Shown piece after piece: positions 1-64,000 of a stretch of 64,000 nt of DNA. How positions within the stretch are numbered: the stretch's first letter is position 1; each line of letters opens with the position of its first letter. The notes under the pieces were generated by a model. The model made no database searches and was not told the DNA's origin. It saw only the letters and a list, made by a program, of their open reading frames with translations. The stretch is taken from assembly GCA_016776605.1 (NCBI GenBank), contig JADHTB010000012.1, forward strand, positions 1 to 64,000. Direction: 5' to 3'. The stretch is from Alphaproteobacteria bacterium. Its GTDB lineage: Bacteria > Pseudomonadota > Alphaproteobacteria > GCA-2731375. The position numbers and the translations under genes are program-made.

Positions 1-882
1 CTGGGTTTCGGAGAGGAATTTTTCCGTCAGGAATGCCTTGGCCGGCAACTGGTTCGGCCCGGGCGGCGGCAGGCAAACGTCAATCAGGTCCGGGCGGCCC
101 ATCTTGTTCAGGATGGCGGTGGCGAAATGCATCTCGGCCCCGCCCAGGACGATATGCCTGCCGTCCTTGGTGGCATAGATATTGTACATGGCGTTGCCGC
201 CCCAACTGCGTTCGTCCTTGGGGTTCGGCGCGCGCTTTTCGGCGAACACCGGGCCGACGTTGTTGGGCATGGCGGCGATCAGGCTGTCCATCATGGACAG
301 ATCGATGTAATCGCCGCGCTTGGTTTCCTTGCGCCGGTACAGCGCCATCAACACCGCCGACAGCCCCATCATGGAGGACAGCATGTCCGCATTGGCGATG
401 CCCGGAATGGCCGGCTGGCCGTCGGGGCCCAGATTGACGCTGAGGATACCCGCATAGGCCTCCGTCGCCATGTCGTGGGCCGGTTTCTTGGCGTACGGCC
501 CGTCCTGGCCAAAGGCCGACAGCGAGGCATAGACGATGCCGGGATGGCGCGCGGCCACCACGTCGTATCCCACGCCCAGACGGTCAACCACGCCGGGGCG
601 GAAGGCCTCGATCATCACGTCGCAGGACTCGGCCAGACGCAGGGCGGCTTCCACGCCTTCCTCGGTCTTCAGGTTCAACTGCACGCTTTGTTTGTTGCGG
701 TGGGTATTGGCGAAAAACACCGTGGTGCCGTCCCGTTCGGCGCCGATCACCCGGTTCGGCTCGCCACCGTTGATCGGTTCCAGCTTGATCACCTCGGCGC
801 CATGGTCCGCCATCATCTGGGTGAGTAATGGCCCCGGCAGGAACAGGGAGAGATCGAGGACGCGGATACCTTCAAGTTTCAT
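1..882 (-). CDS. CaiB/BaiF (family III) CoA-transferase, cut by left edge
   Basis: Family III CoA-transferases move CoA between carboxylic acids through an aspartyl-CoA intermediate. The minus-strand frame opens with ATG at 882 (MKLEGIRVLDLSLFLPGPL) and stays open for 294 codons to the window edge. It shows the family's N-terminal Rossmann-like start, a KLEP segment, and YIDLSMMDS, whose Asp aligns with the catalytic Asp of formyl-CoA transferase. Family members are about 390-400 residues, so roughly 100 C-terminal residues lie outside the window. It starts 12 bases after the stop of the second CoA-transferase and is probably the last visible gene of the MaoC/acyl-CoA dehydrogenase operon. 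The substrate cannot be told. Confidence 0.9.
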   Translation of the reverse strand, partial: MKLEGIRVLDLSLFLPGPLLTQMMADHGAEVIKLEPINGGEPNRVIGAERDGTTVFFANTHRNKQSVQLNLKTEEGVEAALRLAESCDVMIEAFRPGVVDRLGVGYDVVAARHPGIVYASLSAFGQDGPYAKKPAHDMATEAYAGILSVNLGPDGQPAIPGIANADMLSSMMGLSAVLMALYRRKETKRGDYIDLSMMDSLIAAMPNNVGPVFAEKRAPNPKDERSWGGNAMYNIYATKDGRHIVLGGAEMHFATAILNKMGRPDLIDVCLPPPGPNQLPAKAFLTEKFLSETQ

Positions 883-894
883 AAGAATAGCTTT

Positions 895-2082
895 CTAGAT
901 GGCGTTGTCGGAACGTAGTTTGCTGATTTCGTCGGAGGAATAGCCCAATTCGGCCAGGATGTCTTCGCTGTCGGCGCCCAGCTTGGGGCCGGGGCGGGCC
1001 GGAATGGCTTCGCCCAGGCGGATCGGATTGTTCAGCAGCTTCAGGCCCGGCCTGTCTGGATGGTCAATTTCCTGCACGCCGCCGCGCTGGCGGAAATAGG
1101 GATTGTCCAGGGCCTGGGCCATGTCATTGACCGGGCCGGCGGGCACGGCGCCGGCGAAATGTTCCAGCCATGCAGGGGTGGGGCGCTTGATCAACACCGC
1201 GTCCAGCATCAAGGTCAGATCGTCGCGGTGTTGGTGGCGGCCTTCATAATCCAGAAAACGGGGATCGGCCTTCCAATCCGGCTGGCCCACCTTGTCGCAC
1301 AGGGCTTCCCAGAACTTCTGGGTCTGGGCCATGATGAAAATCCAGCCGTCCTTGGTGCGGTACAATTGCGAAGGCACGATAAAGGGATGGCCCGAACGCG
1401 GCACCCGGCCCGTAACATCGCCTTCGTTCAGGTACCAAATCGCCGGATAGCTCAATTGATGCATGGCCACGTCATACAGCGAGACTTCCAAATCCCGGCC
1501 CTGGCCGGAAGATTTTGCCTGGGTAATGCCCGCCAGCAGCGCCAGGGCGGCGGTGACCCCGGTCATATAGTCAACCACGGACAGGCCCATGCGGGCGGGC
1601 GGGCCATCCGGTTCGCCGCTGAGAGACAGAAAGCCCGCTTCCGCCTGCATCAGAAAATCATAGCCGGGCCAGCCGGCCCGCTCGCCATCGCTGCCATAGG
1701 CCGAGATATGGGCGCAGACCAGGGCCCGATTGTGGGCCGCCAGGTCGCCATGGCGCAGGCCCAGCTTGCCCGGTTGATCGCCGCGCAGATTGTTGATCAG
1801 GCCATCGGCGGTGGCCACCAGGCGATGCAGCACCGATTGCCCGTCGGGATGTTTCAGGTCCAGGGACAGCGAGCGTTTGTTGCGGTTGAAGGCCTGAAAA
1901 AAATGCGAATCCTGTTCGCCCAGGTAATGCGGACCGACCTTACGGGACATATCGCCGCCCATCTGGCGGTTTTCTATCTTGATCAAATCGGCGCCCAGGT
2001 CGGCCAGAAAGCCACTGCCATAAGGGCCGGCGCCGTAATGTTCCACCGCGATGATACGCAGCCCGGCCAGGGGTAAACTCAC
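895..2082 (-). CDS. CaiB/BaiF (family III) CoA-transferase
   Basis: A second, non-identical family III CoA-transferase of 395 residues. I start it at GTG 2082 (VSLPLAGLRIIAVEHYGAGPYG). This start overlaps the upstream dehydrogenase stop by four bases (GTGA), and the family's conserved N-terminus begins right there. A longer reading to 2358 is an extension inside the dehydrogenase gene. The catalytic Asp is expected in the EVSLYDVAM segment. A DLKHPDGQ segment and a C-terminal GADSEDILAELGYS tail are typical of the family. Two different CoA-transferases in tandem could form a heteromeric enzyme, as in (R)-benzylsuccinate or cholate CoA transfer, or serve successive substrates. That is inference. 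Confidence 0.9.
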   Translation of the reverse strand: MSLPLAGLRIIAVEHYGAGPYGSGFLADLGADLIKIENRQMGGDMSRKVGPHYLGEQDSHFFQAFNRNKRSLSLDLKHPDGQSVLHRLVATADGLINNLRGDQPGKLGLRHGDLAAHNRALVCAHISAYGSDGERAGWPGYDFLMQAEAGFLSLSGEPDGPPARMGLSVVDYMTGVTAALALLAGITQAKSSGQGRDLEVSLYDVAMHQLSYPAIWYLNEGDVTGRVPRSGHPFIVPSQLYRTKDGWIFIMAQTQKFWEALCDKVGQPDWKADPRFLDYEGRHQHRDDLTLMLDAVLIKRPTPAWLEHFAGAVPAGPVNDMAQALDNPYFRQRGGVQEIDHPDRPGLKLLNNPIRLGEAIPARPGPKLGADSEDILAELGYSSDEISKLRSDNAI

Positions 2083-3260
2083 ACCGGGTTCCTTTCGATC
2101 AACTGCCGGGCGATGATAATGCGCTGCATCTCGTTGGTGCCTTCGCCGATGCACATCAATGGCGCGTCCCGGTAATAACGCTCCACATGGAATTCCTTGG
2201 AATAGCCATAGGCGCCATGAATACGCATGCATTCGGTGGCATTTTCCAGGGCGGATTCCGATGCGAACAGCTTGGCCATGCCTGCTTCCATGTCGCAACG
2301 CTCGCCCCTGTCGTAGGCTTTGGCGGCGGCTTCCACCAACAGCCGCGAGGCCTCGCACCGGGTTGCCATGTCGCCCAGTTTAAGCTGGATCGCCTGATGC
2401 TGGCAGATCGGCTTGCCCATGGTTTCGCGCACCTGGGAATAGGCGGCGGCAGCCTTCAGCGATGCATTGGCGATGCCGACGCCACGGGCCGCGACGTTGA
2501 TGCGGCCCAGCTCCAAGCCACCAACCGCATGGCGAAAGCCCGACCCCTCTTCGCCGCCAATCAGGCGGTCGGCGGGGATACGGTAGTCCTCAAAGATCAG
2601 CTCGGCGGAATCGATGCCTTTGTAACCCAGCTTTTCCAGCTTCCGGCCCACCGTGAAGCCGGGGCCTTTTTCCGCGATGAACAACGATGTGCCCTTGTGC
2701 CGGGGTTGCGCTTCCAGATCGGTCTTGACCAGCAGGGCGACGCAGTTGCCTTCGATGCCATTGGAAATCCAGGTCTTGGTGCCGTTAATGACATAATCAT
2801 CGCCATCACGTACCGCGTGGGTACGGATGGCCTGCAGATCGGTGCCGCAGTTCGGCTCGGTCAGGGCCAGGGCGCCGCGAATTTCACCGGTGGCGAAACG
2901 CGGCAGATAGTGGCGTTTCTGCGCCTCCGTGCCAAAGCGTTCCACCGCTGCCGACATGATCAGGTGCGAGTTGAAAATGCCGCTGAGGGACATCCAGACT
3001 TCTGAAACGATGGTCACGATTTTGGCATAGGTGCCGGCGGGCAGGCCCAGGCCGCCGTATTCCTGGCCGATGGTGGCGCCGAACAGGCCCAGCTCTTTCA
3101 TCTGTTCAACCATCTCGTGGGGATATTCGTCGGCATGTTCCAGGGCCAGCACCTTGTCGCTGACTTCCCGGTCCAGCCAGCGCTGCACCCCATCCAGCAA
3201 TTGCTGCTCGTCCTCGCGGGTGATGCTCTCGCCGCTGCGGTTGGTCAGTATTTCACTCAT
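2079..3260 (-). CDS. acyl-CoA dehydrogenase
   Basis: An FAD-dependent acyl-CoA dehydrogenase of 393 residues that introduces an alpha,beta double bond into an acyl-CoA and passes electrons to ETF. It has the usual three-part fold: a helical N-terminus, the middle beta domain with ALTEPNCGTDLQAIRT and KTWISNG, and a C-terminal helical domain with GYSKEFHVERYYRDA followed by CIGEGTNEMQ. The Glu of the IGEGT motif is the catalytic base in short- and medium-chain members. It lies 3 bases after the MaoC-like gene and overlaps the next CoA-transferase by 4 bases, so the genes are co-translated. CoA activation, dehydrogenation and hydration fit one degradation route for an unidentified acid. Confidence 0.93.
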   Translation of the reverse strand: MSEILTNRSGESITREDEQQLLDGVQRWLDREVSDKVLALEHADEYPHEMVEQMKELGLFGATIGQEYGGLGLPAGTYAKIVTIVSEVWMSLSGIFNSHLIMSAAVERFGTEAQKRHYLPRFATGEIRGALALTEPNCGTDLQAIRTHAVRDGDDYVINGTKTWISNGIEGNCVALLVKTDLEAQPRHKGTSLFIAEKGPGFTVGRKLEKLGYKGIDSAELIFEDYRIPADRLIGGEEGSGFRHAVGGLELGRINVAARGVGIANASLKAAAAYSQVRETMGKPICQHQAIQLKLGDMATRCEASRLLVEAAAKAYDRGERCDMEAGMAKLFASESALENATECMRIHGAYGYSKEFHVERYYRDAPLMCIGEGTNEMQRIIIARQLIERNPV

Positions 3261-3263
3261 GGG

Positions 3264-3800
3264 TTATTCCTTTGCAGACTGGGCGGCGAGGATCTTATCA
3301 TCCACGCCATGGCCCCGCTTTGGCACCAGGACCGTGCGTTGATAGCGCATGATCAGGCTGCCGTCCTGTTTATGGGCCCGGGTCTCCACGGTCACGATGC
3401 CCTGGGTCGGACGTGATTTGGATTCCTTTTTTCCCAACACCTCCGACTCCGCATAAATGGTGTCGCCGTTGAAGACCGGCGCCGGCATGGAAATATCGGT
3501 CCAGCCCAAATTGGCGATGGCCTTCTGGCTGACATCGGAAACGCTCATCCCGGCGACCACGGCCAGGGTCAGGGCGGAATTGACAATGGGTTTGCCAAAC
3601 TCGCTGAAGCGGGCGTATTCGGCGTCGAAATGCAGGGGGTGCTGGTTCATGGTCAACAGGGTGAACCAGGTATTGTCGGCCTCGGATATGGTTCGGCCCG
3701 GCCGATGTTCATAGACATCGCCGATTTCGAAATCCTCGTAATAGCGGCCAAAGGTTTCCCGATACCGGTTTTCACCGATCTTGATGGCGCCGTCCTTCAT
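3264..3800 (-). CDS. MaoC-like hot-dog hydratase
   Basis: A 178-residue hot-dog-fold protein of the MaoC dehydratase family. It resembles mesaconyl-CoA hydratase/beta-methylmalyl-CoA dehydratase type proteins (GRYYEDFEIGDVYEHRPGRT, then ADNTWFTLLTMNQHPLHFD). The Asp/His region ADNTWF...NQHPLHFD is where the hydratase catalytic pair lies in this family. It is the first gene of a minus-strand operon with the acyl-CoA dehydrogenase and two CoA-transferases. It would hydrate the enoyl-CoA formed by the dehydrogenase. The start ATG at 3800 faces a 160-base intergenic region shared with the divergent second dehydrogenase. Confidence 0.88.
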   Translation of the reverse strand: MKDGAIKIGENRYRETFGRYYEDFEIGDVYEHRPGRTISEADNTWFTLLTMNQHPLHFDAEYARFSEFGKPIVNSALTLAVVAGMSVSDVSQKAIANLGWTDISMPAPVFNGDTIYAESEVLGKKESKSRPTQGIVTVETRAHKQDGSLIMRYQRTVLVPKRGHGVDDKILAAQSAKE

Positions 3801-3962
3801 CCCAACATCTCCCTCGTATGAGCCATATTTCCCATCGCTGTTCCGGCCATTCTCCCGGCCTGGCGGTTCAGCGTCAATGCACCCCTATGACGCGCCGCCC
3901 ATGATCCGGTATAAGTGGTGTAGATGTAGCGATTATGGGAGCCGGCAGCGTCCGGATTAGTG

Positions 3963-5129
3963 ATGGATCTTTCCTTTACCGACGAGCAGATTGCAGTACG
4001 CGATACCATCGCCAAGCTGTGCGAGAAATATGACGATGCCTATTGGCTGGCCCGGGATACGGACGGTGTCTTCCCCGAGGATTTCGTCAAGGATCTGGCG
4101 GATGGCGGCTGGCTGGGCATCGCCATGCCCGAGGAATATGGCGGTTCCGGCCTGGGCGTGATCGAGGCCTCGTTGATGATGCAGACCATCGCCCAGTCAG
4201 GTGCCGGATTTTCCGGCTGCTCGGCCGTACATATCAATATCTTCGGCCCCAACCCCATTGTCGTGCATGGCACGGACGAGCAGAAACAGCGCCTTTTGCC
4301 GCCTCTGATCGCGGGCAAGGACCGCAGCTGTTTTGGCGTCACGGAGCCCGATGCGGGCCTGGACACCACCCGGATCGAGACCAAGGCGGTGCTCACGGGT
4401 GATAAATACATCGTCAACGGCCGCAAGATGTGGACCTCCACCGCGCAATCCGCGAACAAGATCCTGCTGCTGGCCCGGACCACCTCCCGGGAGGATAGCG
4501 CCAAGCCCACCGAGGGCATCACCATGTTCTACACCGATTTCGACCGCGAATATTGCGAAGCCCGGGTGATCGAGAAAATGGGCCGCAAGGCGGTGGATTC
4601 CAACGCCACCTTTTACGACAACCTGCCGGTCCCCGTGGCCGACCGCATCGGCGAGGAAGGCAAGGGCTTCTATTACCTGCTCGACGGCATCAACCCGGAA
4701 CGCATATTGGTGGCGGCGGAAGCCGTCGGTCTGGGCCGCGCCGCCCTGCGCAAGGCGGTCGATTATGCCAACGAGCGGATCGTGTTCGACCGGCCCATCG
4801 GCAAGAACCAGGCGATCCAGCATCCTCTGGCCGCAGCCTGGGCCCATCTGGAAGCCGCCGACGCTATGGTTTGGAAAGCCGCCGCGCTGTATGACGCCGG
4901 CCAACCCTGCGGCGCAGAGGCCAACGCGGCCAAATATCTGGCGGCGGAGGCCTGTTTCACGGCTTGCGAGCAGGCGGTGATGACCCACGGCGGCATGGGC
5001 TATGCCAAGGAATTCCATGTGGAGCGTTACCTGCGGGAAAGTTTCATCGCCCGCATCGCCCCGGTCAGCCGCGAGATGATCCTGAACTTCATCGGCCAAC
5101 ACGTCCTCAAGATGCCCCGGTCATATTGA
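3963..5129 (+). CDS. acyl-CoA dehydrogenase, divergent, lacking the EGT glutamate
   Basis: An acyl-CoA dehydrogenase family protein of 388 residues (MDLSFTDEQIAVRDTIAKL), transcribed away from the MaoC operon. A GTG at 3960 directly precedes the ATG and cannot be excluded as the start. FAD/substrate segments GVTEPDAGLDTTRIET, GRKMWTS and GGMGYAKEFHVERYLRES are present. Where classic members have IxEGT with the catalytic Glu, this protein reads IARIAPVSREM. The base must come from elsewhere, as in isovaleryl- and long-chain-type enzymes, or the enzyme is atypical. The C-terminus LPRSY-like (KMPRSY) occurs in a known subgroup. Its location suggests a role in the same pathway as the divergent operon. 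Confidence 0.9.
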   Translation: MDLSFTDEQIAVRDTIAKLCEKYDDAYWLARDTDGVFPEDFVKDLADGGWLGIAMPEEYGGSGLGVIEASLMMQTIAQSGAGFSGCSAVHINIFGPNPIVVHGTDEQKQRLLPPLIAGKDRSCFGVTEPDAGLDTTRIETKAVLTGDKYIVNGRKMWTSTAQSANKILLLARTTSREDSAKPTEGITMFYTDFDREYCEARVIEKMGRKAVDSNATFYDNLPVPVADRIGEEGKGFYYLLDGINPERILVAAEAVGLGRAALRKAVDYANERIVFDRPIGKNQAIQHPLAAAWAHLEAADAMVWKAAALYDAGQPCGAEANAAKYLAAEACFTACEQAVMTHGGMGYAKEFHVERYLRESFIARIAPVSREMILNFIGQHVLKMPRSY

Positions 5130-5296
5130 TCTGGCCGTATTGATGGGCGAATTGCGCGCTGCGGGATACATTGCGAATCGCCTATATTCAGCAGTTTTCT
5201 GAATCAGGGCCGGGCGCAAAGCCGCGCGGGTGCTGGCGAAAAACACCGCAATTTCCCTAAAGTCCAGTCTGGCCGGGCGAATCCGAAGGGCGGCGC

Positions 5297-5325
5297 TTGT
5301 CAACTACGATTCGCTCTGATACACG
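5297..5325 (+). promoter_or_regulatory. candidate sigma-70 promoter of the HU gene
   Basis: TTGTCA at 5297-5302 and TACACG at 5320-5325 are separated by 17 bases and end 41 bases before the HU start codon. The -35 matches consensus in five of six positions; the -10 is weak (three of six). Confidence 0.3.
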
Positions 5326-5366
5326 ATGCGAATCATCAACCTCTGGCACCAGTGGGAGCAAAGAAT

Positions 5367-5651
5367 ATGAGTAAAGCAGCACTTATCGAGCGGGTTGCCG
5401 CAAAGGGCAAACTCTCGAAAGCCGAGGCCGGCCGCGTGGTCGACCTTGTCATGGGCGAAATCCAAGGCGGCCTGAAAGCCGCCAAGAAAGAAGGCAAGTA
5501 CACGATTGGTACTTTCGGCACTTTCTCTGTTACCAAGCGGGCCGCCCGCAAAGGCCGCAATCCGCAAACCGGCGAACCGATCAAGATCAAGGCGTCCAAG
5601 GTTCTTAAGTTCAAGCCGGCCGCGGCGCTGAAAAAGGCTGCTGGTTGCTGA
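5367..5651 (+). CDS. hup: HU-family DNA-binding protein
   Basis: A small basic nucleoid protein of 94 residues that binds and bends DNA as a dimer. I start it at ATG 5367 (MSKAALIERVAAKGKLSKAE) because GGGAG lies 8 bases upstream. A GTG 15 bases earlier would add five residues lacking family similarity. The N-terminal helices are followed by the GTFGTFSVTKRAARKGRNPQ beta-arm region, where HU normally has GFGTF and R-G-R-NP-TG, and by the IKASKVLKFKPAAALK end. It stands alone between a dehydrogenase and a TPP enzyme, with its own promoter candidate and a downstream hairpin. Confidence 0.95.
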   Translation: MSKAALIERVAAKGKLSKAEAGRVVDLVMGEIQGGLKAAKKEGKYTIGTFGTFSVTKRAARKGRNPQTGEPIKIKASKVLKFKPAAALKKAAGC

Positions 5652-5700
5652 TCAGCATGTAGGCGCGGTTATTTGCGCCGGTTGGTATAAACTAACGAAA

Positions 5701-5733
5701 TAGGGGGCTCGCGGCCTGGTCGCGGGTCCCCTA
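5701..5733 (+). terminator. hairpin downstream of HU, possible terminator
   Basis: TAGGGG (5701-5706) pairs with CCCCTA (5728-5733), and an inner CGCG pairs with CGCG. The T-run that follows is poor (ATCTGTTT), so factor-independent termination is uncertain. Confidence 0.45.
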
Positions 5734-5786
5734 ATCTGTTTGGATCTGATTTTGCAGATAATTTTGCAGGCTTCCGGAGGATGACG

Positions 5787-7475
5787 ATGAACCAGTTGAG
5801 CGGCGCCGAGGCGCTGGTACGTATGTTGCAGGGCCATGGCGTCGATTATATTTTCGGCCTGTGCGGCGACACCTCGCTGCCGTTCTATGATGCGCTGCAT
5901 CGCCTGAACCACGGCATGACCCATATTTTAAGCCGCGATGAAAGATCGGCCGCCTATATGGCGGATGGCTATGCCCGGGTGTCGGGAAAAGTAGGTGTCT
6001 GCGAGGGGCCGAGCGGCGGCGGCGCCACCTATATCGCGCCGGGATTGGTGGAGGCGAATGAAAGCTCAATCCCCATCCTTGCCATTACAAGCGACATTTC
6101 CGTTGCCGCCCGTGGCCGCTATGCCCTGACAGAATTGGATCAATCGGCCTTGTTTCGCCCTCTGACGAAATGGAACGGGGTTATTGAACGGGCCGAGGAT
6201 GTGCCCAAGATGTTGCGCGCGGCGTTTCGCGAGATGACCACCGGGCGCCCTGGTTCGGCCCATTTGGCGCTGCCATACGATGTGCAAAAAGGCGCCGTGG
6301 ATGCCGCCGATATCTGGTGCGACCCGGAACTGGGGCGCCACCCGGCGTGGCCCACGGGGCCTGACCCGGTGGCGGTGGCGCGCCTGGCCCAGGTGCTGCT
6401 GGCGGCGCGCAATCCGGTTATTGTCTGCGGCGGCGGCGTTGTTTTGGCGGGCGCCGAGGCTGAATTGGCCATCCTGGCGGAACAACTGGCGATCCCCGTG
6501 GCAACCACCATCAGCGGCAAGGGCTCGATCTCCGAAGATCACCCCCTGGCGGTTGGCGTCGTGGGCAGCAATGGCGGCGTCAAGGAAACCCGCCGTTTCA
6601 TGGAACAGGCGGATTTATTGTTGTTGATCGGCTGCCGGGCCGGTTCGGTCACCACCGAACGCTGGCGCTATCCGGCGCCCGGAACCTGCCACATCGCCCA
6701 TATCGATAGCGATCCCGGTGTGATCGGCGCCAATTATCCGACCGAGGCGGCCATGGTGGGCGACGCCCGTCTGGCCCTGGCCGCCCTGAACGCCGAGATT
6801 GGCAGCCCGGCGCCCCCTGTGCGGGATTTGAATGCAGGGACGGTGGCCGAGGCCAAGGCGGCCAAGTTCGCTGCTTTCCAGCAATTGGCCGCAAGTGATG
6901 AACGGCCGATCCGGCCGGAACGGCTGGTCGCCACATTGTCGGAATTGCTGGATGATGATGCCGTGCTGATCGCCGATCCGGGCACGCCCTGTCCCTATCT
7001 CTCGGCCTATTACCCGGTCAGGCGCACGGGCCGGCAGTTTTTCTCCAACCGGGCCCACGGCGCCCTGGGCTATTCGCTGCCGGCGGCGGTGGGGGCCTGT
7101 TATGGCCGCCCCGGCGCCAAGGTGGTGGCGGTCATGGGCGACGGCAGTTTCGGCTTCAACGCCGGCGAGTTGGAGACCGTGGTCCGGCTTGGCCTGCCTA
7201 TTACCTTCGTGGTGGTATCCAACGGGGTCTTCGGCTGGATCAAGGCCGGGCAAAAGTCCGGCTTCGAGGGACGTTATTTTTCGGTCGATTTTTCCACCAC
7301 GGACCATGCCCGCGTGGCCGAGGCTTATGGCCTGCAAGCCTGGCGCGTGGAAGATCCGGGCGAGTTGAAAAGCAAAATGGCGGCGGCCCTGAATTGTCCG
7401 GGGCCATCATTGATCGACGTGATCTGTCAGCCCTTGCAGGAGGCAAACGCGCCGGTCAGCGAGTGGATCGCCTAG
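5787..7475 (+). CDS. thiamine-pyrophosphate-dependent enzyme, acetolactate synthase-like
   Basis: A 562-residue member of the ALS/pyruvate-decarboxylase superfamily acting on 2-oxo acids. The N-terminal Pyr domain carries DERSAAYMADGYAR with the TPP-activating Glu. The central domain has the ALS-type cofactor region. The C-terminal PP domain has the GDG...N motif (MGDGSFGFNAGELETV ... VVVSNGVFG). I choose ATG 5787 because CCGGAGG ends at 5780, six bases upstream; ATG 5781 abuts the ribosome site. It is followed by an MFS transporter and an FAD oxidoreductase on the same strand. No regulatory ALS subunit is nearby, so branched-chain amino acid synthesis is unlikely. Related enzymes include sulfoacetaldehyde acetyltransferase and oxalyl-CoA decarboxylase, but nothing decides the substrate. 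Confidence 0.88.
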   Translation: MNQLSGAEALVRMLQGHGVDYIFGLCGDTSLPFYDALHRLNHGMTHILSRDERSAAYMADGYARVSGKVGVCEGPSGGGATYIAPGLVEANESSIPILAITSDISVAARGRYALTELDQSALFRPLTKWNGVIERAEDVPKMLRAAFREMTTGRPGSAHLALPYDVQKGAVDAADIWCDPELGRHPAWPTGPDPVAVARLAQVLLAARNPVIVCGGGVVLAGAEAELAILAEQLAIPVATTISGKGSISEDHPLAVGVVGSNGGVKETRRFMEQADLLLLIGCRAGSVTTERWRYPAPGTCHIAHIDSDPGVIGANYPTEAAMVGDARLALAALNAEIGSPAPPVRDLNAGTVAEAKAAKFAAFQQLAASDERPIRPERLVATLSELLDDDAVLIADPGTPCPYLSAYYPVRRTGRQFFSNRAHGALGYSLPAAVGACYGRPGAKVVAVMGDGSFGFNAGELETVVRLGLPITFVVVSNGVFGWIKAGQKSGFEGRYFSVDFSTTDHARVAEAYGLQAWRVEDPGELKSKMAAALNCPGPSLIDVICQPLQEANAPVSEWIA

Positions 7476-7476
7476 C

Positions 7477-7497
7477 GCACATTTAATATAAATGTGC
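7477..7497. promoter_or_regulatory. perfect 9-bp inverted repeat in intergenic region
   Basis: GCACATTTA and TAAATGTGC are separated by ATA, directly after the TPP-enzyme stop codon and 47 bases before the MFS start. AT-rich symmetry suits an operator; without a T-tail a terminator is less likely. Confidence 0.35.
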
Positions 7498-7543
7498 TTA
7501 GAGGATAACATTACACCTAACCGTTGATGGGGATCGATTGGCG

Positions 7544-8770
7544 ATGGCGCGACAGGGCAACCACAAACAGACGCATGCCATGGGGCTGGTCGGTGCCGGC
7601 CATTTCATGAGCCATTTCTATGGCCTGACCCTGCCGCCCATGTTCCCGATCTTCAAAGCCGAGTTCGGCGTCAGCTATGCTGCCCTTGGCCTGTTGATGG
7701 CGGCCTACGGCCTGATTGGCGGTCTTTTGCAGGCGCCGGTCGGCTACCTTGTTGACCGCGTTGGACCCAGCCGGGTGTTGATTGCCGGCATGGGGTTGAT
7801 CGCGGTCTCGATCGGCGCCATCGGCTTGGTTGATACCTACTGGGCGCTGTTTGTCCTGGCGCTTCTGGCGGGTATCGGCAACAGCGTCTTCCATCCCGCC
7901 GACTATGCCATACTGGCGCGGGTCATAAATCAACGCGCATTGGGGCGTGCCTACAGCATTCATACCTTTGTCGGATTTTTTGGCGGCAGCGTCGCGCCCA
8001 TGACCATGATCGCCATTGCGGCTGCAACCGTTTGGGGCTGGCGGGCGGCGTTTATTGCCGTCGGTGGGGTCGGGATCGTCGTGTTGGTAGCGATGATCAT
8101 CAAGGGCGGACTGCTTGACGCCGAACTGGCAACGGACAGGGAGCAGGTCGAAAAAGATGCCGCGCGCAAACCAACGCCGGGCGGTCTGTCGTTTTTGACG
8201 CCGCCGGTGCTGTTGTTTTTCCTGTTTTTTGTTGCCTTTGGGATGACCAGCGGCGGTTTGTTTACCTTTACCGCGACCGCTCTGATGCAGGTTCACGGGG
8301 TCGATTTGTCGGTGGCGAATACTGCATTTTCCGGATTGCTCTTTGCCTTGGCGTTTGGCGTGTTGGCGGGCGGTGTCGTCGCCGACCGCCTGGGCCGGCA
8401 TGGTCTGGTCACCGCCATCGCCATGCTCGGTGGCGCGGCGGTGCTGTTCCTGGTGGCCAGCGTACAGATGCCCGTCGTTATTCTGGTGCTGGCCATGGCG
8501 GTGGTTGGCCTGGCCCTGGGTGCGGTACTGCCGGCCCGCGATATGTTGCTGCGTGCCATGACGCCGACAGAACAGACGGGCAAGGTGGTTGGTTTCGTTT
8601 TCGTCGGGCTTAGCCTGGGTTCAAGTGTATCACCTTACCTGTTTGGCTGGTTGATCGACCAGGGCGAGGCCTCCCTGTTGTTTGTTTTGTGCGGTGTCTT
8701 CATGATTTGTGCCATGTTGGCGACAACGGCGGCGCAGGCCGTCGCACCCCGCCGTGCAGCCGCGGTGTGA
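7544..8770 (+). CDS. MFS transporter
   Basis: A major facilitator superfamily permease of 408 residues with about 12 hydrophobic segments (for example GLLMAAYGLIGGLLQAPVGY and VVGFVFVGLSLGSSVSPYLF). The loop 2-3 signature appears as GYLVDRVGPSRVL, and a second half-copy as GVVADRLGRHG. I prefer ATG 7544; an in-frame TTG at 7538 is an alternative. The small-molecule substrate is unknown. Its place between a TPP enzyme and an FAD oxidoreductase suggests uptake of that pathway's organic acid. Its stop overlaps a possible GTG start of the next gene by four bases, suggesting translational coupling. Confidence 0.9.
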   Translation: MARQGNHKQTHAMGLVGAGHFMSHFYGLTLPPMFPIFKAEFGVSYAALGLLMAAYGLIGGLLQAPVGYLVDRVGPSRVLIAGMGLIAVSIGAIGLVDTYWALFVLALLAGIGNSVFHPADYAILARVINQRALGRAYSIHTFVGFFGGSVAPMTMIAIAAATVWGWRAAFIAVGGVGIVVLVAMIIKGGLLDAELATDREQVEKDAARKPTPGGLSFLTPPVLLFFLFFVAFGMTSGGLFTFTATALMQVHGVDLSVANTAFSGLLFALAFGVLAGGVVADRLGRHGLVTAIAMLGGAAVLFLVASVQMPVVILVLAMAVVGLALGAVLPARDMLLRAMTPTEQTGKVVGFVFVGLSLGSSVSPYLFGWLIDQGEASLLFVLCGVFMICAMLATTAAQAVAPRRAAAV

Positions 8771-8787
8771 GCAAAACGGTGGGCCCC

Positions 8788-10188
8788 ATGGCATCAATTC
8801 AAGTTCCGGGCGGCACGATCCCGGTGGAATATTCCGCCGATGTGGTTGTCATTGGCGCCGGCCCCGGCGGCTTTTCGGCCGCGCTTCAGGCGGCGCGAAT
8901 GGGCGTCAGCGTGCTTGTGGTGGAAAAGCTCGACATGCCGGGCGGCGTTCATACCTCTGGCTTTCAGGGCTCCGCCAACGAAGGTGTGGGCGGCATTCAC
9001 TCGGAATTAATGCAGCGCTTCGCCGCGGAAGGTTACATCTACCAGGCCGATGAAAACAACCATCCGGACTGGGCCGGCAACCCGTTGTCGCATTACGAAC
9101 GCATGAAGGCAGCAGGCAGCGAGTTTACCCGCCTGACATTCAATCCAGAGGGCGCGGGTTGTGTGATGGCCGATATGTTGCATGAAGCGGGCGTAAAGGC
9201 GCTCTACGGCACGACTTTCGTGGATTGCGTGGTGGAAGCAGGTTCTGGCAATGACACTATTCGCGCCATTATCGTCGAGAACGCCAGCGGCCGTCTGGCA
9301 ATCGCGGGCCGGATATTCATTGAAGGGTCGGGAACCGGGCAGGTCGTCGCCCGTGCCGGTGCGCCGTTCGTAGCGGGCGGTGGCCCCCAGCCTGAGACAG
9401 CCCGTTGGGACGGCGTCAACAGGCCCATTCCCGGCGGCTTGCTGTGGACCATGTCGGGAGTAAATTATCAAAGCCTGGTACGCCATCAAAAGCACGCGAA
9501 AGACCCGCTGTTGGAAAAGGTCATCGCCGAGGCGCAAGCCGCCGGTGATTTGCCCGACGGCCTCTATCGTCCACGGATGGGCGGCAAGGGCGTCTATGGC
9601 GAGGCCTATATTGGCCATCCCACCCTTGATATGAGCCCCATGGCGGCGAAAGGCACCTATGTTCTATGGCAAAACGTTCCCTATGATATGGCCCTGCGCA
9701 TGGATAGCAACGGCGACGATCAGGCCACGGCGATCCAGCTGCTGCGCGGCTACATCAATGCCGAGGGAAAATTCCTGAAAAAATACGTGCCCGGATTTGA
9801 AGACGCCTCGATTGCCAGTATCGGCCGTTTCGTCGGTGTCCGCGATGGCCGCCATCCCGTCGGCGAGCATGTTTTCTGCCTTGATGATGTGCGCGCGGGG
9901 CGGCGCTTTCGTGATGCCGTGACCAAACCAATGTCGAAGATATTCTTTTGGGATGGCTACCGGCCCTACACGTTCGAGGTGTCGTTCAGAAGTTTCCTGC
10001 CAAAGCAGATCGACAATCTTATTCTGACGGGCGCCTCGCTATCGTTTAGCTATGAAACCATTTTCATGGTCATGCGAAACTTTCCGTGGTGCACGCAGAC
10101 AGGCGAAATCGCCGGTTTCGCCGCGGCGCGCTGCATCGAGAAAAAGCTTGGTCCGAAAGAGCTGGAGTGGACGGAGCCGTATTTCTAG
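8788..10188 (+). CDS. FAD-dependent oxidoreductase
   Basis: A 466-residue flavoprotein of the FAD-dependent oxidoreductase group (PF12831-like). The dinucleotide-binding motif VVVIGAGPGGFSAALQAARMG is near residues 20-40, followed by an acidic strand end VEKLDMPGG. The C-terminal ILTGASLSFSYETIFMVMRN corresponds to the second FAD contact and cap region. ATG 8788 is used. A GTG at 8767 overlaps the MFS stop (GTGA) and would add seven residues, so it is a credible alternative. It is third in a likely TPP enzyme, transporter, oxidoreductase operon. The substrate is unknown; related proteins oxidise or reduce small organic acids. Confidence 0.85.
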   Translation: MASIQVPGGTIPVEYSADVVVIGAGPGGFSAALQAARMGVSVLVVEKLDMPGGVHTSGFQGSANEGVGGIHSELMQRFAAEGYIYQADENNHPDWAGNPLSHYERMKAAGSEFTRLTFNPEGAGCVMADMLHEAGVKALYGTTFVDCVVEAGSGNDTIRAIIVENASGRLAIAGRIFIEGSGTGQVVARAGAPFVAGGGPQPETARWDGVNRPIPGGLLWTMSGVNYQSLVRHQKHAKDPLLEKVIAEAQAAGDLPDGLYRPRMGGKGVYGEAYIGHPTLDMSPMAAKGTYVLWQNVPYDMALRMDSNGDDQATAIQLLRGYINAEGKFLKKYVPGFEDASIASIGRFVGVRDGRHPVGEHVFCLDDVRAGRRFRDAVTKPMSKIFFWDGYRPYTFEVSFRSFLPKQIDNLILTGASLSFSYETIFMVMRNFPWCTQTGEIAGFAAARCIEKKLGPKELEWTEPYF

Positions 10189-10190
10189 GG

Positions 10191-10209
10191 TTTCCGTTTA
10201 AAACGGAAA
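10191..10209. terminator. symmetrical hairpin between convergent genes
   Basis: TTTCCGTTT and AAACGGAAA flank a single A between the stop codons of two convergent genes (10188 and 10214). It may act as a bidirectional terminator, although neither strand carries a long T-run after it. Confidence 0.4.
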
Positions 10210-10213
10210 ATCT

Positions 10214-10978
10214 CTAGGCGGACTTGCCGGCCGCCTTGGCGGCTTTCATCAGGATTGGCACGCTGTCGGTCATGGTGTGGACGCCGATTGCCGTTACCAA
10301 CTCCAGCACCTCCATCAATTCTTCCTTGCTGGCGCCGTAACCGATGGCGTTCCTGATATGCTGGCGCAGGCCGGATTCGTAAAGATGGGTGGTGGCCCCA
10401 TCGATCGCGATGTAAACGAATTCCTTCACCTTCGGTTCAAGGGTGCCGGTCTGCCAAGCGACCGAGGAGAGTTTCAGGTAGGCTTCGAAGAATTCCGGGC
10501 TGAGCAGCAACAGGCCGTCGAGGAACGGCGCCCAATAGCCCCGGTTCTCGGTAAAGGTTTCCTTCAGCGCGGTTCGCCGCTCGTCCAGCGCGTCCTCCAC
10601 CGGCATGCCGGCGGCTGCCAATTCCTCCAGCAGGATCGGCACGCCGACAATGCAGCTGTGAATACCCAGCACGCTGGTCAATTGCAGGACCTCGAACACT
10701 TCGTCCACCGTGGCGCCAAGGCGCAGGGCATTCTGGATGTGGATACGAGTGCCCGCGTTGTAAAGATGGGTGGTCGAGGCATCGGCGGCGATATACATGA
10801 ACTCCTTGACCTTGGGTTCCAGCACGCCGTGCTTCCACGGTACCGAGGATAGCTCCGAATAAGCCTCGAAATAGTCGGGGCTGATGTTCAGAATCTGGTC
10901 CCAGACTTCGCTCCAATAGCCTCGGTTCTTGATGAAGTCATCCTTGATCGCCTGTTGCCGTTGGCTCAGATCGGTCAT
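10214..10978 (-). CDS. carboxymuconolactone decarboxylase family protein, tandem-duplicated
   Basis: 254 residues made of two homologous CMD/AhpD-like halves. FIKNRGYWSEVW...LEPKVKEFMYIA...GVPILLEELAAAG (about 15-124) is repeated as FTENRGYWAPFL...LEPKVKEFVYIA...SVPILMKAAKAAG (about 142-251). The AhpD CxxC redox pair is absent, so peroxidase activity is not expected; a decarboxylase/hydrolase-like or structural role is more likely. I start at ATG 10978 (MTDLSQRQQ) because GGGGAGAAAG lies just upstream. A start at 11035 would run into the alcohol dehydrogenase gene. The gene is 13 bases downstream of that dehydrogenase, so the two are probably co-transcribed. Confidence 0.88.
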   Translation of the reverse strand: MTDLSQRQQAIKDDFIKNRGYWSEVWDQILNISPDYFEAYSELSSVPWKHGVLEPKVKEFMYIAADASTTHLYNAGTRIHIQNALRLGATVDEVFEVLQLTSVLGIHSCIVGVPILLEELAAAGMPVEDALDERRTALKETFTENRGYWAPFLDGLLLLSPEFFEAYLKLSSVAWQTGTLEPKVKEFVYIAIDGATTHLYESGLRQHIRNAIGYGASKEELMEVLELVTAIGVHTMTDSVPILMKAAKAAGKSA

Positions 10979-10991
10979 CGCTTTCTCCCCT

Positions 10992-12044
10992 TCACGACGG
11001 CAGGAACACGCCCTTGCCGGTTTTTTGTTGGTCAAACAGCTGGTAGGCCTCCTGCGCCTGATCCAGCGCCCAGCGGTGGGTGAAAAGGCGGTCGACGTCG
11101 ATGCCGCGTTCGGCGACGAAGCGGGCGCAATCCGTCAGGCCGACGGTGGAAAAGGTCCACGAGCCCATCAAGGTAATCTGCCGGCGCAACAGATCGGGGC
11201 TGACATCCAGGGTTACCTCGCCGCCCTCGCCGACATAACAGCACGCGCCCCAGGCCCTGGTCGCGCGTACCGCCTGGGCCCGCGCCTGGGACGAGGAGGA
11301 CGCGTCGAGGGTCTTGTGGGCGCCCTCGCCGCGGGTCAGTTCAAGGATCGCCTGCACCGGATCATCGGCCATCGGGTCGAGGGTGACATCCGCGCCCATC
11401 TCCGCGGCAAGCTGGCGGCGCTCCGGCGAGATGTCCAGGGCGATGACCCGCGCGCCCATGGCATGCGCCAGTTGCGTTGCCGAAAGGCCGACCGGCCCCT
11501 GGCCAAAAATGGCGATGGTCTCGTCGCCATGCAGCGACAGCCGGCCCAGGGCGCCATAGGCGGTGCCGGTGCCGCAGGCAATCGCCGCCCCGGTCTCGAA
11601 CGACAAGTCGTCCGGCAGCGTCACCAGGGTATCGACCGGCACTTTCATATAGGGCGCATGCGCCCCATGGGCGACCGAGCCGAAGACGACGGCGCCATCA
11701 ACGCACATCTGCCGCCAGCCGGCCATGCAATGGCGGCAGACACCGCAGCCATCGTAATGATGGTCGATCACCCGCTGGCCGATTTGCGCCTCGCGCGCGG
11801 TTACGGCCGAGCCCAGTTCGGCCACCACGCCACAGGGCTCGTGGCCGGCGATCACCGGCTCCATCGAACGTTTGATGCCGCCACGCACCACGCCGGGGAT
11901 GAACGGCTCGCGATAGCTTTTCAGGTCGGTACCGCACATGCCCGACGCCTTGATCTGCAGAATAACATCGCGCGGCCCCGGTTGCGGATCCGGGAATTCA
12001 CGAAGCTCGGTCTTGCGCTCGCCGAGGAATACAACGCCCTTCAT
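10992..12044 (-). CDS. zinc-dependent alcohol dehydrogenase (MDR family)
   Basis: A 350-residue medium-chain dehydrogenase/reductase that oxidises an alcohol with NAD(P). The catalytic zinc region is SGMCGTDLKSYRE and IAGHEPCGVV. The structural zinc lobe is intact (CGVCRHCMAGWRQMC, four Cys). The coenzyme fold has IAIFGQGPVGLSATQLAHAMG, followed by an Asp (ALDISPERRQ) that favours NAD. The substrate is unknown; sorbitol- and threonine-dehydrogenase-like members share this layout. It precedes the CMD-family gene on the same strand and lies downstream of the LysR gene, from which it is separated by a small repeat. Confidence 0.93.
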   Translation of the reverse strand: MKGVVFLGERKTELREFPDPQPGPRDVILQIKASGMCGTDLKSYREPFIPGVVRGGIKRSMEPVIAGHEPCGVVAELGSAVTAREAQIGQRVIDHHYDGCGVCRHCMAGWRQMCVDGAVVFGSVAHGAHAPYMKVPVDTLVTLPDDLSFETGAAIACGTGTAYGALGRLSLHGDETIAIFGQGPVGLSATQLAHAMGARVIALDISPERRQLAAEMGADVTLDPMADDPVQAILELTRGEGAHKTLDASSSSQARAQAVRATRAWGACCYVGEGGEVTLDVSPDLLRRQITLMGSWTFSTVGLTDCARFVAERGIDVDRLFTHRWALDQAQEAYQLFDQQKTGKGVFLPS

Positions 12045-12089
12045 CTTGCAATCTCCCTTATGCTGGACTGAGTTTAGATCGTTATCTGC

Positions 12090-12154
12090 CTAGAGCAATT
12101 TTCAATTGCTCTATTTTTGAGAGTCTGAGCGCATTTTCTTCGAATGCGCTCTAG
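12090..12154. repeat. short copy of the CTAGAGCA two-hairpin repeat
   Basis: This 65-bp copy starts CTAGAGCAATT and ends AATGCGCTCTAG. Hairpin 1 is AGAGCAATT/AATTGCTCT around TTC. Hairpin 2 is GAGCGCATT/AATGCGCTC. Between them lies TCTGAGC, as in the longer copies at 26.5, 28.7 and 58.7 kb. Its right CTAG contains the LysR stop codon. Confidence 0.75.
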
Positions 12155-13080
12155 GCGGAAAGGCCCGTCTTGTTGTTCGTCGTGGCGCGGCCCTCAAATA
12201 AATCAGCGTCCCTGCGGATTGCCTCGACAAACCATGACAGAATTGACCGCACTTTGGCCGAACCGATCATATCCTTGTGCGTCGCCACCCATATGGAGGT
12301 GGTCATGGTTTCCGGGAAAGCATCGGCGCGGACCAGATGCGGCGATGTATCGCCCACACAACAGGGAAGCAATGCCAGGCCCAGCCCGGCTTCGGCGGCG
12401 TCGCGCAAACCAACAAAAGAATTTGATCTCAGAATAATGCTGGTTTCCGGCACGTTTCGCCGCTGCCACTCGCCAACCATTGTTGAGGTGAGGGGGGCCG
12501 CCACGCCCAGCCATTTATGCGCGTCGTAGGCGCGGCCCGGATTTTCGTCCAGGTAATGCGGCGTGGCGTAAACCTGCATCAGCAATTCACAGGCCCGCTC
12601 GCCCGCCAGTTCCTGCGACAGCGTATGCGCCGGCCGGACGGTAATATCGGCATCCATATTTGAAAAGTTTACGTAATTGTTGGTGATGTTGAGTTCGACA
12701 ACAACGCCGGGATGCTGCACTTGAAATGCCGCTGCGTAACGGCTTATTCCCGCCGCGGCTATGCTGTCACTTGTCGTTATGCGAACGGGTCCGTCCAGTT
12801 CCAGCCCCTGCTTGGCGATGGCCCGGTCAAGACCGTTTACCTGTTCCTTGATCGTCTGCAAGGTCGCCAGCAGATGCCGGCTTTCCGGTGTCAGCCTATA
12901 GCCAGAGCTGGTGCGGTCAAACACCTGCACGCCCTTTGCCGCCTCGAACGCAGAGATCCGCCGCAGCACCGTGGAATGGTTGACCCCAAGCGCGCGGGCC
13001 GCACCGCTCAACGTGCCCTGCTCCGCCACCATCAGCACATAGCGCAGATCATCCCAAGCCAAAACGTTCCCCATCCGCAT
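12151..13080 (-). CDS. LysR-family transcriptional regulator
   Basis: A 309-residue LysR-type regulator. The N-terminal winged helix-turn-helix (about 8-65) reads LRYVLMVAEQGTLSGAARAL then GVNHSTVLRRISAFE. The rest is a periplasmic-binding-protein-like effector domain. The inducer is unknown. It could control the divergent cytochrome c' gene across a 140-base gap that holds a dyad, or the downstream alcohol dehydrogenase and CMD genes on its own strand. Its last codon and TAG stop fall in the end of a dispersed repeat, so the natural C-terminus may have been altered by that repeat. Confidence 0.92.
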   Translation of the reverse strand: MRMGNVLAWDDLRYVLMVAEQGTLSGAARALGVNHSTVLRRISAFEAAKGVQVFDRTSSGYRLTPESRHLLATLQTIKEQVNGLDRAIAKQGLELDGPVRITTSDSIAAAGISRYAAAFQVQHPGVVVELNITNNYVNFSNMDADITVRPAHTLSQELAGERACELLMQVYATPHYLDENPGRAYDAHKWLGVAAPLTSTMVGEWQRRNVPETSIILRSNSFVGLRDAAEAGLGLALLPCCVGDTSPHLVRADAFPETMTTSIWVATHKDMIGSAKVRSILSWFVEAIRRDADLFEGRATTNNKTGLSA

Positions 13081-13088
13081 CAGTGTCT

Positions 13089-13102
13089 GTGCATAATTGC
13101 AC
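13089..13102. promoter_or_regulatory. candidate LysR operator
   Basis: GTGCA-TAAT-TGCAC is a perfect inverted repeat 8 bases upstream of the LysR start codon, in the intergenic region shared with cytochrome c'. Its T-N10-A spacing is close to the LysR T-N11-A rule. Confidence 0.35.
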
Positions 13103-13220
13103 TGGCATGCGTGCGAATATTACCAATATCCACGCATTTTTGCACAGGATATGCTGAGGCCATAAAGATCAGATCCAAAACAGGTCAAACTCAGATCAAA
13201 CTCAGGGGATGGAGAGCAGG

Positions 13221-13691
13221 ATGCTGAAAGTACTTAGGAATATCGCGATTGCGACCGCCGCCGTGGCTGTACTGGCAGGTGGCGCCCAGGCAGCGGGCAT
13301 GGAGAAACCGGTCGCGGCCCGGAAGGCCGTGATGAAACTCAATAGTTTTTACATGAGCCAGCTCGGCGGCATGGCCAAGGGTAAGATGGCCTATGACGCA
13401 AAGGTGGCCCAGGGGGCGGCGAACGGGCTGCTTGCGCTGGCCAGACTGGACACCAGTGGCATGTGGCTAAAGGGCTCCGGCAACGATGTGCTTGGCAATA
13501 AAACCCGTGCCAAACCGGAAATCTGGAGCACCTATCCGGAAGTCGCCAACAAGTCCAAGGCCCTAAAAGCGGCCCTTGAAAGTTTGGTCGCGGTTGCGGG
13601 CACCGGCCTTGAAGGTCTAAAGGGCGCCATTGGCGCCGTCGGCAAATCCTGTGGCGGCTGCCATAAACCGTTCCGCGAGAAAAAGAAGTAG
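13221..13691 (+). CDS. cytochrome c' family protein
   Basis: A periplasmic c-type cytochrome of 156 residues. It has an N-terminal signal peptide (MLKVLRNIAIATAAVAVLAG, cleavage near AQA-AG) and a single haem site close to the C-terminus, CGGCH (Cys144, Cys147, His148). A four-helix body followed by C-terminal CxxCH is the class II cytochrome c/c' layout. Such proteins bind NO or act in electron transfer. I prefer ATG 13221, which puts the signal peptide at the very N-terminus; ATG 13209 is possible. It is transcribed divergently from the LysR gene. Confidence 0.88.
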   Translation: MLKVLRNIAIATAAVAVLAGGAQAAGMEKPVAARKAVMKLNSFYMSQLGGMAKGKMAYDAKVAQGAANGLLALARLDTSGMWLKGSGNDVLGNKTRAKPEIWSTYPEVANKSKALKAALESLVAVAGTGLEGLKGAIGAVGKSCGGCHKPFREKKK

Positions 13692-13780
13692 ATTGCGGAA
13701 TTTCGCTCTTTAGGTCATTGCCGCCAGGCGGAACCGTCGCATAGGATGTTGCCTTCTTTCCCAATTGCAGGCGCATACCC

Positions 13781-14509
13781 ATGTCCAAAGACGTTATTTC
13801 CGAACTGGCCCCAAACGGAACCCTTCGCGCGGGCGTCAATTTGTCGAACCCGCTTCTGGTCACGGGCTCCACGCCGGGTGGCGATCCGGTGGGCGTTTCC
13901 CCTGATCTGGCGCGCGCCATCGCGGACCGTTTGGGGGTGGCGCTGGTCTATGTGCCGTTCGCCTCGCCGGGCGAGGTGGCGGATGCGGCGGGCAGCGATG
14001 CCTGGGATATAGCCCTGATCGCGGCCGAACCGGCGCGGGCCGAAACCATGGCCTTCACCCCCGCCTATGTGGAGATCGAGGCGACCTACCTGGTGCCGGA
14101 AAATTCCGCGCTTCAATCCATCGAAGATGTTGACCACCCGGGCGTGCGGATCGCGGTATCGGCCAGGGCCGCCTATGACCTTTACCTCACCCGCACCCTC
14201 AAGCACGCGGAACTGCATCGCGCCAAAGGTTTGGGCGGCGCCGTCGATTTGTTCGTCAATGAAAAACTGGATGTCCTGGCCGGGCTGCGGCCGGCCTTGA
14301 ACGAAGACGTTAAAAGACTGCCCAATATGCGCATCATGGATGGCCGCTATACCACCGTGCAGCAGGCCGTCGGCACCAAACCAGAGAACAAGGCCGCCAT
14401 CGTATTCCTGCAGGACTTCGTGGCGGAGGCAAAGCGAAGCGGGCTGATCGCCCAGTTGATCGAACGCCACGGCGTCAAGGGACGCCTCCTCGTCGCCTCC
14501 GGCGAATAG
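13781..14509 (+). CDS. family 3 solute-binding protein without signal peptide
   Basis: A 242-residue protein of the amino-acid-type periplasmic binding fold (SBP_bac_3): LRAGVNLSNPLLVTG near the start, GVSPDLARAIADRLGVAL, DIALIAAEPARAETMAFTPAY and a second lobe. The reading frame starts MSKDVISELAPNGTLRAG, directly at the mature-protein start, and no hydrophobic leader exists in frame upstream. It may therefore stay in the cytoplasm as a sensor or enzyme-like protein, or be exported by another route. No permease or ATPase genes are adjacent. It runs towards the convergent GMC oxidoreductase, 18 bases away. Confidence 0.8.
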   Translation: MSKDVISELAPNGTLRAGVNLSNPLLVTGSTPGGDPVGVSPDLARAIADRLGVALVYVPFASPGEVADAAGSDAWDIALIAAEPARAETMAFTPAYVEIEATYLVPENSALQSIEDVDHPGVRIAVSARAAYDLYLTRTLKHAELHRAKGLGGAVDLFVNEKLDVLAGLRPALNEDVKRLPNMRIMDGRYTTVQQAVGTKPENKAAIVFLQDFVAEAKRSGLIAQLIERHGVKGRLLVASGE

Positions 14510-14527
14510 GGGATTTTCGAAAACCGG

Positions 14528-16150
14528 CTAGGCGGCGTCTTCCAGGATCATCGCGGCGGCTTTTTCGCCGATCATGATGGCTGGTGCGTTGGTGTTGCCC
14601 GCGACGATCGCGGGCATGATCGAGGCATCGGCCACGCGAAGCCCGGCGATACCGTGCACCCGCAGCCGGGCATCGGTCACCGAGTCCAGCTCCGCGCCCA
14701 TGCGGCAACTGCCGACCGGGTGATAGTTGGCCACCGCGCGCGCGCGCACATCGGCCAGCAGTTCCTCGTCACTGTCGCAGGCCGCACCGGGTAAAACTTC
14801 CTCGACCATATAGCGCGACAGCGCGGGCTGGTTGGCGATCTGCCGGCAGACCCGCATACCATGCAGGATGGCCTGTTTGTCATAGGCGCTGCGCAGAAAT
14901 TCATAACGGATCGCCGGCGGCGCCAGGGGATCGGGGCTTTTGATGCGGACGGAGCCTTCACAATCCGGGCGCAGGTGCACCGGGCTCATGGAAAAGGCCG
15001 AGAACGGGTGCGGGTTTACCCGATCCGGGGTTCGGCTTTCAGCACTCCAACCAAACATGTTGATTTGAATATCCGGGCGTTCCAACAGCGGATCGCTGCG
15101 GATGAAGGCGCCGGCGGAAATCGCCGTGCTGGTCAACGGGCCTTTTCGAAACAGCGCATATTGGGCGCCTGCCAAAACCCGCCGCGGCAGGCTGATGGCC
15201 AGATCGTTCATGGTTACCGGTTCGGCGCAGCGGAAACTAAGGTAGGTATTGAAATGATCGCGCAGATGCGCGCCGACGCCCGCTAGGTCACGCCGCACAT
15301 CAATGCCCATCTCCTGCAACAGATCGCCCGGCCCGATGCCCGAGAGCTGCAATAAATGCGGCGAGCCGAAGGCGCCGCCGGAAATGATGACTTCACGCCG
15401 GGCCCGGGCCTGGCGGATGCCCGACGGCGAATGATACTCGATGCCGACGGCACGGCCGTCCTCGATTAAAATCCGCCGCGCCTGGGCCGTGGTTTCGACG
15501 TGCAGGTTCTTTCGCTTGCGGGCCGGCACCAGATAGGCCGTCGCCGCACTCCAACGCCGATGTTTGGAGGCGGTGAATTGGTAAAACCCGGCGCCTTCCT
15601 GTTCCGGTCCATTGAAATCCGAATTTGCCGGAATGCCGCTTTCCACCGCCGCCGCGACCATGGCGCTCGGCAAGGCCCATTGCTTTGGAATATCCGAGAC
15701 GCGCAACGGCCCGCCGCTGCCATGCAGGCCGTCGCCGCCGCGTTCGTTATCCTCGGCCTTTTTGAAAAACGGCAAGACGGAATCCCAGTCCCAGCCTTCC
15801 AGGCCGCGCTGACGCCAGCCGTCATAGTCGGCCGGCGCCCCCCGCATATAAATCGTGCCGTTGATGGAGCTGCTGCCGCCTAGCACCTTGCCGCGCGGCT
15901 GGTACAAGACCCGGTTGTCGAGGGAGGCGACGGGTTCGCTCTCGAATTTCCAATTCACCCGCGCATCGGTGAATACCTTGGTGAAACCCAGTGGAATATG
16001 GATCCAGGGATTGGTATCGCGGGGCCCCGCTTCCAACAGCAACACGCTGTAGCGGCCGGACTCGCTCAAGCGTGCGGCGACGGCACAACCGGCGGAACCG
16101 GCACCGCTGACGATAAAATCAAAGACGGCGTCGTCTGCTAGCTTGGCCAA
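14528..16150 (-). CDS. GMC oxidoreductase, choline dehydrogenase-like
   Basis: A 540-residue FAD flavoprotein of the glucose-methanol-choline family. The N-terminal FAD motif is FIVSGAGSAGCAVAARLSES, followed by LLLEAG. The family signature around GKVLGGSSSINGTIYMRG is clear, and the active-site His (NYHPVGSCRMG, about 475) and Asn (NTNAPAIMIG, about 519) are present. Substrates in the family are primary alcohols, including choline and polyethylene glycol. Choline itself is unlikely to be assignable because betA/betB partners are missing. It is divergent from the second TPP enzyme across 177 bases, so the pair may share regulation. Confidence 0.93.
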   Translation of the reverse strand: MAKLADDAVFDFIVSGAGSAGCAVAARLSESGRYSVLLLEAGPRDTNPWIHIPLGFTKVFTDARVNWKFESEPVASLDNRVLYQPRGKVLGGSSSINGTIYMRGAPADYDGWRQRGLEGWDWDSVLPFFKKAEDNERGGDGLHGSGGPLRVSDIPKQWALPSAMVAAAVESGIPANSDFNGPEQEGAGFYQFTASKHRRWSAATAYLVPARKRKNLHVETTAQARRILIEDGRAVGIEYHSPSGIRQARARREVIISGGAFGSPHLLQLSGIGPGDLLQEMGIDVRRDLAGVGAHLRDHFNTYLSFRCAEPVTMNDLAISLPRRVLAGAQYALFRKGPLTSTAISAGAFIRSDPLLERPDIQINMFGWSAESRTPDRVNPHPFSAFSMSPVHLRPDCEGSVRIKSPDPLAPPAIRYEFLRSAYDKQAILHGMRVCRQIANQPALSRYMVEEVLPGAACDSDEELLADVRARAVANYHPVGSCRMGAELDSVTDARLRVHGIAGLRVADASIMPAIVAGNTNAPAIMIGEKAAAMILEDAA

Positions 16151-16327
16151 GCGGACCTCTCCCCATAGATAGTTCCCTGGGGCCTACCCTGTCTGCCGGT
16201 TTCAATTCTGTCAATTGACTTCAACCGAATTTGCCCGACACGGACGCAGGCAGGCTGCACCGCCTTGCTTGACCCCGCCGCGCTGTCTAGGCTTAGGCTA
16301 GATTTTTTCAATTGAGGATGTGGGTTC

Positions 16328-18046
16328 ATGAGCAAGAAAAAAGTCACGGGCACGGGCGGGGAACTGCTGATGCATCAGTTGGTCGCGCAGGGGGTCGAGT
16401 ATGCCTTCACCAATACAGGCAGTGCCGAGGCCGGGTTCTTTGATGCGTTTCTGACCGTTCCCGGCGTTCAACCCATCCTGCTGCTGGCTGAATCCCTTGT
16501 CCTGTCGGCCGCCGATGGCTATGCGAAGGCGGCGAAAAAGACCGCCTTCGTGAATGTGCATCTGGCGGCAGGAACGCGCCAGGGTTCGGGGCAGTTGCAG
16601 AATTCCTATTTCGACGGCACGCCCATGGTGGTAACCGCCGCTTTGCGCGACAACGGCTCGTTCGGCGATCACAACACCCTGGGTGCCTCGGGCGGCTTTT
16701 CGCAGATGGGCGCGGTCGAGGATATTACCAAGAACCGTTGGGAGGTCACCGACGCGCGCGGCGTCCCCATGGCGACGCGCCGGGCTTTCAAGGAAGCCAT
16801 GACCATGCCGACGGGTCCGGTCTATCTGGCCTTTTCCTCGCCGGCGCTTGACCAAGGCGGCGTCGAGGGCACGATCCAGGCGGCGCGTGGGTTGGAGATG
16901 GCGCAGATTCCCAACGGCAGCACGATCGAGAAAATTCACGACGCCCTGCTGAACGCCGAAAACCCCCTGATAATCGCCGGGCCGGACGTCCGCATCGCCG
17001 GGGCGCAGAACGAGTTGTTGGAGTTGGTGGAGAATTATGCGCTGCCCGTGGCCGTCGGGTTTTTCGATTATGGCGGTTTCCCGATGAAACATCCGAACTA
17101 TGTCGGCATGATCGACGCCATGTCCGATAAAAAATACGACGTTGTCTGTTGTATCGGCTATCGGCAGAACACCCGCGCCAGCGCCGAGGATGAAAAGTTC
17201 ACCGATGCCGGCACCGTCATCGGCATAGGCCAGGACCCCGCCATGATGGGCAATACTTTTGCCCTGGATCTCGATGTCTGGGGCGATGTCGGTCACACGC
17301 TACGGGCCTTGAATGGTTTATGGAAACCCGATCACGCCAATTTGGCGCACATTCAAAAGCGCAAAATGGGCCTAGGGGAACAAAGTGCGGCGCGGGCGGC
17401 GAAACAGGCGGGCGATGCGGTCAGCCATGCCAAGGACAATCCCATACACCCCATTTATCTTGGCGATGCCATGGCGCGGAATCTGGCCGAGAACACGATG
17501 CTGGTATCGGAAAATTTCCGGGCCTCGGATCATCTTATGCCGTTTGGTTACGGCGAAAAGGATTGGAGCCTGCTCCGCACCGCCGGTGGCAGCCTGGGCT
17601 ATGGCCTGGGCGGTGCGATTGGGGCCCAGCTTGGCGCGCCGGACCGCCCGGTGGTATTGAGCATCGGCGACGGCGGGGTGATGTACAGCTCGTCAGGGTT
17701 TTGGACCATGGCGCGCTATAGCCTGCCGATCCTCACCATCGTCTGGAACAACATGAACTATCAAACCGTGCGCACCAATTTCGCCGCCTGGGGCGGCAAC
17801 ATGAAAGCGCAGAACAGGTATCCGGAAACCTTTCTGGGTGATCCGGCAATCGACTTCGTCATGCTGGCGAAATCCCAGGGGATCGAGGGCGAGCATGTGT
17901 ACGAGCCCGGCGAATTGGACGCGGCGCTACAGCGGGGCAAGGCCGCGCAAGCCGCCGGCGCGCCCTACCTGATCGATGTTCACATCACCAACGTCGGCGA
18001 AGGGGCGGATTCCAACTGGCACCAAAAAATGGCGATGCACACATAA
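16328..18046 (+). CDS. thiamine-pyrophosphate-dependent enzyme, benzoylformate decarboxylase-like
   Basis: A 572-residue TPP enzyme that differs from the one at 5.8 kb. The Pyr domain has LLLAESLVLSAADGYAKA with the activating Glu. The PP domain has IGDGGVMYSSSGFWTMARYS and VWNNMNYQ, giving the GDG...NN cofactor motif. It probably decarboxylates or condenses a 2-oxo acid. Similarity in layout is greatest with benzoylformate decarboxylase and ALS-like proteins. It is preceded by GAGG ten bases before the ATG. The divergent GMC oxidoreductase could produce or consume the related aldehyde. A RAYT-type palindrome lies 14 bases after its stop. Confidence 0.85.
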   Translation: MSKKKVTGTGGELLMHQLVAQGVEYAFTNTGSAEAGFFDAFLTVPGVQPILLLAESLVLSAADGYAKAAKKTAFVNVHLAAGTRQGSGQLQNSYFDGTPMVVTAALRDNGSFGDHNTLGASGGFSQMGAVEDITKNRWEVTDARGVPMATRRAFKEAMTMPTGPVYLAFSSPALDQGGVEGTIQAARGLEMAQIPNGSTIEKIHDALLNAENPLIIAGPDVRIAGAQNELLELVENYALPVAVGFFDYGGFPMKHPNYVGMIDAMSDKKYDVVCCIGYRQNTRASAEDEKFTDAGTVIGIGQDPAMMGNTFALDLDVWGDVGHTLRALNGLWKPDHANLAHIQKRKMGLGEQSAARAAKQAGDAVSHAKDNPIHPIYLGDAMARNLAENTMLVSENFRASDHLMPFGYGEKDWSLLRTAGGSLGYGLGGAIGAQLGAPDRPVVLSIGDGGVMYSSSGFWTMARYSLPILTIVWNNMNYQTVRTNFAAWGGNMKAQNRYPETFLGDPAIDFVMLAKSQGIEGEHVYEPGELDAALQRGKAAQAAGAPYLIDVHITNVGEGADSNWHQKMAMHT

Positions 18047-18059
18047 TTCAATACGGGGT

Positions 18060-18115
18060 CAATACGGGGACACAATACTTATATAAGTCGATATAAGTAT
18101 TGTGTCCCCGTATTG
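18060..18115. repeat. orphan REP-type palindrome of the RAYT family
   Basis: Two 25-base arms (18060-18084, 18091-18115), perfect inverted repeats, contain the core GGGGACACAATACTTATAT. The same core forms the palindromes flanking the transposase at 45.5-46.4 kb. The site is the gap between two convergent genes. TCAATACGGGG occurs twice in tandem at its left (18048-18058, 18059-18069). Confidence 0.88.
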
Positions 18116-18119
18116 GACG

Positions 18120-18998
18120 CTATGCGACTGGCGCGACGCGGCTGAGGAAGTCGATAACGGAATCGGCGAAGATATCGTTGCGGTCGCCGGCGACCATATG
18201 GGCCGCGTCCTTGACGCTGACGTATTCCGCGTGCGGGCATTGCGCCAGAAAGCTTTGCGCGCCTTCCTCGCTCAAAACGTCAGACAGGCCACCCCGGACC
18301 AGCAGCGTCGGCAAGGTCAGGGTATCGGCGCATTTGTGCAGCCGTTGGCGGTAAGCTGTCGTATTGGCGTTCTGGAACTGACGGCGCACCGGGTCCCAGT
18401 GCCAGCGGTATTTGCCGTTGGGGGCAAGCCGGACATTCTTGGCAAGGCCGTCCAGATTGCGCGGGCGCGGCCGGTGCGGCTGATAGTTGGCGATCGCCGC
18501 GGCCACCTCTTCTAGACTGTCGAAACCGTCCGGCTTCTGGTTCATGAATTCCTGAATGCGCCGCGACCCTTCGGGCTCGATGCGCGGCGCCATATCAACC
18601 AGAACCAGGGCCTTTGCATCCACCTTGCCCGTACCGATGGATAAAAGGCTGACACCGCCGCCCATGGAGGCGCCGACCAGGATGGGGTTTTCAGAGCCCA
18701 GGGCCTGGGCGACACAACGCAGATCCTCGACCATGAAGTCCGGGCCATAAGCGTCCGGGTCCGCCCAATCTGAATCCCCATGCCCGCGGGCATCGAAGGC
18801 CACGGCGTAAAAACCCGAAGCGCCAAGGGTCTCCCCCGCGCCCTTCCAGGCATGGCGGGTCTGGCCGCCGCCATGCTGTAGCGCGACCAGCGGTCCGTTC
18901 GGATCGCCCCATGTATCGCCGGCAATCATCACTCCGCCCGCGCCTTCCCATCTATGCATTGGATCCGGCGTTCCAGGCAAACGTTCCCCTGCGCTCAT
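18120..18998 (-). CDS. alpha/beta hydrolase
   Basis: A 292-residue alpha/beta-fold hydrolase. The nucleophile elbow is VGASMGGG, with the preceding oxyanion-hole strand at LQHGGGQTRHAWKG. The acid is probably the Asp in VRGGLSDVLSEE, and the His is in VKDAAHMVAG. It could be an esterase, a C-C bond hydrolase or a haloperoxidase-like protein. Next to a Baeyer-Villiger-type monooxygenase on the same strand, ester or lactone hydrolysis is a reasonable inference. It ends 4 bases from a REP-type palindrome. Confidence 0.9.
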   Translation of the reverse strand: MSAGERLPGTPDPMHRWEGAGGVMIAGDTWGDPNGPLVALQHGGGQTRHAWKGAGETLGASGFYAVAFDARGHGDSDWADPDAYGPDFMVEDLRCVAQALGSENPILVGASMGGGVSLLSIGTGKVDAKALVLVDMAPRIEPEGSRRIQEFMNQKPDGFDSLEEVAAAIANYQPHRPRPRNLDGLAKNVRLAPNGKYRWHWDPVRRQFQNANTTAYRQRLHKCADTLTLPTLLVRGGLSDVLSEEGAQSFLAQCPHAEYVSVKDAAHMVAGDRNDIFADSVIDFLSRVAPVA

Positions 18999-19055
18999 AT
19001 TGTCTTTTTCCTATTGCTGATAATTGGCCGCAGATTGCCGTGGCGTTCCCCGCGC

Positions 19056-20723
19056 CTACTCCGCCGCCTCGATTTTCCGGGATCTGGCTTCCTCCAGGCG
19101 GAAGCCTCTGTAGCCGTTGGCCGCGATCTCGTCGCATTCCTCGCGGTAGGTGCCGACACCGCCGATATAGGGCATGAACAGGCGCGGTTTGCCGGGAATA
19201 TTGGCGCCCATGTACCAAGAGTTGGCTTGTGGATAGAGCGTCTGATGGGCCACTTCGTTGACGTGCTCCACCCACGCGTCCTCGGCCTCGCGGACCGGTT
19301 CGATGGTATCCAGGTTGCCCGAACGCAGATACGTCATGCCATCCACCACCCAATCAACGTGCTGCTGGATGGAAACCATCATGTTGGAGAGGACCGAGGG
19401 GCTGCCGGGCCCGGTGATCATGAACATGTTGGGAAAGCCTTCCGACATCAGCCCCAGATAGGTGCGCGGGCCGGCCTCCCATTTTTCGCCCAACGTACGG
19501 CCGCCGCGCCCCTGAATGTCGATTTTGAGCAAGGTGCCGGTCATGGCATCGAAACCGGTGGCAAAGACAATGGCGTCAAACTCAAAGCTACGCCCGCCGG
19601 TAATAACGCCGGTCTCGGTAATTTCCTCGATCGGCGCATCCCTCACATCGACCAGGGTGACATTGTCGCGGTTGAAGGTCTCGAAATAGCTGGTGTCGAC
19701 GCAGATGCGCTTGGTGCCGATGGGATAGTCTTTCGCCGCCAGCAACTCCGCCACGTCCACATCACGTACGATAGAACGGATCTTGTCGCGGACAAATGCA
19801 GACGCCGTATCATTCGACGCCTGGTTCGTCGCCAGATCGTTGAAAGACGCCATGAAATAGGTGCCGCCTTCCTCCCAGCGCGCTTCGTAAACCCGCTGCC
19901 GTTCCGCTTCCGAAACCGCCATGGCGGAGACATCATTGGGATTTGTCAGGACGCCGTTTTTGCTTTTGCGCGCCTCGTCGCGAAACGCTTCATAATCCGA
20001 TTTCCACTGCTGCTCGTATTCAGGCGTCATCGCGCTATTGCGGGATGGGATCGAATAGTTTGGCGTACGTTGGAATACCGTCAAATGGGCGGCCTGCTCG
20101 GCCATCACGGGAATAGCCTGGATGGCTGACGAGCCGGTGCCGATAACGCCGACCCGCTGGCCGGTGAAGTCCACGCCTTCATGGGGCCAGCTACCGGTGT
20201 GGTAGGTCTTGCCGGTATATTTTTCCAGGCCTTTGAAATCCGGCACCCGGGTCGATGACAGGCAGCCCGTCGCCATGATGACGAATTGCGCGGAGACCCG
20301 GTCGCCACGGTTCGTCTCGACGTTCCAGCAACGGCGCTCTTCGTCGAAATGCGCGGCCGTGACCGTGGTGTCAAATTGGATATCGCGGCGCAAGTCAAAG
20401 CGCTCCGCCACGTGCTCCGCATAGCGCAGTATCTCGGGCTGGCCGGAAAACCGCTCGCTCCATTGCCATTCCTGCTGCAGTTCCTCGGAGAAGGAATAGG
20501 AATACTGCATGCTCTCCACATCGCAACGCGCGCCCGGATAGCGGTTCCAATACCAGGTGCCGCCCACATCGCTGGCGTCTTCGAACACCCGCGTCCGCAT
20601 GCCCTGCGCGCGCAGTTTGTGTAACAGGTAAAGGCCCGCGAAACCCGCTCCGACGACAACGACGTCGACTTCGCTCGGGCTCGGTTTGTCGCTGTTAGTT
20701 GTACTCGAAACTTGACTGGACAC
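19056..20723 (-). CDS. flavin-containing Baeyer-Villiger-type monooxygenase
   Basis: A 555-residue class B flavoprotein monooxygenase that uses FAD, NADPH and O2 to turn ketones into esters or lactones. The FAD motif is VVVGAGFAGLYLLHKLRAQG. The GGTWYWNRYPGARCD segment typical of BVMOs is present, and the fingerprint appears as YTGKTYHTGSWPHE (Tyr in place of the first Phe). The NADPH-binding motif is GVIGTGSSAIQAIP. The alpha/beta hydrolase follows 57 bases downstream, which would be the expected partner to open the ester. The ketone is unknown. Confidence 0.92.
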   Translation of the reverse strand: MSSQVSSTTNSDKPSPSEVDVVVVGAGFAGLYLLHKLRAQGMRTRVFEDASDVGGTWYWNRYPGARCDVESMQYSYSFSEELQQEWQWSERFSGQPEILRYAEHVAERFDLRRDIQFDTTVTAAHFDEERRCWNVETNRGDRVSAQFVIMATGCLSSTRVPDFKGLEKYTGKTYHTGSWPHEGVDFTGQRVGVIGTGSSAIQAIPVMAEQAAHLTVFQRTPNYSIPSRNSAMTPEYEQQWKSDYEAFRDEARKSKNGVLTNPNDVSAMAVSEAERQRVYEARWEEGGTYFMASFNDLATNQASNDTASAFVRDKIRSIVRDVDVAELLAAKDYPIGTKRICVDTSYFETFNRDNVTLVDVRDAPIEEITETGVITGGRSFEFDAIVFATGFDAMTGTLLKIDIQGRGGRTLGEKWEAGPRTYLGLMSEGFPNMFMITGPGSPSVLSNMMVSIQQHVDWVVDGMTYLRSGNLDTIEPVREAEDAWVEHVNEVAHQTLYPQANSWYMGANIPGKPRLFMPYIGGVGTYREECDEIAANGYRGFRLEEARSRKIEAAE

Positions 20724-20806
20724 GTTTTAAATCCTCCGGGCGTGATGCGTTATTTTGCCCAATGTTACTATCGATCCATGGGAAACGGTATAGTGAAGAT
20801 GATACA

Positions 20807-22126
20807 TTAGTCATTCGCGATGCTAGGCCGCGCCCGCCGCGCATCCAGACGCCTGAGCTGAAACGCCAAAAGCCCGGTCTCGGCCGCATAACCCGCCATC
20901 CAGCCGATCAGGCCGATGACGGCGCCGTTGGCCGTCACGAACAGCAGCGAGCTGCTGGAAATCAATGCGGCAACACCGATCCTGGAGACGCCGCTGGCGG
21001 CCAGCATGGTGGTATTCCGGGCCCCGGCGAGCAGGCCGCGAAACAGCGCCGAGTAGGCCCAGGCGGCCGACATCAGGAAGGTCAGTTTCAGGGCCGGCAG
21101 ACAGTAGTTTCTGAGTTCCGGTTGCAAGCCCATGGCATCGACAAGAACAAAATCTTCCAGGGGCGTGTGAAACAGCACGAAGCTGATCAGTCCGAAAAAA
21201 GCAATGAGATGCAAGGCGAAGATGAAGATTGGCCGGCGGTCGGATATGGTCTTTACCAGGGTCTGCGCGGTCGCGACCAGATTGCGCATCGGGCTCATCA
21301 ACAGGCTGACCAGTCCATAAACAATACTGAATGCGGCCAATGCCAGATCCGGTTGCGCCGACATGCCAAGAAAGATGCTGATTGCGGTCACCACCCCCAT
21401 CTCGGCCGAAGAATTCATCATCAACGGCCAGGAAAACCGCCATTGCTGCCGGAAACTCGGCGGCACTTCGGTGTCCGGCTCCAGGCCTGAAGGCAATTCG
21501 CGGAAGATGCCCCGGGCAAAAGCCAATGCCACCGCCGTTTCTATTGTCATGCAGATGAGCAGGGCCGCCGCGCCGACCGCGGCCCCTTCCAGATATTTCG
21601 GCAGCACGATCAAGGATCCACCAAGCGAGGCGAGGCGTACCAGGGTGGCGTAGGTGATGAAAATTGTCCGCTGATGCATCAGGATAAGGCCGAAACAGAT
21701 CGACCGCGTGATCAAGACAGGCGCGCTCAGCGATAACAGGAAGGTCGCTGACTTTGCCTGCGCCACGACCGCATCGCTGGCGCCAAACAGCCCGCCGAAG
21801 GCCCAATCGCCCAGGGCCGTGAAGGCGATTGCCTGCGCCACCATCCAAGGCACCGCCACGATCAGGACCATGAACCGCACCAGTTGGCCCAGCGCGCGCC
21901 GGGTTTTCAGGAACGAAAGGGCCAGAACCGCGCAGACCTCGGTGCTGCTGGAAAGCGCGAAATACAGTGTAAAGGCGACGTGAAAGGCGGCTAATGTGAC
22001 GTTCTGATCGGGCGAGCGCGCCAACGCGGCGTTGATGACCGATTTCGAGATCATGTTGAGCTCGGTCATAAAGATAAGCGGCACAAAGAACCGATAAGCG
22101 ATACGAAGTGTCACGTTGTCGGTCAT
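20807..22126 (-). CDS. ANKH-like (progressive ankylosis family) membrane transporter
   Basis: A 439-residue integral membrane protein with about 12 hydrophobic segments. The C-terminal half resembles the animal ANKH protein of the MOP/MATE superfamily: a TPLEDFVLVDAMGLQPE-like segment, then LKLTFLMSAAWAYSALFRG, GARNTTMLAASGVSRIG and a GAVIGLIGWMAGYAAET end. RFSWPLMMNSSAE starts the second half. ANKH exports ATP/pyrophosphate-related solutes or citrate; the bacterial role is unknown. A second long frame on the same strand is its shadow. It stands alone, with 83 and 165 bases to its neighbours. A generic MATE-like assignment is the fallback. Confidence 0.72.
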   Translation of the reverse strand: MTDNVTLRIAYRFFVPLIFMTELNMISKSVINAALARSPDQNVTLAAFHVAFTLYFALSSSTEVCAVLALSFLKTRRALGQLVRFMVLIVAVPWMVAQAIAFTALGDWAFGGLFGASDAVVAQAKSATFLLSLSAPVLITRSICFGLILMHQRTIFITYATLVRLASLGGSLIVLPKYLEGAAVGAAALLICMTIETAVALAFARGIFRELPSGLEPDTEVPPSFRQQWRFSWPLMMNSSAEMGVVTAISIFLGMSAQPDLALAAFSIVYGLVSLLMSPMRNLVATAQTLVKTISDRRPIFIFALHLIAFFGLISFVLFHTPLEDFVLVDAMGLQPELRNYCLPALKLTFLMSAAWAYSALFRGLLAGARNTTMLAASGVSRIGVAALISSSSLLFVTANGAVIGLIGWMAGYAAETGLLAFQLRRLDARRARPSIAND

Positions 22127-22139
22127 GCAAGCCCGTCTG

Positions 22140-22242
22140 GAGCGAATTTCAATTAATCAGAGTTGCTCTCGCGACTTCAGCAATTGGTTCAGTGATTCTA
22201 TTCTTAAAGAATCTGAGCATGTTTTAACGAAACATGCGCCTG
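22140..22242. repeat. diverged copy of the CTAGAGCA two-hairpin repeat
   Basis: This stretch keeps the order of elements seen at 26.5 kb: GAGCGAATTTCAATTAAT, a middle part, then TTCTTAAAGAATCTGAGCAT and a final hairpin GCATGTTT/AAACATGC. The terminal CTAG ends are lost. It fills the gap between the ANKH-like and gamma-glutamyltransferase genes. Confidence 0.55.
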
Positions 22243-22291
22243 AAAACCCCGGACGTTGCCCCGGTTTCCCGCAGCCAAACACATAGACACC

Positions 22292-23878
22292 CTAATAACC
22301 CAGGGCGCAGCCGTCCTTGCGTGGGTCGGAGCCGCCGATCAAGGTGCCGTTTTTCCAATCGATGGCGATAATCTGGCCACCGCCCCAGGGCATGTCCGGC
22401 CGGCCCACTTCATGGCCAAGGGCGGCCAGACCGGCCATCACGTCCTCGCCCAGGCCGCGCTCCACATCCAGGCGTCCGGAAATATGAAAAACCCGGGGGC
22501 TATCCAGGGCTTCCTGGGGGTCCATGCCAAAATCGATCATGTTGGTGAGCACGTGGGTATGACCAACGGGTTGATAGCCGCCGCCCATGACGCCGTAGGA
22601 ATAGGCAACCTTGCCGTCTTTCATGCACATGCCGGGAATGATCGTGTGCAGGGGCCGTTTGCGCGGGGCGACGTTATTGGGGTGGCCTGGTTCGACCCGG
22701 AATCCGGCGCCACGATTTTGCAACATTACACCCGAACGGGGTGCCGTCAGGCCCGATCCGAACGGCATATAAAGCGAGTTAATGAACGAGACCGCGTTGC
22801 GGTCTTTGTCCACCACGCTCAAATAAATAGTATCGCGGTAAGCTGGACCGGTCGCCTCGGGCGCCGTGACGGCCTGGTCGGGGCTGATCGGGGCTCGCAT
22901 CTCAGCCGCGAATTCCGCCGATAGCATATGCGCGACGGGAACGTCCGCCTGGCGCTGGTCGGCGACAAAGCGGTCCCGGGCGGCATAGGCCATGCGCGAC
23001 GCCTCGGTCTCTAAATGCAGACGCGCCACACCGTTCGGGTCCAGGCTGGCCAAGTCATAGTCGGCCAGAATATTCAGCATCATCAGGGCGGTGATGCCCT
23101 GGCCGTTGGGCGGTATTTGCAACATGGTGTAGCCGCGGTAGTCGGTCGAAATAGGGGTGACGTATTCGCCGCGCATCTCCGCCAGATCGTCGAGGGCATG
23201 ACAACCGCCCAGGCCGCTCAGGTATTCAACAATGTCCTCGGCCACCCAGCCCTCATAGAAACCACTCCGGCCCACCTTGGCGATGGTGCGCAGGGTTTCC
23301 GCCAGTTCCGGCAGACGCCAGGTTTCGCCGGCTTTCGGCGCTTGCCCATTGGCCAGGTATTTCGCCGCCGATGATGCATCCGCGGACAGTTTCGCGACGT
23401 TGCGGGCCCAATCATTGGCAACCCGCGGGGTTACCGCCCAGCCGTCCTCGGCATAGCCAATGGCAGGCTGCAAGGCCTGGTCCAAATCGATGGTGCCATG
23501 ATCGCGCAACAATGTGTCCCAGGCATCGATGGCGCCGGGCACGGATACGGAATGGGGCGACTGAATATCGATACTCGAGATGCCCTGCTGCAACAAATGT
23601 TCCGCCGTCAGCGCCTTGGGCGCCCAGCCGGAGCCGTTCATGCCGATGACCTCCGGCCCGCCACCAGGGGCCAGCAGGGCAAAGCAATCGCCGCCGATGC
23701 CGGTCGACATGGGTTCCACCACGCATTGCACGGCACAGGCCGTGACGGCGGCATCAACCGCATTGCCACCCCGGCGCAAAACATCCAGCGCCGCCAGGGT
23801 GCTGAGGGGGTGGGAGGTCGCCGCCATGCCGTTGGTGGAATGGACGGTGGAGCGGCCAGGCAGTTGTAAATCACGCAT
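22292..23878 (-). CDS. gamma-glutamyltransferase family protein
   Basis: A 528-residue N-terminal-nucleophile hydrolase. These proteins cleave themselves into two subunits before a Thr; here it should be the Thr in RDTIYLSVVDKDRNAVSF. The N-terminal MAATSHPLSTLAALDVLRRG and the GIGGDCFAL segment are typical. The C-terminal part carries YSYGVMGGGYQPVGH, which replaces the usual GSPGG-type oxyanion region. No signal peptide is visible, so it is probably cytoplasmic, unlike E. coli Ggt. Substrates in this subgroup include gamma-glutamyl compounds and acyl amides such as cephalosporins; none can be assigned. Confidence 0.88.
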   Translation of the reverse strand: MRDLQLPGRSTVHSTNGMAATSHPLSTLAALDVLRRGGNAVDAAVTACAVQCVVEPMSTGIGGDCFALLAPGGGPEVIGMNGSGWAPKALTAEHLLQQGISSIDIQSPHSVSVPGAIDAWDTLLRDHGTIDLDQALQPAIGYAEDGWAVTPRVANDWARNVAKLSADASSAAKYLANGQAPKAGETWRLPELAETLRTIAKVGRSGFYEGWVAEDIVEYLSGLGGCHALDDLAEMRGEYVTPISTDYRGYTMLQIPPNGQGITALMMLNILADYDLASLDPNGVARLHLETEASRMAYAARDRFVADQRQADVPVAHMLSAEFAAEMRAPISPDQAVTAPEATGPAYRDTIYLSVVDKDRNAVSFINSLYMPFGSGLTAPRSGVMLQNRGAGFRVEPGHPNNVAPRKRPLHTIIPGMCMKDGKVAYSYGVMGGGYQPVGHTHVLTNMIDFGMDPQEALDSPRVFHISGRLDVERGLGEDVMAGLAALGHEVGRPDMPWGGGQIIAIDWKNGTLIGGSDPRKDGCALGY

Positions 23879-23914
23879 GACGAAAACCTCTTGTTAACCT
23901 TGCTTCGGACCCAA

Positions 23915-24907
23915 CTAGCGAAATTTATCCTGCATAAACGCTTGCAAATCCGCTTCCGGGCGGGCGCCCATGTGGGAAATCACCTCGGCCGCCGCAATCC
24001 CCGCCATGTGCCCGCATTCGGGCAAGCCGCGCCCCTGGGAGAATCCGGCCAGAAAACCGGCGGCATAGAGGTCGCCGGCCCCGGTGGTATCAACGATATG
24101 CTCCACCGGCTCGGCATCAATGACATGCACCTCGTCCCTGCCAACAATAACGGCGCCTTTTTCCGAACGGGTCAGCGCGGCAATCTCGCAATGACCGCGT
24201 ACGGCTTGCATGGCGGCATCGAAATTATCGGCCTGATACAGCGAGATGATTTCATCTTCGTTGGCAAATAATATGTCCACGTGATGCTCTACCAGGTCCA
24301 GGAACTCTTCGCGGTGGCGATCAACGCAAAAGCTGTCGGACAGGCTCAAGGCGACTTTGCGGTCCGCCGCCCTGGCCGCACCCATGGCCTTGATGAAGGC
24401 CGCCTTGGCGCCGTCGGGATCCCACAGATAGCCCTCCAGATAGGTGATGGCCGAGGCCGCGACCAAATCTTCATCCACATCCTCCGGCCCCAACTCAACG
24501 CAGGCGCCCAGGTAGGTATTCATGGTGCGTTTGGCGTCCGGCGTGACGACGATCAGACAGCGTGCCGTCGGGGCGCCTCCCGTCGCGGGTTCCGAATGGA
24601 AATCGACCCCAACGGCGCGGATATCATGGGCAAAGATGTTGCCTAGCTGATCATCGCGCACCTTGCCGATAAAACAGGCGCTCCCACCCAGGGCCGCCAC
24701 CCCGGCCACGGTGTTTGCAGCCGAACCGCCAGAGCTTTCCGTACCCGCGCCCATGACGGCGTAAAGCTGTTCGGCGCGTTCCGCGTCGATCAATGTCATG
24801 GCCTCCTTAACCAGGCCATGTTCGACCAGAAAGGTATCTTCTGCTGGTGCCAGGACGTCGACAATCGCATTGCCGATGCCAAGCACGTCGTAACGAATAT
24901 CCACCAT
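23915..24907 (-). CDS. PfkB-family sugar kinase, adenosine kinase-like
   Basis: A 330-residue ribokinase/PfkB kinase. It begins MVDIRYDVLGIGNAIVDVLA. It has the GGSAANTVAGVAALGG substrate-binding segment and the DTTGAGDLYAAGFLAGF signature, whose Asp is the catalytic base next to the anion hole. Alphaproteobacterial proteins of this layout are usually annotated as adenosine kinase, which phosphorylates adenosine to AMP. The start at 24907 removes an upstream extension that overlaps the divergent amidase promoter. AGAAATTAAA precedes the ATG. It lies 36 bases after the gamma-glutamyltransferase gene start, in the same direction. Confidence 0.9.
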   Translation of the reverse strand: MVDIRYDVLGIGNAIVDVLAPAEDTFLVEHGLVKEAMTLIDAERAEQLYAVMGAGTESSGGSAANTVAGVAALGGSACFIGKVRDDQLGNIFAHDIRAVGVDFHSEPATGGAPTARCLIVVTPDAKRTMNTYLGACVELGPEDVDEDLVAASAITYLEGYLWDPDGAKAAFIKAMGAARAADRKVALSLSDSFCVDRHREEFLDLVEHHVDILFANEDEIISLYQADNFDAAMQAVRGHCEIAALTRSEKGAVIVGRDEVHVIDAEPVEHIVDTTGAGDLYAAGFLAGFSQGRGLPECGHMAGIAAAEVISHMGARPEADLQAFMQDKFR

Positions 24908-25011
24908 TTTAATTTCTCGCCATTGCGATGATAAGCTGAGGCAGTATAGAAGGCACTTCGCAAGGCGCAAGCCGTGAGGGTGCAAATGTCCGAGATTAGG
25001 GGGATGAGCGT

Positions 25012-26439
25012 ATGACCGAGTTGTGGCGCAAGACCGCGCGTGAAATGGTGGCCCTGCTGGCCGGGGGCGAGGTGCGGCCAGTGGAGGCGGTGGACGCCGC
25101 GGCCCAGCGCATCGAGGCAACCAATGGCGCGGTCAATGCCGTGGTGACCCTGTGTCTTGAGCGGGCGAAAGATGCCGCCGCCCAGATGGAGAGCAAGGGA
25201 CATCCCGAACATCCCGGTCCGGGTTATCTCTACGGCCTTCCCATATCGGTCAAGGATTTGAACGATGTGGCCGGCGTCCGTTGTACGCTGGGTTCGCCAA
25301 TTTACGCTGACCGCGTTCCCACCGAATCGGATTTCATGGTGCAGACCCTGGAAGCGAACGGCGCCATCGTCATTGGCAAATCGAATACCCCGGAATTCGG
25401 CGCCGGGGCCAACACCTTCAACGAGGTTTTCGGCTCCACCCGCAATCCCTGGGATACCCGGATGAACTGTGGCGGTTCCTCTGGCGGCGCGGCGGTCAAT
25501 TTGGCGACCGGGCAGACCTGGCTGGCCACGGGCAGTGACTTGGGTGGGTCGTTGCGCATCCCCGGCGCCTTTTGTTCCATCGTCGGCCTTCGCCCCAGCC
25601 CCGGCCGTTGTCCCCGGGGCACCTCCGCCTCGCTGATGTTGTTCGACGACATGGCCGTGGTTGGGCCCATGGCCCGCAACGTGGGCGATGTGGCCTTGAT
25701 GCTGGATGCCATGGTCGGGCAATATGCCCGCGACCCGATTTCGTTGCCGATACCCGACGAGGCTTTTCAGATTGCCGCCAGGGCTGCGAAGCCACCCCGG
25801 CGGGTCGGCTGGAGCGCCACTCTGGGCGTTGCGCCGGTGGACCCGGAAGTGGCCGAAATATGCGCCGCCGCGGCGCAATCGTTTACTGATCTGGGGGCGA
25901 CGGTTGATGACGCCTGCCCGGATTTCAACGGCGCCAGTAAGATGTTTCACAGCCTGCGCGGGGCCAGTTTTGTTGCCGCGCACCGCACCCACATGGCGGA
26001 GCACCGCGATTTGTTGAAGCCGGAAATAATCTGGAACTATGAACATGGCATGGCGCTTTCCACTTTGGATCATGCGGAGGCAAAGCAGGCGCGCGGACGT
26101 CTCTATGCCGGTATGTGCGATTTCTTTGAAACCCACGATTTGTTGGTGACCCCGACTGTAATGACCCCGCCCTTCCCGGCGGAAATTCGCTATCTGGAAG
26201 AAGTCGAAGGGGTGAAGTTCGATAATTATGTGGAATGGCTGATGCACACCTTCGTTCTTACCCCAACGGGTTGCCCCGCCGTTTCCGTGCCATGCGGCTT
26301 TACCAAGGCTGGCCTGCCGGTCGGTTTGCAACTGATTGGACCACCCAGGGGGGAAGCGGCGCTGCTTTCGGCGGCTGCGGCGTTCGAGGCGAATTGCAGC
26401 CTGGAATGGCAAACGCCGATCGATCCGCGGGTGAAATAG
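25012..26439 (+). CDS. amidase (amidase signature family)
   Basis: A 475-residue amidase-signature enzyme hydrolysing a carboxamide. The Ser-cisSer-Lys triad is recognisable: Lys in LPISVKDLNDVAG, the cis-Ser in NCGGSSGGAAVNLATG and the nucleophile Ser in GSDLGGSLRIPGAF. The C-terminal region FVLTPTGCPAVSVPCGFTKA is typical of non-GatA amidases. It is not the GatCAB subunit, because gatB and gatC are not adjacent. It is divergent from the PfkB kinase across about 100 bases. Confidence 0.93.
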   Translation: MTELWRKTAREMVALLAGGEVRPVEAVDAAAQRIEATNGAVNAVVTLCLERAKDAAAQMESKGHPEHPGPGYLYGLPISVKDLNDVAGVRCTLGSPIYADRVPTESDFMVQTLEANGAIVIGKSNTPEFGAGANTFNEVFGSTRNPWDTRMNCGGSSGGAAVNLATGQTWLATGSDLGGSLRIPGAFCSIVGLRPSPGRCPRGTSASLMLFDDMAVVGPMARNVGDVALMLDAMVGQYARDPISLPIPDEAFQIAARAAKPPRRVGWSATLGVAPVDPEVAEICAAAAQSFTDLGATVDDACPDFNGASKMFHSLRGASFVAAHRTHMAEHRDLLKPEIIWNYEHGMALSTLDHAEAKQARGRLYAGMCDFFETHDLLVTPTVMTPPFPAEIRYLEEVEGVKFDNYVEWLMHTFVLTPTGCPAVSVPCGFTKAGLPVGLQLIGPPRGEAALLSAAAAFEANCSLEWQTPIDPRVK

Positions 26440-26518
26440 TGGCTGTTTTTCGGGCTAATCGCGGCCTCGCCCTTCAAATCGTGGCGGGACCGCTTACATC
26501 ATTGGGCAATGAGAAAAT

Positions 26519-26623
26519 CTAGCGCAATTCCGAATTAATGAGAATCGCGAAGCGATTCTAAGTGATTGGAAAAATTGCACTAATTCTAAAGATCTGAGCA
26601 TTTTCAGAATGAAAATGCTCTAG
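26519..26623. repeat. CTAGAGCA two-hairpin repeat, copy 1
   Basis: A 105-bp element starting CTAGCGCAATTCC and ending AAAATGCTCTAG. Hairpin 1 has an outer stem GCAATT/AATTGC and an inner stem AGAATCGC/GCGATTCT. After TCTGAGC, hairpin 2 is GAGCATTTTC/GAAAATGCTC around AGAAT. It ends 15 bases before the EI24 start. Confidence 0.85.
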
Positions 26624-26638
26624 GATAAAGGTCAAACC

Positions 26639-27343
26639 ATGCTGCTGCGCGCTTTCTCTCTGACCCTGGGGCAGATCGCCGACCCGATCTTCCGTGGCGT
26701 ATTGATCAAGAGCATTCTATTCACGCTGGTCCTATTCGTCGGTTTAACCCTGGTGTTTTATTGGGCCGTTCCAGAGGTGACGGTTTTTAAATCGGATTGG
26801 CTGCAATGGCTGAACAGCGTCCTTGAAGTGGGCGGTGGCATGGCGTTTTTCGCGCTTTTGGTGCTGACCTTTTCCGCCACGGCGACCCTGATTGGCGGCA
26901 TTTTTCTGGATGATATCGCCGAGGCGGTGGAAAAACGCCATTATGCAGGGGATCCGCCGGGGCGTTCGGCGGATTTTTCCAAGACCCTTGCCGTTTCCAT
27001 GCGGTTTATTGGCATAACCATATTGCTGAATATTCTGGCGCTGCCGCTTTATTTGATCGCGTTGTTGTTTCCTCCACTTTTTGCCTTTATTTTCTATGGC
27101 TTAAACGGTTATCTTCTGGGTCGGGAGTATTTTGAGCTTGTAAGCTTAAGACACCAGGATGCAAAAGCGGCTCGGCAGTTACGCAAGGCGAACGGCGTCA
27201 AAGTTTTCTTGGCTGGTGTTATGATCGCGTTTTTTATTACGGTACCGATCGTTAACCTTGTTGTGCCTATTCTTGCGACCGCCTTTATGCTGCATATCTT
27301 CAAGTCGTTGCGGACTGCGCAGACAACCGAAATTGCACCCTGA
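26639..27343 (+). CDS. EI24 domain (CysZ-like) membrane protein
   Basis: A 234-residue integral membrane protein of the EI24/CysZ family with four to six hydrophobic helices. The first, GVLIKSILFTLVLFVGLTLVF, starts around residue 20. It is followed by FGALLV-type helices and a DDIAEAVEKRHY segment, and the conserved YGLNGYLLGREYFELVSLRH near residue 155-172. Family members transport sulfate in some bacteria; in alphaproteobacteria the function is not established. AAAGG lies upstream of the ATG. Bactofilin follows 58 bases later on the same strand. Confidence 0.88.
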   Translation: MLLRAFSLTLGQIADPIFRGVLIKSILFTLVLFVGLTLVFYWAVPEVTVFKSDWLQWLNSVLEVGGGMAFFALLVLTFSATATLIGGIFLDDIAEAVEKRHYAGDPPGRSADFSKTLAVSMRFIGITILLNILALPLYLIALLFPPLFAFIFYGLNGYLLGREYFELVSLRHQDAKAARQLRKANGVKVFLAGVMIAFFITVPIVNLVVPILATAFMLHIFKSLRTAQTTEIAP

Positions 27344-27401
27344 CGGCGCGGTATCATAGAACGCCCTCGGGATTTGAAACGTTAGGAACAGGAAACAGAA
27401 C

Positions 27402-27902
27402 ATGGCCAACGAAGACAGAAACCCGCAATCCGCGTCGGCCTTTCGCCCCGAGATTACCCGCCGCCTGCCCGAACTGCCTGGCAATCCCATGCGTGGCGCC
27501 CAACCCACTGATGCGGGCGATAGCGGCAAGAAATTGGTCGTTGGCCGGGATATCGTGCTGAATGGTCAGATCACCGCCTGCGATCAATTGGTGGTGCAAG
27601 GCCGGGTTGAAGCCGCTTTGGAGAACTCGCAATCAATCGAAATAGCCGAAACCGGCTATTTCAAGGGTTCGGCGGTGATCCAAGAGGCCACGATCAGCGG
27701 CCATTTCGAAGGCAATCTGACCGTGCGCGGCGAGTTGACCATTACGTCCAAGGGCCGGATCGAGGGTGATGTCCGCTATGGCAGACTGTGCGTCGAGTCT
27801 GGTGGACAGATCATAGGTACGGTCGAAGCGCTATCCGCCACTGGTGCGGGCGCCGCCAGCGCGGCCCCTGCGTCCGCTGCGTCGGACGGGGACGATAATT
27901 GA
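27402..27902 (+). CDS. bactofilin family cytoskeletal protein
   Basis: A 166-residue bactofilin (DUF583/CcmA): a disordered N-terminus, a central right-handed beta-helix repeat region (VVGRDIVLNGQITACDQLVV, then VEAALENSQSIEIAETGYFK and ATISGHFEGNLTVRGEL), and an Ala-rich tail. Bactofilins polymerise into membrane-associated filaments that position cell-wall or polarity factors. It overlaps the next lipoprotein gene by four bases (TTGA), which links the two. Confidence 0.93.
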   Translation: MANEDRNPQSASAFRPEITRRLPELPGNPMRGAQPTDAGDSGKKLVVGRDIVLNGQITACDQLVVQGRVEAALENSQSIEIAETGYFKGSAVIQEATISGHFEGNLTVRGELTITSKGRIEGDVRYGRLCVESGGQIIGTVEALSATGAGAASAAPASAASDGDDN

Positions 27903-28474
27903 CGATCCGGCGATTGCTGGCCGGACGGCCGCTTGCGCCTTTTTGCGGGCTGTTGGCGGCGTTGTGGCTGTCTGCCTGTGTTACCGGTCCGGCCGTGGAC
28001 AAGGGGCTTGATCAGGCTGCGTTGCCGGCAAAATCAATCGAACCGGTTAAGCTGCCCGTGGCCAACGCACCGGTCGCCGGGGAGCATGAGGATACCGCAG
28101 TTTCTCATCGGGCGCCGCGAACCCGGACGGTGGTCGTGCCTGAACCGGCCCCCCACACGCCGCCGCGCCCAAGCCCGGATTTGTATCAATTGGTCGGTAT
28201 GAACCGTGGTGATTTAAGCGGGCTGCTGGGAAAGCCCACCCTGCGGCGCAGCGAACCTCCGGCGGAAGTCTGGCTATACAGCGCGGCGCAATGTGTCCTG
28301 CACGTCTTTCTCTACAACGATGCTGCCCAGGGCCGCTATCTGGTCTCGCACGTGGAAGTCGCCCATCGCCAGCAACGCGCGATCCATGCCGTGGCGTCTT
28401 CAGGTGAAGCCTTTCGACAGGAATGTTTCGGCCGCGTGCTGCACAGCGTCACGGCGCAAATTCAGGCCGGCTAG
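27899..28474 (+). CDS. hypothetical lipoprotein, BamE/SmpA-like C-terminal region
   Basis: 191 residues from a TTG start that overlaps the bactofilin stop. An N-terminal hydrophobic segment with lipobox LSAC (Cys about 27) marks a lipoprotein signal peptide. A Pro-rich linker follows. The C-terminal part (about 100-191) contains QLVGMNRGDLSGLLGKPTLR and EVWLYSAAQCVLHVFLY, which resemble BamE/SmpA-fold domains in alphaproteobacterial proteins of unknown function. Its location after a bactofilin suggests an envelope role; this is inference. Its TAG stop is part of the left end of a 265-bp inverted-repeat element. Confidence 0.75.
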   Translation: MTIRRLLAGRPLAPFCGLLAALWLSACVTGPAVDKGLDQAALPAKSIEPVKLPVANAPVAGEHEDTAVSHRAPRTRTVVVPEPAPHTPPRPSPDLYQLVGMNRGDLSGLLGKPTLRRSEPPAEVWLYSAAQCVLHVFLYNDAAQGRYLVSHVEVAHRQQRAIHAVASSGEAFRQECFGRVLHSVTAQIQAG

Positions 28475-28735
28475 ACCACGTTTATACAACATAGACCCGT
28501 TTGACCGTGCATCCCAGCTTCGTGGCTAGGCGAAGGTTGCCGCGCGTAGTGATACTACGGGCAAAACCTTCAACGACGCCACGGGGCTGGGATGCACGGC
28601 CTTCGGTGGCGCGTGGAGACCATTCGGATGCGTTGTTTTGCTTGCCCGTAGTCCCACTATGCGCTGCGCAAAACGCCTGCCCGAATGGCCTCCACACACC
28701 ATCAAACGGATCGATGTTGTATAAACGTGGTCTAG
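28471..28735. repeat. 265-bp three-armed inverted-repeat element
   Basis: Terminal inverted repeats of 34 bases (28471-28504 and 28702-28735, 32 of 34 matching, starting CTAGACCACGTTTATACAAC) enclose two long hairpins. Arm 1 covers 28505-28599 (outer stem CCGTGCATCCCAGC/GCTGGGATGCACGG). Arm 2 covers 28613-28695 (GTGGAG-A-CCATTCGG paired with CCGAATGG-C-CTCCAC). The tips share TTGCCCGTAGT in inverted orientation. It shares its right CTAG with the two-hairpin repeat copy 2. No credible gene lies in it. Confidence 0.85.
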
Positions 28736-28843
28736 AGCAATTCCGAATTAAAGAGAATCGCGAAGCGATTCTAGATTCTAAGTGATTGGAAAAATTGCTC
28801 TAATTCTAAAGATCTGAGCATTTTCAGAATGAAAATGCTCTAG
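28732..28843. repeat. CTAGAGCA two-hairpin repeat, copy 2
   Basis: A 112-bp copy bounded by CTAGAGCAATTCC and AAAATGCTCTAG. It is nearly identical to copy 1 at 26519, plus a 7-base duplication (GATTCTA repeated) in hairpin 1. Its left CTAG is also the end of the 265-bp element. Confidence 0.85.
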
Positions 28844-28901
28844 CCGGATTATTCTGGTCCATTTGAAGCTGGGCCGGCGCATGTCTGCGCCCAGGGCATG
28901 G

Positions 28902-29135
28902 TCAATCGTCCAGGCTGCGGGCCTCGTCGACCAGCATGATGGGAATGCCTTCGCGAATGGGGTAGGCCAGACGCGCCTGCTCGCTGATCAACTCCTGCGC
29001 CTCGCGGTCATAGCGCAGGGGCCCCTTGGTCAAGGGACAGACCAGGATTTCCAATAATTTGGGATCAACGCTATCGGCCGCCATTCCACCGCCGCCGCCG
29101 CTGTCGCCGCCATTTTCGGGGTTTTCATCGCTCAT
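28902..29135 (-). CDS. Trm112/YcaR family small protein
   Basis: A 77-residue protein with a Gly-rich, poorly conserved N-terminus followed by the Trm112 fold, [20 protein letters not shown]. It ends with [20 protein letters not shown], the family's C-terminal signature. It has one Cys in the CP-L-TKG position, so a complete zinc knuckle is not visible. The family includes methyltransferase-activating and unknown proteins in bacteria. It is third in the minus-strand set thioredoxin/TPR, LON-domain, Trm112. Confidence 0.9.
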
Positions 29136-29156
29136 GGTGCAATCGTTCTCCCATGA

Positions 29157-29864
29157 TCAGTGTATTTGGTGATCATCGTCATCCTGGTCATCGCCACCGC
29201 CGCTGGCTTGTTGCAATAACGCCATTTCGACCAGCGCCGTCATGATCCGGCTGCGTTCGAACAGGTCACGAGCCTCCAACAACGCCTGCTTCTCGGCCGG
29301 GCTAAAGGGGCAAATCATCGCCAGAGAGGTGATCAGTGGGCCGGTTTCGGCATTGGCGATGGTCTTCCATTCAACTGGTATCTGGGCCAATTCCAAATAA
29401 GCGCGCAGGGCGGTCAGCAGCCGGTCACGGTCGACGCCGGGGCCCTCATCCTCGGCCCAGCGGTCGGCGGCAAAGCGGTCCCAGTCCGCGACAACTTGGC
29501 GATACCGGGTAGTTGCCGTCAGTTCCTCGATGATGGAAAAGCGTGACAGCCCGGTCAGGGTAATATGAAACCGGTTGTCCGGGGTTTCCTCAAAAGAGGT
29601 GATACGCCCGGCGCCGCCAATATCATATAAGGCGGGAGGGGCACTGCCCTCGGCCTTGTGCACGGGCTGGATCATGCCGATGATCCGATCGCCCGCCATG
29701 GCATCACGGACCATATCCAAATAACGCGGCTCAAAGATGTTCAGGGGCAGTTTCGCATCGGGCAGCAACAGCACACCGCTCAAGGGAAAAATTGGTATCC
29801 GCACCGGTAGCGTATCAGCCGTGTGCCGATCATCTTCGCTGTCCTTGCTCACCGCTCTACCCAC
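29157..29864 (-). CDS. LON substrate-binding-domain protein
   Basis: A 235-residue protein consisting mainly of the LON N-terminal substrate-binding domain (PF02190): RIPIFPLSGVLLLPDAKLPL, NIFEPRYLDMVRDAM and GRITSFEETPDNRFHITLTG. It has no ATPase or protease domain, so it is not Lon itself. The function of stand-alone LON domains in bacteria is not established; they may bind unfolded proteins. It is 9 bases after the thioredoxin-TPR gene, consistent with a protein-quality operon. The C-terminus is Asp-rich. Confidence 0.92.
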   Translation of the reverse strand: MGRAVSKDSEDDRHTADTLPVRIPIFPLSGVLLLPDAKLPLNIFEPRYLDMVRDAMAGDRIIGMIQPVHKAEGSAPPALYDIGGAGRITSFEETPDNRFHITLTGLSRFSIIEELTATTRYRQVVADWDRFAADRWAEDEGPGVDRDRLLTALRAYLELAQIPVEWKTIANAETGPLITSLAMICPFSPAEKQALLEARDLFERSRIMTALVEMALLQQASGGGDDQDDDDHQIH

Positions 29865-29873
29865 CCATCCGGA

Positions 29874-30776
29874 TCAGGAAAACAGCATCGAACTCAGCCG
29901 CCGCCGGGCCGAGACCGTTATTTCGTCCGCATGGCCAAAGGCCTCGAACAGGACCAGCAGTTGCTTGCGCGCGGCTTCTTCGTTCCAATTGCGGTCGCGG
30001 CGAATAGCCTCGAGCAATTCATCCACCGCTTCCTCGCGCTGACCAGCCGCCAACAGGGCTTTGGATAACTCCATACGCGCCTCGTGATCGTTGCCATCCG
30101 CCTCCAACCTGGCGCGGAAGGCAGACACATCGCCCACATCGATCGATTGCTCCGCCAGGTCGAGGGCGGCGCGGGCCGACTGGATAACCGGGTCGGTGGC
30201 CAGTTTGCCCTCCAGACCGTCCAGCATCATCCTTGCTTCTTCCCGCTCGCCGCTTTCAATCAAACACTGGCACAGTCCGGCAACGGCCCGGGCATTTTCC
30301 GCATCGGCACGCAAGACCTGGCCGAAAATGTCCGCTGCCGTCTCCACATCGCCGGCCGCCAGGGCCGTTTCACCTTGTTCCACCGCCCTTTCGATAGGCG
30401 AAGGGCCGGCGTCGCCGGTCAGGCGTTCGATAAAGGCCTTGATCTGGCTCTCGGGCTGGGCGCCGACAAACCCATCAACCGGTTGACCATCCTTGAAGGC
30501 AAAAACCGCCGGTATCGATTGAACGCGCAGTTGTTGCGCCAGTTGTTGGTTCTCATCGACGTTAATTTTCACCAGCTTAACCTGGCCACCGGCGGCCTTA
30601 ACCGCCTTTTCGATCATCGGACCCAAGGTCTTGCACGGGCCGCACCAGGGCGCCCAGAAATCAACAATGACCGGAACCGCCCGACTCGCTTCGATCACAT
30701 CCAGGGCGAAGCTGGCGGTATCGCCGTCCTTCACCGCATCGGCAGGGGCGGATATCTCTCCAATTATCGGTTCCAT
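29874..30776 (-). CDS. thioredoxin/TPR protein (YbbN/CnoX-like)
   Basis: 300 residues. An N-terminal thioredoxin domain carries VIVDFWAPWCGPCKTLGPMI with the WCGPC redox pair and the cis-Pro at RVQSIPAVFAF. It is followed by tetratricopeptide-like helices that correspond to the YbbN/CnoX C-terminus. CnoX-type proteins hold oxidatively damaged clients for chaperones. I start at ATG 30776 (MEPIIGEISA), preceded by AGGAACGACC. A longer reading would add an unrelated leader. The LON-domain and Trm112 genes follow closely. Confidence 0.93.
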   Translation of the reverse strand: MEPIIGEISAPADAVKDGDTASFALDVIEASRAVPVIVDFWAPWCGPCKTLGPMIEKAVKAAGGQVKLVKINVDENQQLAQQLRVQSIPAVFAFKDGQPVDGFVGAQPESQIKAFIERLTGDAGPSPIERAVEQGETALAAGDVETAADIFGQVLRADAENARAVAGLCQCLIESGEREEARMMLDGLEGKLATDPVIQSARAALDLAEQSIDVGDVSAFRARLEADGNDHEARMELSKALLAAGQREEAVDELLEAIRRDRNWNEEAARKQLLVLFEAFGHADEITVSARRRLSSMLFS

Positions 30777-30891
30777 GGGTCGTTCCTGTATTAAAATTGG
30801 CAGTGTAGTGGCAATGGCCCGCGCGCATATACAAGGGCAGGCAGCGCCCGGCGTCAAGCGCTTCGGCGCATAAGGCAGCGGCCGTCCGGTC

Positions 30892-31380
30892 TCAAAGCTG
30901 CGGCGTCAGAGGTTCGTGCCCGCAGGCGCGGACAAAGCGCAACAGATCGGCGGCGGCAATGGTGGTGGTCATGGTATTGACCAGGGGGTGAAAGTTGACC
31001 TGCCCATGGGCCAGCATCGCCGCGTCCAATACCACCCTGACCCGGCATAGGGGATCGTTGATCAGCGCGAATGGCGTTACCGAGCCAGGCAAGACACCTA
31101 AGAATTCCGCCAAACGGTCGGCGGAACCAAAGCTGAGCCGTGCCGCACCGATTTGGTTGTGCAGTTGCTTCATCTCTATTTGCTTGTCTTCCAGGGTGCA
31201 AACCAACCAGGTCTGTTTTTTCTTGTCCCGCAAAAACAGGTTCTTGTTGTGGGCGCCCGGAATTTTCCCACGCACGGCCTGGCTTTCGGCGACCGTGTGA
31301 AGCGCCGGATGATGGGTGGTTTCATGGGCAATGTTTAATTCGTCCAGGCGTTCGAACAAATCTTCCGGGCTGGCGGGCAT
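30892..31380 (-). CDS. YbaK/ProX-type aminoacyl-tRNA deacylase
   Basis: A 162-residue protein of the YbaK/ProXp-ala fold. It removes a wrongly attached amino acid, usually Ala, from tRNA. It starts MPASPEDLFERLDELNIAHE and contains TVAESQAVRGKIPGAHNKNL (Lys and Asn in the editing pocket). GVLPGSVTPFALINDP and the GQVNFHPLVNTMTT end are typical of PrdX proteins. AAAGGA lies upstream of ATG 31380. It precedes the thioredoxin-TPR gene with a 115-base gap. Confidence 0.92.
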   Translation of the reverse strand: MPASPEDLFERLDELNIAHETTHHPALHTVAESQAVRGKIPGAHNKNLFLRDKKKQTWLVCTLEDKQIEMKQLHNQIGAARLSFGSADRLAEFLGVLPGSVTPFALINDPLCRVRVVLDAAMLAHGQVNFHPLVNTMTTTIAAADLLRFVRACGHEPLTPQL

Positions 31381-31518
31381 GGGGCTATCCTTTACGCGGG
31401 GACGCAGGCGGCACGATGATGGCTGTGAAGATGATGTAAAGATCGGCTTAGGCACTTGCAAGATCGGTGAATAGGCGTATATATCTGGCCGCCCGGCAGA
31501 TGCCGGGCCTATCCAGGC

Positions 31519-31593
31519 GCGGGCGTAGCTCAGGGGTAGAGCGCAACCTTGCCAAGGTTGAAGTCGTGAGTTCGAATCTCATCGCCCGCTCCA
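31519..31593 (+). tRNA. tRNA-Gly(GCC)
   Basis: The acceptor stem GCGGGCG/CGCCCGC, D-arm TAGCTCAGGGGTAGAGC, anticodon stem CAACC/GGTTG around TTGCCAA (anticodon GCC) and T-arm with GTTCGAATC are all present. CCA is encoded at 31591-31593. Confidence 0.97.
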
Positions 31594-31688
31594 ATTTTCA
31601 CCACAAAACCAATGGGTTAAGTGGCGCTGGTCAGCGCCTTGGCGTGCCCGGCCGGCAGCAGGTGCTCCGCCAGCCCCTAATTTGACGA

Positions 31689-32024
31689 TCAGATGCCTTT
31701 TACGAAGGCGGCGCTTTGCCTCAGTAAAGCTTGGGCGCGGGCCTTGTCTTTCAGAACGCAGCCTGACAAAACCACATAATTCCGTTTGATGTGCCCTTTT
31801 TCGAAATATTTCAACGGTTTGCCCGCACCCGCCGCGATCAGGGCGGCGCAGGTGTCTTCCGCTAATTTCAGCGCCACGCCAAATTTCCCGCTGGACATGA
31901 AAATATGGCCATTTGCATAGGCCCCTACCGCGCCAAAAACTGATTTATATGAGATTACGCAATTGGTCGGCAAGGATGCGTCGGCAATAAGATGCTCAAG
32001 CTGCCGGCGGTATTCGGCTCCCAT
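31689..32024 (-). CDS. TfoX/Sxy N-terminal-domain protein
   Basis: A 111-residue protein. YKSVFGAVGAYANGHIFMSS with GKFGVALKL, and later YFEKGHIKRNYVVLSGCVL, match the small alpha/beta TfoX/Sxy N-terminal domain. E. coli Sxy activates competence genes with CRP; the domain alone in other bacteria has no proven function. It lies just downstream of tRNA-Gly, on the opposite strand. Confidence 0.78.
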   Translation of the reverse strand: MGAEYRRQLEHLIADASLPTNCVISYKSVFGAVGAYANGHIFMSSGKFGVALKLAEDTCAALIAAGAGKPLKYFEKGHIKRNYVVLSGCVLKDKARAQALLRQSAAFVKGI

Positions 32025-32146
32025 TGAAAAAGTACCCCCTCAATCCGGTTGTTCAGACAGCAGGCCCTTTTACAATGATCCGAAGCCTCGACATAGTGTG
32101 ATGACACTGGCCCCGGTATGCTCCGGGTTCGCCCCAGGGAGTTGCC

Positions 32147-33322
32147 ATGCTTCGTGACATATCCGCCCAGGCTGTCTTCATGGGCTTTTTGACGGCGTTT
32201 GCCGGTTTCACCTCTTCATTCGCAGTTGTCTTGCAAGGTCTGGCGGCGGTGGGGGCAAGCGAGGCACAGGCCGCCTCCGGGTTGATGGCCCTCGCCATTG
32301 CCATGGGATTGGGCGGTATTATCCTTAGCGCGGCGACGCGGGCGCCGGTAAGTGTTGCATGGTCAACGCCTGGCGCCGCGCTTTTGGCTTCGACCGGTGC
32401 CATCGATGGTGGCTTTGCCGCCGTTGTAGGGGCGTTTCTTGTTTGTGGTTTCGGCTTCATCCTGGCCGGACTGTGGAAGCCGCTTGGCCGCGCCATAGGG
32501 GCTATTCCCGCGCCGTTGGCAAACGCCATGCTGGCCGGGATCTTAGTCAGCCTCTGTCTGGCACCATTTAAGGCGATCGCCTTTGATCCACTGCTGGGCC
32601 TGCCAATTCTGTTGGCCTGGATTATCGTTGGCGCCTTCAACAAGCTGCTTGCGGTGCCAGCCGCGTTGGTCGTCTATTTTCTAATCGTGGCGTTTGGCGT
32701 GGACGTTTCCGCGCAGGAACTAAATTCGGTTCATGCCTCCGCTGTCCCACGGCTTGAATTTATCTCGCCGGTATTCAGCCTTGCCGGCCTTCTCAATATT
32801 GCCATCCCGCTGTTTATCGTAACCATGGCGTCGCAAAATATTCCCGGAATTGCGGTCATGACCAGCAATGGCTTCGCGGCGAAACCGCGCCTTTGGTTTA
32901 CGGTCACGGGAATATTCTCGGTCCTCGCCGCGCCATTTGGCGGCCATGCCGTCAATCTGGCCGCCTTGACGGCTGCCATGTGCGCCGGCGAAGACGCCCA
33001 TCGGGATCCGAACAGGCGGTATTGGGCCGCTATCGTTGCCGGCATGGGTTACATCGCTTTTGGGCTTTTGGCCGGGGTTGTCACGGCCTTCGTGTCCATT
33101 GCCCCGGCTATCCTGATCCAGGCTGTTGCAGGCCTGGCCCTAATTGCTGCGTTTTCGGGGGCGACCGTAGCCGCGTTCAAAGACCCAGGGACACGCGAAG
33201 CCGCTGCCGTTACATTCCTCGTCTCCGCATCGGGCGTCTCGGTCGGCGGAATTTCAGGTGCATTCTGGGGATTGATCGCCGGCGGCGCCATCATGCTCGT
33301 TAAACGCACGAAAGTGATTTAG
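32147..33322 (+). CDS. benE: BenE family benzoate/proton symporter
   Basis: A 391-residue integral membrane protein with about 12 hydrophobic helices. Its start, MLRDISAQAVFMGFLTAFAG, and segments TRAPVSVAWSTPGAALLAST, PAPLANAMLAGILVSLC and TMASQNIPGIAVM are strongly characteristic of BenE. BenE imports benzoate with protons. No ben catabolic genes are nearby, so benzoate is an inference by family. The TAG stop lies in the TTAG flanking a 172-bp MITE-like element. Confidence 0.93.
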   Translation: MLRDISAQAVFMGFLTAFAGFTSSFAVVLQGLAAVGASEAQAASGLMALAIAMGLGGIILSAATRAPVSVAWSTPGAALLASTGAIDGGFAAVVGAFLVCGFGFILAGLWKPLGRAIGAIPAPLANAMLAGILVSLCLAPFKAIAFDPLLGLPILLAWIIVGAFNKLLAVPAALVVYFLIVAFGVDVSAQELNSVHASAVPRLEFISPVFSLAGLLNIAIPLFIVTMASQNIPGIAVMTSNGFAAKPRLWFTVTGIFSVLAAPFGGHAVNLAALTAAMCAGEDAHRDPNRRYWAAIVAGMGYIAFGLLAGVVTAFVSIAPAILIQAVAGLALIAAFSGATVAAFKDPGTREAAAVTFLVSASGVSVGGISGAFWGLIAGGAIMLVKRTKVI

Positions 33323-33494
33323 CAGGCTGCTGAAAAACTCGAATATTCCATCCATTTATGTCATTCCCGCGAAAGCGGGAATCCAGATGGGCAATAAAAT
33401 CCGCTATTTTCCGGCATTGTCTGGATTCCCGCTTTCGCGGGAATGACGTGATTCTTGTAATTTAGAGTGCGCTCAAAGGTTTTTCAGCAGCCTG
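33323..33494. mobile_element. 172-bp MITE-like element with nested palindromes
   Basis: Terminal inverted repeats CAGGCTGCTGAAAAAC (33323-33338) and its complement (33479-33494) are flanked on both sides by TTAG, a possible 4-bp target duplication. Inside, two perfect 27-bp inverted repeats (33360-33386, 33421-33447) each hold ATTCCCGC-GAAA-GCGGGAAT. It carries no gene and depends on another transposase. Confidence 0.8.
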
Positions 33495-33705
33495 TTAGAG
33501 CCGTTCCGGGGTATTCTGGTCCATTTGATGGCGCCACTGGGGGCAGCACGACATGCCGACGGCCTATCATTGCCAGCGGCGGCCAACGGCGCGGATGGCA
33601 TTGGCAAGACAGTTGTTTTGCTTGCTTCAAGATCATTGTTTTTTAACCATTTCAGGCCAGTCTTCAGACCGACGGAACCGTAAATTTTGTGAGCCTGACC
33701 ACAGT

Positions 33706-34866
33706 ATGTCGCCACATACAAGCAAACTTGAAAACCTTATCGACGTGGCCCAAGAGACCTCGTCGGATAAACGGCGCGAGCTGTTGGAAGGGGTCACTGA
33801 CCTGTTTCTTGACGGCGAGACGATGTTGAACGAACAGGAAACGGTCATTGCCGCCGAGATCCTGGGCCAGGTTGCAACGAAGGTTGAGCGCGATGTCCGC
33901 GCCCGTTTGAGCTATCGCCTGGCGGAACTCGACAATGCCCCGATCGAACTCATTCGCCAGCTTGCCAATGATGATATCCAGGTGGCCCGGCCGTTGCTGG
34001 AACACAGCACAGGGTTGAGTGATGACGAGCTGGTCGATATCGTCAATAAACATGGCAAGGACCACCAACTATCGATCGCGGTCCGATCGGAAGTCGGCGC
34101 GGATGTCTCCGATGCCCTGGTCGCCAAGGGCGACAATGACGTGATTTTGTCTCTGGTTAACAACGATGGTGCCGAGATTTCGCGTAGCGCCATGGAAGCC
34201 ATCGTTAGCCGCTCGGAATCGATCAAGGCGTTATGCGAACCGTTATTGAGCCGCAAGGATCTGCCGCCTGATTTGATGCACGATATGTTCTGGTGGGTCA
34301 GCGCCGCGTTAAAGAGACATATTTTGACCGACGCGGATATTGACGAAAAGCTGGTCAATAAAATGCTGTCGGAAGCCGAACGCAATACGGTGCGCGCGGC
34401 GGACGAAGATGAAGAAGATGAGGGAAATCTGAACCGGGTGGAACGGACCGTGCGCCGGCGTATGCGCCTGGGTCAGTTGAACCAGGATTCCCTGGTGCAA
34501 TATTTGCGCCGGGGTCAATTGCCGGAATTTATCGCCGCTCTGGGCTATCTGACGGATATCGACCAGAAAACGGCCAGGCGCATCGTCTTTAATCCAGGTC
34601 ACGAGGCCGTGGCCGTGGCCTGCCGCGCCAAGAGCTTTGATCTCTCTACATTTTCCACCATTGTGCTGTTGCTGGACGGTTCCGCTGAAAATAATGCCTC
34701 TGAAACTGGCGGCACGGGGGCGGTGCAAAAACAACTGCGCCGCCCGGAAGAAGTGGCCGGACTATTGGACTTGTACAAACAAATTCCCATCGAGAATGCA
34801 CAGCGCGCCATGCGGTTTTGGGCTATTCGCAACAAATCCTTGGATAACGGGAAGACAGTGGCGTAA
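33706..34866 (+). CDS. DUF2336 domain protein
   Basis: A 386-residue, soluble, helix-rich protein with the DUF2336 domain common in alphaproteobacteria. HEAT-like repeats run from about residue 30 to 280 (SYRLAELDNAPIELIRQLAN, PLLEHSTGLSDDELVDIV). I start at ATG 33706 because the upstream reading has no family similarity and lies in the repeat-rich gap. The acidic segment DEDEEDEGN sits near residue 230. The function is unknown; genome context and HEAT-type structure suggest a scaffold. It is separated from benE by the MITE and about 210 further bases without a gene. Confidence 0.85.
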   Translation: MSPHTSKLENLIDVAQETSSDKRRELLEGVTDLFLDGETMLNEQETVIAAEILGQVATKVERDVRARLSYRLAELDNAPIELIRQLANDDIQVARPLLEHSTGLSDDELVDIVNKHGKDHQLSIAVRSEVGADVSDALVAKGDNDVILSLVNNDGAEISRSAMEAIVSRSESIKALCEPLLSRKDLPPDLMHDMFWWVSAALKRHILTDADIDEKLVNKMLSEAERNTVRAADEDEEDEGNLNRVERTVRRRMRLGQLNQDSLVQYLRRGQLPEFIAALGYLTDIDQKTARRIVFNPGHEAVAVACRAKSFDLSTFSTIVLLLDGSAENNASETGGTGAVQKQLRRPEEVAGLLDLYKQIPIENAQRAMRFWAIRNKSLDNGKTVA

Positions 34867-35011
34867 GCCGCCCGCGCAACGCCTGCAGGCCAACGAACGG
34901 CTTAAGGCCGCCAAGAAATACCTCTGTATAATCACACCGTGCCCTCCGCTATGTTGCCCCCTCGCAAATGCGTACGGATAACGTAGAGTGGCAGCGTAAA
35001 ATAGCGGGTCA

Positions 35012-35863
35012 ATGACAATGCCAAAATGGTTTCGCGAAAACCTGCACCAGGAGTTGCAGGCGGGAATTCGGATGGATCGCTTGATCTACCGCGGCCGCAC
35101 CGATTTCCAGTCTGTCCTGATCTTCGACAATGATCTGATGGGTCGGGTGTTGGTTCTGGACGATGTTGTGCAGACCACGGCGCGCGATGAATTCATCTAT
35201 CACGAGATGCTGGCGCATGTGCCTCTGTTCGCGCTGGAAAATCCGCGCGAAGTGCTGATCATCGGCGGTGGCGACGGCGGCTGCCTGGAAGAGGTGCTGA
35301 AGCATCCGGTGGACCGGGTCACCATGATCGAATTGGACCAAGGCGTGGTCGATCTGTCGCGGCAGCATCTGGGCATGATCTGTGGTCAGGCCTTTGATGA
35401 CCCGCGCACCGAATTGCGGATCGAGGATGGCGCCAAATTCCTGGCCGAGACGGATCGGTGCTTTGATCTGATCATCATCGATTCCACCGACCCGGCGGGA
35501 CCGGGCGAAGTGCTGTTCAGCCCGGAATTTTATGGCAATTGCCGCCGCTGTCTGCAGCCCACGGGTATCCTGGTGACCCAGAACGGCGTGCCCTTCATCC
35601 AGAAAAAGGAATTTATCTCCTCTGCCACCGCGTTCGCGGCGCTGTATCAGTATCCGCGCTTTTATTTCGCCGCCGTGCCCATGTATGCGGGCGGCTGCCT
35701 GGCTTTTGGCTGCGCCTCACAAGGCACCGATGCCGGCGCCGTGCCCTTGGCGGTGCTGGAGGCGCGGCAGAAAAAGTTGCCCTTGGATCTGCGCTATTAC
35801 AGCGCGGCCATCCATCTGGGCGCCTTTGCCATGCCACCCTATGTCCAGGAACTGATGCCTTAG
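35012..35863 (+). CDS. speE: spermidine synthase
   Basis: A 283-residue aminopropyltransferase making spermidine from putrescine and decarboxylated SAM. The N-terminal beta domain (FRENLHQELQAGIRMDRLIY) is followed by a Rossmann domain with IIGGGDGGCLEEVLKHP, VTMIELDQGVVDLSRQHLG and the gatekeeping DSTDPAGPGEVLF. The PAGP loop supports a polyamine synthase rather than a generic methyltransferase. No speD is beside it, so decarboxylated SAM must be supplied by a distant gene. The start MTMPKWFREN follows ACAATG; ATG 35018 is a possible alternative. Confidence 0.95.
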   Translation: MTMPKWFRENLHQELQAGIRMDRLIYRGRTDFQSVLIFDNDLMGRVLVLDDVVQTTARDEFIYHEMLAHVPLFALENPREVLIIGGGDGGCLEEVLKHPVDRVTMIELDQGVVDLSRQHLGMICGQAFDDPRTELRIEDGAKFLAETDRCFDLIIIDSTDPAGPGEVLFSPEFYGNCRRCLQPTGILVTQNGVPFIQKKEFISSATAFAALYQYPRFYFAAVPMYAGGCLAFGCASQGTDAGAVPLAVLEARQKKLPLDLRYYSAAIHLGAFAMPPYVQELMP

Positions 35864-35876
35864 GTTTCGCGGGACT

Positions 35877-36509
35877 TCAAAAAACTGGCCTGGTTTCCAC
35901 GACGCTGTCACGTTGCTCCAAGCGGGACCACCATGTCCGCAACTTCGGAAACTGCCCCAGCAGAGCCGCGCTTTCCTCGGTCATCGCAAAATAGTCGATC
36001 ATCGCACCGAGGTGAAAATCCGCCAGGCTGGGTTGATCGCTGACAAGGTAGCCTTCGCCGCTGGCCAAATTTTCAAGCGCTGCCAGGATTGGTTTGGAAG
36101 CTTCAAGACCCGCTGATGCCTCTTTTTCGTCCGCTGGGCTGCCCAGTCTTGGCCGAAAGACCCGGTGCGAGAAGAACTGCCGCACCAGGGGCCAATATAC
36201 ATAGGCGTCAACGACGGAAATGATCTGCGCCATGCGCGCCCGGCGCCGCGGATCTTTTGGCTGCAACGACGGTCCGGGAAACGCTTCGTCCAGGTAACGG
36301 GTTATGGCCACGGTTTCATAGAGCGTGAAACCATTGTCTATGAAAACAGGAACGCGGCGAAACGGATGCAATTTGCCATAGCTGTCCGGCGCGTTGTCAT
36401 CGAATGGGTTGATCTCCCGCCACTCAATCTCAATGCTTTTTTCATGACAGACCATGCTGACAATTCTGCAATAGACGCTGAATTCATATCCATAAAGTAT
36501 GGCTTTCAT
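35877..36509 (-). CDS. glutathione S-transferase family protein
   Basis: A 210-residue GST. The thioredoxin-like N-terminus (MKAILYGYEFSVYCRIVSMVCH) has Ser/Cys near residue 11-13 as possible catalytic residue, then VPVFIDNGFTLYETVAITRYL with the cis-Pro and Glu-Thr (here ETVAI) glutathione contact. The C-terminal helical domain ends with a SLADFHLGAMIDYF-like GST segment. The class and substrate are unknown. It overlaps the PsuG gene by four bases and is translated after it. Confidence 0.9.
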   Translation of the reverse strand: MKAILYGYEFSVYCRIVSMVCHEKSIEIEWREINPFDDNAPDSYGKLHPFRRVPVFIDNGFTLYETVAITRYLDEAFPGPSLQPKDPRRRARMAQIISVVDAYVYWPLVRQFFSHRVFRPRLGSPADEKEASAGLEASKPILAALENLASGEGYLVSDQPSLADFHLGAMIDYFAMTEESAALLGQFPKLRTWWSRLEQRDSVVETRPVF

Positions 36510-37465
36510 GGTTTATCGCCCGTTGCAAGGCTGGCGGCCAGACTGACGGCCAATTGTCCGGCCAGGGCAGCGTTGGCGATGGCCAGGGCGGCGTTAACGC
36601 GCAAGGTTTGGCCCCCCGATGCCTGGCGCATGTGGGACAGTATGAATGGCGTCAGCGCGCCGCCCGTAATGCCGGCCCTGCCAGCGGCGCGGACCGCGTC
36701 CTGAACCAAGGTTTCAACCGCATCGCCGCCCATGGCTAAATCCGGGGGCGGCGGATTGCAGACCAGGACGCCGCCGGCGCCGGGCAGGGACCAATGGGCC
36801 CGCAAGGCTGCCGCCAGCAGCGCCAGATCGTCAAAACGGAAGGTCACGGAAAGCCCGCTTTCGGCGCTGTAGAAGGCGGGAAATTGATCGCAGCGATAGC
36901 CCAGAACCGGCACGCCAAGGGCCTCCAGGGTTTCCAGGGTGGCCGGCAGATCCAACAGCGACTTCGCGCCGCTGCTGACAACCGCCACGGTTGCCTGGGA
37001 CATGGCCAACAGGTCGGCCGAAACATCAAGGCGGCTGGTGGCGCCGGAACCCGCCGTCATTCTATGCACGCCGCCAATGCCACCGGTGCCAAAGACCGAA
37101 ATGCCGGCTGCCGCGGCAATCCGCACAGTGGCGGAAACCGTGGTGGCGCCGGGTAGGCCCAGGGCCATGGCCGGGCCCAGGTCGCGGGCGCCGCATTTGC
37201 GGCCATCGGCGGCGGCGGCCAGGCGGGCCATGTCGTCGGGGCCAAGGCCGACGCACAAACGGCCGTCCAGCACCGCCGTCATCGCCGGTATGGCGCCATG
37301 TTGGCGAACCGCGTCCTGCATGGCCTGGCCGACCCGCAGATTTTCCGGTTCCGGCAGACCTTGGGCCACGATACTGCTTTCCAGGGCCACCACGGGCCGG
37401 TTTTCGGCCAAGGCCGCAGCGACTTCCGCCGCCAGCAATAACTTTTCGTCCATCATCCCATCCAA
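36506..37465 (-). CDS. psuG: pseudouridine-5'-phosphate glycosidase
   Basis: A 319-residue PsuG (IndA-like) enzyme that reversibly splits pseudouridine 5'-phosphate to uracil and ribose 5-phosphate. PVVALESSIVAQGLPEPENL, the catalytic-Lys region SSGAKSLLDLPATLETLEAL, GTGGIGGVHR and the ending TPFILSHMRQASGGQTLRVN match the family. No psuK or transporter is adjacent, unlike many psu operons; a PfkB kinase at 23.9 kb is distant. Most of the start is supported by MMDEKLLLAAEVAAAL. It heads a two-gene set with the GST gene. Confidence 0.92.
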   Translation of the reverse strand: MDGMMDEKLLLAAEVAAALAENRPVVALESSIVAQGLPEPENLRVGQAMQDAVRQHGAIPAMTAVLDGRLCVGLGPDDMARLAAAADGRKCGARDLGPAMALGLPGATTVSATVRIAAAAGISVFGTGGIGGVHRMTAGSGATSRLDVSADLLAMSQATVAVVSSGAKSLLDLPATLETLEALGVPVLGYRCDQFPAFYSAESGLSVTFRFDDLALLAAALRAHWSLPGAGGVLVCNPPPPDLAMGGDAVETLVQDAVRAAGRAGITGGALTPFILSHMRQASGGQTLRVNAALAIANAALAGQLAVSLAASLATGDKP

Positions 37466-37513
37466 CGCTCCTGCGCAATTGCGCTTGTTGCGGCCATGCT
37501 CTAGTCATGAAGC

Positions 37514-38791
37514 GTGACAGCCATCGAGACAGATAAAATTACACCCGGTCCAGGGACTGGTCCAGAGATCAGCATGGCGCGCACCATGCTGATTGTCTTC
37601 ATGCCGTTTGCCTGTGGCTATTTCTTCTCGTACTTCTACCGCACCGTCAATGCGGTTGTTGCGCCCTACCTGCGCCAGGATATCGGCCTGGGCCCCGCCG
37701 ACCTGGGGTTAATGTCGGCGGCTTATTTTCTAAGCTTCGCGGCCTTTCAGATCCCATTGGGCCTGTTGCTGGACCGCTATGGCCCCCGCCGGGTGCAGGG
37801 CAGCTTGTATTGCGTCGCCGCCCTGGGGGCCCTGCTGTTCTCCATGGGGGACAGTGTTACCACCCTGGTTCTGGCGCGGGCCATGGTCGGCTTCGGCGTC
37901 TCGGGCGGGTTGATGGCGGCGTTGAAGGCGATCGTCATGTGGTTTCCCCTGAACCGCGTCGCCTTTATTAACGGCTGGTACATGGCGTTCGGCGGCCTGG
38001 GCGCCCTGGCCGCGACGGCCCCGGTGGATTTTGCCATGCAGATCATGGACTGGCGGCAGATGTTCATGCTGTTGGGCGCCATTACGCTGGTTGTCGCCGC
38101 CTTGATACTGCTGGTGGTGCCAGAGCGGCCCGGCAGTGCCGCCACGGGCAGCCTTATTTCGCAAATAAAGGAAATCGGCCAGATTTACCGGGATCCCTTT
38201 TTCTGGCGCATCGTACCCCTGATGTTCACTTGTTCCGGTTCTTATCTGGCCATTCAAGGGCTTTGGGCCGGACCCTGGTTGTCGGAAGTGGACGGCTTCA
38301 GCCAGGGCGACACCGCCGCTCATCTGACCCTTATGGCGGTGGGCATGATCGTCGGCGTTTTGAGCAGCGGCCTGTTTGCCGCCGGTCTGCAACGACTGGG
38401 TTTCGATATGGTGGGGGTTTGCGGTTTTGCCGCTGCTTTTTCCATCCTTGGCATGTTGCTGCTGGTCTCGGACATCCTTCCCTCAAGCTATCTGCTTTGG
38501 ACCTACATCGGCCTTGTCGTTGCCCTGACGATCCTGGTCTTTGCCGCCCTGTCCCATCATTTTCCCATTAGTCAGGCGGCCCGCGCCAGCACGGCGGCCA
38601 ACGTCCTGGTCTTTGCCATGGCCTTTGCCTATCAGTGGGGCATTGGCTGGGTAATCGAGCAATGGCCCATGGCCGCCGACGGCAGCTACCCAAAGATCGC
38701 CTATCTCTGGGCATTCCTGGCGGTAACGGCGACCCAGATCGTGGCCTTTGTCTGGTTCATCTGGCCGACCCGGGGACGGGCGCGCGGGTAG
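37514..38791 (+). CDS. MFS transporter
   Basis: A 425-residue major facilitator protein with 12 predicted membrane helices. GLLLDRYGPRRVQG is the loop 2-3 motif, and GVSGGLMAALKAIVMWFPL resembles phosphate/organic-acid antiporters of the family. The GTG start at 37514 is used; ATG 37574 (MARTMLIVFMPFACGYFF) would trim 20 residues and leave a normal first helix, so it is credible. The substrate is unknown. It is divergent from psuG across 48 bases and lies just before a sensor kinase. Confidence 0.88.
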   Translation: MTAIETDKITPGPGTGPEISMARTMLIVFMPFACGYFFSYFYRTVNAVVAPYLRQDIGLGPADLGLMSAAYFLSFAAFQIPLGLLLDRYGPRRVQGSLYCVAALGALLFSMGDSVTTLVLARAMVGFGVSGGLMAALKAIVMWFPLNRVAFINGWYMAFGGLGALAATAPVDFAMQIMDWRQMFMLLGAITLVVAALILLVVPERPGSAATGSLISQIKEIGQIYRDPFFWRIVPLMFTCSGSYLAIQGLWAGPWLSEVDGFSQGDTAAHLTLMAVGMIVGVLSSGLFAAGLQRLGFDMVGVCGFAAAFSILGMLLLVSDILPSSYLLWTYIGLVVALTILVFAALSHHFPISQAARASTAANVLVFAMAFAYQWGIGWVIEQWPMAADGSYPKIAYLWAFLAVTATQIVAFVWFIWPTRGRARG

Positions 38792-38839
38792 TTCGGTCGA
38801 TCTCGAAAATGACCAAAAAATCGGTTATATTTCCAGACA

Positions 38840-40240
38840 ATGCAGGCACGGAAAAAAAATCTGCCGCGTTGGCTGCGCGGCCTCTCGGCCCGCTTGCTGG
38901 TTCTGACTATGGTTTTTGTCATGATCAGCGAGGTGCTGATATATGTGCCGTCCATCGCGCGCTTTCGCCTGATGTTTCTGGAGAATCGTATCGCCGACGC
39001 GCATTTGGCATCTCTGGCTCTGAAGGCCACGCCGGACAATACGCTCAGCCGGCCGTTGGAGTTGGAGTTGCTGGCCAACGCCATGGTGCGGGGCATCGTT
39101 CTGAAGCGGCGGGAAGCCCGGGTCATGATGTTGATAGACGACCTGCCGCCAAAAGTGGATGTCACCTATGACCTGCGCGACGCGGGGCCGCTGCAATTGA
39201 TCGCCGATGCTTTCGCCACCCTGGCGCAGGGCAGCCGTACGCTCCGCATCGTGGGCGGCTTTCCCGATCAGTCCGAAGGCAGCCTGGAAGTGGTTGTCGA
39301 TGAAGCGCAACTGTATGCCGCGATGATCGATTATTCGACCAACATCATGAAGCTGTCGCTGATCATCTCACTGCTGACCGCCGGCCTGGTATTCCTCTCT
39401 CTGCAGCTGATGATGGTGTTGCCCATGCGCCGCATCACGGCCTCTCTGGTCGCCTTCCGCAAGGCGCCGGAGGACACCAATTCGATGATCGCCAATAGTA
39501 CCCGCGGGGACGAAATCGGGACGGCGGAGCGTGAATTGCACCATATGCAGGATGGCTTGCGCGCGGCCCTGACGCAAAAGGCCCACCTTGCCGCCCTGGG
39601 CCTCGCGGTAAGCAAGATCAATCATGACCTGCGCAATATTCTGGCCACGGCGCAATTGGTTTCGGACCGTCTTGGCGATGTGGAGGATCCGACCGTGCGT
39701 CAGGTCGCCCCGCGTCTGATGCACTCCATCGACCGGGCTATCGAGCTGTGCAGCCAGACCTTGAGTTTCGGCCGGGCCGATGAAGCCGCGCCCAATCCGG
39801 TTGCCGTTGCCCTGCGCGATCTGGTCGACGACGTCGCAGCCTTTGCCGGCCAGCCCAGTAACGGCGGTATCATCTGGCGCAATGATATACCGGCGGAGAT
39901 CGTCGTGCGGGCGGATCGGGAGCAGCTATTTCGGGTTCTGATGAATCTGGCGCGCAACGCCATTCAGGCCATGAGCCAAGGCGGCGAGATTGCCGTGACC
40001 GCCAGTTGGGGTGGCACCGGCATTATTATTGAATTTGGCGACAATGGACCGGGTTTGCCCGATCGGGCGCGGCAGCATCTGTTCGAACCCTTCACCGGCT
40101 CGACACGGGCCGGGGGTACGGGCCTGGGGCTGGCCATCGCCAAGGAACTGATGCTCGCCCATGGCGGTGATTTGATCTTGCTGCGCAGCGGTCCGGGCGG
40201 CACGGTTTTCCGCCTGGATTTACCCGGCGGCCGGATCTGA
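38840..40240 (+). CDS. membrane-bound sensor histidine kinase
   Basis: A 466-residue sensor kinase with two transmembrane helices (about 17-40 and 168-192) enclosing a periplasmic region. A HAMP-like linker (VLPMRRITASLVAFRK), a phosphoacceptor SKINHDLRNILATAQ with His262, and an ATPase domain with NLARNAIQAM (N box), DNGPGLPDRARQHLFEPF (G1 and F box) and GGTGLGLAIAKEL (G2) follow. It has no response regulator nearby. It starts 48 bases after the MFS gene and is followed by a SAM-hydrolase-type gene 17 bases later. Confidence 0.92.
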   Translation: MQARKKNLPRWLRGLSARLLVLTMVFVMISEVLIYVPSIARFRLMFLENRIADAHLASLALKATPDNTLSRPLELELLANAMVRGIVLKRREARVMMLIDDLPPKVDVTYDLRDAGPLQLIADAFATLAQGSRTLRIVGGFPDQSEGSLEVVVDEAQLYAAMIDYSTNIMKLSLIISLLTAGLVFLSLQLMMVLPMRRITASLVAFRKAPEDTNSMIANSTRGDEIGTAERELHHMQDGLRAALTQKAHLAALGLAVSKINHDLRNILATAQLVSDRLGDVEDPTVRQVAPRLMHSIDRAIELCSQTLSFGRADEAAPNPVAVALRDLVDDVAAFAGQPSNGGIIWRNDIPAEIVVRADREQLFRVLMNLARNAIQAMSQGGEIAVTASWGGTGIIIEFGDNGPGLPDRARQHLFEPFTGSTRAGGTGLGLAIAKELMLAHGGDLILLRSGPGGTVFRLDLPGGRI

Positions 40241-40257
40241 CCGGGCGTGATGGAGAC

Positions 40258-41019
40258 ATGACAAGTTCATCCCGGCCAATGATCGTGCTGTTCACCGATT
40301 TCGGCATCCGTGGGCCCTATAGGGGGCAGATGCGGGCCGTCCTGCATCACGGCGCACCGGGATCGCCGATCGTCGATCTGTTCGCCGACGCGCCCGCCTA
40401 TGATGCCCGGGCCGCAAGCTATCTCCTCGCCGCCTATAATCAGGAATTTCCCATTGGTACGGTCTTCCTCTGCGTGGTCGATCCCGGCGTCGGCGGTGAC
40501 CGGCCGGCAATGGTCCTGCAAGCCGATGGCCGGGTTTTTGTCGGTCCCGGCAATGGCCTGTTCGAAATTATTGCCCGGCGGGCGGTCGGGATCAAGGCCC
40601 AGGCGATCACCTGGCGCCCGGAACGTCTGTCCGCCAGTTTTCATGGCCGCGATCTGTTTGCCCCGGTCGCGGCGGCCTTTGCCCGTGGCGACGCGGTGGC
40701 GATGGCGGCGATCCCGGACGGGGATTGGCGCCAACCGGATTGGCCCGACGATCTGGCCCAGCTGATTTATCTGGATGATTTCGGCAATGCCATTACGGGC
40801 CTGCGCGCGGCCGGTCTGAAACCGGGCCAGGAAATCAGCCTCAAAGGCCGGGTTCTGGCGCGGGCGCGAACCTTCTCTGACATGCCGGTGGGTCAGCCCT
40901 TCTGGTATGAAAACGCCAATGGTCTGGTGGAAATCGCGGTCAACCAGGGCAATGCGGCGCAACAATTGGACTTGGCCCTGGGCAGTGCGGTGGAACTGGT
41001 TAAGGTGCGGGTTCCATAG
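40258..41019 (+). CDS. SAM hydrolase/SAM-dependent halogenase family (DUF62) protein
   Basis: A 253-residue protein of the S-adenosyl-L-methionine hydroxide adenosyltransferase family, which also contains fluorinase and chlorinase. MIVLFTDFGIRGPYRGQMRA is the N-terminal motif. VVDPGVGGDRPAMVLQADGR, FVGPGNGL and SASFHGRDLF are the central ones, followed by YLDDFGNAITGL. Without an obvious fluorinase loop it should be the hydrolase, which splits SAM into adenosine and methionine. It ends in a 20-base overlap with the convergent NDH-like gene. Confidence 0.9.
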   Translation: MTSSSRPMIVLFTDFGIRGPYRGQMRAVLHHGAPGSPIVDLFADAPAYDARAASYLLAAYNQEFPIGTVFLCVVDPGVGGDRPAMVLQADGRVFVGPGNGLFEIIARRAVGIKAQAITWRPERLSASFHGRDLFAPVAAAFARGDAVAMAAIPDGDWRQPDWPDDLAQLIYLDDFGNAITGLRAAGLKPGQEISLKGRVLARARTFSDMPVGQPFWYENANGLVEIAVNQGNAAQQLDLALGSAVELVKVRVP

Positions 41020-42208
41020 CGCCGGCGGCCAGAATGGCCTTGCGGTCGTGCATGGGGGGATAGATTACCTCTGTCATGACGAATTGCTTGCGCGCCTTGG
41101 CCTCGGCCTTGATCATTTCCACCTGCCGGTCCCAGCCGGTGGAAAACACCGCGCCCCAGGAACCCAGATCCAGGCAGGTCACGTAACGCGGCTGTGCATA
41201 GGGCAGGGCGGCCAGGTTCAGCAGGTCCGAGGCGGCGTTATAGCCGGCGAATTTGCCCATGGGCATCGCATGCTGGCAGGACATCAGGGCGACATGGCTG
41301 GCATCGGTCAGGGCATGGGCCATGTCGCCGGCGGCGTAAAGGCCCGGCGCCCCCTTGACCCGCAGATGGGCATCCACCAACAGCCGGCCGGCGGCATCGG
41401 TCTGCAATCCTAAACCGGCAGCCAATACATTGGCCTGGACCCCGGCCGTGACAATCACCGTCGCGGCGATGATCTCGCCGCCATCGTCCAGAACAATGCG
41501 GTCGCCCTCTATCCGGCGGATTTTCGCGTTCAGATGCACCTCGACCCGGGCGGCTTGCAGCGCCTCCAGGATATGGGGGCGCGGACCCGGTCCAATGTCT
41601 TCGCCGACCGTGGCCGCTGCATCCAGCAGGATTACCCGCGCCGCCGCGGCCCGCGCCGCGCCGCCATGTTCCCCGAGACGGGCCCGCATTTCCGCAGCCA
41701 GTTCGATGCCGGTAAAGCCGGCGCCGATGATCACCACCGTGTCCCCATTCTCCGCCGGCTTCGGCGTGGCCATGACAGCCTTTAGATGCTGGTCCAGTTC
41801 AACGGCGGCGGCAAGATTATCCACGTTCCAGACGCGGGCATTGACCAATTCCATGGGCGGTGGCCGCAGCACGCTGCCCGCCGCCAGGATCAGGCCGTCG
41901 TAGGAATATTCCCTTGCGCCATGTTCGGTCCGCGCCCGGACCCGCCGGCGCGGGGCATCAATGGCCGTGACCTCCGCTATCTCCAGGCCGACGCCAATGG
42001 GCTCCAGCACCGGGGCCAGGGGCGTCCGCATGTCCTGGGGATTGCTTTCATACAGACGCGGGCGATGGGTCAGATAGGCGTCCTTGGAGAGCAGGCGGAT
42101 GTTCAGGTCCGCCGCGCTGTCTTGTGCCTGATCCTGCGCCCGCCGGGCCGCCGCCATGGCCGCCCACAGGCCCGCATAGCCGCCACCAATAATCAATAAA
42201 TCCGGCAT
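41000..42208 (-). CDS. NDH-2-like FAD-dependent pyridine nucleotide-disulfide oxidoreductase
   Basis: A 402-residue flavoprotein with two Rossmann motifs: LLIIGGGYAGLWAAMAAARR for FAD and VVIIGAGFTGIELAAEMRAR for NADH. GLYAAGDMAHAL is the second FAD contact. The layout matches type II NADH dehydrogenases and related quinone reductases. A C-terminal membrane anchor is not evident. I start at ATG 42208, preceded by TTAGGAAA; it sits four bases after the Rrf2 stop. Redox control by the linked regulator is likely. Its 3' end overlaps the SAM-hydrolase gene. Confidence 0.88.
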   Translation of the reverse strand: MPDLLIIGGGYAGLWAAMAAARRAQDQAQDSAADLNIRLLSKDAYLTHRPRLYESNPQDMRTPLAPVLEPIGVGLEIAEVTAIDAPRRRVRARTEHGAREYSYDGLILAAGSVLRPPPMELVNARVWNVDNLAAAVELDQHLKAVMATPKPAENGDTVVIIGAGFTGIELAAEMRARLGEHGGAARAAAARVILLDAAATVGEDIGPGPRPHILEALQAARVEVHLNAKIRRIEGDRIVLDDGGEIIAATVIVTAGVQANVLAAGLGLQTDAAGRLLVDAHLRVKGAPGLYAAGDMAHALTDASHVALMSCQHAMPMGKFAGYNAASDLLNLAALPYAQPRYVTCLDLGSWGAVFSTGWDRQVEMIKAEAKARKQFVMTEVIYPPMHDRKAILAAGAMEPAP

Positions 42209-42212
42209 TTTC

Positions 42213-42755
42213 CTAACCCCTGTTCCGCGCGCCGCGTCCACGGGCGGCGCCGCGTTCTTCGAACCAGTTCCGGGCCGCTTTCTGATGCGCCCGTGGTACG
42301 ACCTGCGCGACATGCGAGGCAAGTTGCGCCAGATTACTTTGCGCCAGACTGGCCCGCATCGCCCGATCCGCCTGTAACATCACTGCGTGGATGCCGCAGA
42401 CCCCCCGGCCGGACCAGGCCGGCGTCGTTTCGTCGAACAAAATGCAATTGGCCCGGACCTCGCGGCACGCGAATAACGGTTTTTGCCCTTCAATGGCATC
42501 GACCACGTCCAAAACCGAAATCTCTTCCGCCGCCCGCGCCAGGCAAAAGCCGCCGCGCAATCCTTCGATCGAGGTCACCAGGCCGGCTTTTTCCATGCGG
42601 GTAAACAGCTTCGCCACATAATCCGTGGAAAGCTTTTGAAATTCGGCGATATCGCGGACACTGCGCGCGGTGGTCGCGTCCGACCCCGCCCCCGTCCCTG
42701 CCAGATATAACAGGCAATGCAGGCTGTATTCGACCGCGCTTCCATATTGACTCAC
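42213..42755 (-). CDS. Rrf2-family transcriptional regulator, likely Fe-S containing
   Basis: A 180-residue Rrf2 regulator starting with GTG 42755 (GGAG seven bases upstream). The winged helix (SAVEYSLHCLLYLAG to TDYVAKLFTRMEKAGLV) is followed by GLRGGFCLARAAEEIS and three cysteines, Cys97, Cys104 and Cys120, that could bind an Fe-S cluster as in IscR or NsrR. The spacing differs from IscR. It sits directly upstream of the NDH-2-like gene on the same strand, so it probably regulates it in response to redox or NO. Confidence 0.9.
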   Translation of the reverse strand: MSQYGSAVEYSLHCLLYLAGTGAGSDATTARSVRDIAEFQKLSTDYVAKLFTRMEKAGLVTSIEGLRGGFCLARAAEEISVLDVVDAIEGQKPLFACREVRANCILFDETTPAWSGRGVCGIHAVMLQADRAMRASLAQSNLAQLASHVAQVVPRAHQKAARNWFEERGAARGRGARNRG

Positions 42756-42886
42756 ATTAATCTCCGATGAAATAAGTCGTAGATAATAAATTACGTGGGG
42801 TTCATGTCAATGGCATTGTCAATCCATTGACCCGCGGAATTGACCGGCGTACCGTCCGGCTTCCTGAATATTGAATTTGTGGCGAC

Positions 42887-43912
42887 ATGATCCAGTCCGG
42901 CCCGCGCAACCTGATTACCGATGTTGACGGCCTGTCTGTCGGCAATGCGGTGGACAAACGGGCCCGCACGGGGGTTACCGTCGTGCTGCCCCAGGACGGC
43001 GCGGTGGCCTCGGTGGATGTGCGCGGCGCGGCGCCGGGAACCCGCGAGACCGATTTGCTGGACCCCACCTGCATGATCGAACGCATTGACGGCATCTGCC
43101 TGTCGGGCGGTTCAGTGCATGGCCTGGGCGCGGGCGATGCGGTGGTGGGCTGGTTGCATGATCAGGGCCGGGGCTTTGCCCTGGGTTCATGGCGTCTGCC
43201 CATCGTGCCCGGCGCCATCATTTTCGATCTTGGTATCGGCGGCGAAACGGATTGGGGCCGCTGCCCCTCGTATGCTGATCTGGCGCGGGCGGCCTGCGAG
43301 GGGGCGGGATTGGATTTTCCCCTGGGTAATATTGGGGCTGGCCTGGGCGCCTGCGCCGGCCGTCTGAAGGGCGGCTTGGGCAGCGCATCGGCCATCACGG
43401 ACGACGGCTTGCAGGTAGCGGCGCTGGTGGTGGCGAACCCGGTCGGCGCCGTGGTGATGCCCGGCAGCGGCACCTTATGGTCCTGGGCTCTGGAACGGAA
43501 CGGCGAAATGGGCCGGCAGCATCCACCGGGGCCACTCAGCGGCGTGGAGGAGGAATTGCCCGTGGAGGCGCGGATCGGCGGAAACACAACCCTGGCCGTG
43601 GTCGCCACCAATGCAACCCTGGACAAGGCCCAGGCAAAGCGGGTGGCGATGATGGCCCATGACGGCATGGCGCGGGCTATTCGCCCGGTGCATACACCGT
43701 TTGACGGCGACACGGTTTTTGCCCTTTCGACCACGCGCATCGCATTGCCGCAGCCCGCGCAGCGGGCGGTGGCGCGGATCGGCGCCATAGCGGCCGACTG
43801 TCTAACCCGCGCCATCGGCCGGGCGGTCTACGCGGCGGAGCCGTTGGGCGATGTTCCCAGCTATCGGCAAAGCCACGCGGATGCCTTTGCCGACAAGACC
43901 CGGACAGGTTAG
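42887..43912 (+). CDS. P1 family peptidase (DmpA/NylC-like Ntn hydrolase)
   Basis: A 341-residue N-terminal-nucleophile hydrolase of the P1/DmpA family. Members are synthesised as one chain and cut themselves before a Ser/Thr; here between Asn and Thr in GGNTTLAVVATNATL. NLITDVDGLSVGNAVD, ICLSGGSVHGLGAGDAVVG and HDGMARAIRPVHTPFDGDTV are the family motifs. Relatives cleave beta-aminopeptides, D-aminopeptides or nylon oligomers (NylC). There is no signal peptide. It is upstream of a peptide-binding protein gene, with a 66-base gap. Confidence 0.92.
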   Translation: MIQSGPRNLITDVDGLSVGNAVDKRARTGVTVVLPQDGAVASVDVRGAAPGTRETDLLDPTCMIERIDGICLSGGSVHGLGAGDAVVGWLHDQGRGFALGSWRLPIVPGAIIFDLGIGGETDWGRCPSYADLARAACEGAGLDFPLGNIGAGLGACAGRLKGGLGSASAITDDGLQVAALVVANPVGAVVMPGSGTLWSWALERNGEMGRQHPPGPLSGVEEELPVEARIGGNTTLAVVATNATLDKAQAKRVAMMAHDGMARAIRPVHTPFDGDTVFALSTTRIALPQPAQRAVARIGAIAADCLTRAIGRAVYAAEPLGDVPSYRQSHADAFADKTRTG

Positions 43913-43978
43913 TATAGGCTGGATGAATTACGCACCTAACGAAGGCTTCGAAACCACGCGCCCCCACTGGGAGGATAT

Positions 43979-45478
43979 ATGATGACAATCGTAAGAAAAT
44001 TTGGCTACGCCGCGACTGTAATCGCCATGGCAGCCGTTGCCGCCCTGCCGTTCGGGGCCCAGGCGGCCAAGAATTCCGTCAACATCGCCATGACCCTGGA
44101 ACCACCTGGGCTGGACCCCCGCGCCAACGCGGCCGCGGCGATTGGTCAAATCGCGCTGTATAATATTTATGAGAACCTGACCCACATCAATCAGGACGCC
44201 ACGGTCAGCCCCATGCTGGCGAAAAGCTGGTCAATCTCCGATGACCGGCTGGTCTATACCTTCAACCTACTCAAGGGCGTCAAGTTTCACGACGGCACCG
44301 ATTTTACCTCGGCGGATGTGAAGTACACCTTCGAGGCCAACGCGGCGGAAGGCAGCAAGATCAAGCGCAAGAAGCGTTTCGTGAACATGGCGAAGATCGA
44401 GACGCCGAACGCCAACACGGTGCGCATCACCTTGAAGAAGCCCCGGTCCATGTTCCTGTTCTGGATGGGTGAAAGCACAGCCGTCATCGTCGGCAAGGAA
44501 TCGGCGGCAACCAATGCCACCAAACCGGTCGGCACCGGCCCCTTCAAGTTCGTCAGTTGGGTCAAGGGCGACAGTGTCGTGATGGAAAAGAACCCGAATT
44601 ACCGCGACGCGGGCTCGGTCAAGCTGGCCAAGATCAAGTATCGCTTCATCAATGATCAGGCGGCACAGGTCGCCGCCATGATGTCGGGTGATCTGGATCT
44701 GATTCCCTTCTCCCGTGCTTCGGCCGGTCTGGGTGCCTTGCAGTCTAACCCGGATATCAAGGTTTCGTTTGGCACCACGGAAGGCGAGACCATCCTGTCC
44801 ACCAACAACAAGCATCCGGCTTTGTCCAAGTTGAAGGTGCGTCAGGCGATCGCCCATGCCATCGACCGCAAGGAAATCATCGACGGCGCCATGTTCGGCG
44901 CGGGTATCCCTATCGGCAGCCATTTTGCCCCTCATAATCCCGACTATCTGGATCTGACCGGCACCTATCCCCTGGACCGAGCGAAATCCAAGGCTCTATT
45001 GGCCGAGGCGGGTTATGGCGACGGTTTGGCTCTGTCGTTGAAGTTGCCCCCGACCGGTTATGCCCGGGAAGGCGGCCAGATCGTGGCCCAGCAATTGAAC
45101 AAGGCTGGTTTCAAAATCACCATCGAGAACGTGGAATGGGCCGTCTGGTTGGCGCAGGTCTACAAGCAAAAGACCTATGATTTGTCCATCGTCTCTCACG
45201 TGGAGCCCATGGATATCGGCATTTATGCCCGGCCCGGCTATTACTTCCAATACGACAACAAGGAATTCAACGGCATCATGGAAAAGGCCGACGGTGCCTC
45301 TGATCCGGCCATGCGTTCAAAATATCTGAAAATGGCGCAGCGGAAACTGGCCAAGGACGCGGTCAACGGCTTTTTGTTCCAACTGGCCAAGACCACGGTG
45401 CGCAAGAAGAACCTGATGGGCGTGTGGACAAGCTCGCCCATGTTCGTCAACGACATGCGCACGGTGTACTGGAAGTAA
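43979..45478 (+). CDS. ABC transporter substrate-binding protein, family 5
   Basis: A 499-residue periplasmic dipeptide/oligopeptide-type binding protein. The Sec signal peptide ends near AQA-AK (MAAVAALPFGAQAAKN). SBP_bac_5 motifs are LTHINQDATVSPMLAKSW, YTFNLLKGVKFHDGTDFTSADVKYTFE and PTGYAREGGQIVAQQL. ATG 43982 is an alternative start by one codon. No permease or ATPase genes follow; a strong terminator comes next, so it either shares a distant transporter or is an orphan. The adjacent P1 peptidase suggests that peptides are the ligand, an inference. Confidence 0.93.
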   Translation: MMTIVRKFGYAATVIAMAAVAALPFGAQAAKNSVNIAMTLEPPGLDPRANAAAAIGQIALYNIYENLTHINQDATVSPMLAKSWSISDDRLVYTFNLLKGVKFHDGTDFTSADVKYTFEANAAEGSKIKRKKRFVNMAKIETPNANTVRITLKKPRSMFLFWMGESTAVIVGKESAATNATKPVGTGPFKFVSWVKGDSVVMEKNPNYRDAGSVKLAKIKYRFINDQAAQVAAMMSGDLDLIPFSRASAGLGALQSNPDIKVSFGTTEGETILSTNNKHPALSKLKVRQAIAHAIDRKEIIDGAMFGAGIPIGSHFAPHNPDYLDLTGTYPLDRAKSKALLAEAGYGDGLALSLKLPPTGYAREGGQIVAQQLNKAGFKITIENVEWAVWLAQVYKQKTYDLSIVSHVEPMDIGIYARPGYYFQYDNKEFNGIMEKADGASDPAMRSKYLKMAQRKLAKDAVNGFLFQLAKTTVRKKNLMGVWTSSPMFVNDMRTVYWK

Positions 45479-45501
45479 TCCCACACCAGCCTTAGACGCT
45501 C

Positions 45502-45539
45502 AGGCGGCGGCGACCAGTCCGGGCCCGCCGCCTTTTTTT
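45502..45539 (+). terminator. intrinsic terminator after the binding-protein gene
   Basis: GGCGGCGG (45503-45510) pairs with CCGCCGCC (45525-45532) and is followed directly by seven T (45533-45539). The T-run may be the source of the outer arm of the adjacent REP-type palindrome. Confidence 0.92.
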
Positions 45540-45548
45540 ACGGGGGCA

Positions 45549-45610
45549 CTTTTTTACGGGGACACAATACTTATATCGGTCGATATAAGTATTGTGTCCC
45601 CGTAAAAAAG
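45549..45610. repeat. REP-type palindrome at the 3' side of the RAYT gene
   Basis: Twenty-eight-base arms (45549-45576, 45583-45610), extended by two more pairs around a GT centre, form a 62-base perfect hairpin. The arms contain the core GGGGACACAATACTTATAT and end with CTTTTTTAC/GTAAAAAAG. TTTTTTACGGGG also occurs directly upstream at 45534-45545. Confidence 0.92.
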
Positions 45611-45621
45611 GCGTATGAAAA

Positions 45622-46293
45622 TTAAATCTTTTGCGGGCGCCTGTTTTTTCGTCCGGGTTTGCCTTTTCGCAGAGTTCGGCCGGTCTGCGTTTCCAGGTCC
45701 TGCAAAAAACTCTCCGAACCCAGCGGTCGACCCGTACGCTCGCCGCCGCGTATGGCAGCCGCCTCGTCGTCCGCCAAGCCCTGGGCCAGGAACGCCGGCC
45801 AGTCCGGCCTCGCCTCTAGCAAGGGGGTCACGCGCACGACGCCGTCGTTCTCGCCCGCCAGATGCGCCCGGGCCGACGACCAGCGCCAGTCCTCGGCCCG
45901 CCGCGTCAAACCCGCCAGTACCGGGTTTAGCTCCACATACCGGGCCGCGGCCAGCATATGGCGCTCATCCATGGGGCAGGAGGCAAACCGCCCCTGCCAC
46001 AAATTGCCCTTCCAGCCTTTTTGCGTATTGATGTGCCGGGTATAGCGGCGATGCGCCTCCTGCAAGGTATTGTGCAGGCCGTCTTCGTCATCGGGCAGCA
46101 ACATGAGGTGCACGTGGTTGGGCATCAGGCAATAGGCCCAGATCTCCGTGCCCGCCTCGCCCGCGTGGTGCGAAAGCAGATCAAGGTAATGGCGATAGTC
46201 GCCATCGGAGAAGAACACATCCTGCCGCCTGTTGCCGCGCTGGGTAACATGATGGGGTAGCCTGGGTATTACAACGCGCGCTATCCGTGCCAT
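45622..46293 (-). CDS. REP-associated tyrosine transposase (RAYT, Y1/HUH)
   Basis: A 223-residue single-stranded-DNA transposase of the IS200-like Y1 class. MARIARVVIPRLPHHVTQRG is the typical start. CLMPNHVHLMLLP carries the metal-binding HVH (60-62), and Tyr119 in AARYVELNPVLAG is the catalytic Tyr. WRWSSARAHL is the RAYT C-terminal motif. Such enzymes spread REP palindromes. Palindromes with a shared core flank the gene: 11 bases beyond its stop, and 17 bases before its start. The catalytic residues are intact, and nothing shows whether it still moves. Confidence 0.93.
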   Translation of the reverse strand: MARIARVVIPRLPHHVTQRGNRRQDVFFSDGDYRHYLDLLSHHAGEAGTEIWAYCLMPNHVHLMLLPDDEDGLHNTLQEAHRRYTRHINTQKGWKGNLWQGRFASCPMDERHMLAAARYVELNPVLAGLTRRAEDWRWSSARAHLAGENDGVVRVTPLLEARPDWPAFLAQGLADDEAAAIRGGERTGRPLGSESFLQDLETQTGRTLRKGKPGRKNRRPQKI

Positions 46294-46310
46294 GGGCCCA
46301 GGTTAATGCG

Positions 46311-46370
46311 TTTAATAGGGGGACACAATACTTATATCGGTTGTTATAAGTATTGTGTCCCCCTATTAAA
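46311..46370. repeat. REP-type palindrome at the 5' side of the RAYT gene
   Basis: Perfect 26-base arms (46311-46336, 46345-46370) end with TTTAATAG/CTATTAAA and contain GGGGACACAATACTTATA. The right arm includes the TAA stop of the PaaK-like gene, so the outer arm sequence matches that gene's end. Confidence 0.92.
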
Positions 46371-47769
46371 AGCGCTCGTCGATCAGGCGCAGAGGCTTTT
46401 GCCGGCTTTCGATGCCGGTCAGTTCGGCCAGGGCGCCGGGTTTGGCGAAGGCGACGCCAACCGCCACGCCGGTCTTTTGCCGCAGAATTTCCCGGTAGGT
46501 GTCCGCCAGGGCCGGGCCGCCACTGTTATCCGATATTTCAAAGGTCACGGTCATTTCGTCGCGGCCTTGTGGGTCCCGCCGCACCCGGCAGATGAACTCG
46601 CCGTTGAATTCCCGCCGTTCGCTCAACATGGCGCCGATGGCCTGGGGGAATACGTTAATGCCGCGCAGCTTGACCATGTTGTCGCTGCGGCCCAGGAAAC
46701 CTTCGATGCGGCGCAGGTTCAGGGCCGATGGCGCGGCATCGGTGCGCAGGGCGGATACATCATGGGTGTTAAAACGGATGATCGGATAGATGTCGTCCTT
46801 GAACAGCACCGTGTCGACCATGTCGCCAGTGGCGCCGTCCGCCAGGGGCTGACCGGTATCAATGTCGCAGATTTCCAGATAATGGGCATCTTCCATGATG
46901 TACAGGCCGCCTTTTTCCGGGCCTTCGCCGGCGATCAAACCGGTATCGCCCACGCCGTACCAATCAAATATTTTGGCCCCGCCCCAGGCCCGGGACAGGG
47001 CGATATTATCCTCGCGCCCCATGTGGCCGGAAATCATCCGGATGTTGATGTCCCGGCCTGGTTCCAGGCCCTGTTCCCGGGCCACCTCGGCCAGATGTTT
47101 GATATAGTCGGCGAAGCCCACCAGCACGGTGACGCCGAAATCCTGCATCTGGGCCACCTGCTGCACCGACCGGGTCTCGATCCCCGTACCGGCGGGCAGA
47201 AAAATCGAATTTGTCCAATGCACCACCGCTTCCCGGATATAGTGCCCGCCGTTGACCATGCCGTGGCCGTAGACCGACTGCACCACGTCGTCGGGTGCCA
47301 GGCCTTGCAGCAGATAGGCCCGGGCGACCAATAGATTTTGTATCTCGCGGCTGCGCGGCCCGAATAGCAATACCTGGGGGCGGCCGGTGGTGCCCGAAGT
47401 GGTGTGCAGGATCACCGGCGGGCGCTCGCCCTCCGCATAGGTCTCCATGCCATGAAAATCACCAAAGGGCGGATGCGCCGCGATGGATGCCATGATGTCC
47501 GATTTATCGAACGTCGGCAGCTTGGTGATATCATCCAGACCGCCGATATCGCCCGCCTCCAGCCCCCTGGCGCCCCACAGGCGTTGATAGAAGGGCACTT
47601 TCCAGGCCTGCCGCATAAGGCTTGCAAAACGCCCCTCCTGCAGGGCCCGCAACTCGTCGCGGCTGATCGCCTCGAAACGGCGCAGGAACGCCGGCCCAAT
47701 GGGAAATTCATCGCTCAGGCGGGAGAGGTCGCCGCGGTTGAAATAATTCGGCTGGTCGGTCATTGCCAT
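46366..47769 (-). CDS. phenylacetate-CoA ligase-like AMP-forming ligase
   Basis: A 467-residue adenylate-forming enzyme of the PaaK type. The ATP-binding loop is LHTTSGTTGRPQVLLFG, with YGVGDTGLIAGEG as the adenine-binding motif and LGRSDNMVKLRGINVFPQAI as the conserved hinge to the small C-terminal domain. It would activate an aromatic or small acid to its CoA ester. It overlaps the racemase-like gene by one base (TAATG), implying coupled translation. No phenylacetate (paa) genes accompany it, so the substrate is open. Its stop codon lies in a RAYT palindrome arm. Confidence 0.88.
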   Translation of the reverse strand: MAMTDQPNYFNRGDLSRLSDEFPIGPAFLRRFEAISRDELRALQEGRFASLMRQAWKVPFYQRLWGARGLEAGDIGGLDDITKLPTFDKSDIMASIAAHPPFGDFHGMETYAEGERPPVILHTTSGTTGRPQVLLFGPRSREIQNLLVARAYLLQGLAPDDVVQSVYGHGMVNGGHYIREAVVHWTNSIFLPAGTGIETRSVQQVAQMQDFGVTVLVGFADYIKHLAEVAREQGLEPGRDINIRMISGHMGREDNIALSRAWGGAKIFDWYGVGDTGLIAGEGPEKGGLYIMEDAHYLEICDIDTGQPLADGATGDMVDTVLFKDDIYPIIRFNTHDVSALRTDAAPSALNLRRIEGFLGRSDNMVKLRGINVFPQAIGAMLSERREFNGEFICRVRRDPQGRDEMTVTFEISDNSGGPALADTYREILRQKTGVAVGVAFAKPGALAELTGIESRQKPLRLIDERF

Positions 47770-48920
47770 TAAACGCTCACCACCGGCATGCGGGCGCTGA
47801 ACGTCATCATGGCCTCAATGGGCCGATGGTTCTGCCAGGCCGCGACCCTATTCAATGCGACGGGGCCATCGCCGGCTACGACCACCAGTTCATCACCCAC
47901 CGCGATCTCCACATCGTCGGGAACTTCGACGGTCAGATGTTCAAGGGAGACGCCGATCACCCGCAATTCCCGGTCCCGATGCAGCACCTGCGCCGCATGC
48001 GTCCCCACGGCGCCGCGATAGCCGTCATTTATGCCACAGGGCGCGACGACGGTCCTGCGCTGGCGGCGGTTCTTGTGATAGGCGCCCGTGCCCCGGTCTG
48101 GGCCGCTGCTATGATCGCGCACCTGTATAACGCGGCTTTTGATGGCGCGCAGTATGGGCCGAAACGGCGCCAGTTCCGCCAATTCCGGGACTACCGGGGA
48201 CAATCCGAACAGGATATGTCCGGGGCAGACGGCGGTACAGTCATCGCGCCAGCCCATCAACAAGGCAGAGCTGGCCAGGGCCTGGGTGATGGGAATATTC
48301 ACCCCGGCCGCCTTTAACGATCCCAATAGATCATAGAACAGCCGCAGCCGTTCCTGGCTATAGGCCATGCCCTGGCTGTCGTTGAACGAGACGTGAGTAT
48401 ACAGGCCCTGAACCAGGATATTGCGCATGGCGGCGATGTCGTCGATCAGCGCCGCCGCCTGATCCAGGGCAACGCCGACACGTCCCAGGCCGCAGTCTAC
48501 CTTGACGAATACCGGGGTGGGCGCGCTGGCGCTTTCGCTGGCGGCCCGGCTGACCGCCCGCGCGCCATCAAGGTCATAGATTGTGGGAATAAAGCCCCGC
48601 GCCAATACCTCGCCCATGGCCTCGGGCAAGGCGCCGGCCAGCAGCAATACGGGCGTCGAAACACCGGCCTCGCGCAGCGCGCAAGCCTCGGCGAAGGAGC
48701 CGGTGGCGAGCATATCAACGCCCGCGTCCTCCAGCACCTTGGCAACCGGCTGGATGCCGTGGCCATAGGCGTTGGCCTTGACCGAGGCGATGATCTTTAC
48801 GCCGCTGCCCACGCGCCGGCGCACTTCGTCCAGATTATGGTGCAAAGCGGCGCCATCGATCTCCATCCAGGTCGGATGGCTGTTCAGCGCGGCGGCGTCG
48901 GTTTCGAAGCATGGCATCAT
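47769..48920 (-). CDS. alanine racemase-fold (fold III PLP) protein with altered active site
   Basis: A 383-residue PLP-binding protein related to alanine racemase. The TIM barrel has IASVKANAYGHG with the PLP Lys48, and VKVDCGLGRVG, which includes the carbamylated-Lys region. Several racemase residues are replaced: the RxGIxxYG Arg is Cys232 (CPGHILFG), the catalytic Tyr of GYADG is Ile297 (CGINDG), and the MD pair is Leu326-Glu327 (SLEHL). These changes make ordinary L/D-alanine racemisation doubtful. It is coupled to the PaaK-like ligase. The fold is secure, the reaction unknown. Confidence 0.85.
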   Translation of the reverse strand: MMPCFETDAAALNSHPTWMEIDGAALHHNLDEVRRRVGSGVKIIASVKANAYGHGIQPVAKVLEDAGVDMLATGSFAEACALREAGVSTPVLLLAGALPEAMGEVLARGFIPTIYDLDGARAVSRAASESASAPTPVFVKVDCGLGRVGVALDQAAALIDDIAAMRNILVQGLYTHVSFNDSQGMAYSQERLRLFYDLLGSLKAAGVNIPITQALASSALLMGWRDDCTAVCPGHILFGLSPVVPELAELAPFRPILRAIKSRVIQVRDHSSGPDRGTGAYHKNRRQRRTVVAPCGINDGYRGAVGTHAAQVLHRDRELRVIGVSLEHLTVEVPDDVEIAVGDELVVVAGDGPVALNRVAAWQNHRPIEAMMTFSARMPVVSV

Positions 48921-49007
48921 GGCACACTGTAAAATTTGCAGGCAAGCAGGCCTAGCTGGTTGGTGGCGATGGATAGTGTATACAGGACGGTAGTATAGTC
49001 CAAGGCG

Positions 49008-49913
49008 ATGGCGCGAGAGGATGCGACGGGTGTTTCAGTGAAAGCCGCTAAATTTGACTATATTCTGGCCGAGAGTGTCGAAGAGGTTGTTGCGACTCTG
49101 GATCGTGGCGACGGCGAAGCCATCGTTATAGCTGGCGGCCAGAGCCTGATGCCCATGCTGGCCATGCGTCTGGCGACACCGGCGATGGTGATTGATATCA
49201 ACAACATCGCGCACCTATCAGGCATTGATGTCCGTGCGGACGAGGCCGTTATCATGGCCTGTACGCGCCAGGCCACGGCCCTTGCCTCGCCCCAGGTTCA
49301 GGCGCGTCTGCCGTTGCTGGCAAAAGCTATCAGCTATGTCGGCCATCAGCAGACCCGCAACCGCGGCACCGTGGGGGGCAGTCTGTCCCATGCCGATCCG
49401 GCCTCGGAAATTCCCCTGGCCGCCTTGACCATGGATGCCCGCGTCAGCCTGGCCAGCGCCAGCGGCACGCGGCAGGTCGCGTTGGCGGATTTTTTCCTGG
49501 GCCCGATGATGTCCGCGCGCGCGGACAACGAGATTTTGCTTAGCGTGCATTTCCCTCTTGGGTCAAATGACACCCGCATGGGGACGGCTTTTCACGAAGT
49601 GAGCGAGCGCAAAGGCGATTTTGCCGTGGTCGCGGCGGCGGCGCAAATCCAGCTGGATGCAAACGGCCTTTGCAGCAAGGCCGCCCTGGCTATCGGCGGC
49701 GTGGATGGCGTGCCCCGGCGCATAACCGGGTTAGAGGCGCGGTTGCTGGGCAGCAGGATTGACCAGGATAAAATCCGTGCCGCCCTGCCTGAAATCGCCA
49801 ATGCCATCACGCCGGGGGATGATCAGCATGCCTCGGCTGCCTACCGGCGCCGCGTCGCGGGCGTGCTGGCCGAACGGGCCTTATTGGAAGCGGTTGCCGA
49901 GGCGGAACAATGA
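49008..49913 (+). CDS. molybdenum hydroxylase FAD-binding (medium) subunit
   Basis: A 301-residue subunit of the CoxM/xanthine-dehydrogenase FAD class. The FAD motifs are IVIAGGQSLMPMLAMRLATP and TRNRGTVGGSLSHADPASEI, and the CO-dehydrogenase C-terminal domain follows. It passes electrons from the Fe-S subunit to FAD. ATG 49008 is used; GTG 49038 (VKAAKFDYILAES) is a credible internal start closer to the family's N-terminus. It overlaps the Fe-S subunit gene by four bases and is the first gene of the operon. Confidence 0.93.
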   Translation: MAREDATGVSVKAAKFDYILAESVEEVVATLDRGDGEAIVIAGGQSLMPMLAMRLATPAMVIDINNIAHLSGIDVRADEAVIMACTRQATALASPQVQARLPLLAKAISYVGHQQTRNRGTVGGSLSHADPASEIPLAALTMDARVSLASASGTRQVALADFFLGPMMSARADNEILLSVHFPLGSNDTRMGTAFHEVSERKGDFAVVAAAAQIQLDANGLCSKAALAIGGVDGVPRRITGLEARLLGSRIDQDKIRAALPEIANAITPGDDQHASAAYRRRVAGVLAERALLEAVAEAEQ

Positions 49914-50395
49914 GTAAGCGTGAGATTACCCTAAGCATCAATGGCAAGACCCATACCGGGGCCATCGAACCGCGCGTGTCCCTGTTGGATTTTCTGCGCG
50001 ATGAAGTGGGCCTGACCGGCACCCATGTGGGTTGCGAGCATGGGGTTTGCGGGGCTTGCTCTATCCTGCTCGATGATGTCCCGATCCGATCCTGCCTGAT
50101 GCTGGCGGTACAGGCGGACGGCCATGCGGTCACCACCGTGGAAGGTTTGTCCAACCAGGACGGCTCGCCCGGAGCCTTGCAGGACGCCTTTCAGGATGCC
50201 CACGGCATGCAATGCGGTTATTGCACGCCCGGCATGTTGATCTCGGCCCAGGCCCTGTTGGCGGATAACCCCGATCCCAGTGTCGACGAGATCAAGGACG
50301 CCATCGGCGGCAATCTGTGCCGCTGTACCGGTTATGTGCAAATCATAGAATCGATCCAGCTGGCGGCCAGCCGCCTGCGGGAGGCTGGGCAATGA
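49910..50395 (+). CDS. molybdenum hydroxylase [2Fe-2S] (small) subunit
   Basis: A 161-residue subunit with two [2Fe-2S] clusters. The N-terminal plant-ferredoxin-like cluster has [16 protein letters not shown]. The C-terminal helical cluster has [11 protein letters not shown] and [12 protein letters not shown]. It carries electrons from the molybdenum centre to FAD. It overlaps both neighbours by four bases (ATGA), giving a coupled M-S-L arrangement of CODH-type operons. Family length is about 155-165 residues, so it is complete. Confidence 0.97.
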
Positions 50396-52788
50396 ACCAG
50401 AAGACCGGCGATAACCTGCGTTATGTGGCCCATAAACGCCGGGTGCGCGAAGATCGGCGCTTTGTCACGGGAAAAGGCAAATTTGTTCAGGACGTCGCCC
50501 TGCCAGAGACCAAGCACGCCGCCGTGCTGCCGTCCCCCTATCCCCGGGCGCGGATTCTAGCCATCGATACCACCGCGGCGGAGGCCCTGGAAGGCGTGGC
50601 GATGGTGCTTACCGGCCAGCAGATGGCGGCGGATTGCAACCCGATCCGCCTGGGCCTGAAGCTGCCGGAAGTGAAATGGTACCCCCTGGCGGTCGAGATG
50701 GCCCGCTATGCCGGCGAATGGGTTGCCATCGTGGTCGCGGACAATGCCTACATCGCCGAAGATGCCCTGGAATTGATCCAGGTGGATTACGAACCGCTGG
50801 CGCCGATAATTGACCCCGAACAGGCCTTTGCCGAGACGGATTTGTTCGTGCATCCCGGTCATGGCAGCAATGTTCTGTATCACGGAAATTTCCTGTGGGG
50901 CGATGTGGATGGTGATTTCGCCACCGCCGATGACAGCCTGACCTTTCGGGCGCGCTGGGGACGCAGTTCCACCGTGCCCATCGAAACCTTTGGCGCCCTG
51001 GCCCGCTGGGACGAGGGTACGGAGATTTTGGATATCTGGGCCTCCATCCAGATGCCGAACTTTGTCGAATTGCTGGCCAACACCCTGGGCTATCCCCTGA
51101 ACAGCATCCGGCTGCATCAGGACGTGGACGTGGGCGGCAGTTACGGGGTGAAACGGGGCATTAAGCAATCCGTTCTGGTAGGCTATCTCTCCCGTAAGCT
51201 AAGGGTTCCCGTGCGCCTGATCGAGGATCGTCTGGTCAATATGGCCGGGGGCGATGCCCATGGCCCGGACCGCATCTTTGACACCGATGTGGCCTTTAAT
51301 AGCGACGGCATTATCAAGTCGTTAAAAATTCGCGCCCTGGATGATGCCGGCGCCTATCCGGGCCGGGCGCCGTTTCAACTGGCCAAACCCATCAGCGCCA
51401 TTGTCGGACCCTACACCATCAACTCGGTCAAATACGAAGCCATCTCGGTCGCCACCAACAAGACTGGGCAGGTGCCCGTGCGCGGCTTTGGCCAGGCGCC
51501 GACCAACTACATGATCGAAATGGCGGTGGATACGGTGGCCCGGCATCTGAACCTGGACAGGCTGGAAATTCGCCGGCGCAACCTTATTCCCAGCGACGCC
51601 TTCCCTTATCAAATACCCTCGGGCAGCAATTATGACAGCGGCGATTATCATACGGTGCTGCAAAAAGGCCTGGATCTGGCCCGCTATGATGAATTGTTGC
51701 AACGGCGCGATAGGGCGCGGGCCGAGGGGCGGCTGGCTGGTATCGGCATTGCCACCTGCCTGGAACCGGGGGGCGGCAACAATATCTTTGAATACCTGAT
51801 GGACCCGACAGCCGAGATCACCACCTTCATGGAAGCCTGTGAGGTCAAGGTCGACCCCCAGGGCAAGATCACCGGCATGATGGGGACCACCACCTCGGGC
51901 CAGGGCCACGAAACCCTGTTCGCGACCATTCTGGGCGAAGAGCTGGAATTCGATCCCGATCTTATCCGCATCGTGCATGCGGATTCCCTGTCCGCATTGC
52001 CGACCCGCAGCCCGGTGGCCAGCCGTATGGCCATTATGCTGGGCGGTGCCGCCACGGGCGCGGCGGGAAAGATCAAGGACCGCGCCATGGCCATCGCGGC
52101 CTTCAACCTGGATCTACCCGTGGAAGACCTGGAATATTCAGGCGGCACCATATCAGACCGCAACGACCCCAGCCGGAAACTGACCTGGGCGGAAATCTGC
52201 TTTATCGCCTATCGCGCCTACCACAAGCTGCCCCCCGGTATGGAGCCGGGCTTCCACGCCCAGTACGTTTTTCAAGTGCCGGGTGGCGGGCAACTTCCCG
52301 ACGCGCAGAACCGGGTGCAGATCTACCCCTGTTTTTCCTTTCAGGCCCACGTCCCCTATGTGGAAATTGATCCCGGTACGGGTAAGGTCTCTGTTCTGGA
52401 CTATGCCATCGCTCATGACTGCGGCACGGTGATCAATCCTGACATCGTGCGCGGCATGGTGATCGGCGGTCTGGCCCATGGCATCGGCGCCGCGCTATAC
52501 GAGAAATTTTCCTACGACGGCGAGGGGCAGTTCCTTTCGGCGACCTTCGCGGATTATCTCATGCCCTCGGTGCATGAAATCCCGGATGTGAAGGATGTGG
52601 AACATTGCACGCCCTCGCCCTTGACCTCGCATGGCCAGAAGGGCTCCGGCGAAGGCGGCTATCTTGGCGCGCCGGCGGCCATTGCCAGCGCGGTCAACGA
52701 CGCCTTGCACCCGTTAGGCCTGTCGATAACTGAATTGCCCATGCGTATGAGCGAAATTGAAGCCCTTATTAATAACGGACCCGGATAA
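50392..52788 (+). CDS. molybdenum hydroxylase large (molybdopterin) subunit
   Basis: A 798-residue molybdopterin-binding subunit, starting at ATG 50392. It has the motif GQGHETLFATIL, the region VPVRGFGQAPTNY at the position of the active-site loop, and GSGEGGYLGAPAA with the catalytic Glu. True CO dehydrogenase has AYRCSFR at that loop, which is absent. This is therefore not a CO oxidiser but a hydroxylase for an aldehyde or N-heterocycle. The substrate is unknown. An amidohydrolase gene starts immediately after its TAA, indicating co-expression. Confidence 0.95.
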   Translation: MNQKTGDNLRYVAHKRRVREDRRFVTGKGKFVQDVALPETKHAAVLPSPYPRARILAIDTTAAEALEGVAMVLTGQQMAADCNPIRLGLKLPEVKWYPLAVEMARYAGEWVAIVVADNAYIAEDALELIQVDYEPLAPIIDPEQAFAETDLFVHPGHGSNVLYHGNFLWGDVDGDFATADDSLTFRARWGRSSTVPIETFGALARWDEGTEILDIWASIQMPNFVELLANTLGYPLNSIRLHQDVDVGGSYGVKRGIKQSVLVGYLSRKLRVPVRLIEDRLVNMAGGDAHGPDRIFDTDVAFNSDGIIKSLKIRALDDAGAYPGRAPFQLAKPISAIVGPYTINSVKYEAISVATNKTGQVPVRGFGQAPTNYMIEMAVDTVARHLNLDRLEIRRRNLIPSDAFPYQIPSGSNYDSGDYHTVLQKGLDLARYDELLQRRDRARAEGRLAGIGIATCLEPGGGNNIFEYLMDPTAEITTFMEACEVKVDPQGKITGMMGTTTSGQGHETLFATILGEELEFDPDLIRIVHADSLSALPTRSPVASRMAIMLGGAATGAAGKIKDRAMAIAAFNLDLPVEDLEYSGGTISDRNDPSRKLTWAEICFIAYRAYHKLPPGMEPGFHAQYVFQVPGGGQLPDAQNRVQIYPCFSFQAHVPYVEIDPGTGKVSVLDYAIAHDCGTVINPDIVRGMVIGGLAHGIGAALYEKFSYDGEGQFLSATFADYLMPSVHEIPDVKDVEHCTPSPLTSHGQKGSGEGGYLGAPAAIASAVNDALHPLGLSITELPMRMSEIEALINNGPG

Positions 52789-53763
52789 ATGATCATCGAT
52801 ACCCACGCCCACTTCACGCCGCAGTCCATGTTGGGCGCCCTGAAAAACAAGATCAGCCAATTCCCCAATGTGGAGCTGTTGCATCAGGATGACAGCTATC
52901 AACTGGTGTTTGCCGGCCTGGCGCCGACCCGGCCGCTGTCGCCCAAGCTGCGGGATACCGAGATGCGGCTGGCCTGGATGGACGAGCAATCCATCGACGC
53001 CCAGATCGTCGGCGGCTGGCTGGACAGCTTCGGCTATGAATTGCCAGCCGAAGAGGGTGAGGCGTGGAGCCGGTTTTTGAACGAATTCCAGATGAGCGGC
53101 ACCGATGGCCTGGACCGCTTCACGCCCCTGGCCAGCGTGCCCCTGCAGGACGGCAAGCGCGCGGCAAAGGTCCTGGAAGAGGCCCTGGCCGCGGGCTTCA
53201 AGGGTGTGATGATTGGCACCCAGAGCAGGGGCAGCGAGGGCAACCTGGACGACGCCGATCTCGACCCGTTCTGGGAGGCCGCCGACAGTCTTGGCGCAAC
53301 GATATATTGCCATCCGATATTTGGCTGCGGCGATCCCCGCCTGTTGGACTATGACATGATCAACGCGGTGGGCCGGGGCAGCGATACCACGACTGCCGTT
53401 GCCCGCATGTTGTTCGCCGGCCATTTTCTGAAATATCCCAAGATGAACTTCATCCTCTCCCACGGCGGCGGGGCCATCCCCTACATGCTGGGACGTCTGG
53501 CCCGGAACCATGAAATCCATCCTGGCAAATACGCCGATCCTGTCGCGGGTTTTAAAAAGCTCTATTTCGACAGCGTCCTATTCGCGCCCAATGCCCTGGA
53601 TTATCTGTGTTCGTGCTGCGGCCATGACAAGGTTATGTTGGGTTCCGACTACCCCTTCCCCATTGGCGACAGTGAACCGCTGAAAGTCGTGGAGGCCGCT
53701 GACCTGGATGAGAGCCAGAAAAAGATGATCCTGGGCGAGACGGCGGCCAGGCTGTTTAGCTAG
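52789..53763 (+). CDS. ACMSD-like amidohydrolase
   Basis: A 324-residue amidohydrolase_2 protein related to 2-amino-3-carboxymuconate-6-semialdehyde decarboxylase. The metal ligands are MIIDTHAHF (HxH), ATIYCHPIFGCGD (His), NFILSHGGGAIPYM (His) and VMLGSDYPFPIGD (Asp). Its ATG directly follows the hydroxylase stop codon, so it is the fourth gene of that operon. Hydroxylation of a ring followed by a decarboxylase or hydrolase step is a common logic in N-heterocycle and aromatic degradation. That role is inferred. It converges with the exporter's HlyD gene in an 8-base overlap. Confidence 0.92.
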   Translation: MIIDTHAHFTPQSMLGALKNKISQFPNVELLHQDDSYQLVFAGLAPTRPLSPKLRDTEMRLAWMDEQSIDAQIVGGWLDSFGYELPAEEGEAWSRFLNEFQMSGTDGLDRFTPLASVPLQDGKRAAKVLEEALAAGFKGVMIGTQSRGSEGNLDDADLDPFWEAADSLGATIYCHPIFGCGDPRLLDYDMINAVGRGSDTTTAVARMLFAGHFLKYPKMNFILSHGGGAIPYMLGRLARNHEIHPGKYADPVAGFKKLYFDSVLFAPNALDYLCSCCGHDKVMLGSDYPFPIGDSEPLKVVEAADLDESQKKMILGETAARLFS

Positions 53764-54973
53764 CATCCCGGGCGGTTACCCGGATGCCATCCTCTATGCG
53801 GTCGCTGGGGTGCAGGAGGAGGATATCGCCAACCTCGAGTCCGGACAGTATTTCGGCTGAACGCTCGTTCGTGTGGCCGACTTCAACCGTGATCAGCCGC
53901 GCGCGCCCCTCTTCCACCTTGAACAGCGACCACGCCCCCTGCACGCGAAACAGCGCGCTCAAGGGCGCCTGAAGGGTGTCATTGCCGCGCCAGCGCACGA
54001 TGCGGGTAACGACGCGGTAGCCATGACCCAGGCGCTGCCACAACGCCGGTGGATCAACAAAGTCGATGATGACCTTGACCCGCTGTTCCTCGATCCCAAG
54101 GGCCGAGACCTTGGTGAAGCCATAAGGCTCGATCCGTCGCACCTGGCCCTTGAGGCTTTGCCGGCCGCCCCAGCCGTCGATTAAAACGTCAGTTTCGATG
54201 GAAACCGATACGGCATCGGTGGAAAGCAACTCCACCACGATCTCAAGGTCTGTCGGATCGCCAATTTCGACCAGGGGCGCGCCCGCCTGCACGACGGCCT
54301 CGCTTTCCCGGAACACGCGCAGGATGGTGCCGCTGACCGGCGCGCGGACCTCGACACAACATGGTTCGTCAGTCACCGCATCCCGCGCCGATGCGGGTTC
54401 GCGCAATGTCATCCTGGCCCGCTGCAACTGGAAGTCCCGTACGCGCAACGCGGCGCGGGCTTCCATCACCGCCGCTGCCTTGGTGCGGACCTCCATGCGG
54501 CTGCGGTCAAGGGCGCTCCGCGACAGGGTGCCGCGATCAGCAAGTTTCAGGCCGCGCTCGTATTCGGCTTTGGCGTAATCGTGGGTCGCCTCGGCGTTCG
54601 CAACTTGCGCCGCCGCCAGGTCCCGCGCGGCTTCCGCCGCCTTGACCGCGGCCTCAAGCTCGGAATGGGTGCGGGCGTCGTGTAGGGTCGGATCGGTTGG
54701 CCGGATACTGGCCACCATGGTTTTTCCCGCGACCACAATATCGCCGACGTGCCCCTCGAACCGCGCCACGCTGCCCGAAAGCGGCGACGAGATGGTATAG
54801 ACCTCCCTGACCCGCGTCTCTCCCTCGTCCTCTATGGTCACCAGCATGGGCCGGCGTTCGGCCGTCGCCAGACTAACCGGAACGGGCTTGGGCCAAAAAG
54901 CAAACAGCAATCCGGCGAAGAGCAGCGCAAGCGCGCCGCCGGGAATTATGGTTTTTCTCAGATATCCGGACAT
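53756..54973 (-). CDS. HlyD-like membrane fusion protein
   Basis: A 405-residue periplasmic adaptor. A single N-terminal anchor (GGALALLFAGLLFAFWP, about 12-28) is followed by a lipoyl/barrel-sandwich region (VREVYTISSPLSGSVARFEG, VRAPVSGTILRVFRESEAVV), an alpha-helical hairpin (ELEAAVKAAEAARDLAAAQV) and a beta-barrel. It connects an inner membrane ABC exporter to the outer membrane or to a partner protein. The gene is 4 bases after the permease gene, so ATPase, permease and adaptor form one operon. Confidence 0.92.
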   Translation of the reverse strand: MSGYLRKTIIPGGALALLFAGLLFAFWPKPVPVSLATAERRPMLVTIEDEGETRVREVYTISSPLSGSVARFEGHVGDIVVAGKTMVASIRPTDPTLHDARTHSELEAAVKAAEAARDLAAAQVANAEATHDYAKAEYERGLKLADRGTLSRSALDRSRMEVRTKAAAVMEARAALRVRDFQLQRARMTLREPASARDAVTDEPCCVEVRAPVSGTILRVFRESEAVVQAGAPLVEIGDPTDLEIVVELLSTDAVSVSIETDVLIDGWGGRQSLKGQVRRIEPYGFTKVSALGIEEQRVKVIIDFVDPPALWQRLGHGYRVVTRIVRWRGNDTLQAPLSALFRVQGAWSLFKVEEGRARLITVEVGHTNERSAEILSGLEVGDILLLHPSDRIEDGIRVTARDAS

Positions 54974-54977
54974 GGCA

Positions 54978-57341
54978 TCACTCCCGAGTCTTCATAACCG
55001 CGATCAGGTCAAGTTGGGCGACCCGCCGCAATACCAGCCAGGCCGAACCGATCGTGGCGCCGATCACCATCAGCACGGCGTAACCATATGACGAATCCGC
55101 GATATAAAGCGGCAAACGATACAGCTTCGTATCGAACAGGTTCACCAGCAAACCCGCCAGGCCATAGCCCGCTATGCAGCCCAGCGGCAGCGCCACGAAG
55201 GTAAGGATTGCCAGTTCCCCCGCCAGGATCGTACCGACCTCTCGCCGGGTAAAACCCAGGACACGCAGGCTGGCAAGCTCGCGGGCGCGCTCGGACAAGG
55301 AAATCCGTGCGCTGTTATAGATCACGCCGACGGCGATCAGGGCGGCGAAAGTGAGGTAGAAAAATATCATCGTATGCAGATGCTCCCGGATCATGGCGCT
55401 AAACACATTTAGCGCGGCGCGGCGAACGGCCAGCCCAAGCAGCGCCGGAACTCCCTTCAATGAGGTATACAGGGTCGGCTCTATCTTGCTATCCGTCAAT
55501 ACATGCGCGCCGGAGATGATATCGCCTTCCCCCATCAGCCGGTTCAGGGCCCGGCGATCCATATAGGCGCCAAGGCCAATATAAAGGCGGACAATCCGCA
55601 CGACGGGGACCTGCCGGACGAGGCGGCGGCCTTCGAGCGTTGAAACGGTTAAAATGTCCCCCTTCCGCGCGACAAGAAGTTCCGCCAGCTTTTCCGAGAG
55701 AACGATGCCTTCGGGCGGCGGCGTGACGACGCGGCCATCTACATCAACCAGGCGGCTGAGTTCCATATCGCCATCGATGCCAATAATGCCTACGCGCTCC
55801 TGGCGGTGACCAAGCCGCAATTTGGCCCTGGCGATACGAAACGTCTCGACCATCAACACCCCAGGCAGGTCGTCAATATTTGACCGCGCTGCATCGGTGC
55901 GAACATCGACGAAGGTCAAAGTCATATCCTGGCGTTCCGTCTCGAAGAAGTGGATGTCCATCATTTTATTGACCGCATCGAAGAAGAATAGCGACATCAC
56001 CAGGATCGCCACGGAAAACGCGATACCGGTTATGGTCAACGTGGCCCGCAGAGGCCAACGAAAGAGGTAGCGTAGGATCATGCGCGCCGGTTGCGAGAGA
56101 AACCGGGCAAGGCCCAGATTTTCCAACAAACTCGTACGATAGGCGCTGGGCATGGGCGGCGTCATGGCGACCGCGGGTGCAATGGTCACGGCCCGGCGTA
56201 CCGCGGATAAGGCGCCGATCACGGCCGAGAAAATGCCCACAAAGGCGCTGATCGCCAAGGTGCTGGGGTCCACCTGGAAATACAGGAAGGGAAAGCGAAA
56301 GAAATCTCTGTACAGGCCGGTAACGGCATAGCCCATCCAGGCCCCCATGGCCCAGCCAATGAGAATACCCAGCCCGGTGATCAACAACACCAGCTTCAGA
56401 TACTGCCAACCCACAGCAATATTGCTGTAGCCAAAGGCCTTGAGAAGCCCGATTTGCTCGCGATCAGCCTGGATGATCCGGGCGATCACGACGTTGAAAA
56501 GAAAGGCGGCGATCAGCAGAAAGACCGGTGGAATGACCACCGCCAGATGGTCCAGTTGCTCCATTTCGCTGGTCACGAAGGCGTCGGACAATTGATCGGC
56601 CCGCCCGTAAGCGCCGACCCCGCCGTAAGGCGCCAACAAACGGTCGACCTGGACGATGACTTCCGCCAAGGAAGCGGCGCGGGTCAGCCTCAGGGTCAAA
56701 TTGTTGAAGGCGCCTTTAAGGTCATAGGCCGCTTCAAGCGCCTCGCGGCTCATCCACAGAATGCCAAAATGCCGGCCATCGGGCACGATGTCTCCGGGGC
56801 CGATGGCGTAAACGAACTCCGGTGACAACGCGACGCCAACAACCTTCAGGGCGCGTCGGCGTTGGTTGAAATTCCCGTGAATGACATCACCCAGTTGCAG
56901 TCCATGCGCCTGGGCGAAGGCTTCATTGACGAGCACCTCGTTCGGGTACCCGTGCCGTAGGTCACGGCCGCGCCTGATCACGATATCGTTTAAGTGGGTT
57001 TGGCCGCCGGCCGCCCGCGAAACCACGCGCCCGCGTGCGGGTTCCTGCATTTCGGCAATGTCGATAATGATGTCCTGGACAATCCGGCCCTCCGCGCGCA
57101 GAACGCCGGGAATAGCGCCGATTTCCCGTGCCACCCAGTCGGGTGCCCGTTTCGCGTGGGCGAAAACATGGGCAAAACGATATTGCTCGGAAAAGGCACG
57201 CCGGGTTTCCTGCAAGGAATCAAGGGCGCTAAGCGCCATTACAAGTGTTGCGATGCCGCCCGCGATGACCACCGCGATCGCCAACGCCTGGCCCCTGATG
57301 TGCCAAAGATCGCGGTAAAGCTTTTTGTTCAGCGGAGTCAT
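54978..57341 (-). CDS. FtsX-family ABC transporter permease
   Basis: A 787-residue permease with an N-terminal helix ([20 protein letters not shown]), a MacB_PCD-like periplasmic domain, and two FtsX-type clusters of helices (about 260-380 and 665-780; for example [20 protein letters not shown] and [20 protein letters not shown]). Such proteins export lipids, peptides or small hydrophobic compounds or release lipoproteins. The DevBCA-type exporter is the closest layout. It starts 4 bases after the ATPase gene stop and 4 bases before the HlyD gene start. Confidence 0.93.
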
Positions 57342-57345
57342 CGCA

Positions 57346-58083
57346 TCACCAGCTTATGGTCCGGGCGGGCAGTTTTTCCGCATTGACCGTTATGCCCGCG
57401 ATCCGCCCGTCGGCGAAGGCGATGACCCGATCGGCCATCGCGGCGATGCCGGCGTTGTGAGTGATGATGACCGCGGTTGTTCCAAGTTCGCGGCTGGCCC
57501 CTTCGATCGCCTCCAACACGGAGATCCCAGTCGCGCTGTCGAGGGCGCCGGTCGGCTCGTCACAGAGCAATACATCGGGCCGTTTCGCGACGGAGCGGGC
57601 GACGGCGACCCGCTGCTGTTCGCCACCCGATAGCTGCGCCGGAAAGTGATCCATACGTTCTTCAAGGCCGACCAGGGCAAGCGCTTCTTCCGGCGATAGC
57701 GGGTTGGCGGCGATCTCGGTGACCAGTGCGACGTTCTCCCGTGCCGTCAGGCTGGGGATGAGATTGTAGAACTGGAATACAAATCCGATATGGTCGCGCC
57801 GGTAGCGGGTAAGCGCGTTATCGTCCAGGGCGGTCAGCTCCTGGCGGCGAAAAAAAACCTGTCCCGATGAAGGGTGGTCAAGCCCGCCAAGAATGTTCAG
57901 GAAAGTCGACTTGCCGCTGCCCGACGGCCCAAGCAGGACCAGGGTCTCGCCCTCGTAAAGCGCAAGATCGACGCCGCGCAGCGCCCAAACATCGTTGCCG
58001 TCGCCACGGTAGACCTTTGTCAGGCCTACCGTGCGGAACACGGGCGCCCGCGATCCCGCATTATCTTTTTGAACGTCCCCCAT
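57346..58083 (-). CDS. ABC transporter ATP-binding protein (LolD/MacB type)
   Basis: A 245-residue ATPase: Walker [13 protein letters not shown]-loop [20 protein letters not shown], signature [14 protein letters not shown], Walker [14 protein letters not shown] and H-loop [13 protein letters not shown]. The [12 protein letters not shown] sequence is characteristic of the MacB/LolD group. It powers the FtsX permease coded next. An HPF-like gene ends 72 bases upstream on the same strand and may be in the same transcript. Confidence 0.96.
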
Positions 58084-58155
58084 CTGGTCTCCTGACTACC
58101 GAAAGGCGGTTTGCCGGTCCAGGCAACTTGAAGGCACCGCCGCTGCCGTGTGGCA

Positions 58156-58515
58156 TCAGCTCGGCTCGGGGGGATGCTTCCTGGTGTTATCCCGTTCCTT
58201 TCGGACATGATCCTCCAGCTTTCGGACCGCGGCATCGAAGGCATCGCGAACGGCGACATAGATATCCTCGTGCGCATGATCCCGCACACCCGCGCGGTTG
58301 ATCACGATGTCCTGTCCAGGCATGGCGATGTTGATGTGCACGTCGTAAAGGCCACCCTTGTGGCTGTGCTTGTGCGGCGCATCGACAACAACCCGGCAAT
58401 CGACAATGTGATCGGCAAAGCGCTCCAGGGTCGCGATCTTTTTCCTGATATCCGCCTCCACCGCGGCGGAGTGATCCATGTTCCGAAACAAGATATCGAT
58501 AGAAAATTCAGCCAT
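58156..58515 (-). CDS. HPF/RaiA-like ribosome-associated protein
   Basis: A 119-residue short-form HPF/RaiA family protein. These beta-alpha-beta-beta-beta-alpha proteins bind the 30S subunit and inactivate ribosomes in stationary phase. FSIDILFRNMDHSAAVEADI, a basic edge (CRVVVDAPHKHSHKGGLYDV), VHINIAMPGQDIVINRAG and HAHEDIYVAVRDAFDAAVRK match the family. It differs from the usual alphaproteobacterial long HPF by lacking the C-terminal dimer domain. It is the first gene on this strand before the exporter operon. Confidence 0.88.
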   Translation of the reverse strand: MAEFSIDILFRNMDHSAAVEADIRKKIATLERFADHIVDCRVVVDAPHKHSHKGGLYDVHINIAMPGQDIVINRAGVRDHAHEDIYVAVRDAFDAAVRKLEDHVRKERDNTRKHPPEPS

Positions 58516-58660
58516 TTAATCCTCCGATTTTGACATTTCGGGAAGCGAAAAACTACCGGCGCTCCAGGGACCGTCTGCTTCGTCCGACGCCGCGCCATGG
58601 TCCCCGATCCCGCCATCCCACTTCCATAGGTTAACTTAACTGCGTTACCCGCCGTCAACC

Positions 58661-58674
58661 TTGACCCGGGTCAA
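58661..58674. promoter_or_regulatory. 14-bp perfect palindrome, possible operator
   Basis: TTGACCCGGGTCAA lies in the 303-base gap between the HPF-like gene (start 58515) and the acyl-CoA synthetase gene (end 58819). The rest of the gap holds one repeat copy and nothing else that I can recognise. Confidence 0.3.
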
Positions 58675-58703
58675 CATTGATCCGCTGAAAGGGTATCCGC
58701 AAC

Positions 58704-58807
58704 CTAGAGCAATTCCGAATTAATGGGAATCGCGAAGCGATTCTAAGTGATTGGAAAAATTGCTCTAATTCTAAAGGTCTGAGCATTTTCAGAATGAAAA
58801 CGTGCTA
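58704..58807. repeat. CTAGAGCA two-hairpin repeat, copy 3
   Basis: A 104-bp copy nearly identical to the copy at 26519: CTAGAGCAATTCC, inner hairpin GAATCGC/GCGATTC, TCTGAGC, then GAGCATTTTC and GAAAACGTGC. Its right end is eroded (CTATTG instead of TCTAG). It lies 11 bases from the end of the acyl-CoA synthetase gene. Confidence 0.85.
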
Positions 58808-58818
58808 TTGCAGTTCCG

Positions 58819-60489
58819 TCAATCCCGACCCTTGTCCAGGATTTCCTGGGCCTGCTGCCGCAATTCCACCTTGCGCACCTTGCCGGTGGAGGTCATGGGC
58901 AGGTGCGGAAGGAACAGGACGTGCCGGGGAATTTTGAATGACGCAATGTGGCCCCGGCAGTAGGCTATAATATCCGCCTCGGTTGGACTGCGTCCTGGCC
59001 TTGGCGCGACAAAGGCGACGGCGACCTCCGTCAGGCGTTCATCGGGATAGCCGACTACCGCCGCCTGGGCGACGTCCGGGTGGCCTTGCAGATAGCCTTC
59101 GACCTCCATCGGGTCCACATTTTCGCCGCCGATTTTCAACATATCCTTATAGCGGCCCAGAAAGCGCAAATACCCGTCCGCCCGCAGATACCCCATGTCG
59201 CCGCTATGAAACCAGCCCTCGGCATCATAGACCTGGGCGGTCTCGTCCGGTTTCTTGTAGTAACCGAGCATCAGGTTATAGGATTTGAGAATGATTTCGC
59301 CCGGCGTGCCGGGGGGCTGATCGCGGCCTGATACGGGATCTATGATGCGGATTTCAAAGCCGTCGCAGGGATAGCCGGAGGTCTCGCAAATCTGTTCATC
59401 GGTGGAATCCAGAAATGAAAGGGCCGCATTGGCGCCGATCTCGGTCATGCCATAGGCGGTAATCGGGCGCATTGGCGCCAATACTTTAAGGGCCTTTCGG
59501 GTTACCGGCACCGCGCTGTTGGTGCCGACGGCAAATAATCCGGTACGCAGGGATGATAGATCCCGCGGCTGACGCTCCTGGGCCTCCATCAAACCCTTCA
59601 GATGGGTCTCAAAACCACATATCAGGGTCACGCCCTCGCGCGCCACGGCGTCAAGGCAGGCTTCGGGGTCAAAGGTCTCGGTCAGGATTTGCCGATTGCC
59701 CGTGGCCATGGACGACAACGGGCCATCCACATAGCCAAAGATATGAAACAGGGGCAGGTAATTGTACATCAAATCCGCTGCCGTCGTGCCCATGACGCGG
59801 ACCCGCTCGGCCTGATTACGCAGAAAGCTGTGATGGCGCACCACGCCCTTGGGAAACCCGGTGGTGCCGGAGGTATACATGATGAAAGCCGGATCGGTGG
59901 GACGCACGGCCGCCGCCCGCCTTTCCAACTCTGGCGCCATCTCGACGGCCGGGCTATTGGCGACATCCCGCCAATGGCCGGTGCCGGGGGGCGCATCGCC
60001 CGCCCCATCGGCGGTCTTGATGATGATCCGTTCCAGATGGGGAAAGGCCTTGGACGCGATGCCACCACCTGCGCCTGCTCCGCCACGCTCGCAATCGGGC
60101 ACCATCTCCCGCGCCATGGCCCAATAGTCGATAGGGCCGGAGGTGTCGTGGGTGATCAGGGTGCAGCATTCCGCCTGGCCGATGATATAGGCCGCATCGT
60201 CGGTCCTGAAGCGGGTATTGATGGGCACCATGATAGCGCCGGCCCGGGCGATGGCGAAAATCAGATGCACCCATTCGGGGCAGTTATTCAGCCAGACGCC
60301 AACCCTGTCGCCCTCACCGACGCCGGCGGCGATCAGGCCGCGCGCAACCTGATCGACCCGCGCCGACAATTCAGCAAAGCTCTGCCATTCACCTTTGAAC
60401 CCCAACGCCTCGCCATTGCCCCACCGGGTGGCGGCGAGGCGCGGCAGATCGCCCAGGGTCGTGGTCTCATCCCAGGGGGCCAAATTCAC
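58819..60489 (-). CDS. AMP-forming acyl-CoA synthetase
   Basis: An acyl-CoA synthetase/ligase of 556 residues from GTG 60489 (VNLAPWDETTTLG); a start at 60534 would overlap the amidohydrolase gene by 35 bases. ATP-binding MYTSGTTGFPKGVV, gate motif ITAYGMTEIGANA, GWFHSGDMGYLRADGYLRFL and the SFKIPRHVLFLPHLPMTSTGKVRK end, with the catalytic Lys in TSTGKVRK, are present. It activates a carboxylic acid to a CoA thioester. It lies directly downstream of the amidohydrolase gene, so it may activate the acid released there. The substrate is unknown. Confidence 0.92.
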   Translation of the reverse strand: MNLAPWDETTTLGDLPRLAATRWGNGEALGFKGEWQSFAELSARVDQVARGLIAAGVGEGDRVGVWLNNCPEWVHLIFAIARAGAIMVPINTRFRTDDAAYIIGQAECCTLITHDTSGPIDYWAMAREMVPDCERGGAGAGGGIASKAFPHLERIIIKTADGAGDAPPGTGHWRDVANSPAVEMAPELERRAAAVRPTDPAFIMYTSGTTGFPKGVVRHHSFLRNQAERVRVMGTTAADLMYNYLPLFHIFGYVDGPLSSMATGNRQILTETFDPEACLDAVAREGVTLICGFETHLKGLMEAQERQPRDLSSLRTGLFAVGTNSAVPVTRKALKVLAPMRPITAYGMTEIGANAALSFLDSTDEQICETSGYPCDGFEIRIIDPVSGRDQPPGTPGEIILKSYNLMLGYYKKPDETAQVYDAEGWFHSGDMGYLRADGYLRFLGRYKDMLKIGGENVDPMEVEGYLQGHPDVAQAAVVGYPDERLTEVAVAFVAPRPGRSPTEADIIAYCRGHIASFKIPRHVLFLPHLPMTSTGKVRKVELRQQAQEILDKGRD

Positions 60490-60499
60490 GGCGTACGGC

Positions 60500-61645
60500 T
60501 CACCGCTTTGGAAAACCGTACAGGTTGGCCGCATTGTCGTAGGTCACTTTGTGGCGGACTTCGTCGGATAGATGGCTCATTTCCCGCTCGATAAACTCCT
60601 GACTATCGGGCCAGATACCATCGGGATGGGGGAAGTCAGAGCCCCACATGATGTTACCCTCGCCCAGCACATCAACCAGACGCATGCCGACCGGATCGCT
60701 CTGGAAGGTGGCATAACACTGGCGGTACCAATATTCCGACGGCTTCATCTTCAGGGTCAGATCCTTGAACTGATCCGTCCACTCCAGATCCATATGCTCC
60801 AGGATATAGGGAATCCAGCCGATGCCGCTTTCGGCGATGACGATCTTCAAATCCGGGTGCGTCTCCAGGGCGCCGCCAAAGATAATCTCCATCAGCTTGT
60901 TGGACATATCCATTTGAAAGGCGGTGATAAAGACGGCGAAGGCCTGCCGGGCTTCCAAAGGCTCCATTGCTGCATAGTTTGGCGCCTTGGCGCCGCCAGT
61001 ATGGAAATGCAGCGGCAATTTCGAGGCCGCCGCCGCCGCGAACACCGGATGCCAATGTTTATGATACAAGGGCTTGCCATCCGGGACGGAGGGAATTTCC
61101 AGGCCGCTGACCGCGCCGCGCTTGGCCACGCGCTCGATCTCCGCCACCGCCGCGTCGATATCATGGCCGGGGATCGAGGCGATGCCGGCCAGGCGGTCGG
61201 GGTGCGTGGCGCAGAAATCAGCCAGCCAATCGTTGTAAATCTGCATCATGACGATGGCGGCGTCGGGATCGTTCAGCCGTGCCGCCCCGCCCAGGATACC
61301 GTACAGAACCTCGCCCGCCACGCCGTCCAGATCCTGGTCCTTGATACGCAAATCCGGCTCGGTCAGGCGGCGTATGCCGTTCTTGCCGTCCTCATACAGG
61401 CCCTGCTCCGCCATGCGGTCAGAGCGGTGGATGACGCCCGGGACATATTCCCGGCCCGCTGATCCCATGCCGTTCTGCAGACCGAACTGGCTGCCGTTGT
61501 TGGAGACCCAGATCGGCCCCTTCGGTCCATCGGTGACAAACGGCATGCGGTCCTTCATGGCAGCGGGCGCGTTGTCGGTGAACAGATCCGGCGGCATCCA
61601 GATCAGATCAATATGGCAGTCTGCGGAAATTACACCTTTGGCCAT
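60500..61645 (-). CDS. amidohydrolase family protein
   Basis: A 381-residue amidohydrolase_2 protein. GVISADCHIDLIWMPPDL starts with DxHxD instead of the usual HxH pattern. LPLHFHTGGA, IAESGIGWIPYILEHMDLEW and IMWGSDFPHPDGIWPDS supply the His and Asp metal ligands. It is longer than the ACMSD-like protein at 52.8 kb and not its close copy. It would be a hydrolase or decarboxylase. It precedes the acyl-CoA synthetase gene and follows the isopropylmalate-dehydrogenase-like gene by 29 bases in one direction, so the three may be one operon. Confidence 0.9.
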   Translation of the reverse strand: MAKGVISADCHIDLIWMPPDLFTDNAPAAMKDRMPFVTDGPKGPIWVSNNGSQFGLQNGMGSAGREYVPGVIHRSDRMAEQGLYEDGKNGIRRLTEPDLRIKDQDLDGVAGEVLYGILGGAARLNDPDAAIVMMQIYNDWLADFCATHPDRLAGIASIPGHDIDAAVAEIERVAKRGAVSGLEIPSVPDGKPLYHKHWHPVFAAAAASKLPLHFHTGGAKAPNYAAMEPLEARQAFAVFITAFQMDMSNKLMEIIFGGALETHPDLKIVIAESGIGWIPYILEHMDLEWTDQFKDLTLKMKPSEYWYRQCYATFQSDPVGMRLVDVLGEGNIMWGSDFPHPDGIWPDSQEFIEREMSHLSDEVRHKVTYDNAANLYGFPKR

Positions 61646-61674
61646 GTCATAACCCTTCCATTTTTCGTTTATGT

Positions 61675-62805
61675 TTATGCATCTTGCAGGCGTTCTAACT
61701 GGACAAGCACCGCATCGGTCATTTCGGTGGTCGAGGCGGCATCGCCCCCCGCCGCCAGGATATCGGGGGTGCGTACGCCGGCGGCCAAGGCGCCGCGTAC
61801 GGCCCGGCGCAGCATTTCAGCCTCGCCTGGGCTATTGAACGACAGTTCCAGGGCCAGCGCGAAGCTTAGAATAGCGCCAAGGGGGTTGGCAATGCCCTGG
61901 CCGGCGATGTCAGGCGCGCTGCCGTGCACCGGTTCATACAGGGCCCGGCGGCGGCCCGTGTCATCGGGCATGCTCAACGAAGCCGAGGGCAACATCCCCA
62001 ACGAGCCGGAGATCGCGCCGGCCAGATCGGACAGGATGTCGCCGAACATGTTATCGGCCAGCATGACATCGAATTGTTTTGGTTCGCGGATGATCTGCAT
62101 GGCGCAATTATCCACGATCATATGCTCCAGGGAAACGCCTGGGTATTCCTCGGCCCCGATGCGGGTGACGATCTTGCGCCACAATTGATGGCATTCTAGG
62201 ACGTTGGATTTATCGATGGAATGCAAATGGCCGCCCCGTTGTTCCGCCAGATCAAAGGCAAAGCGGGCGATGCGTTCGATCTCGGGCGTTTCATAGACCA
62301 GGGTATTGACGCCGCGTTCAAGGCCGTTGGCGGTTTCCGTTATGCCCCGTGGTTTGCCGAAATAAATACCGCCATTCAATTCCCGGACAATCATCATATT
62401 GACGCCGCTGATCGCCTCGGCCTTCATGGAAATTGTATCCGCCAATTCGTCATAGCCGATGACCGGGCGCAGATTGGCGAACACCTCCATATGCCGGCGA
62501 ATACGCAGCAGGCTGTGGCGACGGCGGATTTCAAGTGGAATTTCGTCATATTTCGGCCCGCCAGTCGCGCCAAACAGGACCGCGTCTACTGTCTGCAGAT
62601 CGGCCATGACCTGTTCCGCGATCACACCGCCGTGGGCGCGATAGGCGGCAGCGCCATAAAGTTCATGCCGGGCGGTGATATCCAGGCCGCGATGTTCACC
62701 GAACCAGTCCATAACGCGCACGGCTTCCGCCGTGACTTCCGGTCCAATGCCGTCGCCGCCCAATACGACCATTCTGTACGACAAGCCCAAATCCTCCCCG
62801 ACCAA
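61675..62805 (-). CDS. 3-isopropylmalate dehydrogenase-like oxidative decarboxylase
   Basis: A 376-residue isocitrate/isopropylmalate dehydrogenase family enzyme, NAD-dependent. GGDGIGPEVTAEAVRVMD is the N-terminal motif. RIRRHMEVFANLRPVIGY is the substrate region, and NCAMQIIREPKQFDVMLADN then FGDILSDLAGAISGSLGMLP are the metal/substrate loops. YEPVHGSAPDIAGQGIANPL binds NAD. The R-x-R-x-x-x-EVFANLRP form and the context are unlike a leu operon (leuC and leuD are absent). It may be a paralogue for another 2-alkylmalate. ATG 62805 is used; ATG 62772 would also preserve the motif. Confidence 0.88.
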   Translation of the reverse strand: MVGEDLGLSYRMVVLGGDGIGPEVTAEAVRVMDWFGEHRGLDITARHELYGAAAYRAHGGVIAEQVMADLQTVDAVLFGATGGPKYDEIPLEIRRRHSLLRIRRHMEVFANLRPVIGYDELADTISMKAEAISGVNMMIVRELNGGIYFGKPRGITETANGLERGVNTLVYETPEIERIARFAFDLAEQRGGHLHSIDKSNVLECHQLWRKIVTRIGAEEYPGVSLEHMIVDNCAMQIIREPKQFDVMLADNMFGDILSDLAGAISGSLGMLPSASLSMPDDTGRRRALYEPVHGSAPDIAGQGIANPLGAILSFALALELSFNSPGEAEMLRRAVRGALAAGVRTPDILAAGGDAASTTEMTDAVLVQLERLQDA

Positions 62806-62955
62806 GCTTATTTTTTAAGAATACGCGGTTTCGCCAAAAACACAAAAAAAGGCGGGAGCCAGCGGACGCACGGCCAATTTACTTGCCTCCTAACACCGCA
62901 CGGCCTAGTCATACCAACCTGTGATGATACTGACCCAGCAATAAAGGGATACCTG

Positions 62956-64000
62956 ATGGCCACACCGGCTAGGCTGAATGGGTTGGCCACGGCGGTGCCG
63001 CGATATGTAATGCGGCAGGCGGACGCCTTGCCCGCCGCGGCACGTTTATTTTCCAAGCAGGCCACGGTCATGAGCCCGCAACGTCTGGCGCGCATCTTCG
63101 GCAATACCGCCATTGAAAGCCGCTATACCTGCCAGCCGTTGGAATGGTATCTGCAACCGCACGATTTCTCTGAACGCAACCGGCTATATCTGCAACATGC
63201 CAGCGCGCTGCTGCAGCAGGCCGCCACCGGGGCCATGGACGATGCGGGTTTAACGCCGGCTGACATTGATATCATTGTCACCATATCTTCCACCGGCATT
63301 GCCACGCCCAGCCTGGATGCCCTGCTGGTCGACCGCATGCCGTTTCGCCGGGATGTGCAGCGGCTGCCGGTTTTTGGCCTGGGCTGTGCCGGTGGGGTGC
63401 AGGGCCTGGCCCGCGCCGCCGCCCTGGCCCGTGGCCAACCCGGCGCACGGGTTTTGTTGCTGGTGGTGGAATTGTGCAGCCTGACCCTGCGCCACGGCGA
63501 CCGCAGCAAAAGTAATATTATCGCCACCGCCCTGTTTGGCGACGGCGCCGCGTCCGCCGTTATATCGACCACGGGCACCGGCCCGGCAATCACCGCCTGG
63601 GGCGAACATACCTGGCCCGATACCCTGGATGTCATGGGCTGGGATGCGGGCAACGATGGCCTGCGGGTGATTTTCTCCCGCGACATTCCGACCATCGTCG
63701 AACGTGACTTTCGTCAGGCCCTGGACGAATTTCTAACCCGCCAGGGCCTCAGCCGAGAGCAGATCGATCATTTCATCGCGCATCCAGGCGGGGCCAAGGT
63801 GCTGGATGCCCTGGAAGGTGTGTTCGGTCTGCCCGCCGGCGGCCTGATAGAGGCGCGTGAGGTCATGCGCCGTCACGGCAACATGTCCGCCGTCACCGTG
63901 CTGTTCGTGCTGGAGGAATTGCGCCAGGCCGGGTTGGCCCCAGACCGGCGTCTGCTGTTGACCAGCATGGGCCCCGGCTTCACCGCCGCGTTTGCCCTGA
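62956..64000 (+). CDS. type III polyketide synthase (chalcone synthase-like), cut by right edge
   Basis: The frame from ATG 62956 (AAAGGGATACCTG upstream) is open for 348 codons to the window end. It has the thiolase-fold Cys-His-Asn triad: Cys144 in VFGLGCAGG, His276 in FIAHPGG and Asn309 in RRHGNMS. It also has the FGDGAASAVI segment. Type III PKSs elongate a starter CoA with malonyl-CoA units to phloroglucinol, pyrone or resorcinol products. Only a few C-terminal residues are missing. It is divergent from the isopropylmalate-dehydrogenase-like gene, so its partners probably lie to the right. Confidence 0.93.
   Translation, partial: MATPARLNGLATAVPRYVMRQADALPAAARLFSKQATVMSPQRLARIFGNTAIESRYTCQPLEWYLQPHDFSERNRLYLQHASALLQQAATGAMDDAGLTPADIDIIVTISSTGIATPSLDALLVDRMPFRRDVQRLPVFGLGCAGGVQGLARAAALARGQPGARVLLLVVELCSLTLRHGDRSKSNIIATALFGDGAASAVISTTGTGPAITAWGEHTWPDTLDVMGWDAGNDGLRVIFSRDIPTIVERDFRQALDEFLTRQGLSREQIDHFIAHPGGAKVLDALEGVFGLPAGGLIEAREVMRRHGNMSAVTVLFVLEELRQAGLAPDRRLLLTSMGPGFTAAFAL

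Follow-up and report, generated by a model that had tools for sequence, protein, structure and literature searches.

Site-specific inverted hexamers at the palindromic ends of a TIRYT-type transposase element: possible fold-back copying of the target

A transposase gene between two palindromes

The window analysed here is a stretch of 64,000 nucleotides, in which a gene for a Y1 HUH transposase of the RAYT/TIRYT type (45622–46293, minus strand, 223 amino acids) lies intact between two palindromes that share the core GGGGACACAATACTTATAT; this arrangement can be read directly from the letters and agrees with the original prediction for the locus. The left palindrome (45549–45610) is built from the outer arm CTTTTTTAC, the core, and their mirror, and its two arms (45549–45578 and 45581–45610) are 30 nt long and 100% complementary. 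In the right palindrome (46308–46373), the arms (46308–46336 and 46345–46373) are 29 nt long and 97% complementary. A third palindrome of the same family is found at 18060–18115, where it stands without a transposase gene. The outer arms of the three palindromes are paired as CTTTTTTAC/GTAAAAAAG, TTTAATAG/CTATTAAA, and CAATAC/GTATTG, and the outer hexamer (X6) is the same on both sides of each, namely TTTTAC, TAATAG, and CAATAC, respectively. When a 19-base core was searched for in the window with up to three mismatches, it was found at 18066–18084/18091–18109, 45558–45576/45583–45601, and 46319–46337/46344–46362 (the last arm with one mismatch), while 100 shuffles of the window gave no match.

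Each outer arm at the transposase gene takes in sequence from its neighbour (a presumed terminator on the left, a coding end on the right), as noted in the original prediction. Upstream of the left palindrome lies an open reading frame (43979–45478, plus strand) that we take to encode a solute-binding-protein-like product, followed by a G+C-rich inverted repeat with a T-run on its 3' side; this is a terminator by its look, and the left outer arm includes its T-run. On the other side, the right arm overlaps the stop codon of an open reading frame (46366–47769, minus strand) that was called PaaK-like in the original prediction, and the right outer arm includes the 3' end of that gene (TTTTAA, i.e., Phe-stop). 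Furthermore, two extra tandem copies of arm and G-run were found that the original prediction does not list. One of them (TTTTTTACGGGGGCAC, 45534–45549, its T-run being that of the upstream terminator) lies outside the left palindrome and precedes TTTTTTACGGGGACAC; the other (CAATACGGGGT, 18049–18059, by direct reading) lies outside the left arm of the palindrome at 18.0 kb and precedes CAATACGGGGACAC.

The transposase contains Y1_Tnp (E 1.6e-11) as its sole Pfam domain at E ≤ 0.001, with no match at that threshold to the C-terminal helix-turn-helix-like domain of TIRYT subclass 2.1. It scores 71.6 bits against the NCBIfam model REP_Tyr_transpos, which is below the cut-off of 80, and it is matched by sequence to the solved TnpArep structure 4er8 (E 1.4e-6). 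The NHVH and YVELNP motifs are intact, NHVH and the Tyr of YVELNP being invariant in an alignment of the window protein with three related proteins, and WQ at residues 99–100 was taken as the W motif. Relatives of the transposase were kept at 80 loci, in records named as several phyla.

Outer arms in the genome of the window and in other genomes

In the genome to which the window belongs (G000; 4.6 Mb, 44 contigs, 93% complete), the core is matched 19 times forward and 18 times reverse at up to two mismatches. Paired up, these matches amount to 18 intact palindromes; a half copy at C11:1671 has no partner and was not counted as a site. Outside the core, the two ends of a site are complementary over a mean of 7.0 bases (range 4–11), compared with 1.46 when the left arm is set against the right arm of another site (306 pairs), and 0 of 20,000 permutations reached the real mean; the predicted complementarity of the two ends at each site is thereby borne out, with an identical hexamer on both sides at 15 of the 18. 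From position -1 to -6 the two sides agree at 100, 100, 100, 100, 94, and 89% of the sites and at -7 at 56%, the corresponding values for mixed pairs at -1 to -7 being 30, 100, 100, 50, 75, 36, and 43%. Because agreement falls from 89 to 56% between -6 and -7, where mixed pairs agree at 36 and 43%, the site-specific part of the arm is about six bases long. Longer runs are largely chance extension, and the complementarity beyond six agreeing bases (1.47 versus 0.88 bases) is not clearly site-specific. All 18 sites have T at -3 and A at -2, the other positions vary, and the foot of the hairpin reads GGGG after T-A-N. The prediction that the outermost 6–9 bp differ at every copy therefore holds for the variability of the arms (11 distinct left hexamers among 18 sites) and not for every copy, since AATTAT, TAATAG, and TAATAC recur between sites.

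Such recurrence would be expected if the hexamer were the element's own, that is, if sub-families with symmetric ends were inherited and the choice of target were either unspecific or guided by the arms. At 13 of the 18 sites, however, the two arms share one and the same 17-base core sequence, and yet these 13 carry eight different left hexamers. The reading draws further support from genomes outside the window's family, where the arms of G240, G323, and G135 are nearly constant per genome and match within a site no better than between sites, and from AATTCC-type hexamers that recur in Thiocapsa and Allochromatium loci. Two observations on element-free sites, described in the next section, speak against it as well: the T-run and the Phe-stop are present there, and the arm of the C33 copy followed by GCCCC resembles, by eye, G002, which has no element at that place. 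Taken together, we consider inherited arms fairly unlikely for the family in the window, though still a serious alternative.

Fetched loci of eight other genomes were scanned, of which six (G002, G006, G007, G010, G011, and G025) gave 20 palindromes and two (G030 and G045), searched likewise, gave none. With the first G of the core taken as the starting point, the run in these 20 palindromes averages 6.2 bases versus 1.69 in mixed pairs from the same genome; none of 20,000 permutations within genomes reached 6.2, although the run is 0 at four of the 20. In G240, which was chosen for its many copies, no site-specific match was detected among 15 palindromes (3.93 versus 3.79, with 3.93 attained in 7,650 of 20,000 permutations); most of its arms end in AATAA, and the palindromes are embedded in a mosaic of other repeats. 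The same was observed for 13 palindromes in another six members of the class (G021, G103, G135, G238, G323, and G324), with 3.69 versus 3.43 in mixed pairs of the same genome (6,576 of 20,000 permutations), a comparison of low power as only three of these genomes have more than one palindrome. In these genomes, where arms hardly vary within a genome, they may be inherited. Arms that agree without being site-specific thus occur outside the family of the window, which we count with the case of non-complementary arms that the original prediction had named as speaking against copying. Across the class, GGGGACA...TGTCCCC was found in 50 of 385 genomes, many of them with single matches that may be due to chance.

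The comparison was extended to the transposase loci, 37 of which were used because ends of the GGGGACA type could be recognised on either side and the flanks were complete; the other 43 of the 80 lacked a TIR score of 12 or the 30-base flanks. Here, the gene separates the ends by 0.7–1.3 kb, and the outer runs average 2.92 bases, compared with 0.62 when loci are mixed (0 of 20,000 permutations), with at least five bases at 14 loci and zero at 11. Agreement drops from 59 to 30% between -6 and -7, and in mixed loci from 49 to 27%. Since each transposase locus has its own enzyme, enzyme-specific target motifs alone could produce this six-base pattern, and the argument therefore rests solely on the tests made within single genomes. 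As a separate observation, L243 and L225 (Thiocapsa roseopersicina and Allochromatium humboldtianum) contain hexamer arrays of the AATTCC or AGTTCC type together with GGGGACAGT(T/A)TACTTAATTCC repeats, and truncated pieces of the element lie between the repeated hexamers.

An extra copy of the arm was counted wherever its last five bases are repeated within the preceding 25. This was the case at seven of the 18 G000 sites (one of them on both sides), with 0.3 and 1.3 expected for the two sides from the arms of other sites, and at 22 of the 37 transposase loci (five on both sides), with 1.2 and 1.4 expected. At C14:129619 of G000, GAGG replaces GGGG in both arms as well as in an outer extra copy, which fits bases that are derived from the target.

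It could also be argued that the flanks were unrelated at landing and that template-switching during replication of the quasipalindrome later brought one outer arm into agreement with its partner. In the available excerpts of the literature, template switching is reported to homogenise the arms of inverted repeats (e.g., PMC8604942 and PMC8794818), and some changes within the core are indeed symmetric (C24 and C33 in G000, GGGGCCAC in G006, and GGGGACAT in G240). Later symmetrisation would moreover account for the fact that each of the gene-flanking palindromes mirrors its own outer flank. Such a process would not be expected to stop near six bases, though, nor to give the same six-base pattern where the ends are separated by a whole gene (unless that pattern is due to target motifs), and the extra tandem copies would be left unexplained; we judge this process unlikely, though still a serious alternative, as the source of the matching arms.

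Empty sites and the origin of the outer arms

With 3 kb around the element at 45.5–46.3 kb as the query, both flanks were matched in all 10 same-genus genomes, and the six in which the flanks are neighbours (G007, G002, G008, G006, G001, and G009) were aligned; the alignment left out G003, with flanks 2.4 kb apart, and G004, G005, and G010, with flanks on different contigs. Neither the gene nor a palindrome is present at the site in four of the six (G007, G002, G008, and G006). In G007, the flanks are 1 base apart and the block 45540–46365 is absent from the orthologous site. Alternatively, the block may have been lost in the relatives instead of gained in G000. The site carries palindromes of another core (CGGTGACG) in G001, with arms of 13 bases and one mismatch, and in G009, with arms that agree in their last two bases only (both by eye). 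A sister palindrome family with the CGGTGACG-type core was also noted at L071, L075, L099, and L100 in G001 and G009, where it likewise occurs beside a TIRYT-like gene.

The T-run after the inverted repeat is found in five of the six aligned genomes (G009 reads GATATTTATTAC), and the Phe-stop of the PaaK-like gene is present as TTT-TAA in G007, while G006, G008, and G001 use different codons for it (by eye). Because the T-run and the Phe-stop occur in genomes without the block, both outer arms are in part old. The inner arms belong to the block that is missing from the relatives. At their final bases (AC and TAG), the two outer arms have no counterpart in the empty sites of the aligned same-genus genomes. 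These results agree with the predicted copying of flanking host sequence into inverted orientation as far as the T-run, the Phe-stop, and the inner arms are concerned. By the arm statistics, the copied length would be about six bases instead of an open-ended stretch.

Complementary six-base arms would arise without any copying if the element inserted at the centre of pre-existing 12-bp palindromes (X6-X6'), and IS1272 is reported, in the accessible text of PMC5678879, to target inverted repeats without a target-site duplication (TSD). The window, however, contains no fitting 12-base palindrome as against 643 [ATC]WWTAN half-sites on its two strands, and none was found in 67,684 bases (overlapping) of other loci from the same genome. 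About 4.3 such targets per genome are predicted by a Markov model of the window, which may give too low a count for A/T-rich intergenic sequence; because the 15 occupied sites with identical hexamers exceed this supply, ready-made targets are disfavoured. Since the inner arms are not found in the empty sites at 45.5–46.3 kb either, this explanation appears very improbable.

For single palindromes, no base-exact empty site was obtained when the flanks of 16 of the 18 copies were compared with the same-genus genomes, ten sites being aligned or read out; the remaining two copies are those at 45.5–46.3 kb, whose shared flanks were compared separately as described above. Such sites were not found because the intergenic sequence is too diverged or the gene order is broken. 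Two hints were gained by eye. At C1:425344, 17 bases outside the core lie between a stop codon and the next conserved stretch, compared with 10 in G007 and 23 in G002, and where the C33 arm with GCCCC resembles G002, the two are equally far from the conserved stretch that follows. A search of plasmid, phage, and viral collections for nearly identical relatives without the element gave nothing usable.

Several observations concern the surroundings of individual copies. The left and right neighbour genes of the palindrome at 18060–18115 are on different contigs in all nine same-genus draft genomes in which both were found, and the genes flanking C24:134498 are on different contigs in G007 and 0.65–15 kb apart in five other genomes; the palindromes may mark gene-order breakpoints. 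L001 (G000 C1:258228) is a solo palindrome between two genes that in G001 and G009 flank a full transposase unit, whereas in its G010 counterpart the right-hand gene alone adjoins such a unit (comparison loci L088, L099, and L100). This suggests either that the gene was lost from between the palindromes or that landing was repeated at one site. A G+C-rich repeat of about 80 bp, found at L082 (17227–17307), in the right flank of G000 C10:82118, and at many places in the same-genus genomes, is apparently a separate repeat family.

Fold-back copying of the target and comparison with known systems

The explanation that we favour, with a probability somewhat short of even, is that the locus holds a TIRtron (with a TIRYT transposase and GGGGWSAS-type inverted ends) that has short gene-less palindromic derivatives, and that about six target bases come to lie on both sides of it in inverted orientation. 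From the anatomy, the family statistics, and one empty site, which are established, we infer a mechanism of the kind that the original prediction had already offered as an inference (hairpin-templated extension). An element of this family would land beside an A/T-rich hexamer (NWWTAN) that ends up directly 5' of its GGGG. In line with the chemistry of the HUH family, the enzyme would cut a single-stranded target after X6 and join X6 to the 5' GGGG end of the element. The ends 5' GGGGACA... and ...TGTCCCC 3' would then pair as a stem, with a few bases or the whole gene between them, as the anatomy suggests. The free 3' CCCC end would be extended by a few bases with X6 as the template, giving X6', which would finally be joined to the downstream target. 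Slippage on the G-run could leave the extra X-GG copies that are observed.

In favour of copying are the site-specificity of the arms in the window's own genome and in six related genomes, the six-base limit, the empty site, the GAGG site, the extra copies, and the rarity of palindromic 12-mers. Against it stand the non-specific arms of G240 and the six further genomes, the zero runs at four of 20 palindromes and 11 of 37 loci, the G009 arms, and the fact that both gene-flanking palindromes mirror their own outer flank, which is not obviously given by one insertion. That a class of HUH-transposase elements generates an inverted target-site duplication of about six bases by fold-back synthesis, with element and target forming a longer hairpin and slippage producing tandem X-GG copies, is a tentative proposal to which we grant a substantial but minority chance. 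Usual transposons leave direct target duplications or none, and an inverted duplication of a hexamer, if true, would suggest that single-strand transposition involves a new end-joining step. It would also help to explain the origin and upkeep of perfect genomic palindromes, provide a sequence signature by which TIRYT insertions can be recognised and oriented, and make the spread of REP-like repeats testable.

Elements of the IS200/IS605 family (e.g., IS608 and ISDra2) have the HUH/Y1 single-strand chemistry in common with the element described here, and they insert beside a short target motif, to which T(-3) and A(-2) would correspond. Unlike in that family, the two ends of the window element look alike and the hexamer is found on both sides in inverted orientation. 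Its tyrosine motif also differs, being Y-NP (YVELNP) instead of the Y---Q given for subclass 1.1 in the accessible text of PMC6006769. Quasipalindrome template-switch mutation, as far as the sources seen describe it, likewise makes one arm of an inverted repeat a copy of its partner but has neither a tie to a transposase nor a fixed length. The inverted-repeat-replacing transposition of IS1272 (PMC5678879, accessible text) resembles our case in the inverted repeats at the insertion site, the lack of a direct TSD, and tandem duplications at one end; its targets, however, are reported to be existing inverted repeats, which look too rare in the genome of the window. Among the matches listed for the RAYT, REP, TIRYT, TnpAREP, and quasipalindrome literature (titles and the beginnings of abstracts, with subscription journals, figures, and supplements mostly outside), no site-specific inverted target hexamer is described, and its novelty is provisional. 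The phrase "inverted target site duplication" is used there, in the text seen, for a fungal Tc1-Mariner insertion, and GGGGACA in PMC4853749 is a primer only.

The original prediction had called the gene a RAYT and compared the locus with known REP/RAYT systems. The GTAG REP/RAYT (TnpAREP) elements have a related transposase, as the match to 4er8 indicates, and consist of short intergenic palindromes. The window element differs from them in that it has no GT[AG]G foot and ends in GGGGACAC, in the REP_Tyr_transpos score below the cut-off, and in the proposed copying of the target, which is not described for TnpAREP in the sources as seen. A closer counterpart is found in the TIRYT genes, which according to the text seen of Di Nocera et al. 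2013 (PMC3733652) are flanked by inverted repeats, some with GGGGWSAS, the repeats of some TIRs also occurring elsewhere in the genome as dimers or clusters. In the accessible part of Quentin et al. 2018 (PMC6006769), 20 of 26 TIRYT examples belong to subclass 2.1, near which no REP-like structures are reported and which is characterised by the motifs NHVH or NH[YF]H, W[EQ] or FQ, and YIELNP or Y[IV]HLNP and by a median length of 238 aa. The NHVH, WQ, and 223 aa of the window protein fit this subclass, and YVELNP is one I-to-V step away from a listed motif. The site-specific inverted flank hexamer and the extra X-GG copies are features that the seen parts of these two papers do not describe. 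Nevertheless, with a Y1 HUH transposase of the RAYT kind and the GGGGWSAS-type end GGGGACAC on both sides of its gene, the locus appears, by its ends and its transposase, to fit the TIRYT/TIRtron type and not GTAG REP/RAYT.
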